Shown here in pieces: positions 1 through 64,000 of a stretch of DNA of 64,000 bases. Source of the DNA: Halobacillus sp. Marseille-P3879. GTDB lineage: Bacteria > Bacillota > Bacilli > Bacillales > Halobacillaceae. Numbering within the stretch: the first letter of the stretch is position 1; each line of letters begins with the position of its first letter. Under the pieces are notes generated by a model that saw nothing but the letters and a program-made list of their open reading frames with translations, had not been told where the DNA came from and did no database searches. The stretch is from positions 806,001 through 870,000 of the forward strand of contig NZ_OESS01000002.1 in assembly GCF_900240285.1 (NCBI RefSeq), given 5' to 3'. The position numbers were made by a program, and so were the translations under genes.

Positions 1-818
1 AAATAGTCGTAAGTAGTTTGTGCCTCCTGCTCATGAAGTAAAGTTTGAAGCTCATGCATTTCTTCGATCCAGTCACCAAGCATTTGAATAAGCAGGGTCC
101 GGTTTTGAAAAAAGATATCCTGCCATAATGCAGGATTACTGGAAGCAATTCTAGTTATGTCTCTAAAACCACCCGCAGCCAGGTGTTCCAAATAAGGATG
201 TGTCTTCTGCCACTCTTTCGCCTGGTGAACGAGAGACGATGCAATTAAGTGCGGAAAATGCGAAATCACAGCTGTCATTTCATCGTGCTCTTTCGTCGTC
301 AGCGTTAAGAATCTGGCATTCGTTTCTGAAAACAATTCCTCGAGCCGCCTTGCCTGTTGCCCATTTGATTTTTTACTTGGCGTTAATACGTAGATCGCAT
401 TTTCAAATAAATGGGGTTTGGCTGCGGAATACCCTTGCTTATGGGAGCCTGCCATGGGATGTCCGCCTACAAATGTAACTTTATCATTTGACAGCTTATT
501 CGCAGCCTCTAGTACATTATTTTTAACAGAAGAGACGTCGGTAACAAGAAGCGGCTTTTGTAACGTACATTCATTTAATTGGTTTAAATAATCAATTGTA
601 ACAGAGATAGGAGTGGCTAAGATCAAGATATCCGCTTGAAGGCAGCCAGCAGTAAAATCTTCAGCCTCTTCATAGATGACTCCTTGTATTTTTGCCATAT
701 CAATTGTTTTTGGATCAGGGTCAAGTGCAATAACTTTATAGTCTTCTTTCTTGGCTACATTCATCGCGAGTGAGCCTCCGATGAGACCCAGACCTACGAT
801 AAAAACGGTCTGCTTCAT
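1..818 (-). CDS. tyrA: Prephenate dehydrogenase TyrA (3' end outside window)
   Basis: The enzyme oxidatively decarboxylates prephenate to 4-hydroxyphenylpyruvate in tyrosine synthesis. Translating the minus strand from the ATG at 818 gives about 272 residues. The Rossmann dinucleotide loop GLGLIGGS is at residues 9-16, followed by the family-typical blocks VGGHPMAGS and FPHLIASSL. Family members are about 370 residues, so the C-terminal part, usually an ACT regulatory domain, lies beyond the left edge. The start codon overlaps the hisC stop (ATGA), implying translational coupling at the end of the aro/his unit. Identification is confident; only the C-terminus is unseen. Confidence 0.93.
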   Translation of the reverse strand, partial: MKQTVFIVGLGLIGGSLAMNVAKKEDYKVIALDPDPKTIDMAKIQGVIYEEAEDFTAGCLQADILILATPISVTIDYLNQLNECTLQKPLLVTDVSSVKNNVLEAANKLSNDKVTFVGGHPMAGSHKQGYSAAKPHLFENAIYVLTPSKKSNGQQARRLEELFSETNARFLTLTTKEHDEMTAVISHFPHLIASSLVHQAKEWQKTHPYLEHLAAGGFRDITRIASSNPALWQDIFFQNRTLLIQMLGDWIEEMHELQTLLHEQEAQTTYDY

Positions 819-1909
819 TTAGAAATCCCTATTAGTCTCTCTTTTATTTCTGATTGCACCTCAGCCATATCTTCCTGGCTCCCTATCGTTAAACGTATTG
901 AATTGGGCAGACCTAGTGCTTCACCTGAACGGACGATATAACCTTTGCTGAGCAAGTGTTCAAACATCTCATCTCCACTTACAGGTAAATGAACTAAGAC
1001 GAAATTTGCTTCAGATGGAAAATAACCCAGCCCTTCTTGATCAAGAAACTCCATGAGTTTTCTTTTATTTACAGCATTTTCTTTCACTGTCTCAGAGATA
1101 AATTGCTGATCATCCAGAGCTAGAATTGCTGCAGCCTGAGCGATGGTGGACGTATTAAATGGTTCTCTTGCAGGTTCTAACGTTGAAATAATTTCTGAGC
1201 TCCCTACACCGTAACCAATTCGCAATCCAGCTAAGCCATAGGCTTTAGAAAACGTACGTAATACCATTAGATTATCAAACTGACTTAGAGCGGCAACTGA
1301 ATCTAAAGCATCCTCTGCTTCCATATATTCATAGTAGGCTTCATCCAGTACTACCAGTACAGAAGGAGGGCAATCGTTTAATACCTTCTTAATCTCTTCA
1401 GCAGACAGATGAACACCAGTCGGGTTGTTGGGGGTACACAGCCATAGCACCCTGGTATTTTCATCTACCTGGTCAAGCATGGTCTTAAGATCATGCCGGC
1501 CGTCAACAAGGGGCACTTCTCTCACTTCGGCGCCTTCAATTAACGCATTATGCTTATACTGTGGAAAGGTGGGCGCTGCCATAATTGTGTTGGCTCCGGG
1601 TTCTAAGAAAGTGCGGCAGATAATTTGCACCACTTCATCAGATCCATTGCCAAAAATTAACTGCTCCTCATTCACCTTTAAAAAAGCGGCAACTTTTTTA
1701 CGAAGGGCGGCAGCGTAACCATCTGGATACTTCTCCAATTGTTCTATTAACTTGGGCAGCTGTTTCTTTACCTGTGGTGAGAAACCAAATGGGTTTTCAT
1801 TTGAGGCTAATTTTACAATCTTATCCAGCCCGTATTCTTTTTTCACCTCTTCAATTTGTTTACCGGGCTTATAAGGACTCATTCCTTTAAGTATTTCTTT
1901 AGCTTTCAT
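815..1909 (-). CDS. hisC: Histidinol-phosphate aminotransferase HisC
   Basis: This is a PLP-dependent fold-type I aminotransferase. In B. subtilis HisC serves both histidine synthesis and the last transamination to phenylalanine and tyrosine. With the ATG at 1909 the protein is 364 residues. The PLP lysine sits in RTFSKAYGLAG (K222), and the substrate/PLP motifs CTPNNPTG and LDEAYYEY precede it. An upstream in-frame GTG at 1918 exists, but the AAGGAG Shine-Dalgarno is 8 nt before the ATG, so ATG is preferred. The gene overlaps the end of aroH by about 11 nt and tyrA by 4 nt. In B. subtilis the trp operon separates aroH from hisC; here they abut. Confidence 0.95.
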   Translation of the reverse strand: MKAKEILKGMSPYKPGKQIEEVKKEYGLDKIVKLASNENPFGFSPQVKKQLPKLIEQLEKYPDGYAAALRKKVAAFLKVNEEQLIFGNGSDEVVQIICRTFLEPGANTIMAAPTFPQYKHNALIEGAEVREVPLVDGRHDLKTMLDQVDENTRVLWLCTPNNPTGVHLSAEEIKKVLNDCPPSVLVVLDEAYYEYMEAEDALDSVAALSQFDNLMVLRTFSKAYGLAGLRIGYGVGSSEIISTLEPAREPFNTSTIAQAAAILALDDQQFISETVKENAVNKRKLMEFLDQEGLGYFPSEANFVLVHLPVSGDEMFEHLLSKGYIVRSGEALGLPNSIRLTIGSQEDMAEVQSEIKERLIGISK

Positions 1910-2282
1910 GATGATCACTCCTTACTTGCTCTAAGTCAGGCCGAAGCGCTTTAGCACCGTAATGGTAGACATGCTGTATATTTTTTTGGGAGGCAGCAGA
2001 ATTCACCGTCATCATTACCCGAACACACTTTTCCAGACTGTCAGGGACCGGAATTTCCTGCATACACATTACAGGGACATAAGTCCATCCGCTTAGATGC
2101 CTGAGCGATCTAGCAGGAAATGCTGCATTTAAGTCCTCTGTGACACTAAATAAAACGGACGCCACATCTTCAGCTTCTATCTTGTTTTTATTTACCATCT
2201 CTAGTACAAGTTCATAAGAACGAGCGACGATTTCGTCTGCATCATTGCTCTGGACAGTTGTAGCTCCTCTAATTCCTCTCAT
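1899..2282 (-). CDS. aroH: Chorismate mutase AroH
   Basis: This is a monofunctional, trimeric AroH-type chorismate mutase converting chorismate to prephenate. The 127 residues match the family throughout: the N-terminal MRGIRGATTV supplies the first active-site Arg, and FPARS, QEIPV, CVRVMM and the Tyr in HVYHYG supply the other B. subtilis AroH active-site positions (from family knowledge). A TTG immediately before the ATG is an alternative start. GAGGTG lies 7 nt before the TTG and 10 nt before the ATG. The start overlaps the end of aroB and the stop overlaps hisC, so all three are probably translated as a coupled unit. Confidence 0.95.
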   Translation of the reverse strand: MRGIRGATTVQSNDADEIVARSYELVLEMVNKNKIEAEDVASVLFSVTEDLNAAFPARSLRHLSGWTYVPVMCMQEIPVPDSLEKCVRVMMTVNSAASQKNIQHVYHYGAKALRPDLEQVRSDHHES

Positions 2283-3360
2283 CAATGCCGCTCACCTCTT
2301 TTATAAAATCGCTTAAATACTCTTTTATAAGCCCTTCTTCAATCTTTTGTACAACAGGGTTTCCAACAGCTTCTAAAAGAACATAATGAATCTGACTGTC
2401 TACGGTCTTTTTATCCCATTTCATCCGCTCTATTATTCGATCGGGATCTATAGTTTCTGCTAGATTTATCGGGTAGTGATTCATCTGCAGCCATTTAATA
2501 TAGTTACCCACCGGTAAAGAAGCTTCAAGATATTGTTCACTCACCCTCATGGCAAACCAAATCCCGATAGCAACGGCTTCCCCGTGGGTTATGCGGCCAT
2601 ACCCTAGTTCGGCTTCAAGAGCATGAGCAAGAGTATGACCCAGGTTGAGATGTTTCCTAATACCCTGTTCTTTCTCATCTTCCTCTACAATTTGAGCCTT
2701 TACTTTAATCCCTTTTGCTAAATATTCATTAAGTTGTTCGGAAGATAGATGTAAGATATTCGTTTTTAAAATTTCCTCACACCATGCAGAATCACTTAAA
2801 AGTGCATGCTTTACCACTTCTCCGAAACCTGAACGTATTTCTGCAGATGGAAGGCTCGATAGAGTTTCCGTGTCATAAATAACTTGAATCGGATTATAAA
2901 AACATCCGATTAAGTTTTTACCCTGCGTGTGGTTGATCGCAACTTTACCACCCACGCTGCTGTCATGGGCTAAAATCGTCGTAGGCATTTGTAGAAAATC
3001 AATACCTCTTAAATATGTTGCCGCCGCAAACCCTGCTAAATCACCTACCATGCCCCCGCCTAATCCAACAATTAACGACTTGCGGTCAAGCTGCCTGGCA
3101 ATGCACGTATCCATTAAACGGCTGTACTGTTCCATGCTCTTTGAAGCTTCACCTGCAGGCACTATATGTTCAGTTATTTCTACATGAGATGGAAACGACT
3201 GCTTAACATCTTCTAAATATAAAGGAGCAACTTCACTGTCAGTAATGACTAAAATATTTTTATAACTGCCCTCAATAATGCTTTCTAGTTGAAACCGAAG
3301 GGAAGCTCCGATTTCAACCTTATATGAATGGGTGGATGCAGCAATTTGAATCTGCTCCAT
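2269..3360 (-). CDS. aroB: 3-Dehydroquinate synthase AroB
   Basis: AroB catalyses the second shikimate-pathway step, DAHP to 3-dehydroquinate, using NAD and a divalent metal. The 363 residues are full length. The NAD-binding glycine block GLGGGMVGD lies at about 99-107. Metal-ligand regions are the HLNLGHTLAHALE block near 237-249 and the following THGEAVAIG. The ATG overlaps the last base of the aroC stop (TAATG). It sits between aroC and aroH, making one shikimate/aromatic transcription unit. Confidence 0.97.
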   Translation of the reverse strand: MEQIQIAASTHSYKVEIGASLRFQLESIIEGSYKNILVITDSEVAPLYLEDVKQSFPSHVEITEHIVPAGEASKSMEQYSRLMDTCIARQLDRKSLIVGLGGGMVGDLAGFAAATYLRGIDFLQMPTTILAHDSSVGGKVAINHTQGKNLIGCFYNPIQVIYDTETLSSLPSAEIRSGFGEVVKHALLSDSAWCEEILKTNILHLSSEQLNEYLAKGIKVKAQIVEEDEKEQGIRKHLNLGHTLAHALEAELGYGRITHGEAVAIGIWFAMRVSEQYLEASLPVGNYIKWLQMNHYPINLAETIDPDRIIERMKWDKKTVDSQIHYVLLEAVGNPVVQKIEEGLIKEYLSDFIKEVSGIDERN

Positions 3361-4526
3361 TAAAAATCACGCACTTCTGCCCGGTAATCGTCTACGGCTT
3401 TCTTTAAACGAGGGAAATAGTCAGAAGGAAATTCTTCAGTAATGGCTTTAGCTAATTCAAAAGCGACAATATGTTCCATTACAACTGAAGCTGCTGGGAC
3501 CGCACAAGAATCAGAACGTTCTATACTTGCTTGAAACGGCTCCTTCGTCTCAATATCTATGCTTTGCAATGGCTTGTAAAGGGTAGGGATCGGTTTCATT
3601 ACCCCTTTTACAACAATTGGCATACCTGAAGTCATTCCCCCTTCAAAACCTCCAAGGTTATTAGTTCTTCGGTAATAGCCTTTTTCTGCATTCCATAAAA
3701 TTTCATCATGAACCTGGCTGCCATTTCTGCGGGCCGCTTCAAAGCCGATACCAAATTCCACCCCTTTAAAGGCATTGATGCTCATTACAGCACCTGCAAG
3801 CTTGGCATCTAATTTGCGGTCGTATTGGACATATGATCCAAGTCCGGCAGGCATGCCTTCAACATAAACTTCACACACCCCGCCTATTGAATCGCCTTCT
3901 TTCTTAGCAAGGTCTATTGCTTCCATCATTTTTTGAGCAGCCTCTTCATCGAAGGTGCGGACAGGCGACTCTTCTGAAATACGAGCTCTTTCGTGAACAT
4001 CCAAAGTCTCGTCAACTTTACTGACGATCCCGGCAATTTCCCTAACGTAGCCCGCTACCTCTATTCCAAGTTCTTTTAATAAAACTTTAGCAACGGCACC
4101 TGCTCCTACACGTGCAGCTGTTTCTCTCGCAGAAGAACGTTCGAGCACGTTTCTCATATCCCTGTGTCCATACTTCATACCGCCATTTAAATCAGCATGA
4201 CCTGGACGCGGCCGTGAGATTGTCCGTTTTACTTCTGTATCTTCTGGTAAGGGATCTTCTCCCATAATGTTGACCCAGTGTTTAAAATCATCATTATGCA
4301 CGACTAAGGAAATAGGTGAACCTAATGTATACCCATGCCGTACACCGCTGGTAATTTCGACCAAGTCTTTCTCTATCTGCATGCGACGTCCTCTGCCATA
4401 CCCGCCCTGCCTTCTTATTAATGATTCATTTATTTGTTCTGGAACTAAAGGCAAGTGTGATGGAACGCCTTCAATAATTGTGGTTAACTGTTTTCCATGA
4501 GACTCACCTGCTGTTAAATAACGCAT
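3360..4526 (-). CDS. aroC: Chorismate synthase AroC
   Basis: Chorismate synthase (called aroF in B. subtilis) converts EPSP to chorismate with reduced FMN. The 388 residues begin with the family signature [14 protein letters not shown]. The central signature runs through [18 protein letters not shown] and [12 protein letters not shown], and a C-terminal [10 protein letters not shown] block is present. A GGGGG ribosome-binding site lies 9 nt before the ATG. It is the first gene of the aromatic operon; about 110 nt separate it from cheR. No operator or T-box was recognised upstream. Confidence 0.97.
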
Positions 4527-4636
4527 GAGTAACGGCCCCCTAGTTTTAAAAATTTATGTACTACTATATCATAAGCTTAAAGCTTTGTGTTCTTTAAATA
4601 TTCAATCTATTAAAAAAACAGAGTTTGTTCGACTTT

Positions 4637-5413
4637 TTACGCGTTTTTCTCATAAAAGAAAGTGTCAAATAGCTTCAGGTTATATTCACCTGGAGTAAAA
4701 ACCTGTTCAGTGCTCCCTACAAAAAATATTCCATTCTCCGTTAGAGATTGGCTGAACTTATGATAAATCTGCTGTTTGGCTTGTTCTGTAAAATATATAA
4801 GCACGTTTCGACAGACAATTAGGTCATAATTCTGTTCGAAGCGATCGGACAACAGGTTGTGCTTCTTAAAAATAATGTCTTTCTTCAGCTCATCACTGAC
4901 CTGATAATGAAGGCCTTGTTTCTTAAAATACTTGTGGACCATTTCTTTAGGCGCTTCTCTTAAAGACCGTTCAGGGTAAACACCCATTTCTGCACGTCGC
5001 AACGCATTTTCATCGATATCTGTAGCCGTAATCTCAAACTTATTCGATGATATGTGCTTATTAAGGATCATAGCCAGCGTATAAGGCTCTTCCCCTGTTG
5101 AACATGCAGCACTCCAGACTTTGATCCTGTTTCTTGTTTTCTTTAAATGGGGGATTACTTTTTCTTCTAATACATCCCAGCGTTTTTTATTCCGATAAAA
5201 TTCAGACACGTTGATGGTTAAGCGATCTAATAATTCATGAAAAAGCTCTGCATCTTTTTGCACATCGGTAAAATAACTGGAAAAATCATGATAGCCCCTT
5301 TTATCGCGTAAAGAGGTTAATCTCCTCTTCATCTGTGCTTCTTTGTAAAAAAAAAGATCAATCCCTGATTTTTTTTTAAAATTACTGACAAATGTTTCGT
5401 AATCGTTTTTCAT
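4637..5413 (-). CDS. cheR: Chemotaxis protein methyltransferase CheR
   Basis: CheR methylates glutamates on chemoreceptors using S-adenosylmethionine, setting adaptation. The 258 residues show an N-terminal helical CheR_N domain, then the SAM-binding loop WSAACSTGEEPYTLAM near residues 100-115. Further family blocks are ATDIDENAL and YDLIVCRNVLIYF. The AGGAG site precedes the ATG by 9 nt. It lies between ndk and aroC as in B. subtilis. With motI at 20 kb it indicates flagellar motility. Confidence 0.95.
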   Translation of the reverse strand: MKNDYETFVSNFKKKSGIDLFFYKEAQMKRRLTSLRDKRGYHDFSSYFTDVQKDAELFHELLDRLTINVSEFYRNKKRWDVLEEKVIPHLKKTRNRIKVWSAACSTGEEPYTLAMILNKHISSNKFEITATDIDENALRRAEMGVYPERSLREAPKEMVHKYFKKQGLHYQVSDELKKDIIFKKHNLLSDRFEQNYDLIVCRNVLIYFTEQAKQQIYHKFSQSLTENGIFFVGSTEQVFTPGEYNLKLFDTFFYEKNA

Positions 5414-5594
5414 CCTAAAAATCTCCTCACCAAACTCCCTCTTTTACAGAGTAAAGCATTAAATTGTTGATGTAAAGTTCCATTTTATAAAAAATTTAAA
5501 GGTAAAGATTCCTGCCTTTCGTTTCCAATCCACTATTACAGCTTAACCTTTTTGGCTGTGTCTGGAGAGAAATGATAGAATCCTTATCGGGAAA

Positions 5595-5648
5595 ATAAAA
5601 AGCTATCTCGAGCGTGAACCGATTACAGTTCAACGCTGAGATAGCTGT
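5595..5648 (-). terminator. Intrinsic terminator after ndk
   Basis: Read on the minus strand, AGCTATCTCAGCGTTGAA pairs with TTCACGCTCGAGATAGCT, and TTTTATTTT follows. It begins a few bases after the ndk stop. Confidence 0.85.
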
Positions 5649-5651
5649 GCC

Positions 5652-6098
5652 TTAATACACCCAGGATAAATTATCCTTATTGTAATCAATCATCTCATTT
5701 TTTTGGAAAAAAAGACCGATTTCCCTTTCAGCACTCTGCTGAGAATCTGATCCATGGATCACATTTTTACCTACGGTTAAACCATAATCCCCCCGGACAG
5801 TACCTGGAGACGCTTCTTGAGGATTAGTTGCCCCCATCATTTGGCGGGCTGTTGAAATGACATTTTCACCTTCCCATACCATGGCAAATACTGGACCGGA
5901 AGTTATAAAATTAACTAATTCCTCAAAAAAAGGCTTGCCTTTATGCTCTCCATAATGCTCCTCTGCAAGGGCACGGTCTATGGTCATTAACTTAGCGCCA
6001 GCCAGTTTAAAACCTTTATTTTCGAACTTTGTGGTTACTTCTCCTATTAAATTACGCTGAACTCCATCTGGTTTAATCATTAAAAATGTTTTTTCCAT
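5652..6098 (-). CDS. ndk: Nucleoside diphosphate kinase
   Basis: Ndk transfers the gamma-phosphate of ATP to nucleoside diphosphates through a phosphohistidine. The 148 residues are the usual length. The catalytic His115 is in the signature NVIHGSDS, and the N-terminal [12 protein letters not shown] is typical. GAGGTG lies 7 nt before the ATG. It follows hepT with a 90-nt gap and ends in a strong terminator, so it closes the hepS-menG-hepT-ndk run. Confidence 0.97.
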
Positions 6099-6190
6099 GG
6101 TTAAGCACCTCAGTTTTTTATGTAGTGTGGAACCGCTTTAACAGCGCCACAAAAAGATTTTACCAGACTTTATACAAGCTGGCAAACCTT

Positions 6191-7159
6191 TTATGCCCTT
6201 CTTTTTCCAATGTATTTCGCAATTCCTTTAAGCGTCTGCTTGGCACGGCTGTTCGGTAGATGTTCCAGGGCTTGATGCGCTTTCTTTAAGTAACGGTCAC
6301 TTAACTCTAAAGACTTTTCAATGGAACCGTTATCTCTAATTTCACTGATGACTTCAGCGAAATCTTCAGACGAAGGATCTTCCTTTAGAAAAATACTTAC
6401 AAGATCCGACTTAAGTTCCTCATTCTTTAAAGAGTATAGAACAGGCAAGGTAATATTGCCCTGAATTAAATCACTTCCTGCTGGTTTTCCCAGTTCTTTC
6501 TCCGAAGCAGTAAAATCTAAGACATCATCTATTATTTGATAAGACATTCCAACATAATAACCATACCGATGTAAAGCCTTTTCCTCCGCTTTCGTCACAT
6601 TAGCAGCAATAGCACCCATCCGGCAGCTTGCAGCAATTAAAATAGCTGTCTTCCTTTTTATTCTTCTCAAATACTGTCGGACATTTTGTTCCAGGTTATA
6701 TTTATCTTTAATTTGTTCGATCTCACCTAAACAAAGCTCGACCATAGTTTCAGCCAATACTTGATGGGCTAATGGATTTTCAATTTTTGTGAGATTTTCC
6801 AATGAACGAGCGAATATGTAATCACCAGTATACATGGCAATACGGTTATCCCATTTTGACTTGATCGTGGGCTCTCCTCTTCTTAATTCAGCTTCATCAA
6901 TTACATCGTCATGAACAAGAGAAGCAGTATGAATGAGTTCAAGAGAAACTGCAACAGCCTTCATCCGGTCCAGTTGGTAGTCTCCAAATTTACCTGCCAG
7001 AAGTACAAACACGGGTCGAATTCTTTTGCCGCCTGCGTTCAATAGTTGACTTGAAGCTTCTCGCAGGACGGGATTATCAGATTTAATCGTTTCGTTGACC
7101 TCTTCTTCAATTGCTGCTAAATCTTGTTTTAGAAAGGAATAAATCATTGCCAGTTTCAT
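6191..7159 (-). CDS. hepT: Heptaprenyl diphosphate synthase component II
   Basis: This is the catalytic subunit of the heterodimeric prenyltransferase that makes the C35 side chain of menaquinone-7. The first Asp-rich motif DDVID (about 84-88) with RRGEPT, and the second motif DDVLDF, bind Mg-diphosphate. GGKRIRP is the substrate-binding block. The reading frame extends upstream to a TTG at 7174, but TGAGGA lies 8 nt before the ATG at 7159. That start gives the family-like MKLAMIYSFL and 322 residues. It abuts menG and needs HepS for activity, as known for the family. Confidence 0.95.
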   Translation of the reverse strand: MKLAMIYSFLKQDLAAIEEEVNETIKSDNPVLREASSQLLNAGGKRIRPVFVLLAGKFGDYQLDRMKAVAVSLELIHTASLVHDDVIDEAELRRGEPTIKSKWDNRIAMYTGDYIFARSLENLTKIENPLAHQVLAETMVELCLGEIEQIKDKYNLEQNVRQYLRRIKRKTAILIAASCRMGAIAANVTKAEEKALHRYGYYVGMSYQIIDDVLDFTASEKELGKPAGSDLIQGNITLPVLYSLKNEELKSDLVSIFLKEDPSSEDFAEVISEIRDNGSIEKSLELSDRYLKKAHQALEHLPNSRAKQTLKGIAKYIGKRRA

Positions 7160-7174
7160 TGTCTTCATCCTCAA

Positions 7175-7885
7175 TTACGATGGTTTCTCGCCCATGTGCA
7201 TAGCTGCTGCACCGCCTGTGTAAGATTTTACTTGTATGTTAACCAGTCCTGCTTGCTTAAAGAGATCAGTTAGTTCACCTTTTCCGGGAAAGTCTTTAGC
7301 CGATTCATGAAGCCAGCTGTACTCGTTATAACTACGAGCAAAAAGTTTACCAAATACAGGCATTACATATTTGAAATAAAAATAATAAAGCCGTTTGAAT
7401 ACCGGGTTTGTAGGCTGAGAGGTCTCTAAGCAGACTACTTTCCCGCCTGGTTTAACAACCCGTTGCATTTCTTCTAATACTTGTAGATAATCAGGTACGT
7501 TTCTTAATCCAAATCCAATCGTCACATAATCGAATTCGTTGTCTTCAAAAGGGAGACTCATTGCGTTCCCTTGCTGAAATTCGACATGCTTTAAACCTGA
7601 ACCCAGCTTCTTTTTTATAGCAACAGACAACATGTTCACGCTAAAATCAATTCCGATCACCCTGCCTGTGGCCCCTGTCTGATTCGCTAATGACATTGTC
7701 CAGTCTCCGGTCCCGCAGCATACATCCAGGGTGGAGGAGCCTTTTTTTACCTCCATACGTTTCATAACGTCATTTCTCCACAGCCTGTGCTGCTGGAAAG
7801 ATATAATTGAATTCATTGTGTCGTAACGATTGTAAATCTTCTCAAATACATGATGTACACGTTCCTCTTTAGACTGTTGCTGCAT
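7175..7885 (-). CDS. menG: Demethylmenaquinone methyltransferase MenG/UbiE
   Basis: This SAM-dependent enzyme methylates demethylmenaquinone in the last step of menaquinone synthesis (B. subtilis gerCB). The 236 residues contain SAM motif [11 protein letters not shown], near 52-61, then [11 protein letters not shown]. The UbiE signatures are [13 protein letters not shown] and [13 protein letters not shown]. It lies between the two heptaprenyl diphosphate synthase subunits, separated from hepS by 3 nt, so the three genes form a tight menaquinone operon. Confidence 0.96.
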
Positions 7886-7888
7886 TTC

Positions 7889-8683
7889 TTACCCTTCCTC
7901 TGCCAGATGTGTTTTGTAAAACCGCTGATAAATGGCTGTATCGATATAATTCTTTAACCAGTTGAAATGGATTGGCAGATGAGAAGCTGTAACTTCTAAT
8001 TTAGTAATCTGCTTATGGATTAACTGTTCTATACTGTTTAGAAGCTGTCCACTCGCATCGAAAAATTCAGGCTGGCGGATTAAAGACTCTATGACCGGTG
8101 AGAAACGCCCTTCTTCGTAACTGGCTTTCTCCTCCAGCAGCCTTTTAGCAAACAACCATTCTCCAGCCATGTCATTAATCGCAGGCTTCTGAACGTGCTG
8201 TGCGACACGCTGTATAAGCAGTGACTCAATTTTCTTTAACGAAGTGAAAAACTCGTGAAAAGATTCTACATCCTTATAATACAAATCCATCTTTAGTTCA
8301 TTGATTTCTTTTATAGCTCCAGCCAGTACTCTCACCATAGGAATGTCATTTAACTGAGCCAACACAAAATAGTACAAACCGCTGTAGTAGTCACCAGCAA
8401 GCACTGTCAGCTGTCTTGTCCGCACCGTTTCGTGCTCATCATCTTCATCTGATAAAGTAACGAGATCATGCGTGTCAAGGGCGATTTGCACCAGCATAGT
8501 CGTAACTATATACTTTTCTTTTTTGAATGCAGGAAGAGCAGTGTGATCCATTAAAGATATCAATATAGCCAGCTTGTCTTCATCGATAACAGGCTCTGCT
8601 ATATATTTAGCCAAAAAAGGATGGCGAACCTTAGCAGCTATTGTAGCTTTTATTTGATCAATATGCATATCTGATGGATTCAC
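7889..8683 (-). CDS. hepS: Heptaprenyl diphosphate synthase component I
   Basis: HepS is the small, non-catalytic subunit of heptaprenyl diphosphate synthase (B. subtilis gerCA) and sets product chain length with HepT. The 264 residues are mostly helical, as in the family. They lack Asp-rich catalytic motifs, which is expected. The start is a GTG at 8683, with AGGTG about 8 nt upstream; an in-frame ATG at 8668 is an alternative. A weak hairpin at 8734-8756, between mtrB and hepS, overlaps a TATAAT. It could be either an mtrB terminator or part of a hepS promoter. Confidence 0.9.
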   Translation of the reverse strand: MNPSDMHIDQIKATIAAKVRHPFLAKYIAEPVIDEDKLAILISLMDHTALPAFKKEKYIVTTMLVQIALDTHDLVTLSDEDDEHETVRTRQLTVLAGDYYSGLYYFVLAQLNDIPMVRVLAGAIKEINELKMDLYYKDVESFHEFFTSLKKIESLLIQRVAQHVQKPAINDMAGEWLFAKRLLEEKASYEEGRFSPVIESLIRQPEFFDASGQLLNSIEQLIHKQITKLEVTASHLPIHFNWLKNYIDTAIYQRFYKTHLAEEG

Positions 8684-8779
8684 CTTTCATCACCTAATCC
8701 CTTTCCTCCGCACATCTAAAATACAATTATTATAGCATAAAGCCTGGCATTATGCTGCTTATGTAATCGGCAGAGATGC

Positions 8780-9004
8780 TTACTCTGCTTCATTCTTCAT
8801 TTCACCATGACTCGTTTGAATCACAGCTTTACCTCTTACTTTAACAGCAGAGGTATGTTCAGTAAACTGGGCAATCATCACTTCATTTCGGTCCAGCTTT
8901 TCTGAATGATGAAAACGGGTATCGGTACCGCGTGTAAGCCCGATTACATTTACTCCGTCTTCAAGAGCCTTAATCACAAAAAAATCATTATCTGAAGCAG
9001 CCAT
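8780..9004 (-). CDS. mtrB: trp RNA-binding attenuation protein TRAP
   Basis: TRAP forms an 11-subunit ring. When loaded with tryptophan it binds spaced GAG/UAG triplets in trp leader RNA. The 74 residues closely match B. subtilis TRAP, including [14 protein letters not shown] and FHHSEKLD. The RNA-binding basic residues are retained at K36, K55 and R57 (B. subtilis K37, K56, R58). B. subtilis pairs mtrB with folE (mtrA). Here folE is absent, and the gene lies directly between hbs and hepS. The trp operon is not in the window, so TRAP must act in trans on targets elsewhere. Confidence 0.96.
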
Positions 9005-9081
9005 TTACAGAACTCCTTTCCATTACCTTTACTATCTCTTATACATTTTATTATGTCAAAAATTCTAATTATTTACCATTG

Positions 9082-9114
9082 AAAAAGGGGTGCTTTTAAA
9101 AGCACCCCTTTTTA
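9082..9114 (-). terminator. Terminator after hbs
   Basis: The perfect hairpin GGGGTGCTTTTAAAAGCACCCC is flanked by A5 and T5. It works in principle on both strands and lies just downstream of the hbs stop. Confidence 0.88.
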
Positions 9115-9128
9115 GCCCTATGTAGCTA

Positions 9129-9401
9129 TTATTTAACAGCATCTTTAAGGGCTTTACCAGGTTTGAAAGCAGGAACTTTGCTCGCAGAGATTTCGATCTC
9201 TTCACCTGTTTGTGGGTTACGGCCTTTACGTGCCGCACGTTCACGTACTTCAAAGTTACCGAATCCAATCAATTGTACTTTTTCACCATCTTTTAGTGAA
9301 TCCATGATAGATTCGAATACAGAATCAACCGCTTGTGTTGCGTCTTTTTTAGAAAGCTCAGCTTTCTCAGAAACTGCATTGATCAGGTCTGTCTTGTTCA
9401 T
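9129..9401 (-). CDS. hbs: HU-type DNA-binding protein HBsu
   Basis: This is the major nucleoid-associated protein, which bends DNA non-specifically as a homodimer. The 90 residues from [10 protein letters not shown] are the standard HU length. The beta-arm signature [18 protein letters not shown] and the C-terminal [13 protein letters not shown] are visible. An upstream in-frame extension exists, but GGAGGTGAATGTC directly before the ATG at 9401 fixes the start. The leader from the sigma-A promoter at about 9500 is roughly 90 nt long. A strong terminator follows, so the gene is monocistronic. Confidence 0.98.
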
Positions 9402-9497
9402 GACATTCACCTCCTTCCGAGAAGGTTGGTCTTTTAAGTGATGCTTCATTCACTTAAAGTGCCTCATATAAGCCATCAACATGTGATGACAAGCCTT

Positions 9498-9526
9498 ATA
9501 TTAAACGACTTTGATACTAAATTCAA
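9498..9526 (-). promoter_or_regulatory. Sigma-A promoter of hbs
   Basis: On the minus strand TTGAAT (9526-9521), a 17-nt spacer and TATA-like TAATAT (9503-9498) match the vegetative consensus. They lie about 95 nt before the hbs ATG. Confidence 0.7.
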
Positions 9527-9619
9527 TAGAGAATACTTATAGAATGCCTATTTCTAGCCATTCTTCCCCGTTTTCGGAAGTTATAACCTCATTTTAGCAG
9601 AAAATTTTCATATTAGATT

Positions 9620-9661
9620 AAAAGCGCCAAAACCTTGATATATCAACGTTTTGGCGCTTTT
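9620..9661. repeat. Perfect 14-bp inverted repeat upstream of hbs
   Basis: AAAAGCGCCAAAAC at 9620-9633 and its exact complement at 9648-9661 flank a 14-nt loop, TTTT-tailed on either strand. It lies between the spoIVA terminator and the hbs promoter. It may be a second terminator insulating hbs from spoIVA, or a protein-binding palindrome. Confidence 0.55.
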
Positions 9662-9727
9662 AATAAATATTTTCTTCATTTTACTTGTTTACATAAATAT
9701 ATGAGAAAAAAATTTCTAGTATTTTTT

Positions 9728-9763
9728 ATAAAAAAAATTAAAACGGCCCGATTAGGAGCCGTT
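9728..9763 (-). terminator. Intrinsic terminator of spoIVA
   Basis: On the minus strand AACGGCTCC pairs with GGGCCGTT (one mismatch), and TTAATTTTTTTTAT follows. The stem begins at the spoIVA stop codon. Confidence 0.8.
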
Positions 9764-11240
9764 ATAAAATGATTGCAATCATTCCGCCTGAACCTTCATT
9801 AATGATTCTTTCTAATGTTTCTTTTAATTTATAGCGGGCATTTTCCGGCATAAGTGACAGTTTGGCCTGAATACCTTCTCTTACGATGGAACTAAGTGAA
9901 CGGCCAAATATGTCTGAGTTCCAAATAGACAGCGGGTCTTCTTCAAAATCCTGCATTAAATAACGCACTAATTCCTCACTTTGTTTTTCGGTCCCTATAA
10001 TAGGTGAAAATTCCGACTGAACATCCACTTTTACCATGTGGATTGAAGGTGCTACAGCCTTTAACCTTACTCCAAACCTGGAGCCCTGGCGGATAATCTC
10101 AGGTTCATCAAGCGCCATATCTTCAAGCGATGGTGCAGCAATCCCATAACCTGTTTGTTTCACCATCTGTAAAGCATCCGCTACCTGGTCATACTCTCTT
10201 TTCGCATGTGAAAAATCCTGCATTATTTCCAGAAGATGATCCTTCCCTCTGATTTCTTCCCCTACGATCTCTTTTAATACGTGGTCATATAAATAATCCG
10301 GAGCCTGTAAATCAATCTCCGCAATTCCTTCCCCTAAATCCATTCCTGAAATGTGTGCTCCATTGATATGTTCATACTGATCAAAGTTTCCGATTACCTG
10401 GTCTACATCACGTAAACGTTTAATATCCTGAACTGTTTCTTCTATGGCTGTTTGTAAGTGTTTTCGCAGCCAGTGCCGTGAATCCAGAACCATAACCCAG
10501 CTAGGGAGGTTCACATTAACTTCAAGTACAGGAAACTCAAACAATGCTTCTCTCAAAACATTGTGAACGTCCTGCTCCCTCATACTTTCTACAGATAACG
10601 CAAGGACAGGTATATCGTATTTTTCCTGAAGCTGCGATCTTAAATTTTCAGTTCGATCACTATGAGGCTGAGCCGAATTCACTACCATTATAAACGGCTT
10701 TCCAACTTCTCTCAGCTCTTCAACAACTTTTTCTTCTGCTTCAACATAATCTTCACGTGATATTTCACCAATGGTTCCATCAGTCGTTACTACAATGCCA
10801 ATTGTAGAATGTTCCTGTATAACCTTTTGTGTGCCGATTTCAGCAGCTTCATGAAAAGGAATAGCCTCTTCATACCATGGTGTATGAATCATCCTCGGAC
10901 CGCTTTCATCCTCATATCCTACAGCGCCGTTCACAGCATATCCTACACAATCGACCATCCGCACACGTACATCTAAATGTTCATCAAATTGAATTGTGGC
11001 CGCCTGGTTTGGTACAAACTTTGGTTCCGTGGTCATAATGGTTTTGCCAGCCGCACTTTGAGGCAGCTCATCCATAGCTCTTTCTCTTTCGGAATCATCC
11101 TCCATATTTGGAATAACAACTAATTCCATGAACTTTTTTATAAATGTAGATTTTCCAGTCCGAACCGCACCCACGACTCCCAGATAAATATCTCCGTTCG
11201 TTCTCTTGGAGATATCACTGAAAATATCAACCTTTTCCAA
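9762..11240 (-). CDS. spoIVA: Stage IV sporulation protein A, coat basement-layer ATPase
   Basis: SpoIVA is a cytoskeleton-like ATPase that polymerises on the outer forespore membrane as the base of the spore coat and is needed for cortex assembly. The Walker A block GAVRTGKST lies at residues 24-32, and the long conserved C-terminus ends SGGMIAIIL. The best start is a TTG at 11240, read as MEKVDIFSD, preceded by GGGAGGGG. It gives 492 residues, the same as B. subtilis. The in-frame ATG at 11291 falls inside the putative sigma-E promoter, so it is unlikely to be used. Confidence 0.96.
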   Translation of the reverse strand: MEKVDIFSDISKRTNGDIYLGVVGAVRTGKSTFIKKFMELVVIPNMEDDSERERAMDELPQSAAGKTIMTTEPKFVPNQAATIQFDEHLDVRVRMVDCVGYAVNGAVGYEDESGPRMIHTPWYEEAIPFHEAAEIGTQKVIQEHSTIGIVVTTDGTIGEISREDYVEAEEKVVEELREVGKPFIMVVNSAQPHSDRTENLRSQLQEKYDIPVLALSVESMREQDVHNVLREALFEFPVLEVNVNLPSWVMVLDSRHWLRKHLQTAIEETVQDIKRLRDVDQVIGNFDQYEHINGAHISGMDLGEGIAEIDLQAPDYLYDHVLKEIVGEEIRGKDHLLEIMQDFSHAKREYDQVADALQMVKQTGYGIAAPSLEDMALDEPEIIRQGSRFGVRLKAVAPSIHMVKVDVQSEFSPIIGTEKQSEELVRYLMQDFEEDPLSIWNSDIFGRSLSSIVREGIQAKLSLMPENARYKLKETLERIINEGSGGMIAIIL

Positions 11241-11289
11241 AAGATCCCCTCCCAGATAAAATTCACAAATTACAAGCTTGGACACTCTC

Positions 11290-11319
11290 ATTCTATGTCA
11301 TCACCCCTTACAAATATGC
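11290..11319 (-). promoter_or_regulatory. Sigma-E-like promoter of spoIVA
   Basis: GCATATT (11319-11313), a 15-nt spacer and CATAGAAT (11297-11290) resemble the sigma-E consensus. The site lies about 50 nt before the TTG start. spoIVA is a known sigma-E gene in B. subtilis. Confidence 0.6.
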
Positions 11320-11362
11320 TTGAATTCATCAAGTTCTAAAAACTTCGCAGGGAGCGGACAAG

Positions 11363-11396
11363 AAAAATCCCTTTATCCAGTTAAGGATAAAGGGAG
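11363..11396 (-). terminator. Intrinsic terminator after yphF
   Basis: TCCCTTTATCC pairs with GGATAAAGGGA, and TTTTTC follows on the minus strand. It lies just past the yphF stop and upstream of the spoIVA promoter. Confidence 0.85.
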
Positions 11397-11403
11397 ATAA
11401 CAT

Positions 11404-12126
11404 TTAAGATTCTGCTTCCATAAAAACAGGTTCTCCGTCTTCTATTGTGTAAGCAGGAGAGTATGCGGGAGCAAAAGGTGTATAGTCAGTCAGGAGGTAG
11501 CGGATATCATCCCCTTCTTCATAGGAGTGTTCCTCCTCCTCCAATAATCTGTAGAGTTCTTTACGATAATCCACAAGCAGCTCTCCCCGTTCGTTAATAT
11601 ACACAGGGAGCTGTTGTTCTGAATAAGGGCTGTCTATGGTAGGAGCACTTTCCAGCCCCATTTCTTCATACTTTAAATCGTACACCCCTTTTGCTACTTT
11701 ATTATTTAAGGGCGGGTATTCATTTTCATTCTCATAAAAGTCTACTTTCAACTGCAGGGAACGCAAAGCTTCCGTAGTCCTCAAATCGACTACTTTCACT
11801 TCTGCTTCCTCATCAGGATTAATAATTATATATTGATAATGGCCCCCATTTTCAAAGGAGTTTCCCGGTGCTTCTCCCATCAGACCACTTTCCCTAAGTT
11901 TTGAGAAATCCAGAGGGTACTTCAGGAATGGAGGAGTGTCTTCGTCTTTTGTTTTAATGGGGAGTAAACCCGATTCCTGTTCCTGATATTGGGAGACAGA
12001 AGCTTGTACTGATTTTAACTGTTCTTGATTTGTTGGGTTGTTTTTCTTCATTTCTGACTGGGGATAAAGACAGCCGCTTAATATAAACAGGAGTATTGGC
12101 ACACTTAACAATTTTAATATTCTCAT
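11404..12126 (-). CDS. yphF: YphF-like lipoprotein of unknown function
   Basis: This is a 240-residue predicted lipoprotein. A short signal sequence ends in the lipobox ILSGC with the lipidated Cys at about 19. The mature part is acidic and includes LLPIKTK and PGNSFENGG blocks that recall B. subtilis YphF, which occupies the same place between yphE and spoIVA. No enzymatic motif is visible. The yphE stop is only about 13 nt before its start, so the two are probably cotranscribed. Function is unknown; the assignment rests on position and remembered similarity. Confidence 0.75.
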   Translation of the reverse strand: MRILKLLSVPILLFILSGCLYPQSEMKKNNPTNQEQLKSVQASVSQYQEQESGLLPIKTKDEDTPPFLKYPLDFSKLRESGLMGEAPGNSFENGGHYQYIIINPDEEAEVKVVDLRTTEALRSLQLKVDFYENENEYPPLNNKVAKGVYDLKYEEMGLESAPTIDSPYSEQQLPVYINERGELLVDYRKELYRLLEEEEHSYEEGDDIRYLLTDYTPFAPAYSPAYTIEDGEPVFMEAES

Positions 12127-12139
12127 GCTGATCCTCCTT

Positions 12140-12337
12140 CTAACCTGTTGGCCCGCTAAATACGATATACAATATAATCAGGCCCCCAAAGATCATAAAT
12201 AAATACGCAAATACCGCAGTGATAATAGATAGCAAACCTGATAGCTTAAAACGGCTCAGGTAGATTAACCCTGTGGCGAGAAATAAAGAAATAATACCTG
12301 CAAAGGATATGTACATTTTTAACATCGCTACTGACAT
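12140..12337 (-). CDS. yphE: DUF2768 small membrane protein YphE
   Basis: This is a 65-residue protein with two hydrophobic segments (about 7-27 and 35-60) and a charged turn at SRFKLSG, matching the small YphE/DUF2768 family of sporulating Bacillaceae. The ATG at 12337 follows GGAAG at 6 nt. An in-frame extension upstream runs through the terminator hairpin at 12421-12440 and is therefore discounted. It is probably cotranscribed with yphF. The role is unknown. Confidence 0.75.
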   Translation of the reverse strand: MSVAMLKMYISFAGIISLFLATGLIYLSRFKLSGLLSIITAVFAYLFMIFGGLIILYIVFSGPTG

Positions 12338-12411
12338 AAAAAACTTCCTCTCTCCTATGATCCCATTCAACACGTTGGTATTATACCACAGGTGATTAGT
12401 CTTAAGAAGCC

Positions 12412-12440
12412 AAAAAAAATCCGGAGCCATTATGCTCCGG
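12412..12440 (-). terminator. Intrinsic terminator after spoVIF
   Basis: CCGGAGC, a 6-nt loop and GCTCCGG are followed on the minus strand by ATTTTTTTTGG. It ends the gpsA-spoVIF transcript about 100 nt past the spoVIF stop. Confidence 0.88.
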
Positions 12441-12541
12441 TCGACTAAATAATTCCCGTTCACAGCTCATACGTATTAATTGCTACGGATTATAGTATGC
12501 GCAATTTTGGAGGACTGTCTCCTTAAAACGCCTACATATGC

Positions 12542-12802
12542 TTAACCTTTAAAGTATTTACTTAACGTATTCATATCCATAGGTAAATTTTGGTTTACGA
12601 TTGCCTCAACAATTTTATCCTCTTTTTGCTTGGAAACCGGCTTGTTAGCCACACGAGCTAATTGTCTTACTAAACGTCTTACCACTTTTTCATCGCTGAA
12701 ATCGGCATTTTTCACTGAGTCAGCTACTTTATACACGTCATCGGGATTAATATTTGCTTTATTCTGCAAATGATCAAAAATATTTTTTTGAAAATTACTC
12801 AC
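12542..12802 (-). CDS. spoVIF: Stage VI sporulation protein F family
   Basis: This is an 86-residue, mostly helical, charged protein with the pattern of the SpoVIF (YjcC) family: a DDVYKVADSV helix, then LVRQLARVANKPVSKQKEDKIVEAI. In B. subtilis SpoVIF assists late coat assembly. The start is a GTG at 12802, with AGGAGG 9 nt upstream. An earlier in-frame ATG lacks a ribosome-binding site. It lies 60 nt after gpsA and is followed by a terminator. B. subtilis has spoVIF at a different locus, so the position differs. Confidence 0.78.
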   Translation of the reverse strand: MSNFQKNIFDHLQNKANINPDDVYKVADSVKNADFSDEKVVRRLVRQLARVANKPVSKQKEDKIVEAIVNQNLPMDMNTLSKYFKG

Positions 12803-12862
12803 TGCTATTGACCTCCTCGTGCAATTTGTTCTTGGTAGTATATGCACGAGAAGATTAATGTG

Positions 12863-13903
12863 TTAGTTGTTCATTTGATCATCCAGTATATTTGTTAAGT
12901 CTTCCATTTCATGACGCCGGATACGGGTCATTAGCTGAGTGACTACGTCTCTTGGATCTGCATCTTCAAATAAAATACGGTAAATTCCTGAGGTAATCGG
13001 CATGTCCACTTGCTGCTTTTTAGACAATTGATAAGCGGCCTTAGTTGTTCTTACTCCTTCTACAACCATTCCCATTTCTTCGAGCACCTGATTTAAATCG
13101 GCTCCTTTGCCGAGTTTATTACCGGCTCTCCAATTACGGCTGTGAGGACTGGTACACGTAACAATCAAGTCCCCAATTCCTGTTAAACCTGAAAAAGTCA
13201 GCGGGTTTGCTCCCATGGAAGTGCCAAGTCTGGCGATTTCAGCCAAGCCTCTTGTAATCAAAGCGGCTTTTGCATTATCCCCAAAACCCAAACCATCTGA
13301 TATTCCCGCACCGAGTGCTATAATATTTTTCAGTGCTCCTCCCAGCTCCACTCCTACTAAGTCAGGTGACGTATATACCCGGAATTTCTCGTTAATAAAA
13401 AGATCCTGTACAGTAGCAGCGACATTGAGGTCCTTCGAGGACACAGTTACGGTCGTAGGATGCTTTAAACTGACTTCCTCAGCATGGCTAGGACCTGAAA
13501 GCACAACAATATCCTTATAGAATTTGTCCGGTATTTCTTCGGCTATAATTTCAGAAACGCGCTTATAAGTTTCTGGTTCAATCCCTTTTGCAGCATGGGT
13601 AATCGTGACTTTCTGATTTAAATAACCTACTAATTCCTTACACACTTCACGAACAGCCTTGGTAGGTACTACGAGCACAATGTGATCCGCTTCAGCTGTG
13701 ACGCTTTTCATATCTGAGCTCGCGTGGATTGAAGAGGGTATTTCTATTCCTTTTAGATATCTTTCATTTGTATGGTTTTCGTTAATTTCAGCTGCATGCT
13801 GTTCACGATGAGACCATAAGTAAACATCGTTTCCATTATCAGCCAACACAATCGCCAGGGCAGTTCCCCAGCTCCCAGCACCTAAAACCGCTACTTTTCC
13901 CAT
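12863..13903 (-). CDS. gpsA: Glycerol-3-phosphate dehydrogenase [NAD(P)+]
   Basis: GpsA reduces dihydroxyacetone phosphate to sn-glycerol-3-phosphate, the backbone for phospholipids. The 346 residues from MGKVAVLGAGSWGTA carry the nucleotide-binding GAGSWG at 8-13. The catalytic-lysine region is GALKNIIALGAG, and FSGLTGIGDLIVTC follows. The frame is open 60 codons further upstream, into der, but GAGGAG is 8 nt before the ATG at 13903. It lies 19 nt after der, as in B. subtilis. Confidence 0.97.
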   Translation of the reverse strand: MGKVAVLGAGSWGTALAIVLADNGNDVYLWSHREQHAAEINENHTNERYLKGIEIPSSIHASSDMKSVTAEADHIVLVVPTKAVREVCKELVGYLNQKVTITHAAKGIEPETYKRVSEIIAEEIPDKFYKDIVVLSGPSHAEEVSLKHPTTVTVSSKDLNVAATVQDLFINEKFRVYTSPDLVGVELGGALKNIIALGAGISDGLGFGDNAKAALITRGLAEIARLGTSMGANPLTFSGLTGIGDLIVTCTSPHSRNWRAGNKLGKGADLNQVLEEMGMVVEGVRTTKAAYQLSKKQQVDMPITSGIYRILFEDADPRDVVTQLMTRIRRHEMEDLTNILDDQMNN

Positions 13904-13922
13904 GTCCAATTCTCCTCTCACT

Positions 13923-15233
13923 CTAACTTCGTTTTCTTGCAATAATCTTAATTGGAGTCCCTTCAAAGCCAAATGCTTCCCGTATCCGGTTCTCAAGAAA
14001 GCGTTCGTAAGTAAAATGCATAAGTTCGGGTTCATTAACAAATACCACAAAAGCCGGTGGTTTAACCGCGACTTGAGTAGCATAAAATATTTTCAGTTTC
14101 TGCCCTTTAATGGATGGGGCAGGATTCATAGCAAGCGCATCCATAATTACTTCGTTTAAAATATTAGTTTGTACTCTTCTTGCGTGATTCTCACTTGCTT
14201 CAATTACCTTTGGAAGCAGAGTATGTGTCCGCTTTTTAGTTTTTGCAGATAAGAATGCAATGGGAGCGTAGTCTAAGAAGCGGAAATTTGAGCGCACGTC
14301 ATCTTCAAACTCTTTCATAGCTTTCTCACTTGATGCCACAGTATCCCATTTATTCACAACAATTATCACTGCTTTACCTGCTTCATGAGCGTAACCAGCT
14401 ATTTTTTTATCTTGTTCCTGTATGCCTGTTTCAGCGTCAATTAAGCTTAATACGACATCAGAGCGCTCAATCGCTTTTAATGCTCTCATAATGCTGTATT
14501 TCTCTGTCGCTTCATAAACTTTTCCTCTTTTACGCATCCCTGCAGTATCGATAATAATAAAATCCCGGTCATCCTTGGAAAAAGGAGTATCAATCGCATC
14601 TCTTGTCGTACCGGCGATATCGCTTACAATTACTCTCTCCTGTCCCAAAATACTGTTCACAAGTGAAGATTTTCCTACGTTGGGTCTGCCTATTAAGCTG
14701 AACCGAATAATATCATCATCCACTTCCTCTACATCACGCTCAGGAAAATGCTTGACTACTTCATCAAGCAAATCCCCAAGTCCTAATCCGTGAGTTCCGG
14801 AGATCGGATGAGGTTCACCGAATCCTAATGCATAAAATTCGTAAATATCTTCTCTCATTTCAGGATTATCTACTTTATTTACAGCAAGTACAACCGGCTT
14901 ATTTGACCTAAATAGAATTTTAGAAACTTCTTCGTCTGCTCCGGTAATCCCATCTCTGCCGTTTACCATAAATACAATAACGTCGGCTTCATCTATAGCC
15001 ACTTGCGCCTGAGCCCGCATTTGTACTAATAGAGGTTCATCCCCAAGTTCAATACCACCTGTATCAATTAAATTAAACGTTGTATTTAACCATTCTGCTT
15101 CTGCATAAATACGATCTCTTGTTACTCCAGGTGTATCTTCAACTATGGAGATACGATCACCTACGAGCCGGTTAAATATAGTGGACTTGCCAACATTGGG
15201 CCGCCCTACTATAGCAACTATTGATTTTCGCAT
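13923..15233 (-). CDS. der: Ribosome biogenesis GTPase Der (EngA)
   Basis: Der is an essential tandem GTPase acting in 50S subunit maturation. Its 436 residues contain two complete G domains. The first has GRPNVGKST at 10-18 and a NKVD box. The second has GRPNVGKSS near 180, [10 protein letters not shown] and NKWD. A C-terminal KH-like domain follows. The order yphA-der-gpsA matches B. subtilis. The ATG follows AAGGATG, a moderate ribosome-binding site. Confidence 0.97.
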
Positions 15234-15289
15234 GAAAGGATCATCCTTCCCCTGTCTATTTACTCAGTCATCTGTCGATTTATTTTGAA

Positions 15290-15352
15290 TATAAAAAAAT
15301 ACTGCTTTTCCATGGAATGGCTAGTCCAAGCATTCTTCCATAAGAACAGCAG
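15290..15352 (-). terminator. Imperfect terminator between yphA and der
   Basis: On the minus strand a long imperfect stem (CTGTTCTTATGGAAGAATGC against GCCATTCCATGGAAAAGCAG) is followed by TATTTTTTT. It lies about 70 nt past the yphA stop. Confidence 0.7.
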
Positions 15353-15422
15353 AAATGACCTAACTTTATTATATTAGCAAATTCCTTGACATTATACAAT
15401 CGGTTTTTGATGAAGTACCGCC

Positions 15423-15998
15423 CTACGCGAATAATCTCTTTTTCCGTTTTAATTTTAGAGAGGATTTCCTAAGGTGGGCGATACCATTTATAATTAAAAT
15501 GACTATGATTCCTTTTAACATTACTTTCTGTTCGTATATATAATCAGGCATATAATCCAAGAACAAGGCCCAGCTTACAAGCTTAGCGGCAAACCCTCCG
15601 AGGACATTCATAAGAAGCCAGAGACCCAGTTGACTGTTCAGGGAGAAATTTAAATAATTAACCAATATTAAAACACCAATAATCGCGACCTGAACTCCCG
15701 GGAATAAATACCACACAGGGTTACTTAGGAGAAATAACTGAAAAACCGCCCAAAAGCATGTGAACAACACCGGCCAAATGTGCTGTAACATGGGACGGGG
15801 TTCTGCCCACAAATAAATACCGAACAAAGCTTGAATTGAGAAAGAAAGCCAAAAAAGACTATCAATCTGTAAATACGTGGTAAGTATCATTTGAATTAAT
15901 ACATATATAAGTAAAGCCAGCTTTTTGTTTTTTTTAGAAGATAGGAAGAATGAAACAAGAATGACAACGATCCATGCATACCAATAGTAAACAGCCAT
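15423..15998 (-). CDS. yphA: YphA family membrane protein
   Basis: This is a 191-residue polytopic membrane protein with about six hydrophobic segments, and a basic C-terminal tail (SSLKLKRKKRLFA). It fits the YphA family by length and by position between fni/ypfD and der. AAGGAG lies 9 nt before the ATG at 15998, which is preferred over an in-frame start 7 codons upstream. No catalytic motif is seen and the function is unknown. Confidence 0.75.
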   Translation of the reverse strand: MAVYYWYAWIVVILVSFFLSSKKNKKLALLIYVLIQMILTTYLQIDSLFWLSFSIQALFGIYLWAEPRPMLQHIWPVLFTCFWAVFQLFLLSNPVWYLFPGVQVAIIGVLILVNYLNFSLNSQLGLWLLMNVLGGFAAKLVSWALFLDYMPDYIYEQKVMLKGIIVILIINGIAHLRKSSLKLKRKKRLFA

Positions 15999-16054
15999 AA
16001 ATAATCTCTCCTTAATCACATTATGGCTGCTTAGGGATCATTATAAACCTATGA

Positions 16055-17080
16055 TTATCTCTTTCGCTGTTCGATCCATTCTTTAGTTTCTCCGTGCAGT
16101 GTGAAAGGACAGTGCCTTAGTTCTGATATTTCCGTGGAATTTGTCAACATCATTACCATCTTCACTTCTTTTTTCACATGCTCTATTTGTTCAATGAGGC
16201 CGTCATACCCGTCTTCTATTAAAACCTTCAGCAAGCTGCCGGCCATCCCAAAAGCTTCTGCCCCAAGAACGAGTGATTTGGCCCCGTCCACGCCATTTCG
16301 GATGCCTCCTGAACCCAATATATGAAGATCCTCATCAAGGCGCCGCCCTTCGAGTAGTGACATCGGAGTAGGGATCCCCCAATTATTAAATGAAGCAAAC
16401 GGCTTCTCTCTCCTCATATTTTCAACTTTTGAGAAGTTAGTTCCTCCTCTTCCAGCTACATCAATATAGCGAATCCCTGCGCCTATCAGGACGTTCATTG
16501 TTTCTGTAGACATTCCATAGCCAACTTCTTTTACTATAACAGGAACATCCACAATTTCAGCAATTGTTCCTATATTATGTAAGCGGCTGGAAAAATCCCG
16601 GTCACCTTCAGGCATAATCAATTCCTGAAGAGTGTTTAAGTGGATTTGCAGGGCATCGGCCTCAATCATATCAATTGCTGTCTTAGCCTGATCTAATGAA
16701 GCCTCGCTTCCTACATTTGCAAATATTGTTCCTTCTCTATTTTCTTTACGCACCACCTGGTAACTGGGGCGTTCTGATGAATCTTTAATAGCAGACATTT
16801 GAGACCCAACAGCCATCCCGATACCGGTTTCTGCTGCTGCTCTAGCTAAATCCCGGTTAATTCTTAATGTCCGATCTCCTCCGCCGCCGGTCATGGCATT
16901 TACAAAAATAGGAGAACTTAATGTAAGTTCTCCTACGTTTGTACCTAAATGAAGTTGATCAAAGTTTAAGTCGGTTAAACTTTGATGGATGATATTTATA
17001 TCATCAAAGTGACTATAAATATCATGCTCGTGACCTAAAGCGTGGCGGATATGATCGAGTTTACGTTTAGCCCTCGACAA
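16055..17080 (-). CDS. fni: Type 2 isopentenyl-diphosphate delta-isomerase
   Basis: This FMN- and NADPH-dependent enzyme interconverts isopentenyl and dimethylallyl diphosphate, feeding prenyl chains to menaquinone and undecaprenol. Family blocks are NAMTGGGGDRT, VGSQMSAIKD, LQIHLNTLQE, MPEGDR, VIVKEVGYGMS and GRGGTNFS. A GTG/ATG pair lies at 17086-17089, but AGGCGG is 8 nt before a TTG at 17080. That start reads MSRAKRKLDH, like the B. subtilis Fni N-terminus, and gives 341 residues. It follows the ypfD stop immediately, so the genes are cotranscribed. Confidence 0.93.
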   Translation of the reverse strand: MSRAKRKLDHIRHALGHEHDIYSHFDDINIIHQSLTDLNFDQLHLGTNVGELTLSSPIFVNAMTGGGGDRTLRINRDLARAAAETGIGMAVGSQMSAIKDSSERPSYQVVRKENREGTIFANVGSEASLDQAKTAIDMIEADALQIHLNTLQELIMPEGDRDFSSRLHNIGTIAEIVDVPVIVKEVGYGMSTETMNVLIGAGIRYIDVAGRGGTNFSKVENMRREKPFASFNNWGIPTPMSLLEGRRLDEDLHILGSGGIRNGVDGAKSLVLGAEAFGMAGSLLKVLIEDGYDGLIEQIEHVKKEVKMVMMLTNSTEISELRHCPFTLHGETKEWIEQRKR

Positions 17081-17095
17081 ATCCATCACCGCCTG

Positions 17096-18238
17096 TTACT
17101 TCTTATACTTGTCTAACTGGTCCCCAATCATGTCACTAAGAGAGAAACCCGCGTTATCTTCTTCTTTTTCGTATTGTTTCACTTCATCTCTAGCTTGTTC
17201 ACGTTCAAGCTCTTTCATACTTAGAGAGAGTCTTTTCGCATCTTCATCCACATCCAGCACTTTTACATTAACTGTCTGTCCCTCTTCCAGCACTTCGCCA
17301 GGGGTACCGATATGACGATTAGAGATTTGTGAAATATGAACAAGCCCTTCCACTCCAGGAAAAACCTCAACGAATGCCCCAAAGCTCACAAGACGGCGGA
17401 CTGTTCCTTCGACCACTTCTCCTGACTGCACGCGACCGGCAATATCATGCCAGGGGCCAGGCTGCGTAGCTTTAAGAGACAGTGAAATTCTCTCATTATC
17501 ACGATCTACTGAAAGTACCTTCACTTGGATTGTTTGACCTTCTTCTACCACATCTGACGCTTTCTCAACGTGTTCGTGAGAAAGCTGAGAGATATGTACA
17601 AGACCGTCTATACCTCCAAGGTTTACAAAGGCACCAAAATCCGTCAGTCTTTGTACAGTTCCTTCAATGACTTGTCCTTCTTCAAGTGATTGCAGAACTT
17701 CCTGCTTTTTAGAAGATTCTTCAGCCTCTACCACAGCGCGGTGTGAAAGAATGACGCGGTTTTGATCACGGTCCAGCTCCACAACTTTTAAGCTGAGTTC
17801 TTTACCTTTGTAATTTTCAAAATCTTCAACATAATAAGTTTCGACTAAGGAAGCTGGAATGAAGCCACGCAGACCAATATCAACCACAAGACCGCCTTTT
17901 ACAACGTCTTTTACTTCAGCAGTAAAAGTTTCACCGCTTTCAAATTTATCTTCAAGATCCTGCCAGGCTTTATCAGCATCTACTGCCCTTTTAGACAGGA
18001 CAATTTCGTCATCTTCCACCTTTTTCACTTGAAGTTTTAGTTCGTCACCTTCATTAACGACGTCTGAGGCTTTTTCTACATGCAGACTGGATAATTCACT
18101 AATAGGAACAATTCCTTCTACTTTATATCCTACATCTACAAGGACTTGTTTTTCTTCAATTTTCACGACTTTACCAGTCACGATATCCCCTGCAGAAAAT
18201 TCTTTCATTCCTGATACTTCATGGTTCATTTCATCCAT
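17096..18238 (-). CDS. ypfD: S1-domain RNA-binding protein (RpsA homologue YpfD)
   Basis: The 380-residue protein has four S1 OB-fold repeats at roughly 17-87, 105-170, 187-257 and 273-343. The last two carry GAFVNLGGIDGLVHISQLS and GAFVEVFPGVEGLVHISQI. Gram-positive YpfD has fewer repeats than the six in E. coli S1 and is not an essential ribosomal protein in B. subtilis. GGAGG precedes the ATG by 9 nt. It sits between plsC and fni as in related genomes. Confidence 0.93.
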   Translation of the reverse strand: MDEMNHEVSGMKEFSAGDIVTGKVVKIEEKQVLVDVGYKVEGIVPISELSSLHVEKASDVVNEGDELKLQVKKVEDDEIVLSKRAVDADKAWQDLEDKFESGETFTAEVKDVVKGGLVVDIGLRGFIPASLVETYYVEDFENYKGKELSLKVVELDRDQNRVILSHRAVVEAEESSKKQEVLQSLEEGQVIEGTVQRLTDFGAFVNLGGIDGLVHISQLSHEHVEKASDVVEEGQTIQVKVLSVDRDNERISLSLKATQPGPWHDIAGRVQSGEVVEGTVRRLVSFGAFVEVFPGVEGLVHISQISNRHIGTPGEVLEEGQTVNVKVLDVDEDAKRLSLSMKELEREQARDEVKQYEKEEDNAGFSLSDMIGDQLDKYKK

Positions 18239-18329
18239 GCCAAGCTACCTCCTTCAATTTCCGACACAACCTAATTACAGAAATGCCCTTTTGTCTAACT
18301 TCTAATATTTGAAGCGGTTTGTCAAGTAT

Positions 18330-18920
18330 TTACCCTTTTTTGCTATGAATTTTATGCAATTGTCTGATTTCTTCCATAATAAGGTCTGTGACGACCTTTG
18401 CAGACGCTTTTTCATCGCGGTAAGGCTGCAGATCAATTGGTTTACCGTATGCTACTTTTATCGGCTTAAACTTACGGTAAGGTCCAATGATTGCACACGG
18501 GACAATAGCCGCTTCTGAACGGAGGGCAAAGAATCCGGCTCCTGCCAGACCTTCACCTATTTCTCCATTCCTTTGTCTACTACCCTCTGGGAACAATCCT
18601 AAAGCATGATTTTGCTTAAGAATATCCAATCCTTTTCGCAGAGCATTACGGTCTCTCATTCCTCTTTTGATTGGAAAAGCGTGGACTCTTTTCAAAATTC
18701 CCCCAATCAGCTTGTTTTTAAACAATTCTTCTTTTGCCAAGAAGTAAATATTTCGATTATTTGTTATACCAACCACAGGAGGATCCAGGTTTGATATATG
18801 ATTGCTGCATATAATTACAGGCCCTTGCTTCGGGATATTTTCACGACCCACTACTTTAATTCTGTAAAGCGGATATAAAATAATTGCACACAGAGTCTTC
18901 CCGAGTTTATATAAATTCAC
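18330..18920 (-). CDS. plsC: 1-Acyl-sn-glycerol-3-phosphate acyltransferase
   Basis: PlsC acylates lysophosphatidic acid to phosphatidic acid at the membrane. The catalytic HX4D motif is NHISNLD (H41, D46), and FPEGSRQRNGE and VPCAIIGPYR are the acyl-acceptor motifs. The 196-residue length is typical. The start is a GTG with GGGAGGG upstream, 4 nt after the cmk stop, so the two are cotranscribed. B. subtilis has its plsC elsewhere (yhdO), but the cmk-plsC-ypfD order is, from memory, common in other Bacillaceae. Confidence 0.93.
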   Translation of the reverse strand: MNLYKLGKTLCAIILYPLYRIKVVGRENIPKQGPVIICSNHISNLDPPVVGITNNRNIYFLAKEELFKNKLIGGILKRVHAFPIKRGMRDRNALRKGLDILKQNHALGLFPEGSRQRNGEIGEGLAGAGFFALRSEAAIVPCAIIGPYRKFKPIKVAYGKPIDLQPYRDEKASAKVVTDLIMEEIRQLHKIHSKKG

Positions 18921-18923
18921 GCT

Positions 18924-19607
18924 TTACACCCTCCCGGATTTTACATTGCTGACTACGTCTATAATCCGTTCAACTACTTCTTCAATTGTCAGAGATGTGG
19001 TATCAACTTCAATTGCATCGTCTGCTTTAACTAGAGGAGCCGTTTCTCTTTGCGAATCTATTTCATCTCTTTTTCGAATATCCTCTATTAGCTCGTTTAA
19101 ATCAGACGGAAATCCATTTTCAATATTCTCTTTATGACGCCGCTCCGCTCTTTCCTTTACGGAGGCGATCATGAAGATTTTTACTTCCGCATCAGGAATC
19201 ACATGAGTCCCGATATCCCGGCCGTCCATCACCACGCCTCTCTGCTCAACTAATTTTTGCTGCCTGGCAACCATTTCTTCTCTAACTTTAGGATGTTTAG
19301 CAACATAGGAAACATTGGCTGTTACCTCATTTGTGCGGATCTCTTTGGTGACATCGATTGAGTTTATTATTACATGCTGCCCGTCAGTTTCCTGTACTAA
19401 TTCAATTGTTGTTTCTTTAAGCAGTTTCTCAAGTGCAGATTCGTTATTAAGATCAATATGTTCTTGCAGAGCCTTTAAAGTTAGTGCACGGTACATAGCT
19501 CCGGTATCTATATATATATAGGATAATTGATTTGCTACTTCTTTTGCTACTGTGCTTTTACCTGCTGCGGCCGGACCGTCAATAGCTATGGCAAGTTTAC
19601 GTGTCAT
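18924..19607 (-). CDS. cmk: Cytidylate kinase
   Basis: Cmk phosphorylates CMP and dCMP. The P-loop GPAAAGKST spans about 9-17, [10 protein letters not shown] follows, and [16 protein letters not shown] is the NMP-binding signature. The 227 residues are full length. GGAGG lies 8 nt before the ATG. It leads the cmk-plsC-(ypfD-fni) run. Confidence 0.97.
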
Positions 19608-19639
19608 CGTTCTTCCTCCAATTTACAATGCTACATACG

Positions 19640-19670
19640 AAAACGCACCTGATAAGAAAGCGCGTTTTTA
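19640..19670 (-). terminator. Weak hairpin between motI and cmk
   Basis: AAAACGC and GCGTTTT pair across about 15 nt. The U-tract is short (TTTTCG), so it may be a weak motI terminator only. Confidence 0.3.
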
Positions 19671-19766
19671 AGTTACACGACTGATGCTTTGTCGTCTTTA
19701 TGTACACCGTTATATTATATACTCGTAAAGAATAACATAAAAGATTATTTAATATCTATATAAACG

Positions 19767-20429
19767 TTATAGTCTTTTTCTTTTACGCATTTGCATCTGT
19801 TGCTCAAAACAATATTGAATAATAAGCTGCCTTCGTTTTTCGTTAATATTTATAAACTCTACGGAAACTGAATGGTTTCGGCTCCCTTTGACGGGAGCAG
19901 ACCTCACAACTATTCCTGTCACTTCTACATAATGATACTTACCGGTACTCATAGGCAGAACCAGCATAAGGTTTACCTGCTGCTCCGGAAAAAGATTGAT
20001 GTCGGGCGGTTCATAAATGGCCAGTCCTCCTCCGCTTAGATCTCTGGTAACCGACGTAAAGTGAATTTCCTTATCCTGAACTGCCACATCAATTGCTGTA
20101 TCAACTCTGACAAACTGTCTTCTCTGAATACGGATCAGTTCTTCTTCTCCTGGAAACCTAAGCATCAGCACAGGAATTTTGCTCTTCCGCCTGGCCACCA
20201 CTTCGGTTTCAAACCAATAAACAGACCCATCCTCCCCAAGAAAACTCGCTTGAAACTGCGTTCCTTCTAGAAAGAAGGCTGTTTTCTGAGTGTTCAGCTT
20301 TACAGGGTAATCAATATAAATATGATCCTGTGAATGATCAATTATTTTGCATTTAAATTTTTCCGCTTCTTCTCGTTTACTTTTAGATAATTCCAATGTT
20401 ATAGAAGCACCAACTTTGAACAAGGGCAT
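19767..20429 (-). CDS. motI: PilZ-domain cyclic-di-GMP flagellar brake MotI (YpfA)
   Basis: The 220-residue protein has the YcgR-like two-domain layout: an N-terminal beta domain (about 1-98) and a C-terminal PilZ domain. The c-di-GMP-binding signatures are both present: RRQFVR (103-108) and DLSGGG (130-135). In B. subtilis MotI (DgrA) binds c-di-GMP and disengages MotA stators. The start is uncertain. The ATG at 20429 sits directly on AGTAGGG, while a TTG two codons later has better spacing. It lies between ypeB and cmk as in B. subtilis, but the small ypfB gene was not found. Confidence 0.9.
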   Translation of the reverse strand: MPLFKVGASITLELSKSKREEAEKFKCKIIDHSQDHIYIDYPVKLNTQKTAFFLEGTQFQASFLGEDGSVYWFETEVVARRKSKIPVLMLRFPGEEELIRIQRRQFVRVDTAIDVAVQDKEIHFTSVTRDLSGGGLAIYEPPDINLFPEQQVNLMLVLPMSTGKYHYVEVTGIVVRSAPVKGSRNHSVSVEFININEKRRQLIIQYCFEQQMQMRKRKRL

Positions 20430-20600
20430 CCCTACTTTCCAACTCCATTTTTTCCAACAGGATAAGTTTTATTTTATTATCTCAAAAAATAGATAGGAAC
20501 AAAAGACTGCGCCTATATAACCATACACTATAATCAAATTTTCGGTGTTAAAATAGCTTACAGGTAAAGAAATCTATTAACAAATGCGGGAGAAAGTAAT

Positions 20601-20786
20601 GGGACTGGGACATAAGTAAAGCAGTGATGTCAAAAACGAACATTCGTATAAACGCAGATCATTAGCGTAGTCAAAATATGCAGACTCCTGTGGGAATAGC
20701 GCGAGCCGAAGATCCTGCAGGAAAGCGCTTTTTGCTTTCCGGGGAAGCTTAAGGACGTGCCCACTTAAAAGCGAAGTATTTTGACG
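20601..20786. repeat. Bacillaceae-type interspersed palindromic repeat
   Basis: The non-coding stretch opens with GGGACTGGGACATAAGTAA. It then has an element at 20670-20785 with inverted ends (GTCAAAATA at 20670-20678, TATTTTGAC at 20777-20785). Inside are ACTCCTGTGGGA, TCCTGCAGGA and GCTTTCCGGGG blocks that can fold into stems. This pattern is familiar from many Bacillaceae intergenic regions. It carries no ORF and lies between the ypeB terminator and motI. Confidence 0.6.
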
Positions 20787-20812
20787 GAGCGATGGTGTGA
20801 ATTCTCTTTAAC

Positions 20813-20861
20813 ATAAAATAATCCGAACTGATCCCTACAGAATCATTCGGATTATTTTATG
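20813..20861 (-). terminator. Intrinsic terminator after ypeB
   Basis: ATAAAATAATCCGAA pairs with TTCGGATTATTTTAT around a 19-nt loop, about 37 nt after the ypeB stop. The A/T stem ends give a U-tract on either strand. Confidence 0.75.
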
Positions 20862-20897
20862 ATTTATTCAGTTTTGTCCATCCTGATACCCACTTTA

Positions 20898-22241
20898 TTA
20901 AGATACATCAACATCATATCTTGCTTCTTTTGTTTTTAAGGTTTCTACCTTTTCTTCATGTCCATTATCCGCATTAATAAATATACGATAGGTCTCATCA
21001 TCTTTTGTGGTCAGGAATTCATAGCAGAGAATTGTTTCTTGTTCCTCATCTTCAATGACAGCCAAATGATTTTCCTGTACATCGAGGTTTGGATTAATCA
21101 TTTCTTTAGCTTCATCCTCACTTAAGCCCGGCTCTTCCTCAATCGTTTCGTTTGGACGGCTGTAGTATTGAAGTGCATCTAAACCGAGCATTTCACCATT
21201 GTCTAATGCTACTTTTACTTGTACAGCACCTGGATAATACCTTACACCATCTTTTTTATAGACGAATTTAAATACACCTTCATTATCGTATTGATTACTT
21301 TCTACCATTTCCATGTCTTTTAATTCCAATTTATCTACATAAGTCTTCGCTTTTTCTGAGGCTTCATTTAAGCTTATTTTTGAATCTTCAACGTCTCTGC
21401 TTACCATTATGGTCAAAGGATACCCGCCCTGTTTGGTCATGTCCATATACCCGTTTCTTTCTTCATTATGGAAAGAGGCTGTGACTGTTGGGATATCGGC
21501 ACCTTTTCCCGAGTTTGTAACGGTAAACTCATCGGGCTCCACTTTTCCAAACCAGTTTTGGGCAGACTTAATGGCTTCTTTCTTGGTAATTTCGTCTCCT
21601 TTTAAATGAGAAAGATCGTTTTCATCTGGTCTTGCACTTATACCTGTTTCCGCGTTCGTCTGCTGAAAGCCATCCATCGATTTTTCAACAGTTTCAAAGC
21701 CATTTATAATTGTATTATCGCCGGTCTCCTCGTTCGTGGCCAGCGCTAGTTCTACGTCCATCCACCTTAAATTATCCCTTAATACCATATTTTGAACTTT
21801 TCTCAATTCATTTTTTACGTCGCCTGACTGTTTATACAGCTCTTCTAACCCTGCGATTTCTTGATCTGACAGAGGTTCTTTATCAAGGTCTCTAATTGCA
21901 GTATCGTAAGCAAAATCTCCTATATCATACAAGAATTCTTCCGTTTTATTAAAAGGCATCAAGGTTAATGGCAGCTGTCCTACGTCAGAGCTCGCCTCCG
22001 ATGTAAGTCTCCAAATCTCAGCCATTTGAGGAGAAAGCTGTTTACGTGAATTCATCGCCAGAGTCGCACCGATCTTATCATGAAGCGTATCTACGTCTGA
22101 TGTTAATTCATGAAAAGCACGCTGATAACTATTCTCTGCCTGTATTAAAATCGCATTTTTATCCTGATGTTCTTTATATCCAAAAACAGCAAGCCCTACA
22201 ATCGTAACAGTTAATAGTGTAATCGTAATCCATCGAAACAT
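20898..22241 (-). CDS. ypeB: Germination protein YpeB
   Basis: YpeB is the partner that stabilises and localises the cortex-lytic enzyme SleB in dormant spores. The 447 residues start with an uncleaved or signal-like hydrophobic segment (about 4-20), followed by a helical N-terminal domain. The C-terminal two thirds contains PepSY-like repeats, for example IKSAQNWFGKV and ISLNEASEKAKTYVD. It lies 11 nt after sleB with its own GGAGGTGG site, forming the sleB-ypeB bicistron. A terminator follows. Confidence 0.94.
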   Translation of the reverse strand: MFRWITITLLTVTIVGLAVFGYKEHQDKNAILIQAENSYQRAFHELTSDVDTLHDKIGATLAMNSRKQLSPQMAEIWRLTSEASSDVGQLPLTLMPFNKTEEFLYDIGDFAYDTAIRDLDKEPLSDQEIAGLEELYKQSGDVKNELRKVQNMVLRDNLRWMDVELALATNEETGDNTIINGFETVEKSMDGFQQTNAETGISARPDENDLSHLKGDEITKKEAIKSAQNWFGKVEPDEFTVTNSGKGADIPTVTASFHNEERNGYMDMTKQGGYPLTIMVSRDVEDSKISLNEASEKAKTYVDKLELKDMEMVESNQYDNEGVFKFVYKKDGVRYYPGAVQVKVALDNGEMLGLDALQYYSRPNETIEEEPGLSEDEAKEMINPNLDVQENHLAVIEDEEQETILCYEFLTTKDDETYRIFINADNGHEEKVETLKTKEARYDVDVS

Positions 22242-22252
22242 AATTCCACCTC

Positions 22253-23065
22253 CTATTTACAAAAGATATGTTTGCCAATTTTTTTAATTTGCGGCCGGGA
22301 CCATATCCAGCCGGATGTTGCCGTGTTTGGATTAAAGTAATACGTAGCATTTCCAGATGGATCCATTCCGTTCAGGGCATCTCTTACAGCTCTTTCAGCG
22401 GTATCGTTTGGCTCAAGCCAGATTTGTCCGTCCGCTACAGCTGTAAACGCTCTTGGTTCAAAAATTACACCGGAAATTGAATTAGGAAAAGTAGCACTTT
22501 CTACTCGATTTAGAATCACAGCTGCTACTGCTACCTGCCCTTCATAAGGTTCCCCTCTTGCCTCACCATACACAGCATTTGCCATTAGCTTGATATCATT
22601 TTGTGAATACCCTCCAGGTACATTGACCGCAGTAGGTTCCGAAGGTGCTGCTTGTTCTCCTCCACCGCCTTGACCCTGCTGCTGACCTCCACCCTGTCCC
22701 TGGCCGGCTTGCTGACCGCCTCCACCTTCATTTGAAGGGAGATATTGTTCATAGCCTTTTGAAGCTTTCACCAGCTTTTCTTTCATCTGCGGTCCTGCTA
22801 AACCGTCAATATCCATGCCAAACTCATATTGAAAATTCCTTACCGCCCAATAGGTACTCCAGCCAAATACTCCATCCACTTCTTTGCTGTAAAATCCCAG
22901 ATGTTTTAGTCTCGCTTGAAGCTCTATTACATCCTGACCTACAGCACCTTGTTGGATAACCTGATTCGTAAAAGCGTGAACTTTCCTGCCATCATTTATT
23001 TCAGGCACAGGTATTATAAGAAGCGATAATAGTAAAGCAAACATTACAATATTCTTCCAAGCCAT
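22253..23065 (-). CDS. sleB: Spore cortex-lytic enzyme SleB
   Basis: SleB is a lytic transglycosylase that depolymerises spore cortex during germination. The 270 residues contain a signal peptide (about 1-31), a peptidoglycan-binding domain (about 40-100), a Gly/Gln-rich linker (114-138) and a Hydrolase_2 catalytic domain (about 155-270). The catalytic Glu is probably E168 in VYGEARGE. The linker is unusually low in complexity but continues in frame. Upstream, TGTATA and CAAAACTA resemble a weak sigma-G promoter, consistent with known forespore expression. Confidence 0.95.
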   Translation of the reverse strand: MAWKNIVMFALLLSLLIIPVPEINDGRKVHAFTNQVIQQGAVGQDVIELQARLKHLGFYSKEVDGVFGWSTYWAVRNFQYEFGMDIDGLAGPQMKEKLVKASKGYEQYLPSNEGGGGQQAGQGQGGGQQQGQGGGGEQAAPSEPTAVNVPGGYSQNDIKLMANAVYGEARGEPYEGQVAVAAVILNRVESATFPNSISGVIFEPRAFTAVADGQIWLEPNDTAERAVRDALNGMDPSGNATYYFNPNTATSGWIWSRPQIKKIGKHIFCK

Positions 23066-23142
23066 ATGTTCTACACCCCTGACGCATCTTTTTGTTTATA
23101 GAGGTAGTTTTGTTCAAATAGATAACAATATACATAAAGATA

Positions 23143-23172
23143 TAAAAAAAGCTGCCCTTCATAAAGGCAGCT
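23143..23172 (-). terminator. Intrinsic terminator of prsW
   Basis: AGCTGCC pairs with GGCAGCT, and TTTTTTTATATC follows on the minus strand. The stem overlaps the prsW stop. Confidence 0.85.
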
Positions 23173-23836
23173 AGCGTTCAAAATTTGAAGTTAGTAAGTC
23201 GTCGTGGTGCTTATTGGCTAATTTAATTTTACGTACACCAATCCACCACAAGATAATCATAAAAGGAATGACAAGATACAGCCATATTGAGGTCACAATA
23301 AAGTAATCATATAAACTATGTAAAATGAAAGGAATGATTAGTGCTAATGAGATGGACAGCTGCTTAGATTGAGGAGAGAACTTAGCTTTTCCCATGTAAT
23401 ACCCCATGATCAGCCCAAATAAAGCGTGTGAGGACACAGGAAATACAGCTCTCAGCAGGGCAATTTCAATTCCATTGGCAAATAAATAAAGGATATTTTC
23501 AACTGTTGCGAAGCCAAGACTTATGGCAACTCCATAGATAATTCCATCATAATGATGATCGAAATCAGCATGTCGATAGGCTACAAATAATAAGAAAAAC
23601 CATTTAAAAAATTCTTCCAGTAATCCAGCTAAAATGGTTGACTTCATCAACGGTGACTGGAATATACCTTCACTTTCAAAAGCATATTGAATAAACATGA
23701 GAGGGAAGACTAATATAGCTCCTAATATAAACATCCTAATGATTAAAGGAAGAGGCTCAAGCTCTATCCTTTTACTTAAATATATAAAAGTCATTAGAGC
23801 AACCGCTGGTGCGACAGCGGCCGTCAAGATTGCCAA
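23171..23836 (-). CDS. prsW: Site-1 membrane protease PrsW (YpdC)
   Basis: PrsW is an intramembrane protease that in B. subtilis makes the first cut in anti-sigma factor RsiW. The protein has about seven to eight membrane segments and the family motifs LLEEFFKW (E74, E75, K78), GFATVEN and HALFG. The TTG at 23836 is preferred because AGGGGGG is 9 nt upstream and it gives 221 residues beginning MAILTAAVAP, near the B. subtilis length. A more upstream ATG has no ribosome-binding site. It is divergent from ansA across about 90 nt. Confidence 0.92.
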   Translation of the reverse strand: MAILTAAVAPAVALMTFIYLSKRIELEPLPLIIRMFILGAILVFPLMFIQYAFESEGIFQSPLMKSTILAGLLEEFFKWFFLLFVAYRHADFDHHYDGIIYGVAISLGFATVENILYLFANGIEIALLRAVFPVSSHALFGLIMGYYMGKAKFSPQSKQLSISLALIIPFILHSLYDYFIVTSIWLYLVIPFMIILWWIGVRKIKLANKHHDDLLTSNFER

Positions 23837-23926
23837 TATTGATTCCCCCCTCTCTTTCTTTCCGCTAAAATTCATCGTATCATGGAAAGGGAAGAAAAGG
23901 AATATTTGAACGTACAGGAGGACAAT

Positions 23927-24898
23927 ATGAAAACGATTTTAATTATACATACCGGCGGTACAATTTCAATGAAAGAGAACAAAGAAACAGGGGAAGTTAA
24001 TACCAGTGGCCAGCATCCGATGAGGGAAATCTCAACTTTCTTAACCCAAAGCACGAAAGTTGAAGAGGAAATTCTCTTTTATCTACCATCGCCACATATC
24101 CGTCCTGACCATATGCTTACGTTGGGTCAGTATATTCATGAAAAACTAGCTGTACGTCAATACGACGGCATTGTAGTTACTCACGGTACAGATACCCTTG
24201 AAGAGACAGCTTACTTCTTAGATTTATTTTTGCAAACAAGAAAACCAGTGATTGTAACAGGGGCTATGAGATCGAGCAATGAAATTGGTGCAGATGGGCT
24301 TTACAATTTAATGAGCAGTATAAAAGTAGCCAGTTGTGATGAAGCCCAGGACAAAGGCGTGCTGGTAGTAATGAATGATGAAATTCATACTGCTCGTAAT
24401 GTGACGAAAACATCTACTAGTAATGTAGCTACATTCCAAAGCCCTCAGTACGGACCAGTAGGTATTACAACAAAAAGGGACGTGTTTTTTCATCATAAGA
24501 CGACCAGTTTCGATTCATACCCCATTCAGCAGCTGACAAAAAAAGTAGCTCTGATTAAAGCTTATGCAGGAATGGATGGCACGATTATTGAAGCCGTGTG
24601 CGAAAGCGGAACTGATGGAATAGTGATAGAAGCTTTAGGACAAGGTAATCTTCCTCCAGAAACGATTCCCGCTTTAAAAGAAACGATTGATAAGGGGATT
24701 CCTGTTGTCCTTGTTTCAAGATGTTATCAAGGAGTGGTCCAGGATACTTATGCCTATGAGGGAGGCGGGAGAAAACTTAAAGAAATGGGGGTAATCTTTG
24801 CTAACGGCCTCACCGGCCCTAAAGCAAGAATTAAACTGATGGTTGTTCTTGAAATGACGAATAATCCGATAGAGCTGAGCCCGATGTTCAGTTATTAA
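23927..24898 (+). CDS. ansA: L-asparaginase (type I, cytoplasmic)
   Basis: It hydrolyses asparagine to aspartate and ammonia. The 323 residues begin MKTILIIHTGGTISM, with the nucleophilic Thr12 in the first signature. The second signature THGTDTLEET (T88, D89) supplies the other catalytic triad members, and IKAYAGMDG carries the Lys region. There is no signal peptide. AGGAGGACAAT precedes the ATG at 23927; an open frame upstream overlaps the prsW promoter and is discounted. In B. subtilis ansA is in the ansAB operon; here it stands alone next to prsW. Confidence 0.95.
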   Translation: MKTILIIHTGGTISMKENKETGEVNTSGQHPMREISTFLTQSTKVEEEILFYLPSPHIRPDHMLTLGQYIHEKLAVRQYDGIVVTHGTDTLEETAYFLDLFLQTRKPVIVTGAMRSSNEIGADGLYNLMSSIKVASCDEAQDKGVLVVMNDEIHTARNVTKTSTSNVATFQSPQYGPVGITTKRDVFFHHKTTSFDSYPIQQLTKKVALIKAYAGMDGTIIEAVCESGTDGIVIEALGQGNLPPETIPALKETIDKGIPVVLVSRCYQGVVQDTYAYEGGGRKLKEMGVIFANGLTGPKARIKLMVVLEMTNNPIELSPMFSY

Positions 24899-25014
24899 TT
24901 AAAAAGTATAGTACTCTGCTTCTTGAGCTTGTAGAGTAATCCGCGGTTTACTGGAAGTTTTTTAATATAAGTATTGGCAAGGTCCTTGCTCCCCTGTAGT
25001 TGCTTAGTTAATAA

Positions 25015-25062
25015 AAGAGTCTCCTGTACCTGGCTCACTTTGGCCAGATACAGGAGACTCTT
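25015..25062. terminator. Long bidirectional terminator between ansA and bdr
   Basis: A 20-bp stem with one mismatch (25015-25034 with 25043-25062) closes on an 8-nt loop. It is followed by CTCTTTTATTAA on the minus strand and CTTCTTCGTTCC on the plus strand. It serves the convergent genes ansA and bdr. An outer inverted repeat encloses it (see findings). The rest of 24899-25171 holds no recognisable gene. Confidence 0.8.
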
Positions 25063-25171
25063 CTTCGTTCCAGTAAACGAGCCATCAATAATGATTGAGC
25101 AACAGCCACCGAAGATGGTCTTGTATCATAAAAATTTTATTGTTTTTTGTTTTTGTTCACATTGCTGCTAC

Positions 25172-26161
25172 TTATGTCCCTGCTTCTTCTTTTTCCTTGA
25201 TAGACCGAGCGATCTGTCCTCCGTGGAATCTTCCGTTCTCTATAAATATCTCATTATTGTTATAACCAGCTGCGATAACTCCAGCGATATAAATATGCTC
25301 AATATTAGTTTCCATAGTATTGTCATCAAAAGCAGGCCGACCAGTTTTCTGGTCCATTTCCACTCCCATAGAAGTCAAAAATTGATGATTAGGCCGGTAC
25401 CCCGTCATAGCAAATACAAAATCATTCTTTACGGTTCTCTGCTCACCCTGACAAGTATAAATAACTTCATTCTCCGTAATTTCCTTAATATGAGCGCAAA
25501 ATTCCATAGAAACTATTTCTTTTCTTACTAACGCTTCAAATTGCGGAAGGATCCAGGGCTTAATACTCTTGGAATAGTCTTCTCCTCTGTACAGTACAGT
25601 AACGTTTGCTCCTGCTTTAACCAATTCCAGAGTCGCGTCAGCTGCTGAATTTTTACCGCCGATCACAACTACATTTTTATTAAAATAAGGATGAGCTTCC
25701 TTAAAGTAATGCATGACTTTATCTAAATTCTCACCTTTAACATTCAGAGGATTCGGCTGATCGTAATAGCCTGTTGCAGCCACTACGTACTTAGCTGAAT
25801 ACAAACTTTCGATCTTGCCGTTTTTTAAGGTGCGAACGATAAAACGGTCACCTTCTCTCCTGACATCAGTTACTTCCTCAAAAGAATGTATACGCAAGGT
25901 TTCTCTCTCTGCCACAGCACGGTAATAAGCTAAAGCTTCATTGCGAACCGGCTTTTGTCGTTCTGTTATAAAAGGTATCCCACCTACTTCTAGTTTCTCA
26001 CTTGAACTAAAAAAAGTTTGATGGGTAGGGTAATGATAGATCGAATTAACCACGTTCCCCTTTTCTATAATTAATGCATGAATACCTAATTTCTTAAGCT
26101 CGATCGCTGCACTCATTCCGCATGGACCTGAGCCGATAATAATAACTTGTTCTTCTTGCAC
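25172..26161 (-). CDS. bdr: Bacillithiol disulfide reductase Bdr (YpdA)
   Basis: This is a flavin- and NADPH-dependent oxidoreductase that reduces bacillithiol disulfide. FAD-binding GSGPCGMSAA is at 10-19, and the NADPH loop is VVIGGKNSAADA. The GTG at 26161 lies 8 nt after AGGAG and gives 329 residues. With that start the active-site cysteine is C14, the number reported for Staphylococcus aureus YpdA. The order bdr-gudB follows B. subtilis ypdA-gudB, though ansA is inserted next to prsW. Confidence 0.9.
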   Translation of the reverse strand: MQEEQVIIIGSGPCGMSAAIELKKLGIHALIIEKGNVVNSIYHYPTHQTFFSSSEKLEVGGIPFITERQKPVRNEALAYYRAVAERETLRIHSFEEVTDVRREGDRFIVRTLKNGKIESLYSAKYVVAATGYYDQPNPLNVKGENLDKVMHYFKEAHPYFNKNVVVIGGKNSAADATLELVKAGANVTVLYRGEDYSKSIKPWILPQFEALVRKEIVSMEFCAHIKEITENEVIYTCQGEQRTVKNDFVFAMTGYRPNHQFLTSMGVEMDQKTGRPAFDDNTMETNIEHIYIAGVIAAGYNNNEIFIENGRFHGGQIARSIKEKEEAGT

Positions 26162-26199
26162 CTTTGTCACTCCTCTTAGTTACGACACTAACTTGTATA

Positions 26200-26238
26200 G
26201 ACAATATAAAATCTCCTACCATTTAAATGATAGGAGAT
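26200..26238 (-). terminator. Intrinsic terminator of gudB
   Basis: ATCTCCTATCATTT pairs with AAATGGTAGGAGAT (one mismatch), and TTTATATTG follows on the minus strand. Confidence 0.85.
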
Positions 26239-26256
26239 CTTATGTGGAGAATCAAC

Positions 26257-27537
26257 CTATATCCATCCTCTAAACCTGGATGCTTCTGCCATTTTCCGTA
26301 CCCCAACCATGTACGCCGCCAGCCTCATATCTACACGGCGGTTCTGTGCTGTTCTATAAACGTTATCAAAGCCTTTAACGATCACTTTGTGTAATTTTTC
26401 TTCAACTTCCTCTTCTGTCCAATAATACCCTTGATTGTTTTGCACCCATTCAAAATAGGAAACTGTAACTCCGCCAGCAGAGGCTAATACATCAGGAACG
26501 AGAAGAATTCCCCTGTCAGATAAAATTTTGGTAGCTTCTAAAGTAGTTGGTCCGTTTGCAGCTTCTACGACGATATCAGCCTTTATTTTCCCTGCATTTT
26601 CTTCAGTAATCTGGTTTTCGATAGCTGCCGGAACAAGAATGTCACAATCCAGTTCTAGAAGTTCCTGGTTAGTAATGGTGTTTTTAAACAGGTTGGTGAC
26701 TGTACCAAAGCTGTCTCTGCGATCAAGCAAGTAATCGATATCGAGACCGTCAGGGTCATATAGTCCACCATGAGCATCAGAGATCCCTACTACGTTTGCC
26801 CCTTTATCATGCATGAACTTCGCCAGGAAACTCCCTGCATTACCAAATCCCTGGACTACTACCCTGGCACCTTCAATCTGAATCCCCTTCTTCTTCGCTG
26901 CTTCATCTATACATATAGTTACACCTTTGGCTGTCGCTGATTCACGACCGTGGGATCCGCCGAGCACTAAAGGTTTTCCTGTAATAAAACCAGGATTATT
27001 AAATTCGTCGATACGGCTGTACTCATCCATCATCCAAGCCATAATTTGTGAGTTTGTAAACACATCTGGAGCTGGTATATCCTTTGTTGGACCAACGATC
27101 TGGCTGATCGCTCTCACGTAGCCCCTGCTTACCCCTTCCAACTCTCTAAACGACATGTCCCTTGGGTCACAAACGATACCACCCTTGCCGCCGCCATAGG
27201 GAAGATCAACAATTCCTGCTTTTAAGCTCATCCAAATAGAAAGGGCTTTTACTTCCTTTTCAGAAACGTTAGGGTGGAAACGAACTCCGCCTTTTGTCGG
27301 TCCTACTGCATCGTTGTGCTGAGCTCTGAAACCCGTGAAAATTTTTATGGAATCATCATCCATTCTAACAGGAATTCTTACCGTCATCATTCGGACAGGT
27401 TCTTTTAACAGGTCGTATACTTCATTAGGATATCCTAATTTGTCGAGCGCCTTTTTTACCACCTTTTGAGTGGATTTTAAAACATCCAACTTACCATTTT
27501 GATCATTTGCATTGACGTCAGCTTTGTCGGCTACCAT
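26257..27537 (-). CDS. gudB: NAD-dependent glutamate dehydrogenase
   Basis: It oxidatively deaminates glutamate to 2-oxoglutarate. The 426 residues are full length. Signatures are KGGVRFHPNVS, the catalytic-lysine block LPYGGGKGG, PAPDVFTNSQ and the NAD-binding VQGFGNAGSF. AGGAGGTAAATCG precedes the ATG. It could be called rocG or gudB; synteny with bdr favours gudB. The three-codon duplication that silences B. subtilis 168 gudB is not obvious here. A terminator follows. Confidence 0.95.
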   Translation of the reverse strand: MVADKADVNANDQNGKLDVLKSTQKVVKKALDKLGYPNEVYDLLKEPVRMMTVRIPVRMDDDSIKIFTGFRAQHNDAVGPTKGGVRFHPNVSEKEVKALSIWMSLKAGIVDLPYGGGKGGIVCDPRDMSFRELEGVSRGYVRAISQIVGPTKDIPAPDVFTNSQIMAWMMDEYSRIDEFNNPGFITGKPLVLGGSHGRESATAKGVTICIDEAAKKKGIQIEGARVVVQGFGNAGSFLAKFMHDKGANVVGISDAHGGLYDPDGLDIDYLLDRRDSFGTVTNLFKNTITNQELLELDCDILVPAAIENQITEENAGKIKADIVVEAANGPTTLEATKILSDRGILLVPDVLASAGGVTVSYFEWVQNNQGYYWTEEEVEEKLHKVIVKGFDNVYRTAQNRRVDMRLAAYMVGVRKMAEASRFRGWI

Positions 27538-27670
27538 CGATTTACCTCCTATGTGAAACCATTCGCTTAGGGTGTTCTTTCAGTCAATAGTATACACGTA
27601 ACGCACAGTTATGCAAAGCGAATTCACACCTTTATTTCCTATTTCATTCAAAAAATGAAAGCGATTACAA

Positions 27671-28609
27671 TCACTTACTTTTATCTGGTAGTGATAAGGA
27701 CACAAACCGCTCAACTAAATCATCATAACTCAACCCGACAACTTGTGCCGAATCCGGGAAGAGGCTCGTAGGTGTCATCCCAGGGAGTGTATTCACTTCT
27801 AATATAATAGGTATATTATTCTCATTAATAATAAAATCTACTCGAGAATAAACAGTGCAGCCTAATAATTGGTGGGCTAGAACTGCATAGCTTTGCAGCT
27901 GTTCTGTTAGTTCATCAGAGACTTTAGCAGGAACAATGTGCTCACTGCCTCCTGGCTTGTATTTTGAATCAAAATCATAATACTCACTTTTCGGAATAAT
28001 CTCTATTACAGGTAAGGCTTCTTCTTCTCCCTCTTTTCCGACAACTGGAACAGTTACTTCTCTTCCCCCGACATACTCTTCTACTAATATAACAGAATCC
28101 GATGCAGAGGCGATTTCTATAGCTTTATCAATCTGCTTCTCTTCTTTAACAATCGTAAGACCCAGTGTAGAACCTTCCTGATTCGGCTTAACAACAAAAG
28201 GCGTAGAAAATTTTTCTTTCACTTTTCTTGCAATATGTGAATAATCGTTATACCTGCTTACTTCATAGGATTCACTAACAGCCGTAGGTATATTGTTCGC
28301 GGCAAAAATTTGTTTAGATTTCGCTTTATCCATAGCCAGTGCTGAAGAAAGCACCCCAGAACCGACGTAAGGAATATCAAGCATGTCTAGTAATCCTTGT
28401 ATCCTGCCGTCTTCTCCAAAGCGGCCATGTAAGCCTATAAATACAAGATCCACTTTCAATCGGGTTAACTGATCAATCTTGCTAGGGTCAAAATCAATCC
28501 CGGTTACCTCATGACCTTTATTTTTAAGTGCTTGAATAATTCCTTTTCCCGTAGATAAGGATACTTCTCTCTCGCCGGAAACTCCTCCGTATAATACAGC
28601 AATTTTCAA
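27671..28609 (-). CDS. ddl: D-alanine--D-alanine ligase
   Basis: It joins two D-alanines for the peptidoglycan pentapeptide. The ATP-grasp protein has the N-terminal GGVSGEREVSLSTG, the ATP-loop region KPNQEGSTLG and the Mg-binding C-terminus EVNTLPGMTPTS. The TTG at 28609 has GGAG 8 nt upstream and gives 312 residues beginning MKIAVLYGG. A GTG three codons earlier is too close to the site. In B. subtilis ddl lies elsewhere, next to murF, so this is either a relocated or a second ligase. Confidence 0.94.
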   Translation of the reverse strand: MKIAVLYGGVSGEREVSLSTGKGIIQALKNKGHEVTGIDFDPSKIDQLTRLKVDLVFIGLHGRFGEDGRIQGLLDMLDIPYVGSGVLSSALAMDKAKSKQIFAANNIPTAVSESYEVSRYNDYSHIARKVKEKFSTPFVVKPNQEGSTLGLTIVKEEKQIDKAIEIASASDSVILVEEYVGGREVTVPVVGKEGEEEALPVIEIIPKSEYYDFDSKYKPGGSEHIVPAKVSDELTEQLQSYAVLAHQLLGCTVYSRVDFIINENNIPIILEVNTLPGMTPTSLFPDSAQVVGLSYDDLVERFVSLSLPDKSK

Positions 28610-28682
28610 TGCAGACACTCCATTTCTCAGTCCAAAGTTTCACTTTATTTTAACACGTAATCAGGGCACCTTCTAATTTAAT

Positions 28683-28715
28683 CAAATAAAAAGAACGAAA
28701 GCTGTTGCTTCGTTC
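28683..28715 (-). terminator. Intrinsic terminator of mecB
   Basis: GAACGAAGC pairs with GCTTTCGTTC, and TTTTTATTTG follows on the minus strand, just past the mecB stop. Confidence 0.88.
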
Positions 28716-28728
28716 CGGTTTTGTAAGA

Positions 28729-29310
28729 TTATGGTGAAAAGTGCTCTTTTATCGTTTTCATAGCATTTTTCTTCATAATAGGTTGACCATATTCTATTAA
28801 TCGGTGAGATGTCACCGCTGTTGCTGATGAGAATTCTGAGAGCAGTGCAATTACCTGTTCTGCATCTAAATGAAAAATGGCTTCATCATCCAGGACCATA
28901 TAGTAATGCTCATTATAGAGGTAGACATCTCCTTCCTCTACATTCAAAGCATATAAGTGAAGGCCTGCCTGTATAATATCTTCAAACTCCTCGAAGGCAA
29001 AAATCATCTCTTTGCTTTCATCTAAAGTTACTTTCATTTCAATATACCCATCATCTTCATCAATTTCTTCTTTGGATTTGGTAACGACCACAAGCATTCC
29101 CTGTGCCTGTAGCAGATATACCTGGACGAGCAGCATTCCATTAAGTTCCACTCCAAGTTCAACTCCGGCGTCATACATCATATCACTAAACACACGGTGT
29201 ACTCTCGGCAGATCGCTCCATAACTCTTCTTTTGTCAAGCCTCTGTCTAACAAATCATCAAAGGTTAAAAAGATTTTAAATTTCTCGTTAGACATTCTTT
29301 CGACTCGCAT
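28729..29310 (-). CDS. mecB: Adaptor protein MecB (YpbH), MecA paralogue
   Basis: MecA-family adaptors deliver substrates to ClpC-ClpP. The 193 residues match YpbH better than MecA. The N-terminal domain reads KIFLTFDDLLDRGLTKEELW, followed by an acidic linker region (KSKEEIDEDDGYIE). The C-terminal ClpC-binding part contains LYALNVEEGDVYLYN and a YGQPIMKKNA helix. GGGGGG lies 6 nt before the ATG. The mature neighbours differ from B. subtilis, where ypbG and ypbF adjoin; here a MerR gene does. Confidence 0.9.
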   Translation of the reverse strand: MRVERMSNEKFKIFLTFDDLLDRGLTKEELWSDLPRVHRVFSDMMYDAGVELGVELNGMLLVQVYLLQAQGMLVVVTKSKEEIDEDDGYIEMKVTLDESKEMIFAFEEFEDIIQAGLHLYALNVEEGDVYLYNEHYYMVLDDEAIFHLDAEQVIALLSEFSSATAVTSHRLIEYGQPIMKKNAMKTIKEHFSP

Positions 29311-29435
29311 GTATACGCCCCCCTTTTGTATTAAGGATATCTGTTATCTATATCTTATGATGACCGCTCTAATTATGGCACTTTTTTTAGAATTATATCC
29401 ACTATTCTCATTAGGGGCAATCTATTCTTAATTAT

Positions 29436-30338
29436 TTATAAACTTTCCTTCAGCCATTGCTCCCATTCTTTTTTTGAATTTCCAACAAGATAAGGCTGCA
29501 GGCATTTTCTCTCTTCCTCTCGAAATGCTCTATAAATATCCCCACCAATTCCAATCTTAAGCTCCGGATGTTTCTCCTTTAATGATTCAACCAGACGAAT
29601 ACTCTTCGGAGTATTTATTTTGCTTGTACAGGATAAGAAAACAAAGGCCGGGTTAATTTCATCAATTACTCGTTCAATATCCCGCCAGGTAGTGGTTTGC
29701 CCTACATAAACGATTTCATAGCCTCGACTTTTTAAGGCGAACGCAAAGAAAAGCAGCCCTAATGTATGTTTTTCATCGGGACCGGGTAGGAGCAAAGCTT
29801 TAGACTTAAACCCTTCAACAGGCATGCTTAACAGCAACATTCCTATGCGGGATCTTAAAAAATTAACGGCAAAATGCTCATGCATACTTGTAATCTCTTT
29901 ATTCTCCCGCATCGTCTCCACTTGTATAAGAAGTGGGCCAATTATGTCTATGAGTACCGTTTCTAATGTAAATAACCTTAAAGCTTCGTCAAGTTTACCC
30001 TGTGCCGTTCTCTCATCAAATGTCAGCAGGCATTGAAGGAACTTCTCCTTTGTGGTACTCAAGTGATTTCTTTTTTCTTTAGATTGTGGAGAAGAGGATA
30101 CGTCTTCACTATCTTCCAGCAGGGAAACGGCCTGAGAGATTGTAAACCCTTCATTAACTTTGTCAACTAACCATTTTAGCGTTTGCAGGTGTTCGTCGGT
30201 GTACAGCCTGTGGCCCGCTTCATTGCGTGCAGGTCTGATAATTTGATACCTTCGCTCCCAAGCTCTCAGCGTACCGGCTGGAATTCCGAGCAGAGTTGAT
30301 ACAGCTTTAATATTGTACTTAGGTTTCGCATTTTGCAT
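29436..30338 (-). CDS. MerR-family regulator with B12-binding domain (CarH/LitR-like)
   Basis: The 300-residue protein has an N-terminal MerR helix-turn-helix (about 8-75, TLRAWERRYQ). A four-helix B12-binding cap (about 95-172) and a Rossmann-like cobalamin domain (about 178-298) follow. Lower-ligand H191 lies in DEKHTLG, the variant of DxHxxG seen in CarH. The Glu-His pair is E154-H155 in SMHEHFAVNF, and GG is at 265-266. The position of the CarH gating Trp is Arg144, so light response is uncertain. It has its own sigma-A promoter and faces cotJ. Targets are unknown; carotenoid genes are not in this window. Confidence 0.85.
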   Translation of the reverse strand: MQNAKPKYNIKAVSTLLGIPAGTLRAWERRYQIIRPARNEAGHRLYTDEHLQTLKWLVDKVNEGFTISQAVSLLEDSEDVSSSPQSKEKRNHLSTTKEKFLQCLLTFDERTAQGKLDEALRLFTLETVLIDIIGPLLIQVETMRENKEITSMHEHFAVNFLRSRIGMLLLSMPVEGFKSKALLLPGPDEKHTLGLLFFAFALKSRGYEIVYVGQTTTWRDIERVIDEINPAFVFLSCTSKINTPKSIRLVESLKEKHPELKIGIGGDIYRAFREEERKCLQPYLVGNSKKEWEQWLKESL

Positions 30339-30369
30339 CAGATTTCCTCCACGATAAAGTGCTAGCTTA

Positions 30370-30399
30370 ATTATAGTGTTTGATTAATTGCAGTGTAAA
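30370..30399 (-). promoter_or_regulatory. Sigma-A promoter of the MerR/B12 gene
   Basis: On the minus strand TTTACA (30399-30394), an 18-nt spacer and a perfect TATAAT (30375-30370) lie about 35 nt before the ATG, with GGAGGAAATCTG next to it. Confidence 0.7.
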
Positions 30400-30421
30400 G
30401 TTTATATAGTCTTTGTACAAA
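30389..30421 (-). promoter_or_regulatory. Putative CarH-type operator, three 11-bp units
   Basis: TTTGTACAAAG, ACTATATAAAC and TTTACACTGCA lie head to tail on the minus strand. All three have T at position 3 and A at position 6. The first matches nnTnnACAnnn, the consensus I recall for CarH. The third contains the promoter -35 box. Confidence 0.4.
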
Positions 30422-30506
30422 AGGTACCTTAATTCTATTCCCATTCGAATAAGACAAACTGTTCAAACATATGGTGGAGGTATGACCATATAGAAAGGTG
30501 ATGAGT

Positions 30507-30725
30507 ATGTACACCCCTATTAAATGGTATCACCCTTATGCAAGTACAGCCGACCCATGTCCGCCTATTGAATGGAAGTATTATCAAACGCCTCCCAACC
30601 TTTATTTAGGGTTTCAGCCAACCGGCCTCCCCCAATTCCCTTTAAAAGAGGCCCTCTATAAAGGAACATTATGGCCGGTATTATTTGATCCTTATCCTGC
30701 TCCGATTCGAGGTGATGAACATTGA
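30507..30725 (+). CDS. cotJA: Spore coat-associated protein CotJA
   Basis: A small Pro/Tyr/Trp-rich protein of 72 residues with the CotJA pattern (YHPYASTADPCPPIEWKYY, GFQPTGLPQFP, LWPVL). In B. subtilis cotJABC is a sigma-E operon, and CotJA is needed for CotJC assembly into the coat. AAAGGTG is 6 nt before the ATG at 30507; two earlier in-frame starts overlap the ribosome-binding site. A weak sigma-E-like pair (GAATAAG, CATATGG) lies at 30447-30474. It overlaps cotJB by four bases. Confidence 0.88.
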   Translation: MYTPIKWYHPYASTADPCPPIEWKYYQTPPNLYLGFQPTGLPQFPLKEALYKGTLWPVLFDPYPAPIRGDEH

Positions 30726-30979
30726 AGCCAAGTCAAGAGCAAATAGACCAGATGGAACAAATTCAGCAGGTGGATTTTGCAATAGTGGAACTTCAGCTTT
30801 ATTTGGACACTCATCCCCAAGATTATAATGCTATCCAACAGTTTAATCAGCTGGCGGCTCAAAGTAAACAGTTAAAAGCACAATATGAACAACAGTTTGG
30901 CCCATTGACTCAATTTGGAGGCAGTTTCTCGTCTTATCCATGGAGCTGGAACGAGGCACCCTGGCCATGGCAAATGTAA
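30722..30979 (+). CDS. cotJB: Spore coat protein CotJB
   Basis: The 85-residue protein has the CotJB core: a helix with VDFAIVELQLYLDTHPQD, then a second helix (FNQLAAQSKQLKAQYEQQ) and the FGP turn typical of the family. The start is a TTG at 30722 with GAGGTG 7 nt upstream, within the end of cotJA, so translation is coupled. The C-terminus is rich in Trp and Pro. Its role in the coat is known only genetically. Confidence 0.88.
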   Translation: MKPSQEQIDQMEQIQQVDFAIVELQLYLDTHPQDYNAIQQFNQLAAQSKQLKAQYEQQFGPLTQFGGSFSSYPWSWNEAPWPWQM

Positions 30980-31006
30980 ATAACTTTATTAAGGAGGTGA
31001 AGCCGC

Positions 31007-31576
31007 ATGTGGACGTATGAAAAGAAATTACAATATCCAGTAAAAGTCTCTGAATGTAATCCGAGATTGGCAAAATTTCTAATTGAACAGTACGGCGGCG
31101 CAGATGGTGAACTGTCAGCAGCTCTTAGATACCTAAATCAAAGATATTCCATTCCCGATAAAGTTATTGGTTTGTTGACGGATATAGGGACTGAAGAATT
31201 TGCTCATTTAGAAATGATTGCGGCAATGGTTTACAAGCTTACGAAAGATGCTACTCCTGAACAGCTAAAAGAAGCAGGATTAGGAGCTCACTATGCTAAC
31301 CATGATAAAGCTTTGTTTTACCACAACGCTGCAGGCGCCCCATGGACGGCGACTTACATTCAGGCAAAAGGTGACCCTATTGCCGACTTATATGAAGACA
31401 TCGCTGCAGAAGAAAAAGCAAGGGCGACCTATCAATGGATCATAAATATGTCAGATGACCCTTGCTTAAATGACAGTCTTAAGTTCTTAAGAGAAAGAGA
31501 AATTGTACATTCCCAGCGTTTTCGGGAGGCTGTTGAAATACTTAAACAGGAACAAAACAAAAAACAATTTTACTAA
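31007..31576 (+). CDS. cotJC: Coat protein CotJC, manganese catalase-like
   Basis: CotJC is a manganese-catalase-fold protein of the inner spore coat. The 189 residues keep the di-metal ligand pattern of the family: Glu in GADGELSAALRYL, TEEFAHLEM (ExxH plus Glu), Glu in YEDIAAEEKARA, and the RERE-VHSQRF helix with His. AAGGAGGTG precedes the ATG. It is probably the enzymatic member of the operon and could protect spores from peroxide. Confidence 0.93.
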   Translation: MWTYEKKLQYPVKVSECNPRLAKFLIEQYGGADGELSAALRYLNQRYSIPDKVIGLLTDIGTEEFAHLEMIAAMVYKLTKDATPEQLKEAGLGAHYANHDKALFYHNAAGAPWTATYIQAKGDPIADLYEDIAAEEKARATYQWIINMSDDPCLNDSLKFLREREIVHSQRFREAVEILKQEQNKKQFY

Positions 31577-31584
31577 ACAAATCA

Positions 31585-31612
31585 AGCTCCCCATAGCCGG
31601 GAGCTATTATTA
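31585..31612 (+). terminator. Intrinsic terminator of cotJABC
   Basis: AGCTCCC, a 7-nt loop and GGGAGCT are followed by ATTATTATATT. It lies 9 nt past the cotJC stop. Confidence 0.75.
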
Positions 31613-31614
31613 TA

Positions 31615-31878
31615 TTACTTAATAGAAATTTCTTCTATGTATGAAGCCGGGTCTTCCGTTATTAAGTCATGATCCAACAGACCGCTCCAATAAGGATGAG
31701 TGAAGACCACTAATATGATGAGGATAAATAAACCAAGTAAAAAGTTAAACCAAATGAAACTTAGTTTCTGCCTGTAGGCGGCTTTCTTATTACGGTGGAC
31801 TGACACTCGAGAAGGCAGGTTTAGGACATCTTTCTCTTCGGGATTCTTTTTTGTTTCCTGAGATCGGCCCTCATTCAT
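31615..31878 (-). CDS. Short single-TM protein at the ypbE position
   Basis: The 87 residues have a charged N-terminus (1-40, including LPSRVSVHRNKKAAYR), one membrane segment (about 41-63) and a short outer tail. B. subtilis ypbE, downstream of ypbD, encodes a longer protein with a LysM domain after its membrane segment. Here the frame stops before any LysM and only about 40 bp remain before cotJC. AGGAGG precedes the ATG and the gene overlaps ypbD by 8 nt. It may be a shortened YpbE or an unrelated peptide; function is unknown. Confidence 0.6.
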   Translation of the reverse strand: MNEGRSQETKKNPEEKDVLNLPSRVSVHRNKKAAYRQKLSFIWFNFLLGLFILIILVVFTHPYWSGLLDHDLITEDPASYIEEISIK

Positions 31879-32464
31879 ATCTTAACCTCCTGTAACGCTT
31901 CGAAATCCAAACCCCTAATATAAAATCAATGAGAAAATGAGCAGTAATAGTTACTAATAAATTGCTTGTGATCTCAAACATATAACCGAGAAAATAACTT
32001 ACAAACAGAACTGAAATGAATAAAACAATCTTTCTTAAATACCTGAAATGAATAATAGCAAATAATGTGCTTGCTGCCAAATAACCAAACGACGTTTGAA
32101 TGATTCCTCTAAATAGAACTTCTTCACAAATTGCGATAAGCAGCGTTAACAAAAAAATATGAAGAATTGTCTGATGTTGAAAAACCTTTTGATTAATTCC
32201 ACCGTCATCATAAAAACGCTCAGGGAGGACAGTCATTAACAAAAAATCGATGGAAAGTATAACAACAGCCGGGAAGACACCGAACCAAATGATATCAGGA
32301 GATAAACTAACTAATGAAACCCAGGTTGAAATAGTTGGATTAAACAGGAACACACTTGCTGCAACTGCTGTAACGAGTAACAATAGTTGAGTTATAATTA
32401 AGTGTTTTGTAATTTCTTTTGTTGACATTTGATTGATGAGTTCTTGCTGAGTCATTTTATCCAT
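31871..32464 (-). CDS. ypbD: CPBP-family intramembrane metalloprotease YpbD
   Basis: The 197-residue polytopic protein has the CPBP (Abi/CAAX protease-like) motifs: motif 1 EEVLFRG near 111-117 and motif 2 with His in LFAIIHFRYL, then a late His in ITAHFLIDF. About five to six membrane segments are predicted. Substrate is unknown; family members act in bacteriocin immunity or membrane-protein processing. It overlaps recS by 8 nt with its own GGAG, and the ypbB-recS-ypbD order is that of B. subtilis. Confidence 0.88.
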   Translation of the reverse strand: MDKMTQQELINQMSTKEITKHLIITQLLLLVTAVAASVFLFNPTISTWVSLVSLSPDIIWFGVFPAVVILSIDFLLMTVLPERFYDDGGINQKVFQHQTILHIFLLTLLIAICEEVLFRGIIQTSFGYLAASTLFAIIHFRYLRKIVLFISVLFVSYFLGYMFEITSNLLVTITAHFLIDFILGVWISKRYRRLRYE

Positions 32465-33980
32465 TTATGGACTCCTGAAGAAATACAGCGTCCAGCCTGT
32501 CTTTCCATGAGCTGAAGTTCTCTGAATCATTACAGCTGTCCTTTTGAATATCTAAGTCATCTATAGAGAAACCACAATAATCACAACATTCAACCACCGG
32601 CTTTGCAGTTCCTTTTTGAAATGGCATATATAAACGATCTCTTCTACAGCCTTTATGAAGCACCCAGTCAAGCATTTGCTTATATTTCTGATTTTTATAT
32701 TTCCACCTTTTATTTAACCTTTTTACTATTTCTGGTCGAAAAGCTTCCAGCTTATCCTCCTGTCTCACTTCCCCATTTATTATTATTTGAACATGCTCCA
32801 AATGAAATTTTAAAAAATTCCACTGCGATTCCGATAAATTCATTTTTTCAAGCATTTCTTCGTCAGAAGGTAACTTTGAATTTTGACTAAGCCAGGAAAA
32901 AACGCGCCTTACGTCTTCCTCCCTGGGAACTTCTTTTTCCAACAACAATTGAGGAAGAACTTGATCATTGGGAGTATGTAATACAAGACTCGCGCACGGC
33001 TGGCAGTCACGACCGGCTCTGCCAATCTCCTGTATGAACGATTCAATTTGCGCAGGGAAGTGATAATGAATCACTCTGCGAATATTGGGTTTATCCACTC
33101 CCATACCAAATGCACTTGTACAGCAAATAATATCGAGTTCATCCTTCATAAATTGCTGTTGGACAAGCAGCCGGTCCATATTCTCCATGCCTCCATGATA
33201 AAAAGCCACGCGTTGTTCTAAAGCATTGGTCAACTCTTCAGCTAATTGTTCTGCGGCTGAGCGGCTGGAAAAATAAATCATCGTAGGCGTTCTCTTTTGA
33301 TGCGCAATGGAAATGATTCTTTTTGCTTTATCTTCGGGGTATAAAAACTGCTCAACGGAAAAACTCATATTCGGCTTATCCATTTGATTAATATGAGAAG
33401 TCATGTCAGGTTTGTCTAATTGCTGTTTAATATCCTTTTGGACTTCAGGAGTAGCTGTGGCACTTAAAGCAAGCACTGGTGGATTGCCCAATTCAGCTAT
33501 TTTTTGACTTAATTTTAAGTAGTCTGTTCTAAATTCATGTCCCCACTGCGAAATACAATGAGCCTCGTCGACAACAAACAACTGCACGTGTAATTTTTTT
33601 AACTCCAATGTAACCCTGGGATTTTGCAGCAATTCCGGTGAAAGGTAAATTAGTCTGTACTTATCCAGCTGCTTTAATTCTTTACTGCGTTCCTTTAGAT
33701 CCATAAAGCTGTTTAATGCAATAACGGCTTTAAAACCTTTCGCTTTTAATTGTTTAACTTGATCCACCATCAAAGAAATCAAAGGGGAAATGACAATAGT
33801 CACCCCTTTGTTAAGCAGAGCAGGAAGCTGAAAGCAAAGTGACTTCCCTACCCCTGTAGGTAAGATACCAAGGACGTCCCTGCCATTCATTACATCCTGA
33901 ATGATCTCCTGCTGTCCGCTTCTGAAATAGGCATGTCCAAAATATTTTCTTAATTGATTAAGAAGCTCATCAGTAGCCAT
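32457..33980 (-). CDS. recS: RecQ-family DNA helicase RecS
   Basis: This ATP-dependent 3'-5' helicase has the RecQ core. Walker A is LPTGVGKSLC, motif II is DEAH with WGHEFRTDY, SATATPE is motif III and QEIGRAGRD is motif VI. The 507 residues lack an HRDC domain, as RecS does, and a partial zinc Cys cluster (CCDYCG) remains at the C-terminus. The ATG at 33980 has AAGGGAG 8 nt upstream. An open extension into ypbB is discounted. In B. subtilis RecS aids repair of stalled forks. Confidence 0.93.
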   Translation of the reverse strand: MATDELLNQLRKYFGHAYFRSGQQEIIQDVMNGRDVLGILPTGVGKSLCFQLPALLNKGVTIVISPLISLMVDQVKQLKAKGFKAVIALNSFMDLKERSKELKQLDKYRLIYLSPELLQNPRVTLELKKLHVQLFVVDEAHCISQWGHEFRTDYLKLSQKIAELGNPPVLALSATATPEVQKDIKQQLDKPDMTSHINQMDKPNMSFSVEQFLYPEDKAKRIISIAHQKRTPTMIYFSSRSAAEQLAEELTNALEQRVAFYHGGMENMDRLLVQQQFMKDELDIICCTSAFGMGVDKPNIRRVIHYHFPAQIESFIQEIGRAGRDCQPCASLVLHTPNDQVLPQLLLEKEVPREEDVRRVFSWLSQNSKLPSDEEMLEKMNLSESQWNFLKFHLEHVQIIINGEVRQEDKLEAFRPEIVKRLNKRWKYKNQKYKQMLDWVLHKGCRRDRLYMPFQKGTAKPVVECCDYCGFSIDDLDIQKDSCNDSENFSSWKDRLDAVFLQESING

Positions 33981-35034
33981 GTACTTTTCTCCCTTGTTTC
34001 TTACTATTGGCACGCGCTAATACCAGTCGTAGTTCAAAATAGTTAAATTGACCGTGAAGTGCCTCATACAAGCTTTTTAACTTATTAGAATTCATTGCAT
34101 TTAATGTATGAATAATCTCTGTTTGGTGTTCGAGAGATACAAACGGAATAATATCAAAAGAGGGAAGAACTAAAGCAGCTTCAACCATATGATCCTGAAT
34201 TGTGCTGAGCTTTAAGCGTCTCTGTTGACATATTTGCTGCAGGCTGTAGCCTTGGATAAACAATTGATAGGTTTGTTTAGCAGATTCCGTTATTAAACTT
34301 GAAATTTCTAAACCGTCCATACATAAAGAAAGACCTTTGTATGTTTCTCCTGCAGTTGTCACAGTATGAAACAAATAATAAAACGTATGACGCAAATAAA
34401 GATCTACGTTTTCTATGGAGATCTGTTGTGAAAGAGCGAGCTGTTCCCTCGTTCTCCCCGTGAAGCTGCCACCTGTTAAACGGCCTGTAAACAGTTCAGC
34501 TTCCACCTCACTTACATTATGAAGCAGCACGAGTAAATCCTGGTGCAATGAGAGCATTAAACCTTCATTGTGATGGGATTTATATATTTTTTTTACCCAG
34601 TTCTGGATCTCTGCATCGTCTTCCACAGGAATAAAAGCCAGGTCATTCATATAACTGTGTGTTAAAGTTTGGATTAGTAGTCGCAGTCTTTTTTCAAAAG
34701 TAGCAACGTGTTTATGATAAAGGAGCCCGTTAAAGAAGTGACCGTCTCTTTCTAACGATGATGCTCTTAGCATTTCACAACCTTTAGCTGAGATAACCGG
34801 CAGCTCATCCTCTTTAATCTTTATAGCATTTTCTTTCGCTAACTGCCTGACAGCATCGTTCAATCTTTCTTTTTCCAGTTCAGGATAAATTCCGAAAAAA
34901 CAGTCGATCTCATATATTTTAGCGTCCTGGAGTGTTTGGGATGAGCGCTTTCCTTGCAAAAGGTGAAAAATTCCTGACACGGATCGTTCGCCATTTAACG
35001 ATTGAATACACTTCAGTAAAATAGTTCTAAACAT
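33970..35034 (-). CDS. ypbB: YpbB helix-turn-helix protein
   Basis: The 354-residue protein overlaps the start of recS by 11 nt and corresponds to YpbB. A C-terminal helix-turn-helix (about 255-295: YSLQQICQQRRLKLSTIQDHM) is visible. The same type of domain is attached to the C-terminus of some RecQ helicases, which suggests that YpbB and RecS act together. No other motif was identified. It is divergent from fer. Confidence 0.85.
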   Translation of the reverse strand: MFRTILLKCIQSLNGERSVSGIFHLLQGKRSSQTLQDAKIYEIDCFFGIYPELEKERLNDAVRQLAKENAIKIKEDELPVISAKGCEMLRASSLERDGHFFNGLLYHKHVATFEKRLRLLIQTLTHSYMNDLAFIPVEDDAEIQNWVKKIYKSHHNEGLMLSLHQDLLVLLHNVSEVEAELFTGRLTGGSFTGRTREQLALSQQISIENVDLYLRHTFYYLFHTVTTAGETYKGLSLCMDGLEISSLITESAKQTYQLFIQGYSLQQICQQRRLKLSTIQDHMVEAALVLPSFDIIPFVSLEHQTEIIHTLNAMNSNKLKSLYEALHGQFNYFELRLVLARANSKKQGRKVHGY

Positions 35035-35058
35035 TCACAGGCCTCTTTTCCAAATGTA

Positions 35059-35087
35059 TTGAAATGTGATGATTACCAATTTACAAT
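35059..35087 (+). promoter_or_regulatory. Sigma-A promoter of fer
   Basis: TTGAAA (35059-35064), a 17-nt spacer and TACAAT (35082-35087) lie about 57 nt before the fer start. Confidence 0.65.
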
Positions 35088-35140
35088 AACATTAGAGTTT
35101 TGATCCTCTCTATCAGGTTAAAAATAAAGGAGGTTCTTAA

Positions 35141-35392
<252 letters not shown>

Positions 35393-35398
35393 AATTAT

Positions 35399-35426
35399 CC
35401 CTCTTTTAAATAAGAGGGCTTTTTTA
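35399..35426 (+). terminator. Intrinsic terminator of fer
   Basis: CCCTCTT, a 6-nt loop and AAGAGGG are followed by CTTTTTT. Confidence 0.88.
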
Positions 35427-35435
35427 TTCTCTCTT

Positions 35436-35693
35436 TTAATCAACGGCTGCCCGGTTTACGACCTCAAGTGGATTCCCATCTAGCGCAGAATTTAAGACCT
35501 GGCTTTCTGAAAATAGAGCGCATACGGCAACAGCCGCAGTCCACCCTGTAACCAGCCGTCCTTTTTCTATCTGGACTAAGGTTTTCTTCGAAATACCGAT
35601 CATATGCGACATTTGCTCTTGAGTAAAACCTGCTTCTACACGTACAAGCTTAAGCTTTTGCGATACTAACTTTTTTAACTCGTAGCGATTCAT
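35436..35693 (-). CDS. Small XRE-type HTH regulator
   Basis: The 85-residue protein consists almost entirely of a Cro/C1-like helix-turn-helix (about 8-60: GFTQEQMSHMIGISKKTLVQIEKG). A short helical tail with AALFSESQVLN-like residues follows. AAGGAG is 9 nt before the ATG at 35693. The frame is open for 72 more codons upstream but without a ribosome-binding site. It is isolated from the upstream B12 operon by a terminator. No target or partner is recognisable. Confidence 0.8.
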   Translation of the reverse strand: MNRYELKKLVSQKLKLVRVEAGFTQEQMSHMIGISKKTLVQIEKGRLVTGWTAAVAVCALFSESQVLNSALDGNPLEVVNRAAVD

Positions 35694-35904
35694 TCCCAAC
35701 TTCTCCTTCTTAACTCCTTCCCATTCTATCAAATTAATTTGTATTATTCTATGTAATCGATCCACATCCTCTTTCATATTAACTTGGTATTTCCTTAAAT
35801 TAAAGAGCTGTAGACCCAGGCTGTCGCGAAGTCCTGGTCTGAGACCATCAAGCGTGAATTTGCAGGAAGTTCGGGCGTACACCCCTGATAGCAGTTTGAT
35901 GAGA

Positions 35905-35951
35905 TGCAAGAAAGAAGCTTGCAGATAACACCAGTTGGTTATCTACAAGCT
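35905..35951 (-). terminator. Terminator of the B12-riboswitch operon
   Basis: AGCTTGTAGATAAC pairs with TTATCTGCAAGCT (one mismatch), and TCTTTCTT follows on the minus strand, about 18 nt past the ECF gene stop. Confidence 0.72.
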
Positions 35952-35968
35952 GAAACTGCTGTAGTTCT

Positions 35969-36472
35969 TTAATTTAATACATGTCTTTTTTGGTAACGAG
36001 TAAACAACGTGCCTAACACAGGTGAGAGTAAAAAGATAAATACGGTATTTGCTATGGCATGGTTAATATCCATTGGGAGCCCCGCTGCATAGTAGCCCCA
36101 AAAAGGCTGTCCAGCAGTATACATTGTAATAGAGATCATTAAGCCAAATAATATCCCGCTTAAGAAGCCATAGCAAGCTAAGCCCCATAAAGGGATGGAA
36201 GGCCAGTACTTACCTATTAAACCGGCAACCAGACCGATGACTGACCACGATACAATCTGCCAGATGGACCAGATCCCCATACCTAAGATTACATTTGATA
36301 AAAACGTAGTTAAAAAAGCCATAAATACTGCTGCCAAAGGGCCCAGCCAAAACCCTGTCATAATTACGATTGCAGTCACAGGCTGTATATTAGGTAAATG
36401 CCCCATTGCTATTCTACCCGTTACTGCAAGGGCCGCAAGCATAGCAATAAGGGTAAGTTTATATGTTTTCAT
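35969..36472 (-). CDS. ECF transporter S component, probably for cobalamin
   Basis: The 167 residues form six hydrophobic segments with the ECF S-component look: MLAALAVTGRIAM in the first helix is the type of alanine-rich motif used to dock the EcfT subunit. It lies 5 nt downstream of a DUF4430 lipoprotein gene and under a cobalamin riboswitch, so vitamin B12 (CbrT-type) is the likely substrate. The shared EcfA-EcfA'-EcfT module is not in the window. Substrate assignment is inference from regulation; the fold assignment is stronger. Confidence 0.82.
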   Translation of the reverse strand: MKTYKLTLIAMLAALAVTGRIAMGHLPNIQPVTAIVIMTGFWLGPLAAVFMAFLTTFLSNVILGMGIWSIWQIVSWSVIGLVAGLIGKYWPSIPLWGLACYGFLSGILFGLMISITMYTAGQPFWGYYAAGLPMDINHAIANTVFIFLLSPVLGTLFTRYQKRHVLN

Positions 36473-36477
36473 TTATA

Positions 36478-36882
36478 TCATTCCCAGGATTGAAAATCGA
36501 AGTTAATCTCGTCCCCTTCTTCTACCTCGTATTCATTAGCTCCTACACTTGCATCTTCACCATTAATAGTATACATCCACGCTTTTTCTTCTCCATCTTC
36601 AGCACGAATTCCTTCAATACTATTGATAAAGCCTTCCTCTTCTTCTATCTCATAATTGTCTTCCATTACATCCATTAGCACCGAACCTTCTTCTACAGAA
36701 TGTTCTTCAGTGGAAATCACTTCTTCCCCTTCATTCTCTGAGATTTCAACTTCAATAGTTATTTCCTGCTCTTGATCGGCCTCCTGAGATCCTTCTTCTT
36801 CCTGGCCTCCCTCTGATTGGCAGCCTGCCAGCAAAGCGGCCGCAAGCAATGAAATGAATAAGGTGTGAATTTTTTTCTTCAT
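36478..36882 (-). CDS. DUF4430 lipoprotein, transcobalamin-like
   Basis: The 134-residue lipoprotein has a signal peptide ending LLAGC (Cys about 21), an acidic Glu/Gln-rich linker (about 25-45) and a C-terminal domain. That domain has the DUF4430 pattern: SVEEGSVLMDVMEDN, then WMYTINGEDASVGANEYEV and a final GDEINFDFQSWE. DUF4430 is related to the cobalamin-binding beta domain of intrinsic factor and transcobalamin. GGGAG is 6 nt before the ATG at 36882. It heads the riboswitch operon and is a plausible surface cobalamin scavenger passing substrate to the ECF S component. Confidence 0.82.
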   Translation of the reverse strand: MKKKIHTLFISLLAAALLAGCQSEGGQEEEGSQEADQEQEITIEVEISENEGEEVISTEEHSVEEGSVLMDVMEDNYEIEEEEGFINSIEGIRAEDGEEKAWMYTINGEDASVGANEYEVEEGDEINFDFQSWE

Positions 36883-36933
36883 CGTAATCTCCCTTCCTTT
36901 TCGTATACTTCTAAAGCCCTGCGGAAATTTCAA

Positions 36934-36973
36934 GGAATAAATAAAACCTGTCCTTCCTAAGGAAGAACAGGTT
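36934..36973 (-). terminator. Riboswitch expression-platform terminator
   Basis: AACCTGTTCTTCC pairs with GGAAGGACAGGTT, and TTATTTATTCC follows. It lies between the B12 aptamer and the DUF4430 start, as expected for transcription attenuation when B12 is bound. Confidence 0.82.
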
Positions 36974-37054
36974 AAAGACAAACCAAAAGGACATGTTTAT
37001 TTAAAAAAGACCACTCGGCTGCCTCAAACACTCAATCCCCGAAGCTTTGAAACG

Positions 37055-37212
37055 TTTAATATTGGCAGGTCTACTGACTCGTGCATCCTTCTACTAAGAA
37101 ACCTTCCCATAATTAAGAATTACAGTGGTTATTTCTTTTCGTCTGCACTTACAGTTGCGAGGACAGTTCCGGCCTTACACCGGATTCCCTTTTCAGCCTT
37201 AGAATCACCAAA
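37055..37212 (-). ncRNA. Cobalamin (B12) riboswitch aptamer
   Basis: On the minus strand the leader carries the conserved parts in order: GGGAATCCGGTGTAAGGCCG, then AACTGTCCTCGCAACTGTAA, then GGGAAGG and finally the B12 box AGTCAGTAGACCTGCC at 37079-37064. These match the cobalamin aptamer consensus with small deviations. A TATAAT box lies at 37218-37213 immediately upstream. Together with the downstream terminator it should switch off the DUF4430-ECF operon in high cobalamin. Confidence 0.93.
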
Positions 37213-37275
37213 ATTATAATCTAAATTTTATGAAGTTCTTCGTTAAGATTACACGATCGACGTAAGAATATCAAT

Positions 37276-39054
37276 CTAAAAAAAACGTTCCTGATCAGGA
37301 ATAGCAACTGTAAAGGTTGTACCTTCATCTAATTTGCTGTGTACGGAAATTCTACCTTTGTGAGCTTCAACGATATTTTTAGCAATGGCAAGCCCGAGCC
37401 CTGTTCCCTTTTGAGAAGATTCTCGTTTTCTTGACTTGTCAGCTTTATAAAACCGTTCAAATATAAACGGCAGGTCCTCTTGAGGTATACCATAACCGGA
37501 ATCCGAAACCTCAATGAGTAATTCACCAGATGCCTTCACAGAAAGTGATACAACTCCTTCTTCACTCGTATGCCGGATAGCATTATCTATGAGATTAGTT
37601 AAGACTTGTTCTATTCTGTCTGCATCAATGGTCATTGCTGATTGATCGATATTAATATTCGAAGTCAGCTGTACATTTTTCTCTTCTGCTAATCCCTTAA
37701 ATTTACGGAGTATTTTTTCAATCAATGGCTCGATCTCTACCTCCTCTAAATGAAGCGAAATATGACCCGCTTCCATTCGGGCAAGGTCCAGCAATTCATT
37801 AACAAGTCTGCCGATTCGTAAAGACTCATCATGTATGATTTTAGCCAATTCATTTTTATCCTCGCGGGTTTCGGCTATGTCATCGACAATAGCTTCACTA
37901 TATCCCTGCAGCATCGAAATAGGAGTTCTAAGTTCATGGGATACATTCGCGATAAAGTCTTTTCTCAGCTTATCCAGTCTTCTTTCATCGGTCATATCCC
38001 GGAGAACAGCTACAGCCCCTCTAACGTACTCCTGATCATAGAGAGGTGTCATGATAATAACCCAGGATCTTCCTTGAACAGTGACCTCAGTCATCTGTTC
38101 CTGTTCACTTTCAATGACCTTGTCAAAAATCTCCTTCATAGGGGAAGGAAGCTCTTTTCGAGAGGCTCCGTTATTTTTAAGCTTTTCGTTATTTTCAAAA
38201 GTCCAGGCGTCCAGGTATTGATCAGAAGGAGGATTGGAAACTAGAATGTCGCCCTGTCTATTCATTGTCAAAACTCCATCTGCCATAGACCGTAATATTC
38301 CTGACAACTGTTCTTTTTCATGGTTTAGGGCATCGATATGGAACTTCAATTGACGTCCCATACGATTAAAAGCCATTGCCAGTTCTCCGATTTCATCGTG
38401 AGTTCGAATCGGGATTTTAGTATTAAATTCGCCTTTTGTTAACTCTAGTGCTCCTTTCCGCATTTTGATCAGCGGAGAAGTAATACGAGTAGAAAGGAAA
38501 AAAGCAAATATGGTGGTTAGTATAATGGCAATTCCCGCGCCAAGAAAAATAATTTTAGTTGTTTGTTCAGACGTCTCTTCAATAGTATCAAGTGACTGAT
38601 AAACAAATACAGCCCCTTCCTCATCCTTAAGAGGCGTGCCTACTACAAGTAAACCCAGCTCAGATGTTCCTAGATCTGCGACTTTCATTACTTCTTGACG
38701 ATCGCTTATTACAGAAGCCAGTTCCGGATCATTCATAAACCAGTTAAAATCTAACCCTGGTAATTCACTCCCGTCCGATTCAGAGATTAATCTATTCTCT
38801 GAATCATCCGTTACTACTATTTGACTGGAAGGGTCTTTGATTAAATCGGTCATTGAAAGAATTAAGTCTTCTTCTTCGTATTCAGATACCACATCAGCTA
38901 CTTTAGCAGCGTCCTGAAGTAATTCTTTTTCTGCCTCCAGGACATGATAATTTTCGAAAAACTCCAGAAGCAATATCGTCAAAATAAATAACACAAAACA
39001 AACGAGGAGAAGAATAGTGAACCAGAGCTTGCCTACAACACTTCTCCAGAACAT
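37276..39054 (-). CDS. resE: Sensor histidine kinase ResE
   Basis: ResE senses oxygen limitation and phosphorylates ResD. Its 592 residues have two membrane segments (about 10-30 and 168-190) enclosing an extracytoplasmic domain. HAMP (about 190-245) and PAS (about 248-355) follow, then HisKA with the phospho-His in ANVSHELRTP. The HATPase_c ends with NLIDNAIRHT, DSGYGIP and GTGLGLAI. It overlaps resD by one base (TGATG). Confidence 0.95.
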   Translation of the reverse strand: MFWRSVVGKLWFTILLLVCFVLFILTILLLEFFENYHVLEAEKELLQDAAKVADVVSEYEEEDLILSMTDLIKDPSSQIVVTDDSENRLISESDGSELPGLDFNWFMNDPELASVISDRQEVMKVADLGTSELGLLVVGTPLKDEEGAVFVYQSLDTIEETSEQTTKIIFLGAGIAIILTTIFAFFLSTRITSPLIKMRKGALELTKGEFNTKIPIRTHDEIGELAMAFNRMGRQLKFHIDALNHEKEQLSGILRSMADGVLTMNRQGDILVSNPPSDQYLDAWTFENNEKLKNNGASRKELPSPMKEIFDKVIESEQEQMTEVTVQGRSWVIIMTPLYDQEYVRGAVAVLRDMTDERRLDKLRKDFIANVSHELRTPISMLQGYSEAIVDDIAETREDKNELAKIIHDESLRIGRLVNELLDLARMEAGHISLHLEEVEIEPLIEKILRKFKGLAEEKNVQLTSNINIDQSAMTIDADRIEQVLTNLIDNAIRHTSEEGVVSLSVKASGELLIEVSDSGYGIPQEDLPFIFERFYKADKSRKRESSQKGTGLGLAIAKNIVEAHKGRISVHSKLDEGTTFTVAIPDQERFF

Positions 39055-39770
39055 CAGTCTCCGCTAACCTCAAATTTGTAGCCTACACCCCACACTGTAA
39101 CGATCATCCCTGCTGCTTTTGATGAAACTTTACTTAATTTTTCCCGCAAGCGTTTCACATGTGTATCAACAGTACGAAGATCGCCAAAGAACTCATACTG
39201 CCATACTTCCTTGAGAAGCTGTTCCCTGTCAAAAACTTTATCCGGTGACTGGGCCATGTAATTGAGCAGCTCATATTCTTTAGGTGTTAAAGCCACTTCA
39301 GTCCCATCAGCTGTCACTCTATGCGCATCGTTATCAATGGTCATATGTGGAAAAACGAGAACGTTTCTAGCTGCTGTATCGGTTTCAAGAAATTTGGTGG
39401 AAGATGCTCTGCGCAAAAGCGCTTTCACTCGTAATACCACTTCTCTTGGACTAAAAGGTTTTACAATATAGTCATCTGTCCCTACTTCAAAACCCTGAAC
39501 TCTGTTAGCTTCTTCACCTTTTGCTGTTAACATAATAACAGGCGTAGCTTTTTTCTCCCGAAGTTCCTTGCAAACCTCAACCCCGTCTTTCCCCGGCATC
39601 ATAATATCAAGTAAAATCACATCATAATCTTCATTCAGTGCTTTGTTGAGGGCTTCATGACCATCTTCTGCTTCGTCAATTACATAATTCTCTCGTTCTA
39701 AATACATCTTAATCAGCCTGCGGATACGATCTTCGTCATCCACGACTAGTATTTTGGCTTCTCTATCCAT
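39054..39770 (-). CDS. resD: Response regulator ResD
   Basis: ResD is an OmpR-type regulator activating genes for cytochrome assembly and anaerobic respiration. The receiver has D11/D12 and the phospho-acceptor D55 in LLDIMMPGKDG, and K in IVKPFSP. A winged-helix domain ends the 238 residues (LTPKEYELLNYM, VDTHVKRLREKL). A hairpin separates it from resC, so it may also have its own promoter. Confidence 0.96.
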   Translation of the reverse strand: MDREAKILVVDDEDRIRRLIKMYLERENYVIDEAEDGHEALNKALNEDYDVILLDIMMPGKDGVEVCKELREKKATPVIMLTAKGEEANRVQGFEVGTDDYIVKPFSPREVVLRVKALLRRASSTKFLETDTAARNVLVFPHMTIDNDAHRVTADGTEVALTPKEYELLNYMAQSPDKVFDREQLLKEVWQYEFFGDLRTVDTHVKRLREKLSKVSSKAAGMIVTVWGVGYKFEVSGD

Positions 39771-39807
39771 TTATTAGCCCCCTAGAATAAACTTGTTCTC
39801 ACTTATT

Positions 39808-39847
39808 ATAATAAACGGCAGGCAGGATAAACAAATCCTACCTGCCT
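39808..39847 (-). terminator. Hairpin between resC and resD
   Basis: GGCAGGTAGGAT pairs with ATCCTGCCTGCC (one mismatch), and GTTTATTATAATAAG follows. This could partly terminate resABC before resDE. Confidence 0.6.
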
Positions 39848-39856
39848 GTATGGTCT

Positions 39857-41044
39857 TCAAGCATAAGAGTGTAAGCCTGAAATAATTAAATTGACTGCCA
39901 GTAAATTAAACATAATAATGGCAAATCCTCCTACAGCTAACCAGGCAGATTTCGTGCCCTGCCATCCTCTTGAAAGACGTAAATGCAGATAAGCAGCATA
40001 AAAGAAAAAAGTAATTAAAGCCCATACTTCTTTCGGATCCCATCCCCAAAAACGATCCCATGCCTGCTGAGCCCAGATCATTGCAAAGATCAGCGCTCCT
40101 AATGTAAATACAGGAAAACCGATCGCCACTGCACGATAGCCGACTTCGTCAATAATTTCAGGATTTGCTTTTTTAAGTAATGGCTGCAATGCAGAACCAA
40201 TTCGCTTTCTAAAAAGCAGGCGAAGTAATCCATATAGAATGAGTCCTCCGAGAAGTGACCAAATCATTGTATTAAACTTAATAGCGGCGTCTACACCCCG
40301 CATCCATTCCGGTGCTTGAATTAAAGGACTCATTACATCTGCTGTTAACAATTCCCCATTATAAGGACCTGCAATGGCAGGCATTTCATAAGTAACTTCA
40401 GCAGTCTGGCCTTCTACAGGAGCTTCGAAATTCGCCTCATAGTTAAAAGCGCTAAATGCAGAAGATATAATGATAAAGGCCAGGGTTGTCGTTACCATAT
40501 AGAGAACAAACTCCAGCCAAAACGTCTGCTTTGATTTTTTTGTTTGATCAATCTGACGAATCAAAAAGATCAGCCCTGCAACAAAACTTATTGACAGAAT
40601 AGCCTGTCCCAATGCAGCAGTAGTAACATGAATGTATAACCAGTGAGATTGCAGGGAAGGCACCAATGGTGAAATCTCACGAGGAAACATGCTTGCAAAT
40701 GCAATAATTAATAATGCTATTGGTAAAGCAATTAAGCCTAGAATATTCAATCTATAAATGAAATACATAACGATAAAAGCAAATACGAGCATCATGCCAA
40801 AGAAAGTAGTGAATTCAAACAAGTTACTAACCGGAGCATGTCCAGCTGCTCCCCACCTTGTGAAAAAGTAGCCCAACTGTGTTAAAAAACCAATGATGGT
40901 AATCGTAATTGCTATTTTACCTGCTATTCCTGTTTTAGTGCTGCTTTTATCGCGAATCGTTCCAGCGAAAAAAAACGTAGCTAATAAGTAAATGAAGAAA
41001 GCGGCATAAAGCAGATTGCTGCTCAATGAACTTAAATCACCCAT
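39857..41044 (-). CDS. resC: Cytochrome c biogenesis protein ResC (CcsA-type)
   Basis: ResC is the membrane heme-handling subunit of System II cytochrome c maturation, working with ResB. The 395 residues form about eight membrane segments. The Trp-rich heme motif is [11 protein letters not shown], and conserved His residues occur in [16 protein letters not shown] and the terminal ISGLHSYA. It is 30 nt after resB. Confidence 0.95.
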
Positions 41045-41074
41045 AGTCCTTTCCTCCTTATGTGCCTTTAAAGG

Positions 41075-42700
41075 CTAGCCTTTTAATTCCTGTTGATCGG
41101 AGGGCGGATTCACTCCTGTATCTTCGATCACTTTATCTATTTCTCGTTTAAGCGCTACCCAGTTTTTGTTGGTATGACCGGCGATCCAAACACCATTACC
41201 TTTTGGCTTAATCCAGATTCTGCGGTGATTCCAGTACATCCCCTGGATAACCCCAATCATGAAAATAGCCCCTCCAAGAGCAATAAACGGAAGAGTATAA
41301 TCTTTTCTCACTGTAAGTCCGGTTACATCACGGACGTCAAAATCAACTAAACCAACTTTATAGTCATTCTCACCGGAACCGTCCACATTGGCACCAATAC
41401 CAGCAAAGCTTACTTCAGGTTCAGACTCATCTGGCGGATACACGTTAAATACAAATGCGGGGTTTTTCGGATATTTAGATTTGGAGACAGGCTTACCATC
41501 GTCCATTTCATATTCAGGAAAATAAGAATCGAGCACCACCCGGTATCCATCTTCTAATTCGTACTCTGATTGAGGATCCGTTAAATCTACCGTAAATTCA
41601 CCGTATGTTGTATCTTCATCATCCATATCATGTAATTTAAAAGTCATGTCTTTAAATTCATTTTGCTGATAACTAGCCTGGTAAAGGGTGAAATTATCAA
41701 ATTTAATCGGATGGTTAACTCTGGCTTCAGTCTGCTTAACTTCTTCTAATTCAGGATCCGTTCCAACTACGACATCATCTGTTCTTTCATAAATTGTAGC
41801 ATTGGTCTGATATGTTTTAGGAACAGGCTGACCATTTCTTTGAATAGCTTCTTGAAAGCGTTCATCATTCTCATCATAAGTTTCCAGTAAAAATTCATCA
41901 TTTTTAATGTAATATTGACCATCTGTCCCATTTATAACTTTTGTTTCTCCTTCCCGCACCCAGATAAACTCATCTACGTACAATGCAGGAACAAACCTAA
42001 GTAAAGTTCCAAGTAAGAAGATAATAAGACCAATATGATTTACGTATGGCCCCCATCTTGAAAAACGGTTTTTCTCAGCTAATATACTCCCGTCTTCCTC
42101 TCTTACTTTAAAACGGTGTTTCTTTAAATTCTTCTTAATAAGTTCCAAATCTACTTCTGCATCTTCAGTTGTTCCAAAGATTCTCTGTTTTTTTAAAAAC
42201 AAGTCGTGACGTTTAGGCTTTTGAGTTTTCAATGACTTATAAAGCGGAATAAATCGGTCTAAGCTTGCAATAACAATTGATATTGCGATCATAGCAAGCA
42301 ATACCATATACCACCATGAAGTAAATAAATTATGAAAACCGAGCTGATAATAAATTTGTCCTGCCAGCCCATATTGATCACGATAATGAGTTGCAGCATT
42401 AGAACCCGGCGGAATGTACATCTCCTGAGGGAAAATTGTACCTACAGCAGAAGCAATTAACGTAATAACAATTAACCAGACTCCTACTTTAACAGAGGAA
42501 AAAAAGTTCCATACTTTATCAATAACCGTCCGGTTATAAGTCTGGGAACGCCGCGCACTGCCGTCATACCTCATATTGAGTAATTTTTGCCCATCATTTC
42601 CATTAAGGTGCTGGTTATCGGCTACGGGTTTACCGCACGATTCACATAACACCGTCCCCTCAGGGTTTACATGTCCGCATTCACATGTAATGTTATTCAT
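41075..42700 (-). CDS. resB: Cytochrome c biogenesis protein ResB
   Basis: The 541-residue protein is the Ccs1 partner of ResC. A short N-terminal zinc-ribbon-like segment (C5, C7, C18, C21 in TCECGH and LCESCGK) precedes the first membrane helix. Three or four membrane segments and a large outer domain follow. The N-terminal Cys pairs also occur in B. subtilis ResB, so they are normal for the family. The order resA-resB-resC is conserved. Confidence 0.95.
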   Translation of the reverse strand: MNNITCECGHVNPEGTVLCESCGKPVADNQHLNGNDGQKLLNMRYDGSARRSQTYNRTVIDKVWNFFSSVKVGVWLIVITLIASAVGTIFPQEMYIPPGSNAATHYRDQYGLAGQIYYQLGFHNLFTSWWYMVLLAMIAISIVIASLDRFIPLYKSLKTQKPKRHDLFLKKQRIFGTTEDAEVDLELIKKNLKKHRFKVREEDGSILAEKNRFSRWGPYVNHIGLIIFLLGTLLRFVPALYVDEFIWVREGETKVINGTDGQYYIKNDEFLLETYDENDERFQEAIQRNGQPVPKTYQTNATIYERTDDVVVGTDPELEEVKQTEARVNHPIKFDNFTLYQASYQQNEFKDMTFKLHDMDDEDTTYGEFTVDLTDPQSEYELEDGYRVVLDSYFPEYEMDDGKPVSKSKYPKNPAFVFNVYPPDESEPEVSFAGIGANVDGSGENDYKVGLVDFDVRDVTGLTVRKDYTLPFIALGGAIFMIGVIQGMYWNHRRIWIKPKGNGVWIAGHTNKNWVALKREIDKVIEDTGVNPPSDQQELKG

Positions 42701-42727
42701 AGTAAAACCTCACAATTTCATACGAAC

Positions 42728-43279
42728 TTAACTCTCCGGTGTAATTTCATTAAGATAACCTTCCAGATTATCTAACGTTAAAGGTCCGACCACCTTTTCC
42801 TCAACCTCGCCTTCAGGATTTATGAATAAAGTAGATGGCAATTGTCCTACATCATACTCATCCATTACCTGACCATCTTTGTCATGTAAAATCGGAAAAC
42901 TTAAACCATAGTTATCAAGAAAGCGCTGTACAACAAGATTGGTAGAATCAAGGTTTACCGCGAGTATTTCCACTCCTTGATCTTTATATTCATCGTAGAG
43001 CTCTTCCATATAAGGCATTTCCTCTTTACAAGGCTCACAATAAGTTGCCCAGAAATTAATCATGACCCCTTGTCCTTCATAGTCACTTAAGGAAACGGTT
43101 TCCTCTGTGCCGAATTTTTTTAACTTAAAGTCAGGGGGTTCCTCTCCTTTAGCTACAACACTTTTATCCTCGTTATGGTTTGAAATCAAAGCAAAAACAA
43201 CGAGGCCAACCATTCCAGCCAGCATAATTGTCCTGAAAACGAGTCGTTTCTTTTTCTTTTTTAATGTGCTTTCCTTCAT
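42728..43279 (-). CDS. resA: Thiol-disulfide oxidoreductase ResA
   Basis: ResA keeps apocytochrome c heme-binding cysteines reduced. It has an N-terminal membrane anchor (about 13-33) and an outer thioredoxin fold with active site CEPC (C81, C84) after INFWATY. The GTG at 43288 is in frame, but GGGAG is 8 nt before the ATG at 43279, giving 183 residues. The basic LKKKKKR stretch fits an inside-positive anchor. Confidence 0.95.
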   Translation of the reverse strand: MKESTLKKKKKRLVFRTIMLAGMVGLVVFALISNHNEDKSVVAKGEEPPDFKLKKFGTEETVSLSDYEGQGVMINFWATYCEPCKEEMPYMEELYDEYKDQGVEILAVNLDSTNLVVQRFLDNYGLSFPILHDKDGQVMDEYDVGQLPSTLFINPEGEVEEKVVGPLTLDNLEGYLNEITPES

Positions 43280-43332
43280 AGCTTTCACTCCCAGACCATT
43301 ATATCATTGTTGAGCTATGGATTTTTTGAAAA

Positions 43333-44070
43333 TTATTTAACATTTTCTTCAGCTGATTGACGGAGCTGCTTAATTTCATGAGGTTTTAAAGGACGATAAT
43401 CACCAGCATTCATTCCCTGAAGAGTAATAGAGCCGTATCGTTCTCTCTTCAGCTTATCTACAGGATACCCTAACGCATCGAACATTCTACGTACCTGCCG
43501 ATTTTTCCCCTCATGAAGAATAATTTGAACTATGGCAGTATTTTTCTTTGCATCCGTTGAAACTATTTTTGAATGCACTGCTTTCATATATTCTCCTTCA
43601 ACAGTAACTCCTTTCTTTAAGCTTTTTAATTCTTCAATACTCGGGATCCCCTTGGTTTTAGCAATATATACTTTGTCAATTTCGTGGCTGGGGTGCATAA
43701 GTAAATTGGCGAATTCACCATCATTTGTGAGCAAAAGCACTCCCGAAGTATCATAATCCAGACGGCCAACAGGAAATATTCTTTCTTCTACCTCAGGCAG
43801 AAAATCGGTAACTACTTTCCTTCCTTTATCGTCCTTGACACTGGAAATCACGCCTCTTGGTTTATATAGTAAATAATAGACAGGTACTTCTTTAACCAGT
43901 GGTACCCCTTCGACTTCTACTTCGTCATTAGAAGTGACTTTCGTACCGAGTTCTTTTACCACTTTACCGTTTACTTTTACTTTTCCTTGTTTAATCATCT
44001 CTTCTGCTTTTCTTCGCGACGCAACTCCTGCATGAGCAATCACTTTTTGCAGACGTTCCATTTTTACCAT
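43333..44070 (-). CDS. rluB: Ribosomal large subunit pseudouridine synthase B
   Basis: RluB modifies 23S rRNA in the helix 89-90 region. The S4 domain (about 4-60) precedes the catalytic region GRLDYDTSGVLLLTND with the nucleophilic Asp. EGKNRQVRRMF and the LKRERYG end motif identify the RsuA family. AGGAGG is 8 nt before the ATG. The 245 residues and its location before resA are as in B. subtilis. Confidence 0.95.
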   Translation of the reverse strand: MVKMERLQKVIAHAGVASRRKAEEMIKQGKVKVNGKVVKELGTKVTSNDEVEVEGVPLVKEVPVYYLLYKPRGVISSVKDDKGRKVVTDFLPEVEERIFPVGRLDYDTSGVLLLTNDGEFANLLMHPSHEIDKVYIAKTKGIPSIEELKSLKKGVTVEGEYMKAVHSKIVSTDAKKNTAIVQIILHEGKNRQVRRMFDALGYPVDKLKRERYGSITLQGMNAGDYRPLKPHEIKQLRQSAEENVK

Positions 44071-44112
44071 TGGATCGTCCTCCTATTTCAAAATATCGTA
44101 AAACATCAGGAA

Positions 44113-44137
44113 ACCACGCTAGGCAAATCCAGCGTGG
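44113..44137 (-). terminator. Hairpin after spmB
   Basis: CCACGCT and AGCGTGG form a stem with a weak T-tail (TTTCC) about 60 nt past spmB. Confidence 0.5.
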
Positions 44138-44194
44138 CTTAATCTCTTCACTATTATACATACTTTATCACAATTTGAACAAATTATTGTTTTT

Positions 44195-44710
44195 TCAGCT
44201 AAATAAAATAATAACTATAATTATCGATGCTATTATACCAACTAAATCTGCTAGAAGTCCAACCTTTAAAGCGTCTCCCATTTTTCGAATTCCTACGGCT
44301 CCAAAATAAACAGTTATAATATACAGGGTAGTATCTGTACTCCCCTGCATAACAGACGCCATTTGACCAATTAATGAATCAGGTCCAAATATGCGAATCA
44401 ATTCTGTTGTCATGCTTAATGCAGCTGTACCTGAAATTGGACGAATCATAGCAAGAGGAAGAATTTGTTCTGGAATTCCAAACGCTGTCATTATAGGTTT
44501 GAAAATGGTTAAAACAGCATCCATTGCTCCAGAAGCCTGAAATATAGCGATAGAAACCATCATTCCCAGGAGAAAGGGCAAAAGGCTGACAGCTAGTTGT
44601 ATGCCTTCTTTACTTCCCTCTACAAAAACTTCATAAGCAGGAACCCGTTTCAATGTAGCAGTTACTAAAACAATTAAAATGATAGCCGGAATTAACCATA
44701 CACTCATCAT
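44195..44710 (-). CDS. spmB: Spore maturation protein B
   Basis: SpmB and SpmA are needed for full spore core dehydration. The 171-residue membrane protein has the Gate domain of nucleoside-transporter-like proteins (ISGTAALSMT, GSTDTTLYII). It overlaps spmA by 4 nt, so the two are coupled. A weak terminator follows. Sigma-E control via dacB is likely. Confidence 0.93.
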   Translation of the reverse strand: MMSVWLIPAIILIVLVTATLKRVPAYEVFVEGSKEGIQLAVSLLPFLLGMMVSIAIFQASGAMDAVLTIFKPIMTAFGIPEQILPLAMIRPISGTAALSMTTELIRIFGPDSLIGQMASVMQGSTDTTLYIITVYFGAVGIRKMGDALKVGLLADLVGIIASIIIVIILFS

Positions 44711-45297
44711 ACTCGTCCCAGCCTTTGCCGCCGATAGTAAAAGTATCGATCAATTAACAACGCAGCCACTGTTGAGACTGCAGTAGCCAAAATGGTAGCC
44801 CCTATAATACTCGTAGGGTCAGCTGATTCATATTTCATCCTGATCGCAATCACTGTAGTGGGTACTATGGTTAACGAAGAAGTATTAATAGCTAACAGAG
44901 TGATCATTGAACGGCTTGCTTCATTATTACCACTCAGCCGCTTAAGCTCTTTCATAGCTTTAAGCCCCATAGGTGTGGCAGCATTCCCTAAACCAAATAT
45001 ATTTGCCGTCATATTCGATAAGATATAGCCGATGGCTGGATCATTCTGAGGGATATCCGGAAAAATCTTTCTAACCAATGGTTTAAATAACTTTGCCAGC
45101 CCTCTTAACAACCCTGCTTCTTCTGCAATTTTCATTAGCCCTAACCAGAAGACAAGCACTCCGAGCAGGCTGAGGGCTATCATCACACTTTCTTCTACAG
45201 CGTCGAAAATCGCTTTGTTAACCTCGTCCATTGTCCCATTGATTCCAGCATACAGAATTCCGCTGACTGCAAGTAACACCCATATTAAGTTGACCAT
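44707..45297 (-). CDS. spmA: Spore maturation protein A
   Basis: The 196-residue polytopic membrane protein carries a Gate domain (NIFGLGNAATPMGLKAM). It acts with SpmB in spore core dehydration, mechanism unknown. It overlaps dacB by 13 nt. The operon is dacB-spmA-spmB as in B. subtilis. Confidence 0.93.
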   Translation of the reverse strand: MVNLIWVLLAVSGILYAGINGTMDEVNKAIFDAVEESVMIALSLLGVLVFWLGLMKIAEEAGLLRGLAKLFKPLVRKIFPDIPQNDPAIGYILSNMTANIFGLGNAATPMGLKAMKELKRLSGNNEASRSMITLLAINTSSLTIVPTTVIAIRMKYESADPTSIIGATILATAVSTVAALLIDRYFYYRRQRLGRV

Positions 45298-46370
45298 GGG
45301 CCCACCCCCGCCATCCGCTTTAAGAAAGATAAACTGCTTGTGAACCAGGGTTGAGAAGGTCTCTTGTCTAAGACGAAAGATTCTGCGACCCGTTCGTTAT
45401 TTAAATGATAAGTTCGAACTCCTTCATAGGAAGGATCAGTTTTATTTGGTTCAAAACTTGCTGTAATATTCTTTTTTTCACTTTCTCTCAGCGGAAATAT
45501 AATATCCTTTGGAAAATAATAAAGCTGTCCGTGAGCTTCTCTGTACCCCTCCTCCTGCAGTCTATAAGTCTCAAAATTATCAAATCCCCACTCATACATG
45601 CGTTCGTGATCATTCCAATCACTAGGGGCGTTTAACGTTACAGCTACTAATTCCATCCCGTCCTTTTCTGCACTTGAAACTAATGTCCTCCCCGCTCTTT
45701 TCGTAAACCCTGTTTTTCCTCCAGTAGTGTGATCATATAACATTGTCAGTAATTTATTTTTATTCTGCCAAGAATATGTACGATTCTCGGATTTGTAAGA
45801 TGAACTGCCCGTTACTTCTCTAAACGTATCGTTTTTCATCGAGTAAGCCATGAGCAAAGCTAAGTCATACGCGCTTGATACGTGGTTTTCACCATCCAGC
45901 CCATGGGGGTTCTCAAAGTTGGAGGACTCCATCCCTAACCATGCAGCTTTTTCATTCATTAAATAAGTAAACCCTTCTAGGCTGCCGCCTACGTGCTCAG
46001 CAATAGCTACGGCGGAATCGTTTCCTGAACGGAGCATTAGTCCATATACTAAGTCCTTGAGTGGAATCTTTTCTCCCTCAGTTAAATAGATGGAGGATCC
46101 TTCAGTACGAATAGCTCTATCGCTAACTACTACTTTTTCATCCATTTTACCCGATTCAATTGCAATAATGGCGGTTAAAATTTTTGTCGTACTGGCAATT
46201 AATGAAGGTGTATAACTATCTTTCTCAAATAATACGCGCCCGGACTCAGCATCCATAAGGACAGCATGTTCTGCGGAGACAGATAAGGATGGTTCAGAAT
46301 AAACAGGACCAGGTTTTATCCAGCATACGCCAGCTAATACGATAACGATCATATAGATCATCGTCTTCAA
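45285..46370 (-). CDS. dacB: D-Ala-D-Ala carboxypeptidase DacB (PBP5*)
   Basis: DacB trims cortex peptidoglycan stem peptides and so controls spore cortex cross-linking. The three penicilloyl-serine motifs are present: STTK, SGN in RSGNDSA, and KTG in GGKTGFT. A signal anchor occupies the first 25 residues. The start is probably the TTG at 46370, 10 nt after GGAGG and downstream of the sigma-E-like promoter. It gives 361 residues. The frame opens further upstream, but that would overlap the promoter. Confidence 0.92.
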   Translation of the reverse strand: MKTMIYMIVIVLAGVCWIKPGPVYSEPSLSVSAEHAVLMDAESGRVLFEKDSYTPSLIASTTKILTAIIAIESGKMDEKVVVSDRAIRTEGSSIYLTEGEKIPLKDLVYGLMLRSGNDSAVAIAEHVGGSLEGFTYLMNEKAAWLGMESSNFENPHGLDGENHVSSAYDLALLMAYSMKNDTFREVTGSSSYKSENRTYSWQNKNKLLTMLYDHTTGGKTGFTKRAGRTLVSSAEKDGMELVAVTLNAPSDWNDHERMYEWGFDNFETYRLQEEGYREAHGQLYYFPKDIIFPLRESEKKNITASFEPNKTDPSYEGVRTYHLNNERVAESFVLDKRPSQPWFTSSLSFLKRMAGVGPWST

Positions 46371-46404
46371 GAGCAATCTTCCTCCAATCTTCTTCACTTG
46401 CTTA

Positions 46405-46434
46405 ACTTTATGCACAAAAGTACAAGCATATGAA
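46405..46434 (-). promoter_or_regulatory. Sigma-E-like promoter of dacB-spmA-spmB
   Basis: TTCATATG (46434-46427), a 14-nt spacer and CATAAAGT (46412-46405) resemble the sigma-E consensus and lie about 35 nt before the TTG start. Confidence 0.6.
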
Positions 46435-46513
46435 AAGAACAGACTATTAGTCATGACGTCCTGCGGGATTTATGTGAAAAACTGGATACATTGACAATGC
46501 AGTTTACTAACCA

Positions 46514-46546
46514 TAGAAAAAAGCTGCGGGCACTTCCGCAGCTTTA
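46514..46546 (-). terminator. Intrinsic terminator of the scpAB transcript
   Basis: AAAGCTGCGG pairs with CCGCAGCTTT, and TTTCTATGG follows on the minus strand. Confidence 0.87.
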
Positions 46547-46566
46547 AACATCCTAGTAACCGTAAA

Positions 46567-46926
46567 CTACTGAAAATAAACCAACGTAGAATCCAGTTCA
46601 ACCCATCCTGTTTCATTTATATTCCGATAGAGCTTCTGGATTAAATCCAGATTCAATTCCTCAAAAACGAGTAATATTTCCTCCTTATTTAAAAAAATAC
46701 TCGTTCTATGTTTATATTCCGGATACTTAATGATGCAGGCAAGAGAAATAATATGGACAATATTGTTTATAGGTAAAGAAAATCGGGATGCGACTTCTTT
46801 CTGACAACTTGCAGGGTACCTGATTTCAAGAGAATGTTCACTTCCTTTATCTTCATATATTACTACCGAACTGCAAACAGAAACATCACTTTCATTGCAT
46901 TCTCCATAAACCTCAGTAATTTTCAA
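46567..46926 (-). CDS. Unrecognised 119-aa protein at the end of the scpAB operon
   Basis: The 119 residues form an alpha/beta protein with four Cys and no signal, helix-turn-helix or transmembrane segment I could recognise. Its start is a TTG with GGAGG 10 nt upstream. It lies 29 nt after scpB and before a terminator, so it is probably cotranscribed. B. subtilis has ypuI at this position, but the lengths differ (119 versus about 180) and I see no likeness. Function is unknown. Confidence 0.65.
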   Translation of the reverse strand: MKITEVYGECNESDVSVCSSVVIYEDKGSEHSLEIRYPASCQKEVASRFSLPINNIVHIISLACIIKYPEYKHRTSIFLNKEEILLVFEELNLDLIQKLYRNINETGWVELDSTLVYFQ

Positions 46927-46955
46927 TATTCCGATTCCTCCGCTCCATGTAGAGT

Positions 46956-47537
46956 TCAGCTTTCCTCATCAGAGAATTTTTCAAAAAACAAATCAGCTTC
47001 ATCTTCTACGTTATCCTGTTCATTAAATTCTTCAATCGGCGGCAGTTCCTTGATCGAAGAAAGACCAAAATAAGTTAGAAAAGCAGTAGACGTTCCAAAT
47101 AGAACCGGTTTGCCCACCGCTTCTTTTCTGCCTCTTTCTTCAATTAACCCCCGATTAACCAGAGTTTGTACAGCACGGTCACTCTTAACCCCTCGAAGAT
47201 CATCGATTTCAATTCTAGTAATCGGCTGCCGGTATGCTATAATAGCAAGAACTTCCAGGGCTGCCTGCGAAAGTCGGGTGGAGCCTTTGGTACTTAGCAG
47301 GTTCTCATAATATGAAGCGTGCTCAGGCTTTGTCGTTAGATGCAGGGTTCCATTTGATTCCATAATTTTTATTCCCCGATCCTCCCGGGCATAATCATTA
47401 TAGAGTTCTTCTAGAATCTCCTTTAACTCTCCATTTGTACAATCTATGAGTTGAGTCAATTTGTTTTTTGATAGTCCTTCATCTCCAGATGCGAACAACA
47501 AACCTTCTGTAAGGGCTTTTTTTTCAACCTTATTCAT
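46956..47537 (-). CDS. scpB: Chromosome segregation/condensation protein ScpB
   Basis: ScpB is the winged-helix subunit that dimerises and binds ScpA within the Smc complex. The 194 residues show two winged-helix domains, with LEVLAIIAYRQPITRIEI and DRAVQTLVNRGLIEE in the second, and an acidic tail. GGAGG is 6 nt before the ATG at 47537; the frame extends upstream without better signals. It follows scpA by 44 nt. Confidence 0.94.
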   Translation of the reverse strand: MNKVEKKALTEGLLFASGDEGLSKNKLTQLIDCTNGELKEILEELYNDYAREDRGIKIMESNGTLHLTTKPEHASYYENLLSTKGSTRLSQAALEVLAIIAYRQPITRIEIDDLRGVKSDRAVQTLVNRGLIEERGRKEAVGKPVLFGTSTAFLTYFGLSSIKELPPIEEFNEQDNVEDEADLFFEKFSDEES

Positions 47538-47581
47538 CATGTTCCTCCATCCATACAACATAAAACCTATATGCTGTGTAG

Positions 47582-48328
47582 TTACACGTCATGGTTGTCC
47601 AGTAAACGATAGACCATTAACTCTTCGAAATGGTTGGACTGAGTACAGACTATTTCATTACTTTTCATTAACTCTAATATCGCAATAAACGAAACAACTA
47701 CGTGAGACCTTGTACGTTCTTCAAACAAATCATAAAACCTGGTCCCCCCTGTTGAAACCGTAATTTTGTTTAGAATATCTTCCATTCTTAATTGAATAGA
47801 AACTTCATCACGTTTTATTTTGGTTTCATTTGCGGGTTTTTGTTTATTAGATCTAAGTAATTGCTGCACGGCAGCGACCATTTCAAATACAGACGCTTCC
47901 CCGGCTTTAACTTCAGGTTCTTCCTGAGTTTCTTCATGGATCATCTGCGGGCGTGTATAAATACGGTTCTCTTCTAATTCTTTATTTTTTAAATCTTCGG
48001 CTGCTTTTTTATATTTTTTATATTCAACAAGCCTGCTGATTAACTCTTCCCTGGGGTCTTCTTCTTGTTCTTCAAATTCATCATCAAGAGAGGGAGCAGG
48101 GAGCAGCATTTGACTTTTAATTGCTACTAAGGTTGCAGCCATTACAAGATACTCACTTGCAATGTTTAATTCCAACTCCTGCATGGTGTGAATGTAATTC
48201 ATGTATTGCTCTGTTATAGTAGAAACGGGAATATCATATATATCAATTTCATAGCGGTTAATTAAATGTAGCAGAAGATCCAAAGGACCTTCAAATTGTT
48301 CAAGTTTAACTTGATAACGATCTGTCAT
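47582..48328 (-). CDS. scpA: Chromosome segregation/condensation protein ScpA
   Basis: ScpA is the kleisin of the Smc-ScpA-ScpB complex. The 248 residues start with the kleisin signature FEGPLDLLLHLI and KIEI-type helix, followed by an acidic middle (about 95-140). A C-terminal winged helix binds the Smc head. Together with scpB it begins the operon. It is divergent from ypuF. Confidence 0.95.
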   Translation of the reverse strand: MTDRYQVKLEQFEGPLDLLLHLINRYEIDIYDIPVSTITEQYMNYIHTMQELELNIASEYLVMAATLVAIKSQMLLPAPSLDDEFEEQEEDPREELISRLVEYKKYKKAAEDLKNKELEENRIYTRPQMIHEETQEEPEVKAGEASVFEMVAAVQQLLRSNKQKPANETKIKRDEVSIQLRMEDILNKITVSTGGTRFYDLFEERTRSHVVVSFIAILELMKSNEIVCTQSNHFEELMVYRLLDNHDV

Positions 48329-48429
48329 AGCATTCTTCCCTTTTTTATTTTACTAGTTTGCTTACTGCAATCATCGTACCAGAAATTAATCCACCCGTTA
48401 ATATTATATTATGAAGGGAGATCTGTTAA

Positions 48430-48900
48430 ATGTATCCTTATCCTTATATTGAGTTTCTAGCTCATTTTCATGGCACACGTGATTATTTTGAATGTCACGA
48501 AGTACTCGAAGACCACTGGAAAGAAGTAGCACCGGGTCAGAGAAACTCGGTATGGGTGCTGCTTATTCAATTGGCCGTCACTCTCTATCACCATAGAAGA
48601 GGGAACTGGAAAGGGGCAGAAATTCTTATTAATAAGACGATAGAGAAACTGCCGGCTAATCGGGAACATTTGTCCTCCCTAGGGATAAACGTAAACGATT
48701 TTCAGGAGTTGTTACTATTAGAAAAGGATACGATAGAGAAAAGGAACACTTATCAAAGCCTGTCTATTCCTATCTATGATCCAGCGTTAAAAGAGGAAGT
48801 GGTTTCATTATGTAACAAATGGGAGGTGTCCTATGGTCTTCCCAGTGATTTAAACGATGAACGATTGATTCATCGTCATCAAAGAAAATTTAGAACATAA
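48430..48900 (+). CDS. ypuF: DUF309 protein YpuF
   Basis: The 156-residue protein matches DUF309, with the YFECHEVLEDHWKE signature near 19-32 and LYHHRRGNWKGA. These conserved Glu, His and Asp residues suggest a metal-binding or catalytic site, but the function is unknown. GGGAG is 9 nt before the ATG. It is transcribed opposite to scpA and ends in a bidirectional terminator shared with ribT. Confidence 0.88.
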   Translation: MYPYPYIEFLAHFHGTRDYFECHEVLEDHWKEVAPGQRNSVWVLLIQLAVTLYHHRRGNWKGAEILINKTIEKLPANREHLSSLGINVNDFQELLLLEKDTIEKRNTYQSLSIPIYDPALKEEVVSLCNKWEVSYGLPSDLNDERLIHRHQRKFRT

Positions 48901-48902
48901 AA

Positions 48903-48932
48903 AGAAGACGCCCTCCTTTAGGCGTCTTCTAT
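48903..48932. terminator. Bidirectional terminator ypuF/ribT
   Basis: AGAAGACGCC pairs perfectly with GGCGTCTTCT around an 8-nt loop, between the two convergent genes. Confidence 0.85.
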
Positions 48933-49297
48933 TATACCTTTGAAGATGAATTTTCCACATCACATTTTTCAAAAAAAGCTTCCGTCGCTTCATCAGGTTT
49001 TACTTGATAATTCTTCTCAAATTGCTCCTGTGCAGCGATTACCATTTTCTTTCCTATTCCTAAATTGCGATGAGAAGGGTTTACGGACACGTGCTGAATA
49101 TATGCCGTTCCTTCTTCCGTCCGCACTCCTACAGTCCCAAGAATGTCTTCCTCTTTCCAAAGAAAAAGGTGCCAATCCGGGTTCTGTTCATACTCTTGTA
49201 TAATACCCTGAAGCTTGCGGACTTCTTTGCATTCAGGCATAAAAGAAAGAAGCCCCATTGCAATTTTTTCAAATGATTTTTTAAATCGTATTAGCAT
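48932..49297 (-). CDS. ribT: GNAT acetyltransferase RibT
   Basis: The 121 residues are close to B. subtilis RibT (MLIRFKKSFEKIAMGLLSFM) with a GNAT acetyl-CoA core VSVNPSHRNLGIGKKM. B. subtilis ribT sits at the end of the riboflavin operon, but here no rib gene adjoins. It lies between ypuF (convergent) and a possible small membrane peptide. Substrate is unknown. Confidence 0.92.
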   Translation of the reverse strand: MLIRFKKSFEKIAMGLLSFMPECKEVRKLQGIIQEYEQNPDWHLFLWKEEDILGTVGVRTEEGTAYIQHVSVNPSHRNLGIGKKMVIAAQEQFEKNYQVKPDEATEAFFEKCDVENSSSKV

Positions 49298-49351
49298 AAT
49301 AACCCCTCGTATTGCTCATTAAATTTTTTGAAGCCAGAAATACGCTAGCGA

Positions 49352-49441
49352 TTACATGACGAGTTTGAACCAATAATAGATACCCCATGATAAGCTTAAT
49401 GTTAATAATAGTGTAAAAAGGATCCAGTTTTTCTTTTTCAT
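49352..49441 (-). CDS. Possible 29-aa membrane peptide
   Basis: Positions 49441 to 49352 encode a Lys-rich start (MKKKNWILF), one hydrophobic segment and a short tail (YYWFKLVM). GGGAG lies 6 nt before the ATG. No homologue is recognised. It might be a small membrane protein or chance. It occupies most of the gap between ribT and the M50 gene. Confidence 0.4.
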   Translation of the reverse strand: MKKKNWILFTLLLTLSLSWGIYYWFKLVM

Positions 49442-49495
49442 TGTTATCTCCCATACTTCAAGTCACTTCTACGCAAAAGGATACTTTAAAACTAT

Positions 49496-49951
49496 TTAAT
49501 ATTCAACCCGCCTGGCGAGTAAATTTTCAAAAATTAAATAGCCGTCTGATTTGCGCCTTCCTATCCGAAATGGGAGGAGGTTGCTGATGGCAAGATACAG
49601 GTTAAACAACAAAAACAGGTCCATCCATCCTGCCCTCTCACTATTAGTATAAATAAGCAGGGTGCACACGACAGCATTTGCTGCAGGTCCTCCCATGCTG
49701 ATTAGAACTTTTTGAAATCGGGTAAAACCCGGATTCTTAATATTTGCGGAATGCCCTCCCCAGAAATATAAGCTACCTATAATTATGTGCAATTTCTGGA
49801 ATTTAATACGTATTATAGAACTTCCGGCTCCTATGGTCAATACCGAATATTCCGCTCTACAAAGGGCTCCTCCGAGTATATGGCCAAGCTCATGAATCAC
49901 TAGACCGATTGGGGCAATTACGAATAGCAGTAAAAGTAATAATCCAATCAT
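49496..49951 (-). CDS. Small M50 family membrane metalloprotease
   Basis: The 151-residue membrane protein carries the zinc motif HELGH (H20, E21, H24). The second metal-ligand motif is NLLPFRIGRRKSDGYLI near the C-terminus, with the conserved Asp in SDG. A GGPAANAVV block lies between them. It has three or four membrane segments and no PDZ domain, so it is a minimal site-2 protease type. It lies 15 nt after ppiB. The substrate is unknown. Confidence 0.83.
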   Translation of the reverse strand: MIGLLLLLLFVIAPIGLVIHELGHILGGALCRAEYSVLTIGAGSSIIRIKFQKLHIIIGSLYFWGGHSANIKNPGFTRFQKVLISMGGPAANAVVCTLLIYTNSERAGWMDLFLLFNLYLAISNLLPFRIGRRKSDGYLIFENLLARRVEY

Positions 49952-49966
49952 ATTGATTGAGCGTAA

Positions 49967-50398
49967 TTAGTCTTCTACTCTAACACGCTGCATTACGTCT
50001 CCCGGGCGTACCCGATCGACTGTATCTACACCTTCAATCACCTTCCCAAAAACCGTATGTCTGCCATCGAGGTGAGGCTGGGGAGAGTGGCAGATAAAGA
50101 ATTGGCTGCCGCCTGTATCTTTTCCGGCATGGGCCATGGATAAAGTGCCACGTTCATGCTTGTGCGGATTTCCTTCAGTTTCACATTTAATTGTGTATCC
50201 AGGTCCGCCAGTACCATTTCCATTCGGGTCTCCGCCCTGAATGACGAAATCCGGAATAACGCGGTGAAATGTTAATCCATCGTAAAATTCACTGTTCGCC
50301 AGCTTTTCGAAGTTTTCTACGGTATTCGGTGCTGCATCATTATAAAGCTCAATTTTCAATTCTTCTCCATTTTCAAATTTAATCGTTGCTTGTTTCAT
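49967..50398 (-). CDS. ppiB: Peptidyl-prolyl cis-trans isomerase B (cyclophilin)
   Basis: PpiB catalyses proline isomerisation. Its 143 residues contain the cyclophilin blocks [35 protein letters not shown] and [11 protein letters not shown]. The start overlaps the end of lysA by 20 nt, and GGAGG precedes it. The lysA-ppiB order is that of B. subtilis. Confidence 0.96.
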
Positions 50399-51707
50399 AG
50401 TTTAATTCCTCCTGGTTAGTATAAGATAAGTCCAGTCTTGTTATTTCTTCGAAGTTTTCTCTCCGTACTACAAGCTGGTGCTTTCCATTTTCTACAAAAA
50501 CCACTGCTGCTTTACCGAAACGGTTATAATTGTTGGCCATTGAATACCCGTAGGCTCCAGTGCTGAACACAGCCATTAAGTCATGAGGCTCCACAGCAGG
50601 CAGTTTCACATCCCATAATAGCATATCTCCCGATTCGCAGCACTTACCAGCAATAGCATATTCCTTTTCAGCCGGTTCGTGCATTTTGTTTGCTAATACT
50701 GCGTTATACTTTGCTTGATACAATGCCGGCCGGATATTGTCGGTCATACCTCCATCTACGGAAGCGTAAGTTCTCACGCCGGGAATTTCTTTAATCGACC
50801 CCATGGTATATAAAGTTACGCCAGCATCGCCTACAATTGCTCTTCCAGGCTCAATCCATATTTCCGGCATAGGGTAATTTAATTTTTCAGACTGGAGCTT
50901 AACTTCATCTATTAGAGCTAATGCATATTGATCAAGATCGAGCGGATCATCATCATCAGTGTACTGTATACCGAACCCTCCCCCTAAATTTAACACCTCT
51001 GCATTAAAGGAGAAGCGTTCCCGCCATTCTTTCATCGTTTCAAATAACTTCTGTGTGGCTAATGTAAATCCACTCGTCTCAAAGATTTGTGAACCGATAT
51101 GACAATGAAGACCCTTTATTTTTACATGGTCGTTGGCTTGTAAAAGTTCAAATGCCTTTTCTGCCTGCCCGCTGGATAAATCAAAACCAAATTTAGAGTC
51201 CTCCTGCCCTGTCAGTATATAATCATGAGTGTGGGCTTCAATCCCTGGGGTTACACGTAAGAGAACGTCTACAGACTTTTGTTTGTCCTCCAACACATCA
51301 GTTAGCAGAGCAATTTCGTAAAAATTATCTACGACAATGCAGCCTATATTGTTATCAACCGCCATTTCAAGTTCGGTAAAACTTTTATTATTACCGTGCA
51401 TATGAATTTTCTCAGCTGGAAAACCTGCTTTCAAAGCTGTATGAAGTTCGCCTTCAGACACAACATCTAAACTTAGTCCTTCCTGGTTTGCAACTTCCAG
51501 CATAGCAATGGAAGAAAACGCTTTACTCGCATATGCTACCTGAGCCGGAATGTTATGGTTTTTAAATGTCTGTACGAACGCTCTTGCGTTATGTCGAATT
51601 CTTTCCACGTCGTACACATAAACAGGAGTTCCGTACGTTTCCGCAATTTCAGCTGCAGGAATCCCCCCGATCAGCAGTTGTCCTTGTCTATTGATATTGT
51701 GCCTCAT
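50379..51707 (-). CDS. lysA: Diaminopimelate decarboxylase
   Basis: LysA decarboxylates meso-diaminopimelate to lysine. The 442-residue PLP enzyme has its lysine in [10 protein letters not shown] (K62), the glycine loop [12 protein letters not shown], and the second-subunit active-site CESGD block. GGAG precedes the ATG. It is upstream of ppiB and downstream of the spoVA operon terminator. No L-box is visible in the 141-nt leader. Confidence 0.96.
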
Positions 51708-51773
51708 ACTGCTCCGCCTTTCTATCTAAATGTTAAGTATTCTCAAGATGCCTCAGTCGTATCCGTAATCCAA

Positions 51774-51812
51774 AAAGAAAATGCCCCTTTTAACCAAAGG
51801 AACATTTAAAAT
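51774..51812 (-). terminator. Probable terminator of the spoVA operon
   Basis: AAATGTTCCTTT pairs imperfectly with AAAGGGGCATTT, and TCTTTTTGG follows on the minus strand, 37 nt past spoVAF. Confidence 0.65.
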
Positions 51813-51848
51813 TATATTTAATTTATCATAAGTTGTACTAACGGGCAA

Positions 51849-53315
51849 TCATCTTTGTCTGTGATTGTTCTGCGGGTGAACAATACTTGGTCTTATTTTC
51901 GCTAAAGGTACAGACATTCTTACTATAATCTGGGCAAATGCTTTAGCATTAAAAGGCAGGAATGGCCAGAGATAAGGTGTATTAAGTGACTTTGTGCGTG
52001 CCAGTAACAGAATATAGAGAGTGATCCCTATAACAAACCCATACAATCCAAATAAAGCGGCCGAAGCCAGTATTATTAAACGGGACATTTTGTTTGCAAC
52101 AGAAAGTTCATAGCTTGGGGTAGAATAAGAGCCTATGGCACTGACAGCCACATAAAGGATGACTTCCGGTACGAACAAACCAACATCAATGGCAATCTGC
52201 CCAATAAGAACAGCCGCAATCAAACCCATCGCAGTCGAAAGAGGCGTTGGTGTATGAATAGAAGCAATCCTCAGCATCTCTATACCCAAATCAGCAATTA
52301 AAAGCTGTACGATAACTGGTATGGTGCTTTCTTCGTTGGGACCGATAAAATCCAGGGCTTCTGGTAAGAGATCCGGTTGAATAACGAACAGCATCCATAA
52401 TGGCAATAGAAATACTGAAGCAAATAACCCGAAGAACCTCACCCATCTGACAAAAGATCCTACAGCCGGGGACTGTCTGTATTCTTCAGCGTGCTGCACG
52501 TGATGAAAATAGGTTGTAGGTGTAATAATCATACTTGGAGACGTATCCACCATTACAATGACATGACCTTCTAACAAATGAGCAGATGCGATATCAGGAC
52601 GCTCGGTATACCTCACCAGCGGGAATGGATTGAATCCCTGTTTAACTAAAAATTCTTCAACAGCTTTATCTGCCATGGACAGGCCATCGATATTAATGCT
52701 TTCTAGCTCATCTTTAATCAGTTGAATGAGCCCCGGATCAGCTACATCTTGAATGTAGGAAATACAAATATCTGTTTTCGAGCGCTGGCCCACCTGAATA
52801 AGCTCGTTTCGCAGGCGATCATCTCTAATTCTGCGTCTCGTAAGAGCCGTGTTTTCAATAATATTTTCCGTATACCCGTCTCTTGAACCGCGCACGACTT
52901 TTTCTGTATCCGGTTCTTCAGGCGTTCTACCAGGATATGCACGAACATCCACAATAATCGCTTCTGCTTCACCTTCAACGAAAATAGCGATCAAACCTGA
53001 AAGCACCTGGGTTACACTTTTTTCAATGGTATCTTCCAGCTCTACCTGCTGGTGAGCAAGATCATTATAAATGTGCTTAAATGCCGATTTATCATCCCGG
53101 GTGCCTTCATTCAATTGAAACAATTGCCTTAATAAATTAACTATCACCGGCGATTCACATAAACCATTGACATAATAAAGGTCTACTTCATGCCCCAGAA
53201 TATTCATGGTACGGCATCCAACGTCAAAAGACTTGCCTATGCCTAATTTTTCATACATAATGGAGCGGTTTTGATCTATTTTCATTACAATTGGTGTTTT
53301 CTTTTGTTCCGGCAT
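51849..53315 (-). CDS. spoVAF: Stage V sporulation protein AF (GerA-like)
   Basis: SpoVAF resembles the A subunits of germinant receptors. The 488 residues begin with a soluble domain (about 1-275) and continue with five or so membrane segments, then a basic tail. Motifs include DVRAYPGRTPEEPDTEKVVRG and PSMIITPTTYF. It lies 22 nt after spoVAEb, so the spoVAEa gene of B. subtilis is missing. Confidence 0.94.
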   Translation of the reverse strand: MPEQKKTPIVMKIDQNRSIMYEKLGIGKSFDVGCRTMNILGHEVDLYYVNGLCESPVIVNLLRQLFQLNEGTRDDKSAFKHIYNDLAHQQVELEDTIEKSVTQVLSGLIAIFVEGEAEAIIVDVRAYPGRTPEEPDTEKVVRGSRDGYTENIIENTALTRRRIRDDRLRNELIQVGQRSKTDICISYIQDVADPGLIQLIKDELESINIDGLSMADKAVEEFLVKQGFNPFPLVRYTERPDIASAHLLEGHVIVMVDTSPSMIITPTTYFHHVQHAEEYRQSPAVGSFVRWVRFFGLFASVFLLPLWMLFVIQPDLLPEALDFIGPNEESTIPVIVQLLIADLGIEMLRIASIHTPTPLSTAMGLIAAVLIGQIAIDVGLFVPEVILYVAVSAIGSYSTPSYELSVANKMSRLIILASAALFGLYGFVIGITLYILLLARTKSLNTPYLWPFLPFNAKAFAQIIVRMSVPLAKIRPSIVHPQNNHRQR

Positions 53316-53337
53316 TGAAGGCGCTCCTTTCTATTGT

Positions 53338-53688
53338 CTATCCTTTTGGTTTAAAAACGACAGCTACGATAAAACCAAATAGAATGGCCGAAGCGATCCC
53401 CGCAGAAGTTAATTCAAAAATTCCTATGGCAATCCCTATAAATCCATGTTCATCGGCCTGTTCCATAGCTCCATGTAAAAGAGAATGACCGAAGCTGGTA
53501 ATCGGTACGGTAGCACCCGCCCCTGCAAATTCAATTAAATTGTCATAAAGATCAAAAGCATCGAGTACAGCCCCCGCAACGACAAATGATGACATGACAT
53601 GAGCCGGAGTCAACTTTGCAAAATCCAATAAAAACTGACCAATCACACATATAGCCCCGCCAACCAGAAATGCCCATAAAAAACTCAT
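53338..53688 (-). CDS. spoVAEb: Stage V sporulation protein AEb
   Basis: The 116-residue protein is the small membrane subunit of the DPA channel. It has four hydrophobic segments, and the conserved [18 protein letters not shown]. It overlaps the spoVAD stop by 4 nt. It is the paralogue of SpoVAC (same GAGSAVPVTGF-type motif) and belongs with the SpoVA inner-membrane channel. Confidence 0.92.
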
Positions 53689-54701
53689 TCGGATTCCTCC
53701 CCTTTGGCTAGAACGACTGCATGAGCAATCCCAGGTATGGATTCCTTCTGCTGAATCATAGTAGGACTCATAAGCGCGCCAGTAGCCACTACAAGAATTC
53801 GTTTGTATGTTCCGTCTTTAATCCCATTAATAAGTTTTCCATACGTAACTACAGCTGAACAAGCACAGCCGCTTCCACCACTGAAAACAGGCTGCTCACT
53901 ATGATAAATAAGTAAGCCACAATCTTTATGCACCTCTGCAATGTGATATCCGTCGTCCTTTAACATATCTTTTAAAATAGGAGTGCCTACAGAGGAAAGA
54001 TCACCTGTAACAATTAAATCGTAATCGGTTGGTACTCTTCCCATATCTTCTAAGTGAGTCTTTATCGTATCCCTCGCGGCAGGTGCCATTGCCGAACCCA
54101 TGTCAAAGGCGTCAGTGATGCCGTAATCCACAACCTTGCCGATTGTAGCGGCCTCTACTTTAACTGGAGAGGGATTTGAGGATAACAAGGCTGCACCGCT
54201 TCCGGTAACTGTATAGGTTGCTGTATTCGGCTTTTGTCCACCATATTCAGTTGGATACCTGAATTGTCTTTCTGCCGTAGCATTATGGGAGCTGACCGCA
54301 GCAATCGCCTGCTTCGCATATCCGCTTTCAATTAATGCTGCGCCGGTAGCTAACGTTTCCATAGAGGTGGAACAGGCGCCAAACATTCCTATAAGCGGAA
54401 TGCCAAGCTGGCGGGCCACATAGTTGCCTGTGACATTCTGATTCAGTAAGTCTCCAGCTAAAAATAAGTCAATATTACTTTTGTCTACACCAGCCTTTTG
54501 AAGACACTGATAAACAGCATCCAACATTAACCGCCGTTCAGCCAGTTCCCAGTTATCTTCATTACAATGCAGTTCGTTATATACTTTATCAAACGTATCT
54601 TTTAACGGCCCTTGACCTTCGAGTGGTCCGACAGCTGTGCCTGTTGATTGAATATAGACTGATTTATTAAAGCTCCACGTCTGTTTCCCTGTTTTAGTCA
54701 C
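53685..54701 (-). CDS. spoVAD: Stage V sporulation protein AD (DPA-binding)
   Basis: SpoVAD binds dipicolinic acid for import into the forespore. Its 338 residues have a thiolase-like fold with [16 protein letters not shown] and a C-terminal [11 protein letters not shown]. The start is a GTG after GGGGGG. It is coupled to spoVAC (12-nt gap) and spoVAEb. Confidence 0.95.
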
Positions 54702-54713
54702 AATGTTCCCCCC

Positions 54714-55166
54714 TTAAAATAACGCCTGCCATGTAAACCGGATGACTCCAAGCACATAAGCAGCTACTACTCCGAATACGATCACAGAACCCGCTAGCTT
54801 AAATAAATTTGTCGCTACGCCCAGTACTAGTCCTTCACTCTTATGCTCAAGTGCGGCAGAAGTTATTGAATTTGCAAAACCGGTTACAGGTACGGCTGAC
54901 CCAGCGCCTGCAAACTGTCCCAGGCGATCATAGACTCCAAACCCTGTAGCTAAGGCTGATAATAGAATTAAAGTAGCTACCGTAGGGTCACCGGCATTTT
55001 TTTCTTTAAACCCAAACCAGTGGATATACATTTCGGATATCAGCTCTCCTAATACGCAAATAAGCCCTCCCACTATAAAGGCCTTTAAAGCATTGATAAA
55101 ATAAGCAGGTTTGGGCTGATACCCCTGACTTGTCTTTTTATATTCTTTAGAATTGAAATCAGACAT
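54714..55166 (-). CDS. spoVAC: Stage V sporulation protein AC
   Basis: This is a mechanosensitive-type membrane subunit of the SpoVA DPA channel. The 150 residues have a charged N-terminus and about four hydrophobic segments, with GAGSAVPVTGFANS in the third. It is 13 nt after spoVAB. Confidence 0.94.
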   Translation of the reverse strand: MSDFNSKEYKKTSQGYQPKPAYFINALKAFIVGGLICVLGELISEMYIHWFGFKEKNAGDPTVATLILLSALATGFGVYDRLGQFAGAGSAVPVTGFANSITSAALEHKSEGLVLGVATNLFKLAGSVIVFGVVAAYVLGVIRFTWQALF

Positions 55167-55179
55167 TCCTCATTCTCCT

Positions 55180-55590
55180 TTATCTAACGAATAGTACCCA
55201 TTGAAACAATGAACCGGCGATCTTTCCTAAAGAAAGCGCCATTAATAAGGTAAATAAATAACTTTCAATTCCAATCCTTTTAAATAATAGCGGAAATACG
55301 TTCAACACTTCAGTTAAAGCTGCCGCTAACATTCCTACAAAAATACCATGGAGCAGTCCCCAGAGCATTAACCCGATGACAGGAATATTTACGGCATAAT
55401 CTCCAAACGACAAGTAAATTCCGCAAAATACTCCTAGTATTATGGCGATCTCATAATAGATGATTTTAGATTCCGAGTGGCTTAGCTGCATCAGTCTCGG
55501 GACAATTCCAAGAACGGTTATAAAAGCTACGAAACCCGTCCCTACCGCTATCCCTGAAGCCAGTCCTATGATTGCTTCAATGATCCTCAT
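55180..55590 (-). CDS. spoVAB: Stage V sporulation protein AB
   Basis: The 136-residue membrane protein has about four segments. GGTGG lies 9 nt before the ATG at 55590, where MRIIEAIIGLASG starts; an in-frame ATG 8 codons earlier overlaps the site. It overlaps the end of spoVAA by about 14 nt. B. subtilis SpoVAB is about 140 residues. Confidence 0.92.
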   Translation of the reverse strand: MRIIEAIIGLASGIAVGTGFVAFITVLGIVPRLMQLSHSESKIIYYEIAIILGVFCGIYLSFGDYAVNIPVIGLMLWGLLHGIFVGMLAAALTEVLNVFPLLFKRIGIESYLFTLLMALSLGKIAGSLFQWVLFVR

Positions 55591-56194
55591 CCTGCTGCTC
55601 CACCTTATTTTCATGAATGGCTACGTAATGATCCAAGTCTTCCTGGTATTTAAATACTTCCACTTCCATTGGGTTCGGTTCTTCATTGAACTTCTTAGAA
55701 AACCAGTGATTAAAGAACAAGATCATTCCAATTCCCAATCCCAACGAGTACGGAATTTGGATCCATAATGGATGTTCCACTTCTTTTCCAGTGAGCATGT
55801 AATGAAGTTTCTGCTGCACAGATTCCATAGCGACGTCATAATGAAAATTCATAATGGCCATCGCCGCACCAATAAATAATAATAACCAAATAAAAGCAAC
55901 CACATAAAATACAGGCTTCTTTTTTTCATGCTCGATATGCACAACACATTGATTCGGCCCTATGATCTCCACTTCTCTTTCTGGAAAGCGGTGCAAAATA
56001 TACTCCACAATTGCATAACTGTCGATAACTATAATATTTTTGTCTTCTTTCTTTATTCGGTGGAGAACCATGTTTTCAATCGTATGTTTGTTTATGTTCG
56101 TCCCTGTAACTTTTGCTATATCGAACAGCCGGATTTCCTCCTTGACCGGGATGCGGATTGCTTGCTTCATTCTAATGTATATAGGGGCTGACAT
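55577..56194 (-). CDS. spoVAA: Stage V sporulation protein AA
   Basis: The first gene of the spoVA operon, 205 residues. Residues about 1-90 form a soluble N-terminal domain, and two or three membrane segments follow. GGAGG is 7 nt before the ATG at 56194. The upstream in-frame ATG lies within the sigma-G -10 region and is not used. It participates in DPA uptake with the other SpoVA proteins. Confidence 0.93.
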   Translation of the reverse strand: MSAPIYIRMKQAIRIPVKEEIRLFDIAKVTGTNINKHTIENMVLHRIKKEDKNIIVIDSYAIVEYILHRFPEREVEIIGPNQCVVHIEHEKKKPVFYVVAFIWLLLFIGAAMAIMNFHYDVAMESVQQKLHYMLTGKEVEHPLWIQIPYSLGLGIGMILFFNHWFSKKFNEEPNPMEVEVFKYQEDLDHYVAIHENKVEQQDEDH

Positions 56195-56224
56195 GACATC
56201 GCCTCCCTTTAGAGAACTCACAGT

Positions 56225-56254
56225 TAGTATGTGATACATTTACAGTTTCATACA
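56225..56254 (-). promoter_or_regulatory. Sigma-G promoter of the spoVA operon
   Basis: TGTATG (56254-56249), a 17-nt spacer and CATACTA (56231-56225) match the sigma-G consensus, with a perfect -10. It lies directly after the sigF terminator. Confidence 0.82.
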
Positions 56255-56287
56255 AAAGAAAAAACTACGCATTATGGCGTAGTTTTC
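56255..56287 (-). terminator. Intrinsic terminator of sigF
   Basis: AAAACTACGC pairs with GCGTAGTTTT, and TTCTTTTG follows on the minus strand. It separates sigF from the spoVA promoter. Confidence 0.88.
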
Positions 56288-56288
56288 T

Positions 56289-57044
56289 TTAGGAGGAGTC
56301 ACTCATCGACTCTTTCATCTGCTCTAATATTTTCTTTTCAAGCCTTGAGACCTGGACCTGGGAGATTCCAATTCTCTCCGCGACTTCTGATTGGGTTTGA
56401 TCTTTAAAATATCTCAGGTAAATTATTAATCGTTCTCGTTTATCTAACGTGTTCATAACTTCATGAAGAGTTAAATGTTCAAACCAGCGTGAATCTTCTT
56501 CGGCGATTTGATCTACAAGTGTAATGGGATCTCCTTCACTTTCATACACGGTCTCATAAATGGATTGAGGAGACCTGCCGGCATCTTCTGCCTGTATAAC
56601 TTCTTCAGTCGAAAGCTCCAGCGCATCCGCAAGTTCGTTGATTGTAGGAGAACGGCCGTGTTCTTTTAGAAGCTCTTCTTTTTTTACACGTATTTTGTGA
56701 TACGTCTCTTTTAAACTGCGGCTCACTTTAACGCTGCCATCATCTCGAATAAAACGCTGAATTTCTCCAATAATCATCGGTACGGCATAGGTTGAAAACT
56801 TCACATCAAAGCTTAGATCAAATTTATCCACTGATTTTAACAATCCAATACAGCCGATTTGATATAAATCATCAGGATCGTAACCACGCCTTAAATACCT
56901 TTGAACGACTGACCATACGAGGCGGGTGTTTTTCTCTACCAGGAAATGACGTGCATCCTGATCACCTGACTGACTGCGCTTAATTAACTGACGAACTTCC
57001 TTGTCGGATAATCGCTCTTCTTTTTTTTCCGCTTTTATATTCAT
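56289..57044 (-). CDS. sigF: Sporulation sigma factor F
   Basis: Sigma-F is the first forespore-specific sigma factor. The 251 residues have region 2 (DLYQIGCIGLLKSVDKFD, KFSTYAVPMIIGEIQRFIRDD), region 3, and the region 4 helix-turn-helix SEVAERIGISQVQVSRLEKK. The gene is third in spoIIA, 10 nt after spoIIAB. It is held inactive by SpoIIAB until SpoIIAA is dephosphorylated. Confidence 0.97.
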   Translation of the reverse strand: MNIKAEKKEERLSDKEVRQLIKRSQSGDQDARHFLVEKNTRLVWSVVQRYLRRGYDPDDLYQIGCIGLLKSVDKFDLSFDVKFSTYAVPMIIGEIQRFIRDDGSVKVSRSLKETYHKIRVKKEELLKEHGRSPTINELADALELSTEEVIQAEDAGRSPQSIYETVYESEGDPITLVDQIAEEDSRWFEHLTLHEVMNTLDKRERLIIYLRYFKDQTQSEVAERIGISQVQVSRLEKKILEQMKESMSDSS

Positions 57045-57054
57045 GATGGCAGCC

Positions 57055-57495
57055 CTAATTATAAATTGCCTTTGTCGAAGTCAACTGCTTAGATAACGTT
57101 ATCCGGGTTCCTTCATTCTCCTTAGACTTGATCTCCACATGATCCATGAAATTCTCCATAATTGTAAAACCCATCCCGGAGCGTTCCCATTCTGGTTTAG
57201 AAGTATAGAGAGGTTCTCTGGCTGCTTCTACATCTTCTATCCCTTTTCCGGTGTCCTCGATCACAATTTCAATCTGTGCCTGGTCAATTGAACACTCAAG
57301 AATGACTTTTTCCTCAGCTTTTTCTTCATATCCATGAATAATCGCATTCGTTACTGCTTCAGACACCACCGTTTTAATATCAGTCAACTCATCTACTGTA
57401 GGATTGAGCGGACTGATAAATGAGGCTACAGCAATTCTGGCTAAAGATTCATTTTGACTGACACTGGAAAATTCGATCTTCATATAATTTTTCAT
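57055..57495 (-). CDS. spoIIAB: Anti-sigma F factor SpoIIAB
   Basis: A 146-residue GHKL serine kinase and anti-sigma factor. N-box VSEAVTNAIIHGY, G1 box EDTGKGIED and G2 box RSGMGFTIMENFMD are present. It binds sigma-F and phosphorylates SpoIIAA. It overlaps the spoIIAA stop by 4 nt. Confidence 0.97.
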   Translation of the reverse strand: MKNYMKIEFSSVSQNESLARIAVASFISPLNPTVDELTDIKTVVSEAVTNAIIHGYEEKAEEKVILECSIDQAQIEIVIEDTGKGIEDVEAAREPLYTSKPEWERSGMGFTIMENFMDHVEIKSKENEGTRITLSKQLTSTKAIYN

Positions 57496-57845
57496 GACGC
57501 TACCCCCAGCATTTGCAAAGCGAAGTCTTCATTGTCAGCAAGCTTCACAATCTTAAACATTCCTGAAAGATCAAACAAGCGCCTTACTTCCGGAGAAACA
57601 GAGCAAATAATCATTTCCCATCCAGCTGCTTCTATTTCTTTATAACGTCCAAGCATGACTCCAAGACCTGAACTATCCATGAAAGTAAGCTTCTCTAAAT
57701 TAACAATAACGTTCCCTACATTGTTCTGAGCGAGCTGGGTCTGCCATTCCTCTCTTAAATTCGTTGCTTCATGATGGTCGAGTTCTCCTTCTAATCGAAC
57801 AAGTAATACAGATTCTTTTACAGTAAAGTTAACGGAAAGACTCAA
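57492..57845 (-). CDS. spoIIAA: Anti-anti-sigma F factor SpoIIAA
   Basis: The 117-residue STAS-domain protein releases sigma-F from SpoIIAB. The phosphorylated Ser58 is in MDSSGLG. The TTG at 57845 lies 8 nt after AAGGAGG and gives exactly the B. subtilis length; an upstream ATG is not supported. Its transcription start is fixed by the sigma-H-like site upstream. Confidence 0.97.
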   Translation of the reverse strand: MSLSVNFTVKESVLLVRLEGELDHHEATNLREEWQTQLAQNNVGNVIVNLEKLTFMDSSGLGVMLGRYKEIEAAGWEMIICSVSPEVRRLFDLSGMFKIVKLADNEDFALQMLGVAS

Positions 57846-57881
57846 GTGTAGTTCCTCCTTATCAAATAGAGTCACTTAGTC

Positions 57882-57908
57882 TTTTCGTATAAATCAGGTT
57901 GATTTCCT
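57882..57908 (-). promoter_or_regulatory. Sigma-H-like promoter of the spoIIA operon
   Basis: AGGAAAT (57908-57902) and GAAAA (57886-57882) lie 15 nt apart, close to the sigma-H pattern. spoIIA is a known sigma-H gene. No clear Spo0A box could be fixed. Confidence 0.42.
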
Positions 57909-57936
57909 GCTCGAAAACAAAACTAGTGGCAAATCG

Positions 57937-59109
57937 CTAAAACTTCTCAAATCCTGATAAATTTCTAAATGAACGCTCCCATAGATCGATCAGGTTAGCT
58001 TTATTCATTGTTTCCGCAGCTTCAAGACGCACTTTAGACACTTCTTCTTTTCCGTTACTAACGGTGAGCCACCCAAGATGATCACCCTTCTTAACCGGAA
58101 GTTCAGCTGCCTCGTTCATGGTCACTTCAGTAGTATAATTCACTTTGGGTTCATTTTTACGTTTTAACACCACTACATCCTTTTCTGGCTTTAACGGCAA
58201 AGTACTCGGTGTTCCTCTTGGGTTTGTCATTTTCTCAATAATTTCGTCTTGGGAATGGAGTAGTTGACCTTCATACTGACCAAAACCAAAATCCAGAAGG
58301 CTTGTTACTGCTTCATTCCTCTCTTTTGGTTTTTCAGCGCCCATAACGACAGCAATCATATGGAGGTCACCCTTTTTAGCGGTGGCTGTAAGACAGTATT
58401 TTGCTTTTTTTGTAAATCCTGTTTTTAAACCATCCATTCCAGGGTACGACTTGATCAGCTTATTAGTATTGACGAGCCAAAATTCATTTTTCTCGCCTTT
58501 TCTTAAGTAATCTTCGTAAATAGTCGTATAATCAGTAATATCTTCATGCAAGAGCAGTTCCCTAGCCATAACAGCCATGTCGCGGGCTGTACTGTAATGA
58601 TTATCGGCAGGAAGACCTGTCGGGTTTTCGAAGTGAGTGTTTTTTAACCCTATTTCCTTTGCTTTCTTATTCATCATCTTAACGAATTCTTCTTCACTTC
58701 CTGATATTCTCTCTGCTAAAGCAACACTGGCATCGTTGCCTGAAGCCACAGCTACCCCTTTTAATAAATCCTGAACAGACATTTCTTCTCCAGCTTCGAG
58801 AAAGATTTGAGATCCTCCCATAGAAGCCGCATGCTCACTGATTCTGACAGTTTCGTCAAGTGAGAGAGTACCTTTCTGCAATTCTTCCATGATCAGCAGC
58901 ATAGTCATCACTTTTGTCATACTTGCCGGCGGAAGCTTTTTGTCTGCTTCCTTGTCAAACAGGGTCATACCACTATTTTTCTCCATTAAAACAGCCGAGG
59001 GTGCAGTATGAGCAATGGAGTTGTTGTTATCTTCAGCTTTCACGTAGGTCGGGGACAACATAGAAGCTATAATACTAAGGGTTAATAGTAGGCTTGTATA
59101 CCTATACAT
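57937..59109 (-). CDS. dacF: D-Ala-D-Ala carboxypeptidase DacF
   Basis: DacF is a sporulation-specific low-molecular-weight penicillin-binding protein that adjusts forespore cortex cross-linking. The 390 residues have a signal peptide (1-25), SxxK in PASMTKVM, SGN in VASGNDASV and KTG in GLKTGFTKK. It precedes spoIIAA with a 91-nt gap, as in B. subtilis. Confidence 0.95.
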   Translation of the reverse strand: MYRYTSLLLTLSIIASMLSPTYVKAEDNNNSIAHTAPSAVLMEKNSGMTLFDKEADKKLPPASMTKVMTMLLIMEELQKGTLSLDETVRISEHAASMGGSQIFLEAGEEMSVQDLLKGVAVASGNDASVALAERISGSEEEFVKMMNKKAKEIGLKNTHFENPTGLPADNHYSTARDMAVMARELLLHEDITDYTTIYEDYLRKGEKNEFWLVNTNKLIKSYPGMDGLKTGFTKKAKYCLTATAKKGDLHMIAVVMGAEKPKERNEAVTSLLDFGFGQYEGQLLHSQDEIIEKMTNPRGTPSTLPLKPEKDVVVLKRKNEPKVNYTTEVTMNEAAELPVKKGDHLGWLTVSNGKEEVSKVRLEAAETMNKANLIDLWERSFRNLSGFEKF

Positions 59110-59138
59110 AAAAATACCTCCTGCATCTTAAGTGCTCC

Positions 59139-59167
59139 TATTTTCCCCTTAACCTTGCGTTCTATAC
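59139..59167 (-). promoter_or_regulatory. Sigma-F-like promoter of dacF
   Basis: GTATA (59167-59163) and GGGGAAAATA (59148-59139) fit the sigma-F boxes. The 14-nt spacer is slightly short. dacF is a sigma-F gene in B. subtilis. Confidence 0.55.
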
Positions 59168-59183
59168 TCTACATTTTTTTATA

Positions 59184-59213
59184 CAAAAAAAGAAACCCGG
59201 CAACAGGGTTCCT
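59184..59213 (-). terminator. Intrinsic terminator of pdp
   Basis: GGAACCC pairs with GGGTTTC and TTTTTTTG follows, upstream of the dacF promoter. Confidence 0.82.
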
Positions 59214-59226
59214 TTATAATGACCAA

Positions 59227-60528
59227 CTATTTAATTACTTTGTGGATTAAAGTAGGGCTGCTGACTTTTTCATCTGTAATGTGATAGGCTTCCTCTACCT
59301 TATTCACAGATTGCTGCGCATTTTCGGTGTCACTGTGCAAGGTCACCAGGGGTTCTCCTTTACTTACACGATCCCCGATTTTTTTATTTAAGGTTATGCC
59401 TACTCCGTGATTAATAACGTCGTCTTTAGTCGCACGGCCAGCCCCTAAGTACATCGCAGCCACTCCGATCGATTCCGCATCAATCTCTGCTACATAACCA
59501 TCTTTAGAAGCTTGCACCTCTATATCAAATGCTGCTTTAGGTAACAAACTGAGATCGTCAATCATGGCTGTATCTCCATGCTGAGCTTCAATGAAAGTCC
59601 GAAAAGCTTCAAAAGCTTTTCCATTTTCCAGGTTTTGCTCAAGCTTTTTATATGCTTCCTCATAGTTCGTAAAGGCGTCTGCTAAAACAGTCATATGAGA
59701 AGCAATTTCAAGTGAAAGTTCACGTAAATCTTCAACTTTTTTTCCTTTTAGAATTTCAGCTGCTTCTCTAATTTCATTGGCGTTACCTACTTCATAGCCA
59801 AGCGGTTGATTCATATCACTAATAACAGCTACAGTATTCCGTCCTAAATTATTTCCGATATTCACCATCTCACGGGCCAGGGCTTCGGAATCTTTGAGGG
59901 TTTTCATGAAAGCCCCACTGCCTGTTTTCACATCTAACACTATACTATCTGCGCCTGATGCTAGTTTCTTACTCATTATCGATCCTGCAATTAATGGCAG
60001 AGAATTAACAGTCCCGGTAACATCCCGAAGAGCATATAACTTTTTGTCGGCAGGAGCTAAGTTTCCAGTCTGACCAGCAACTGCTAATTTATGGTTATTT
60101 ACGTTTTCAATAAAATTATCTTTAGTCATTTCAATTTGCAGTCCTTTAACTGCCTCAAGCTTGTCTAATGTACCCCCTGTATGGCCAAGACCGCGCCCTG
60201 ACATTTTAGCTACGGGCACCCCTGCAGAAGCTACTAATGGTCCAACGATAAAAGTTACTTTATCTCCCACACCCCCGGTGGAATGCTTGTCTACTATATG
60301 TCCGTGTATAGCCGACAAATCAATGGTCTCACCTGAGTCAACCATGGCTTGTGTAAGTGTAGCTGTTTCTTCTTGAGTCATTCCTTTAAAATAGATCGCC
60401 ATAGTTAATGCTGAAGCTTGGTAATCCGGGATCTCGCCTTTCGTATATCCGTCTACAAAAAACTTTATTTCTTCTTTCGTTAGTTCCCCGCCATCTCTCT
60501 TTTTAACGATTATATCTACCATTCTCAT
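59227..60528 (-). CDS. pdp: Pyrimidine-nucleoside phosphorylase
   Basis: Pdp phosphorolyses uridine, deoxyuridine and thymidine. The 433 residues have the phosphate-binding [10 protein letters not shown] and the signature [16 protein letters not shown] near residues 110-125. It is the last of three salvage genes drm-punA-pdp, 18 nt after punA. Confidence 0.96.
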
Positions 60529-60546
60529 ATGGTAAGCCCCCTTTGT

Positions 60547-61365
60547 TTATGCAGGTAAAGTTTTTAACAGCTCTTTGACAAATCCTAGAAAATCCTCCCT
60601 GACTCTGGCTGTTGTTTCAATCACCTCGTCATGGGTAAGAGGCTGGTCCAAAATACCTGCAGCCATATTGGAAATACAGGAAATGCCAAGCACGCGCATC
60701 CCGGCATGATTAGCAGCAATAACCTCCGGAACTGTTGACATCCCCACAGCATCGCCGCCTAAAATGCGCAGCATCCGAATTTCCGCTCCTGTCTCATATG
60801 CCGGTCCAGTGTTCCCCACATAGACCCCTTTTCTTAACTGCAGGTTCAGACGTTCTGCACTTTGTTCTGCATGTTGAATAAGAGTACGATCATAAGCTTC
60901 AGACATATCAGGAAAGCGTGGACCCCAATCATCATCATTTGCTCCCATTAAAGGATTATTTCCCATATTATTAATATGGTCTGTGATCACCATAAGATTA
61001 CCAGGGTCAAAATCTTTGTTGATCCCTCCTGCAGCATTCGTAACAAATAAAGTCTCCACCCCTATTTCCTTCATCACCCGTACCGGGAAAGTTACCTGCT
61101 TCATATCATATCCTTCATAGTAATGAAAACGACCCTGCATGGCTAAAACTTGTCTCCCTTGTAACTGCCCAACTACCAGCTGTCCTTTGTGGCCGGAAAC
61201 CGTAGACTCAGGAAAATGCGGGATTTCGTTATAAGGAATAGTAACAGGGTTTTCAATCTCATCAGCCAATACCCCAAGCCCTGAACCTAATATTAAACCT
61301 ACTGTTGGCTCTATATTTATTTTCCCTTGAATAAATGAAGCTGCTTCTTTACTTTGTTTTGTCAT
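60547..61365 (-). CDS. punA: Purine-nucleoside phosphorylase (trimeric)
   Basis: This enzyme cleaves guanosine and inosine. The 272 residues have the trimeric PNP marks: GSGLGVLADEI, the phosphate site FPESTVSGHKG, and VTNAAGGINKDF. It follows drm by 9 nt. The B. subtilis name is pupG. GGGGAG precedes the ATG at 61365. Confidence 0.95.
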   Translation of the reverse strand: MTKQSKEAASFIQGKINIEPTVGLILGSGLGVLADEIENPVTIPYNEIPHFPESTVSGHKGQLVVGQLQGRQVLAMQGRFHYYEGYDMKQVTFPVRVMKEIGVETLFVTNAAGGINKDFDPGNLMVITDHINNMGNNPLMGANDDDWGPRFPDMSEAYDRTLIQHAEQSAERLNLQLRKGVYVGNTGPAYETGAEIRMLRILGGDAVGMSTVPEVIAANHAGMRVLGISCISNMAAGILDQPLTHDEVIETTARVREDFLGFVKELLKTLPA

Positions 61366-61377
61366 CACAATCTCCCC

Positions 61378-62556
61378 TTACTTAATATCTTTTAGAAAAC
61401 TGATCCCATGTTCAGGCATTTTCGCTGAAAAGTTTTCTGAAATCGTAGCTCCTACATCCGCAAAAGTTTTGCGCTGCTCTAACTCTTTTCCTTTCTCAAT
61501 ACTGTTATGGTAAACAATAAGTGGAACTAACTCTCTTGTATGATCTGTTCCGTGATGAATCGGGTCGTTCCCGTGATCTGCAGTTATGATCAGCAAATCG
61601 TCGACTTTTAACTTCTGCAGCACTTCAGGTAACCGCTTATCAAAAGCTTCAAGTGCTTCCCCATAACCTTGCGGATCCCTTCTGTGTCCAAATTTAGCGT
61701 CAAAATCCACAAGGTTCAGGAAATTTAAACCTTTAAATGACTTATCCATAGAGGCAACAAGCTGATCCATACCATCCATGTTATCAGATGTCCTGATTGC
61801 CTCTGTAACCCCTTCCCCATCATAAATATCAGATATTTTTCCTAGAGCGATCACATCCAAATTCTCGTCTTTTAAATGATTCATAACGGTTTCACCGAAC
61901 GGCTTTAATGCATAATCATGGCGGTTTGAAGTGCGTTCAAAGGCTCCGGGTTTCCCCGTAAAAGGCCGGGCAATTACTCGTCCTACCATATATTTTTCAT
62001 CAAGTGTTAACTCCCTTGCATACTCGCAGATTTCATACAGCTCCTCAACCGGAACAACATCCTCATGAGCCGCAATCTGCAGCACAGAGTCAGCAGAAGT
62101 ATATACGATTAAGTCACCAGTTTGAACATGATGCTCTCCTAACTCTACAAGGATTTCAGTACCTGATGCCGGCTTGTTCCCAACAACTCCCCGTCCTGTT
62201 TTCTCTTTTATTTGATCAAGAATTTCATCCGGAAATCCATCGGGAAATGTCCGAAATGGCTGTTGGATATTCAAACCCATTATTTCCCAGTGGCCCGTCA
62301 TTGTATCTTTTCCATTTGAGGCTTCCATCATCGTCGTATAATGAGCCCCCGGGTCGTCAGATGGTTCGATCCCCTTAATCGGGCGGATATTTCCAAGACC
62401 CAGTTTTGCCATATTTGGCATTTGAATCCCTTGCATATGTTCGGCTATGTGTCCAAGGGTATTGGCTCCCTTATCATTAAATTTCTCAGCATCGGGTGCT
62501 TCTCCAATTCCAACTGAGTCCATAACGATTAAAAACACTCGATTAAATGTTTGCAT
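61378..62556 (-). CDS. drm: Phosphopentomutase
   Basis: Drm (deoB) interconverts ribose-1- and ribose-5-phosphates after phosphorolysis. The 392-residue alkaline-phosphatase-superfamily enzyme has the metal site [11 protein letters not shown], the phosphorylated Thr in [12 protein letters not shown], and TADHGNDP with H near the C-terminus. AGGAGG precedes the ATG. It heads the nucleoside salvage operon. Confidence 0.96.
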
Positions 62557-62657
62557 AACGATACCTCCTAATGTTTACTTTCCCTAAGCTTGGAAATTAT
62601 AGTCTAAAATTATTAGATGTAGGATGTCAGACAACTAAAGAGTGAAAAAAAAGAGAT

Positions 62658-63542
62658 CTACGCCCTTGGATGATACGAGCGATAGACATCTTTAAGCCTT
62701 GTTTTGGTTACATGGGTATAAATTTGGGTAGTTGAAATATCAGCATGACCCAGCATCTCTTGAACCGCCCTTAAATCGGCTCCGTTCTCTAGTAAATGTG
62801 TTGCGAATGAGTGCCTTAACGTATGAGGGGTTATTTCTTTCGTTACTCCTGCCTGCTTGGCAACCGCTTTCAATATCTTCCAAAACCCTTGTCGTGACAA
62901 CCGTGATCCATGTTGATTTACAAATAGCTCTTCTGTCTGTTTATGTTTAACAAGCTGCCCTCTCGGTCCATTTAAGTAACTTTCCAAAGCTTCTTTCGCC
63001 AGGTCACCAAGAGGAATAATCCTTTCTTTTGAGCCTTTTCCCATACAGCGGACGAATCCCATCGTCAAATGGAGATCACTAACCTTAAGGGTTATCAGTT
63101 CTGTCACACGAAGACCGGTGGCGTATAAAATTTCCAGCATAGCTTTGTTACGGTAAGTTAATGGATCCACCGCCGGTAAGTTCAGCAGCTTATCTACATC
63201 ATCAGAGGATAATATTTTTGGTAATCTTCGTTCTTTTTTAGGTGTTTCAATATGTAGACTCGGATCCTGATTCGTAATTTTTTCACGAACTAAAAATTGA
63301 TGAAAAAGCCGAATTGAAGATAAAAACCGGGCAATCGTAGCCGACGAGCGTCCTTTATCATTTAGCTCATGTAAATACTTCATTATTTGAGTGCGTGACA
63401 CTTGATCCCAATCCTCAATATTTATATCCTGCAAAAATGTGTGATACTGGTTTAAATCTCGTTTATATGAATGAATGGTATTCTGGGATAAGCCCCTTTC
63501 TACTGTTAAATAATGAAAAAAATCTTCTAGGGCAAATTTCAT
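62658..63542 (-). CDS. xerD: Site-specific tyrosine recombinase XerD
   Basis: XerD (RipX) resolves chromosome dimers at dif. The 294 residues have a SAM-like N-terminal core-binding domain (about 1-90). Catalytic residues are in [10 protein letters not shown] (Arg), [12 protein letters not shown] (HxxR), [12 protein letters not shown] (His and Tyr). AGGAG is 10 nt before the ATG at 63542. It overlaps nothing and lies 5 nt after yqzK. Confidence 0.96.
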
Positions 63543-63547
63543 TCTGT

Positions 63548-63763
63548 CTACTCTCCTAATTGAAAGAAAATCGATAAGCGATTGGACCATTCAGACCCCA
63601 CCGGATTCATCACCTTAACCGCTGCCCCCTCAGGAGGGTCATAACGATGGCTCCTTTCATGTTGATCATGAATAATGCGCAGAGCTGCGTAAAACAAGCT
63701 TGTACATATAGTAAATATAATGAGAACCTTTATAATTTCATGAAATTGCTTATTCTTAGACAT
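63548..63763 (-). CDS. yqzK: DUF4227 family protein YqzK
   Basis: A 71-residue protein with one hydrophobic segment (about 10-27) and a conserved [12 protein letters not shown] block, matching the small YqzK family by position between fur and xerD. GGAGG precedes the ATG at 63763; an in-frame start 4 codons earlier is too close to the site. Function is unknown. Confidence 0.85.
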
Positions 63764-63883
63764 AGGCTCCTCCATAAAGTTTATTTATACAGGATATGTC
63801 CAAAAAACTAGCGATTATACATACAAATTACATTCTAAAATTAACGTACACGATTTTAATGAATTTGTAAATAGAAACCTGTA

Positions 63884-63923
63884 AACTAACAAAACCGCTA
63901 TGAATACTAGATTCATAACGGTT
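63884..63923 (-). terminator. Terminator of fur
   Basis: AACCGTTATGAAT pairs with TTCATAGCGGTT (nearly perfect) with TTTGTTAG after it on the minus strand. The stretch 63764-63939 otherwise shows no gene. Confidence 0.75.
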
Positions 63924-63939
63924 CACCTGTTTTCAATGG

Positions 63940-64000
63940 TTAATTGGATTCATTTGTTACAGCGGCCTTCTGGCAAACTTTACAAACCCCGTGAAAAGTC
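63940..64000 (-). CDS. fur: Ferric uptake regulator Fur (C-terminal fragment)
   Basis: The last 19 codons read FHGVCKVCQKA and a short tail ending at a TAA at 63940-63942. The CxxC pair is the structural zinc site of Fur C-termini. Fur lies next to yqzK-xerD in B. subtilis, so the assignment is likely although only the end is visible. Confidence 0.72.
   Translation of the reverse strand, partial: TFHGVCKVCQKAAVTNESN

Follow-up and report, generated by a model that had tools for sequence, protein, structure and literature searches.

On the minus strand of a 64,000-nucleotide stretch of the genome of Halobacillus sp. Marseille-P3879 (hereafter the window), a cobalamin riboswitch precedes two adjoining genes, one for a lipoprotein with a DUF4430 domain and one for an ECF transporter S component of the CbrT type. 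We consider it probable that the two form a corrinoid uptake unit, in which the lipoprotein captures a corrinoid and hands it to CbrT, which uses a shared ECF module. When the cellular B12 coenzyme is low, the riboswitch would, judging from its architecture, let transcription pass the terminator. The lipoprotein, held outside the membrane by Cys21, has one beta-grasp domain that corresponds to the beta domain of transcobalamin; judging from fold and context, this domain would bind cobalamin or a related corrinoid and would deliver it to the adjoining CbrT. CbrT would then join the shared ECF module, encoded elsewhere, and bring the ligand inwards, as is established for ECF-CbrT of Lactobacillus delbrueckii. 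Such a unit would work beside a BtuFCD-type system in a host where one or more enzymes of corrin-ring synthesis are missing and several enzymes depend on B12.

Table 1. Features of the locus, in positions of the window.
Feature	Positions	Strand	Evidence
Cobalamin riboswitch aptamer (RF00174)	37227-37047	(-)	cmscan, full-length match 1-189
Candidate antiterminator segment	37043-36984	(-)	predicted pairing with terminator 3' arm and U tract
Intrinsic terminator hairpin of expression platform, 13 bp, then TTATTTATTC	36973-36945	(-)	hairpin -18.4 kcal/mol
DUF4430 (transcobalamin beta-domain-like) lipoprotein, 134 aa	36882-36478	(-)	PF14478, lipobox, model
CbrT-type ECF S component, 167 aa, helical membrane protein	36472-35969	(-)	PF12822, sequence family of 6FNP

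The leader and the lipoprotein

A sequence-only reading of this DNA had placed a cobalamin aptamer and an attenuator ahead of the genes, and both are there. The aptamer scores 113.7 bits with the RF00174 covariance model against a gathering cut-off of 31.5 (E 1e-27), and it starts 15 nt past the end of the interval that was first noted (35969-37212). The stem of the terminator contains 6 G-C pairs and is followed by a U-rich tail, and the 117 nt 3' of the aptamer fold with a z score of -5.35 against dinucleotide shuffles. For the candidate antiterminator, pairing with the 3' arm of the terminator and the U tract is predicted at -22.5 kcal/mol from this single sequence. Of 80 relatives, 48 have a terminator-like hairpin within the 230 nt that precede the estimated start; single-base shuffling gives 0.4 of 80. 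We infer from this layout that the leader is a transcriptional attenuator and that the state favoured by B12 is the closed one, adenosylcobalamin presumably shutting the leader. No sigma-70-type promoter was found in 36850-37350.

The first gene was said in the same reading to encode a Cys-lipidated DUF4430 protein. Its product has a LAGC lipobox, from which a signal peptide (residues 1-20) and the lipid-bearing residue Cys21 are read; this cysteine is invariant in 62 aligned sequences. An acidic linker follows, and then a DUF4430 domain at about residues 40-133 (PF14478, 76.4 bits against a cut-off of 23.8). The structural model, made from 62 sequences, is confident at residues 41-130 (block means of 93-98) and runs strand, strand, helix, hairpin, strand, strand. 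With its helix at 69-76 and strands at 79-82 and 85-89 it is a beta-grasp with a beta-hairpin after the helix, the mark of the transcobalamin clade (Burroughs et al., PMC1796856). A Foldseek search with the model bears out the kinship to the beta domain of transcobalamin and intrinsic factor on which the sequence-only reading had relied: all 19 matches at E <= 0.001 are to 3u7z or to transcobalamin, haptocorrin or intrinsic factor. Two of them come from the human transcobalamin beta domain in isolation, once in the apo form and once with cyanocobalamin (5np4). The structure 3u7z is of a bacterial protein that is also matched by the sequence profile of the lipoprotein; similarity to haptocorrin by sequence is weak (E 0.011 for a profile of 22 rows and 1.4 for the single sequence). 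In a transcobalamin-like beta domain, a hydrophobic residue of the hairpin would be expected to stack on the cobalamin base. Phe85 of the lipoprotein, in the hairpin, is a candidate for this role; among the 62 aligned sequences the position is Phe 59 times and Tyr 3 times. From fold and context, corrinoid binding by the lipoprotein is quite likely. Among the papers listed by searches of the open-licence PMC literature we found neither binding data for any bacterial DUF4430 domain nor a bench study of a bacterial DUF4430 protein; a DUF4430 paper found there (PMC4350170) concerns fish proteins.

The very acidic linker had been thought to fit a salty habitat. Asp and Glu make up 36% of the mature lipoprotein, the highest value among the 61 of 62 aligned sequences that have a script-found lipobox (median 27%), most of which come from salt-tolerant genera. 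The acidity thus fits the remark, on a small comparison in which the nearest named relatives are themselves Halobacillus. Four DUF4430 relatives from lactic-acid-bacterial plasmids are far less acidic, with D+E values of 7, 20, 15 and 15%; their genes are among the loci L193 to L197 (L193:335-739, L194:5556-5963, L195:3593-3982 and L197:4500-4892). Their low acidity, set against that of the Halobacillus group, is possibly a salt signature in a surface protein, and the contrary view that the linker is uninformative on salt was dropped after this comparison.

The S component and its pairing with DUF4430 across genomes

The second gene begins 5 nt after the first, on the same strand, as had been noted, and its product is an S component by PF12822 (40.7 bits against a cut-off of 30.7). 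Which vitamin it serves is indicated by its sequence. In a phmmer search of 177,635 distinct PDB sequences the single significant match is 6FNP chain A (E 1.4e-16), and with a profile of 41 S-component sequences 6FNP comes out at E 3.2e-36 and the second-best match at E 2.4. The 6FNP structure shows ECF-CbrT from L. delbrueckii, a transporter of cobalamin and cobinamide (PMC5997447). Six S components of the CbrT type from elsewhere score 108-157 bits with the same profile. In Enterococcus durans the S component is already annotated as "cobalamin ECF transporter". Clustering with another vitamin family, which the sequence-only reading had named as something that would refute its B12 scavenging pair, is not what was found by sequence. 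The protein does pass the riboflavin S-component family PF07155 (30.6 against 26.7 bits), and fold comparison is non-specific: the AlphaFold2 model (pLDDT 90.5) has an S-component fold, yields no Foldseek match at E <= 0.001, and among the matches listed (50 of 73) meets riboflavin, folate, thiamin, pantothenate and biotin S components, with 6FNP absent among them, so that the fold does not identify the vitamin. The idea that this is another vitamin's S component, or the alpha-ribazole transporter CblT, is nevertheless very improbable. Our S-component profiles match none of the other vitamins' S components in the PDB up to E 10, and the protein passes none of the NCBIfam vitamin models. CblT was rejected on the score of plasmid pMF1298-5, where the profile gives 115 bits to CbrT and 8 bits to CblT, the latter identified by matching the gene order in PMC6722938 to the annotation. 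The same plasmid has, at L196:5560-6612, a gene annotated "fucose-binding lectin II" between its CbrT-type S component and its DUF4430 gene. The CbrT assignment rests on sequence and context, and on that footing we are highly confident that the S component takes up a corrinoid.

It had been proposed that DUF4430 be surveyed for co-occurrence with CbrT-like S components under B12 riboswitches, and the survey shows near-perfect co-occurrence, mostly of adjacent genes and mostly behind a riboswitch. A scan of named genomes gave 227 relatives of the S component. Among the best 80 of these 227, a DUF4430 gene is directly upstream in 80 of 80, at gaps of -23 to 8 nt, and RF00174 is in the locus in 76 (20, 20, 18 and 18 per 20; those without it are L133, L147, L157 and L163). 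Since they belong mostly to Halobacillus, Oceanobacillus, Virgibacillus and their kin, the 80 loci are not independent. One of them, in Virgibacillus senegalensis, has a second DUF4430 frame of equal score downstream of CbrT (L130:3871-4287), apparently a duplication.

Of 299 genomes surveyed in the order, 114 have the S component and 115 have DUF4430; the former set lies wholly within the latter, and one genome (G053) has DUF4430 alone. RF00174 occurs within the stretch at all of the 30 best S loci at this level, and at ten further DUF4430 loci it is within about 3 kb in 4 and not in the other 6. Where S genes were compared by coordinates (n=73, apart from another 44 S rows, of which 43 had longer frames), DUF4430 is directly upstream in 67, downstream within 600 nt in 4 and elsewhere in the genome in 2. 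BioY, another S component, served as a control and is present in 295 of the 299 genomes; the distribution of DUF4430 is therefore not just that of ECF S components in general.

At the level of the phylum (398 genomes, at most nine candidates scored in each), an S threshold of E <= 1e-10 gives 118 genomes with both, 3 with the S component alone, 8 with DUF4430 alone and 269 with neither. At E <= 1e-3 the corresponding numbers are 121, 38, 5 and 234, and the S matches so added are weak and probably to other S families. All of these co-occurrence counts share phylogeny, and, against the proposed reading, a DUF4430 match is missing from 3 of the 121 genomes whose S match is strong (E <= 1e-10).

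The gene neighbours vary in other loci. Twenty stretches with variant arrangements were fetched, and 12 (L073-L084) were picked for DUF4430 or S matches in longer frames. By frame length and profile these have a long operon for a large surface-type protein, a DUF4430-type protein, a membrane-type protein of 290-300 aa, a double ABC ATPase and the S component, the large or the second protein falling below the profile cut-off in some. Pfam was run on one of the long operons, L073. Its membrane protein is CbiQ/EcfT-like, while its surface protein combines S-layer anchors and three DUF4430 stretches with an alpha/alpha toroid (Prenyltrans) domain and so has, in its predicted make-up, both halves of animal transcobalamin. 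In another locus (L088) the pair lies between genes for class II ribonucleotide reductase and cobalamin adenosyltransferase, and on plasmid pLp900-2 nrdJ, the adenosyltransferase, DUF4430 and the S component stand in a row.

Adjacency and co-occurrence would suit any obligate partner, and the S component has itself been described as the binding protein of ECF transporters (PMC5997447). The lipoprotein might then carry no B12 and instead help to assemble or stabilise the S component, or hold it closed like a lid once it is loaded. We think this unlikely: the lipoprotein has the fold of a known cobalamin-binding domain that binds cyanocobalamin on its own (PMC5599065), and the transcobalamin make-up of the L073 surface protein fits capture better than assembly.

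B12 functions and surroundings in the host genome

Among the best 80 of the 227 named relatives the closest to the S component, at 87% identity, is from Halobacillus andaensis; the source genome's own record may be excluded from this comparison. The source genome has six B12 riboswitches (RF00174), one of them before the lipoprotein/S pair. A second precedes a BtuF-like, BtuC-like and BtuD-CbiZ set, in which CbiZ is fused to the ATPase, together with cbiB, a cobU-like gene and cobQ; the names BtuF, BtuC, BtuD and CobU come from best match and context, at scores below the NCBIfam cut-offs. Further targets are metE, nrdE with nrdF, a citrate-synthase-family gene with prpD and prpB, and a 4HBT thioesterase. 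In the last case the riboswitch (contig C9, L007:2227-2412) is upstream of a gene at 2508-2981, and such a thioesterase is apparently an unusual target for a B12 riboswitch. The genome also encodes two methylmalonyl-CoA-mutase-type proteins, one NrdJ over the cut-off, and five B12-binding matches over the cut-off, one of which, in a frame of 1164 aa, is probably MetH. CbiC, the sole corrin-ring gene searched for, was not found in the genome, and de novo corrin synthesis is therefore unlikely.

A CbiQ/EcfT gene (176.8 bits) with an adjoining ABC ATPase gene was found by Pfam on contig C2, where a second, cut ATPase and a truA-like gene were read by eye. This shared ECF module is encoded away from the pair, as in group II ECF transporters, and the S component of the pair would be expected to use it.

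With a riboswitch-preceded BtuFCD-type set in the same cell, accompanied by a CbiZ-ATPase fusion and by cbiB, the cobU-like gene and cobQ for salvage, the pair might take up another corrinoid or precursor, such as cobinamide or pseudo-B12, and so serve specificity, the BtuFCD-type system being the main route for cobalamin. Import of cobinamide by ECF-CbrT as well (PMC5997447) agrees with this, but no sequence feature favours one corrinoid over another, and the company of NrdJ and adenosyltransferase on pLp900-2 fits cobalamin uptake for the coenzyme. We hold such a division of labour to be rather improbable, and prefer the broader reading in which the pair captures and imports cobalamin or a related corrinoid.

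Around the pair, a stretch that abuts the CbrT stop codon (35785-35985) has near-inverted AT-rich ends, read by eye, and is matched in part, over 45-52 bp, at three other places in the genome; it is possibly the remnant of a small repeat element. No described RNA element was found between the S component and the ferredoxin gene, two Rfam matches there being far below their cut-offs. An open frame downstream of the pair (35436-35909, minus strand) has a short XRE-type helix-turn-helix (PF12844) in its 3' part and no visible link to B12. Farther along, a MerR-type regulator (29436-30338, minus strand) has B12-binding_2 and B12-binding domains, and we take it to resemble the light-sensing CarH/LitR group.

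Comparison with known systems

The central idea is already in print: in 2007 Burroughs et al. (PMC1796856) proposed B12 scavenging by transcobalamin-like proteins encoded beside CbiO/CbiQ-type genes, and the characterisation of ECF-CbrT followed in 2018. Their transcobalamin-like clade of the SLBB beta-grasp superfamily resembles the present case in its secreted or surface domains, its occurrence in low-GC Gram-positives, its predicted role in B12 scavenging, its operons with genes for a CbiO-like ATPase and a CbiQ-like membrane protein, and the hairpin after the helix. The form in the window differs as a single-domain lipoprotein beside an S component only, with the ECF module elsewhere; the words riboswitch and lipoprotein are absent from the main text of that paper.

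ECF-CbrT of L. delbrueckii (Santos et al. 2018, PMC5997447, 6FNP) has an S component of the same sequence family as the one in the window, and its group II ECF module is common to several S components. A gene named cbrS lies beside cbrT there, and because of the order nrdJ, adenosyltransferase, DUF4430, S component on pLp900-2 it is plausible, by analogy, that cbrS is a DUF4430 gene. The lipoprotein may not be strictly needed, since this transporter moves cobalamin and the main text that describes it contains neither "lipoprotein" nor "DUF" (nor "riboswitch"). We found no report of near-obligate DUF4430-CbrT pairing in the open-licence PMC literature. Beyond BtuFCD and CbrT, Gram-positive B12 uptake is little known, and the fact that CbrT pairs almost perfectly with a transcobalamin-type lipoprotein suggests that work on CbrT has left out its usual partner. 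The pair offers a small, soluble system in which to ask, clearly and cheaply, whether an external binding protein can serve an ECF transporter.

The human transcobalamin beta domain (PMC5599065, 5NO0 and 5NP4) shares the fold of the lipoprotein model. When the transcobalamin domains are expressed apart their affinity is lower, the beta domain being shown with ligand, and in the animal protein an additional alpha domain completes the binding site and raises the affinity to the sub-picomolar range (PMC5599065); the lipoprotein in the window is without an alpha domain. On the usual view, ligand binding in an ECF transporter falls to the S component by itself. A more speculative extension, which we offer as a conjecture that is less probable than not, is that the CbrT-type ECF transporters of many Gram-positives have an obligate extracytoplasmic binding protein, that lipoprotein and CbrT together enclose B12 with CbrT in the place of the transcobalamin alpha domain, and that animal transcobalamin was built on half of a bacterial hand-off complex. 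The pair also offers a test of the 2007 proposal that animal B12 carriers derive from such bacterial proteins.

The role proposed here for the lipoprotein is that of BtuG of Bacteroides (PMC6143338), a lipoprotein at the cell surface that picks up B12 on behalf of a transporter in the membrane. Unlike the pair in the window, BtuG works with BtuB in a Gram-negative cell, and the two systems are likened by role alone.
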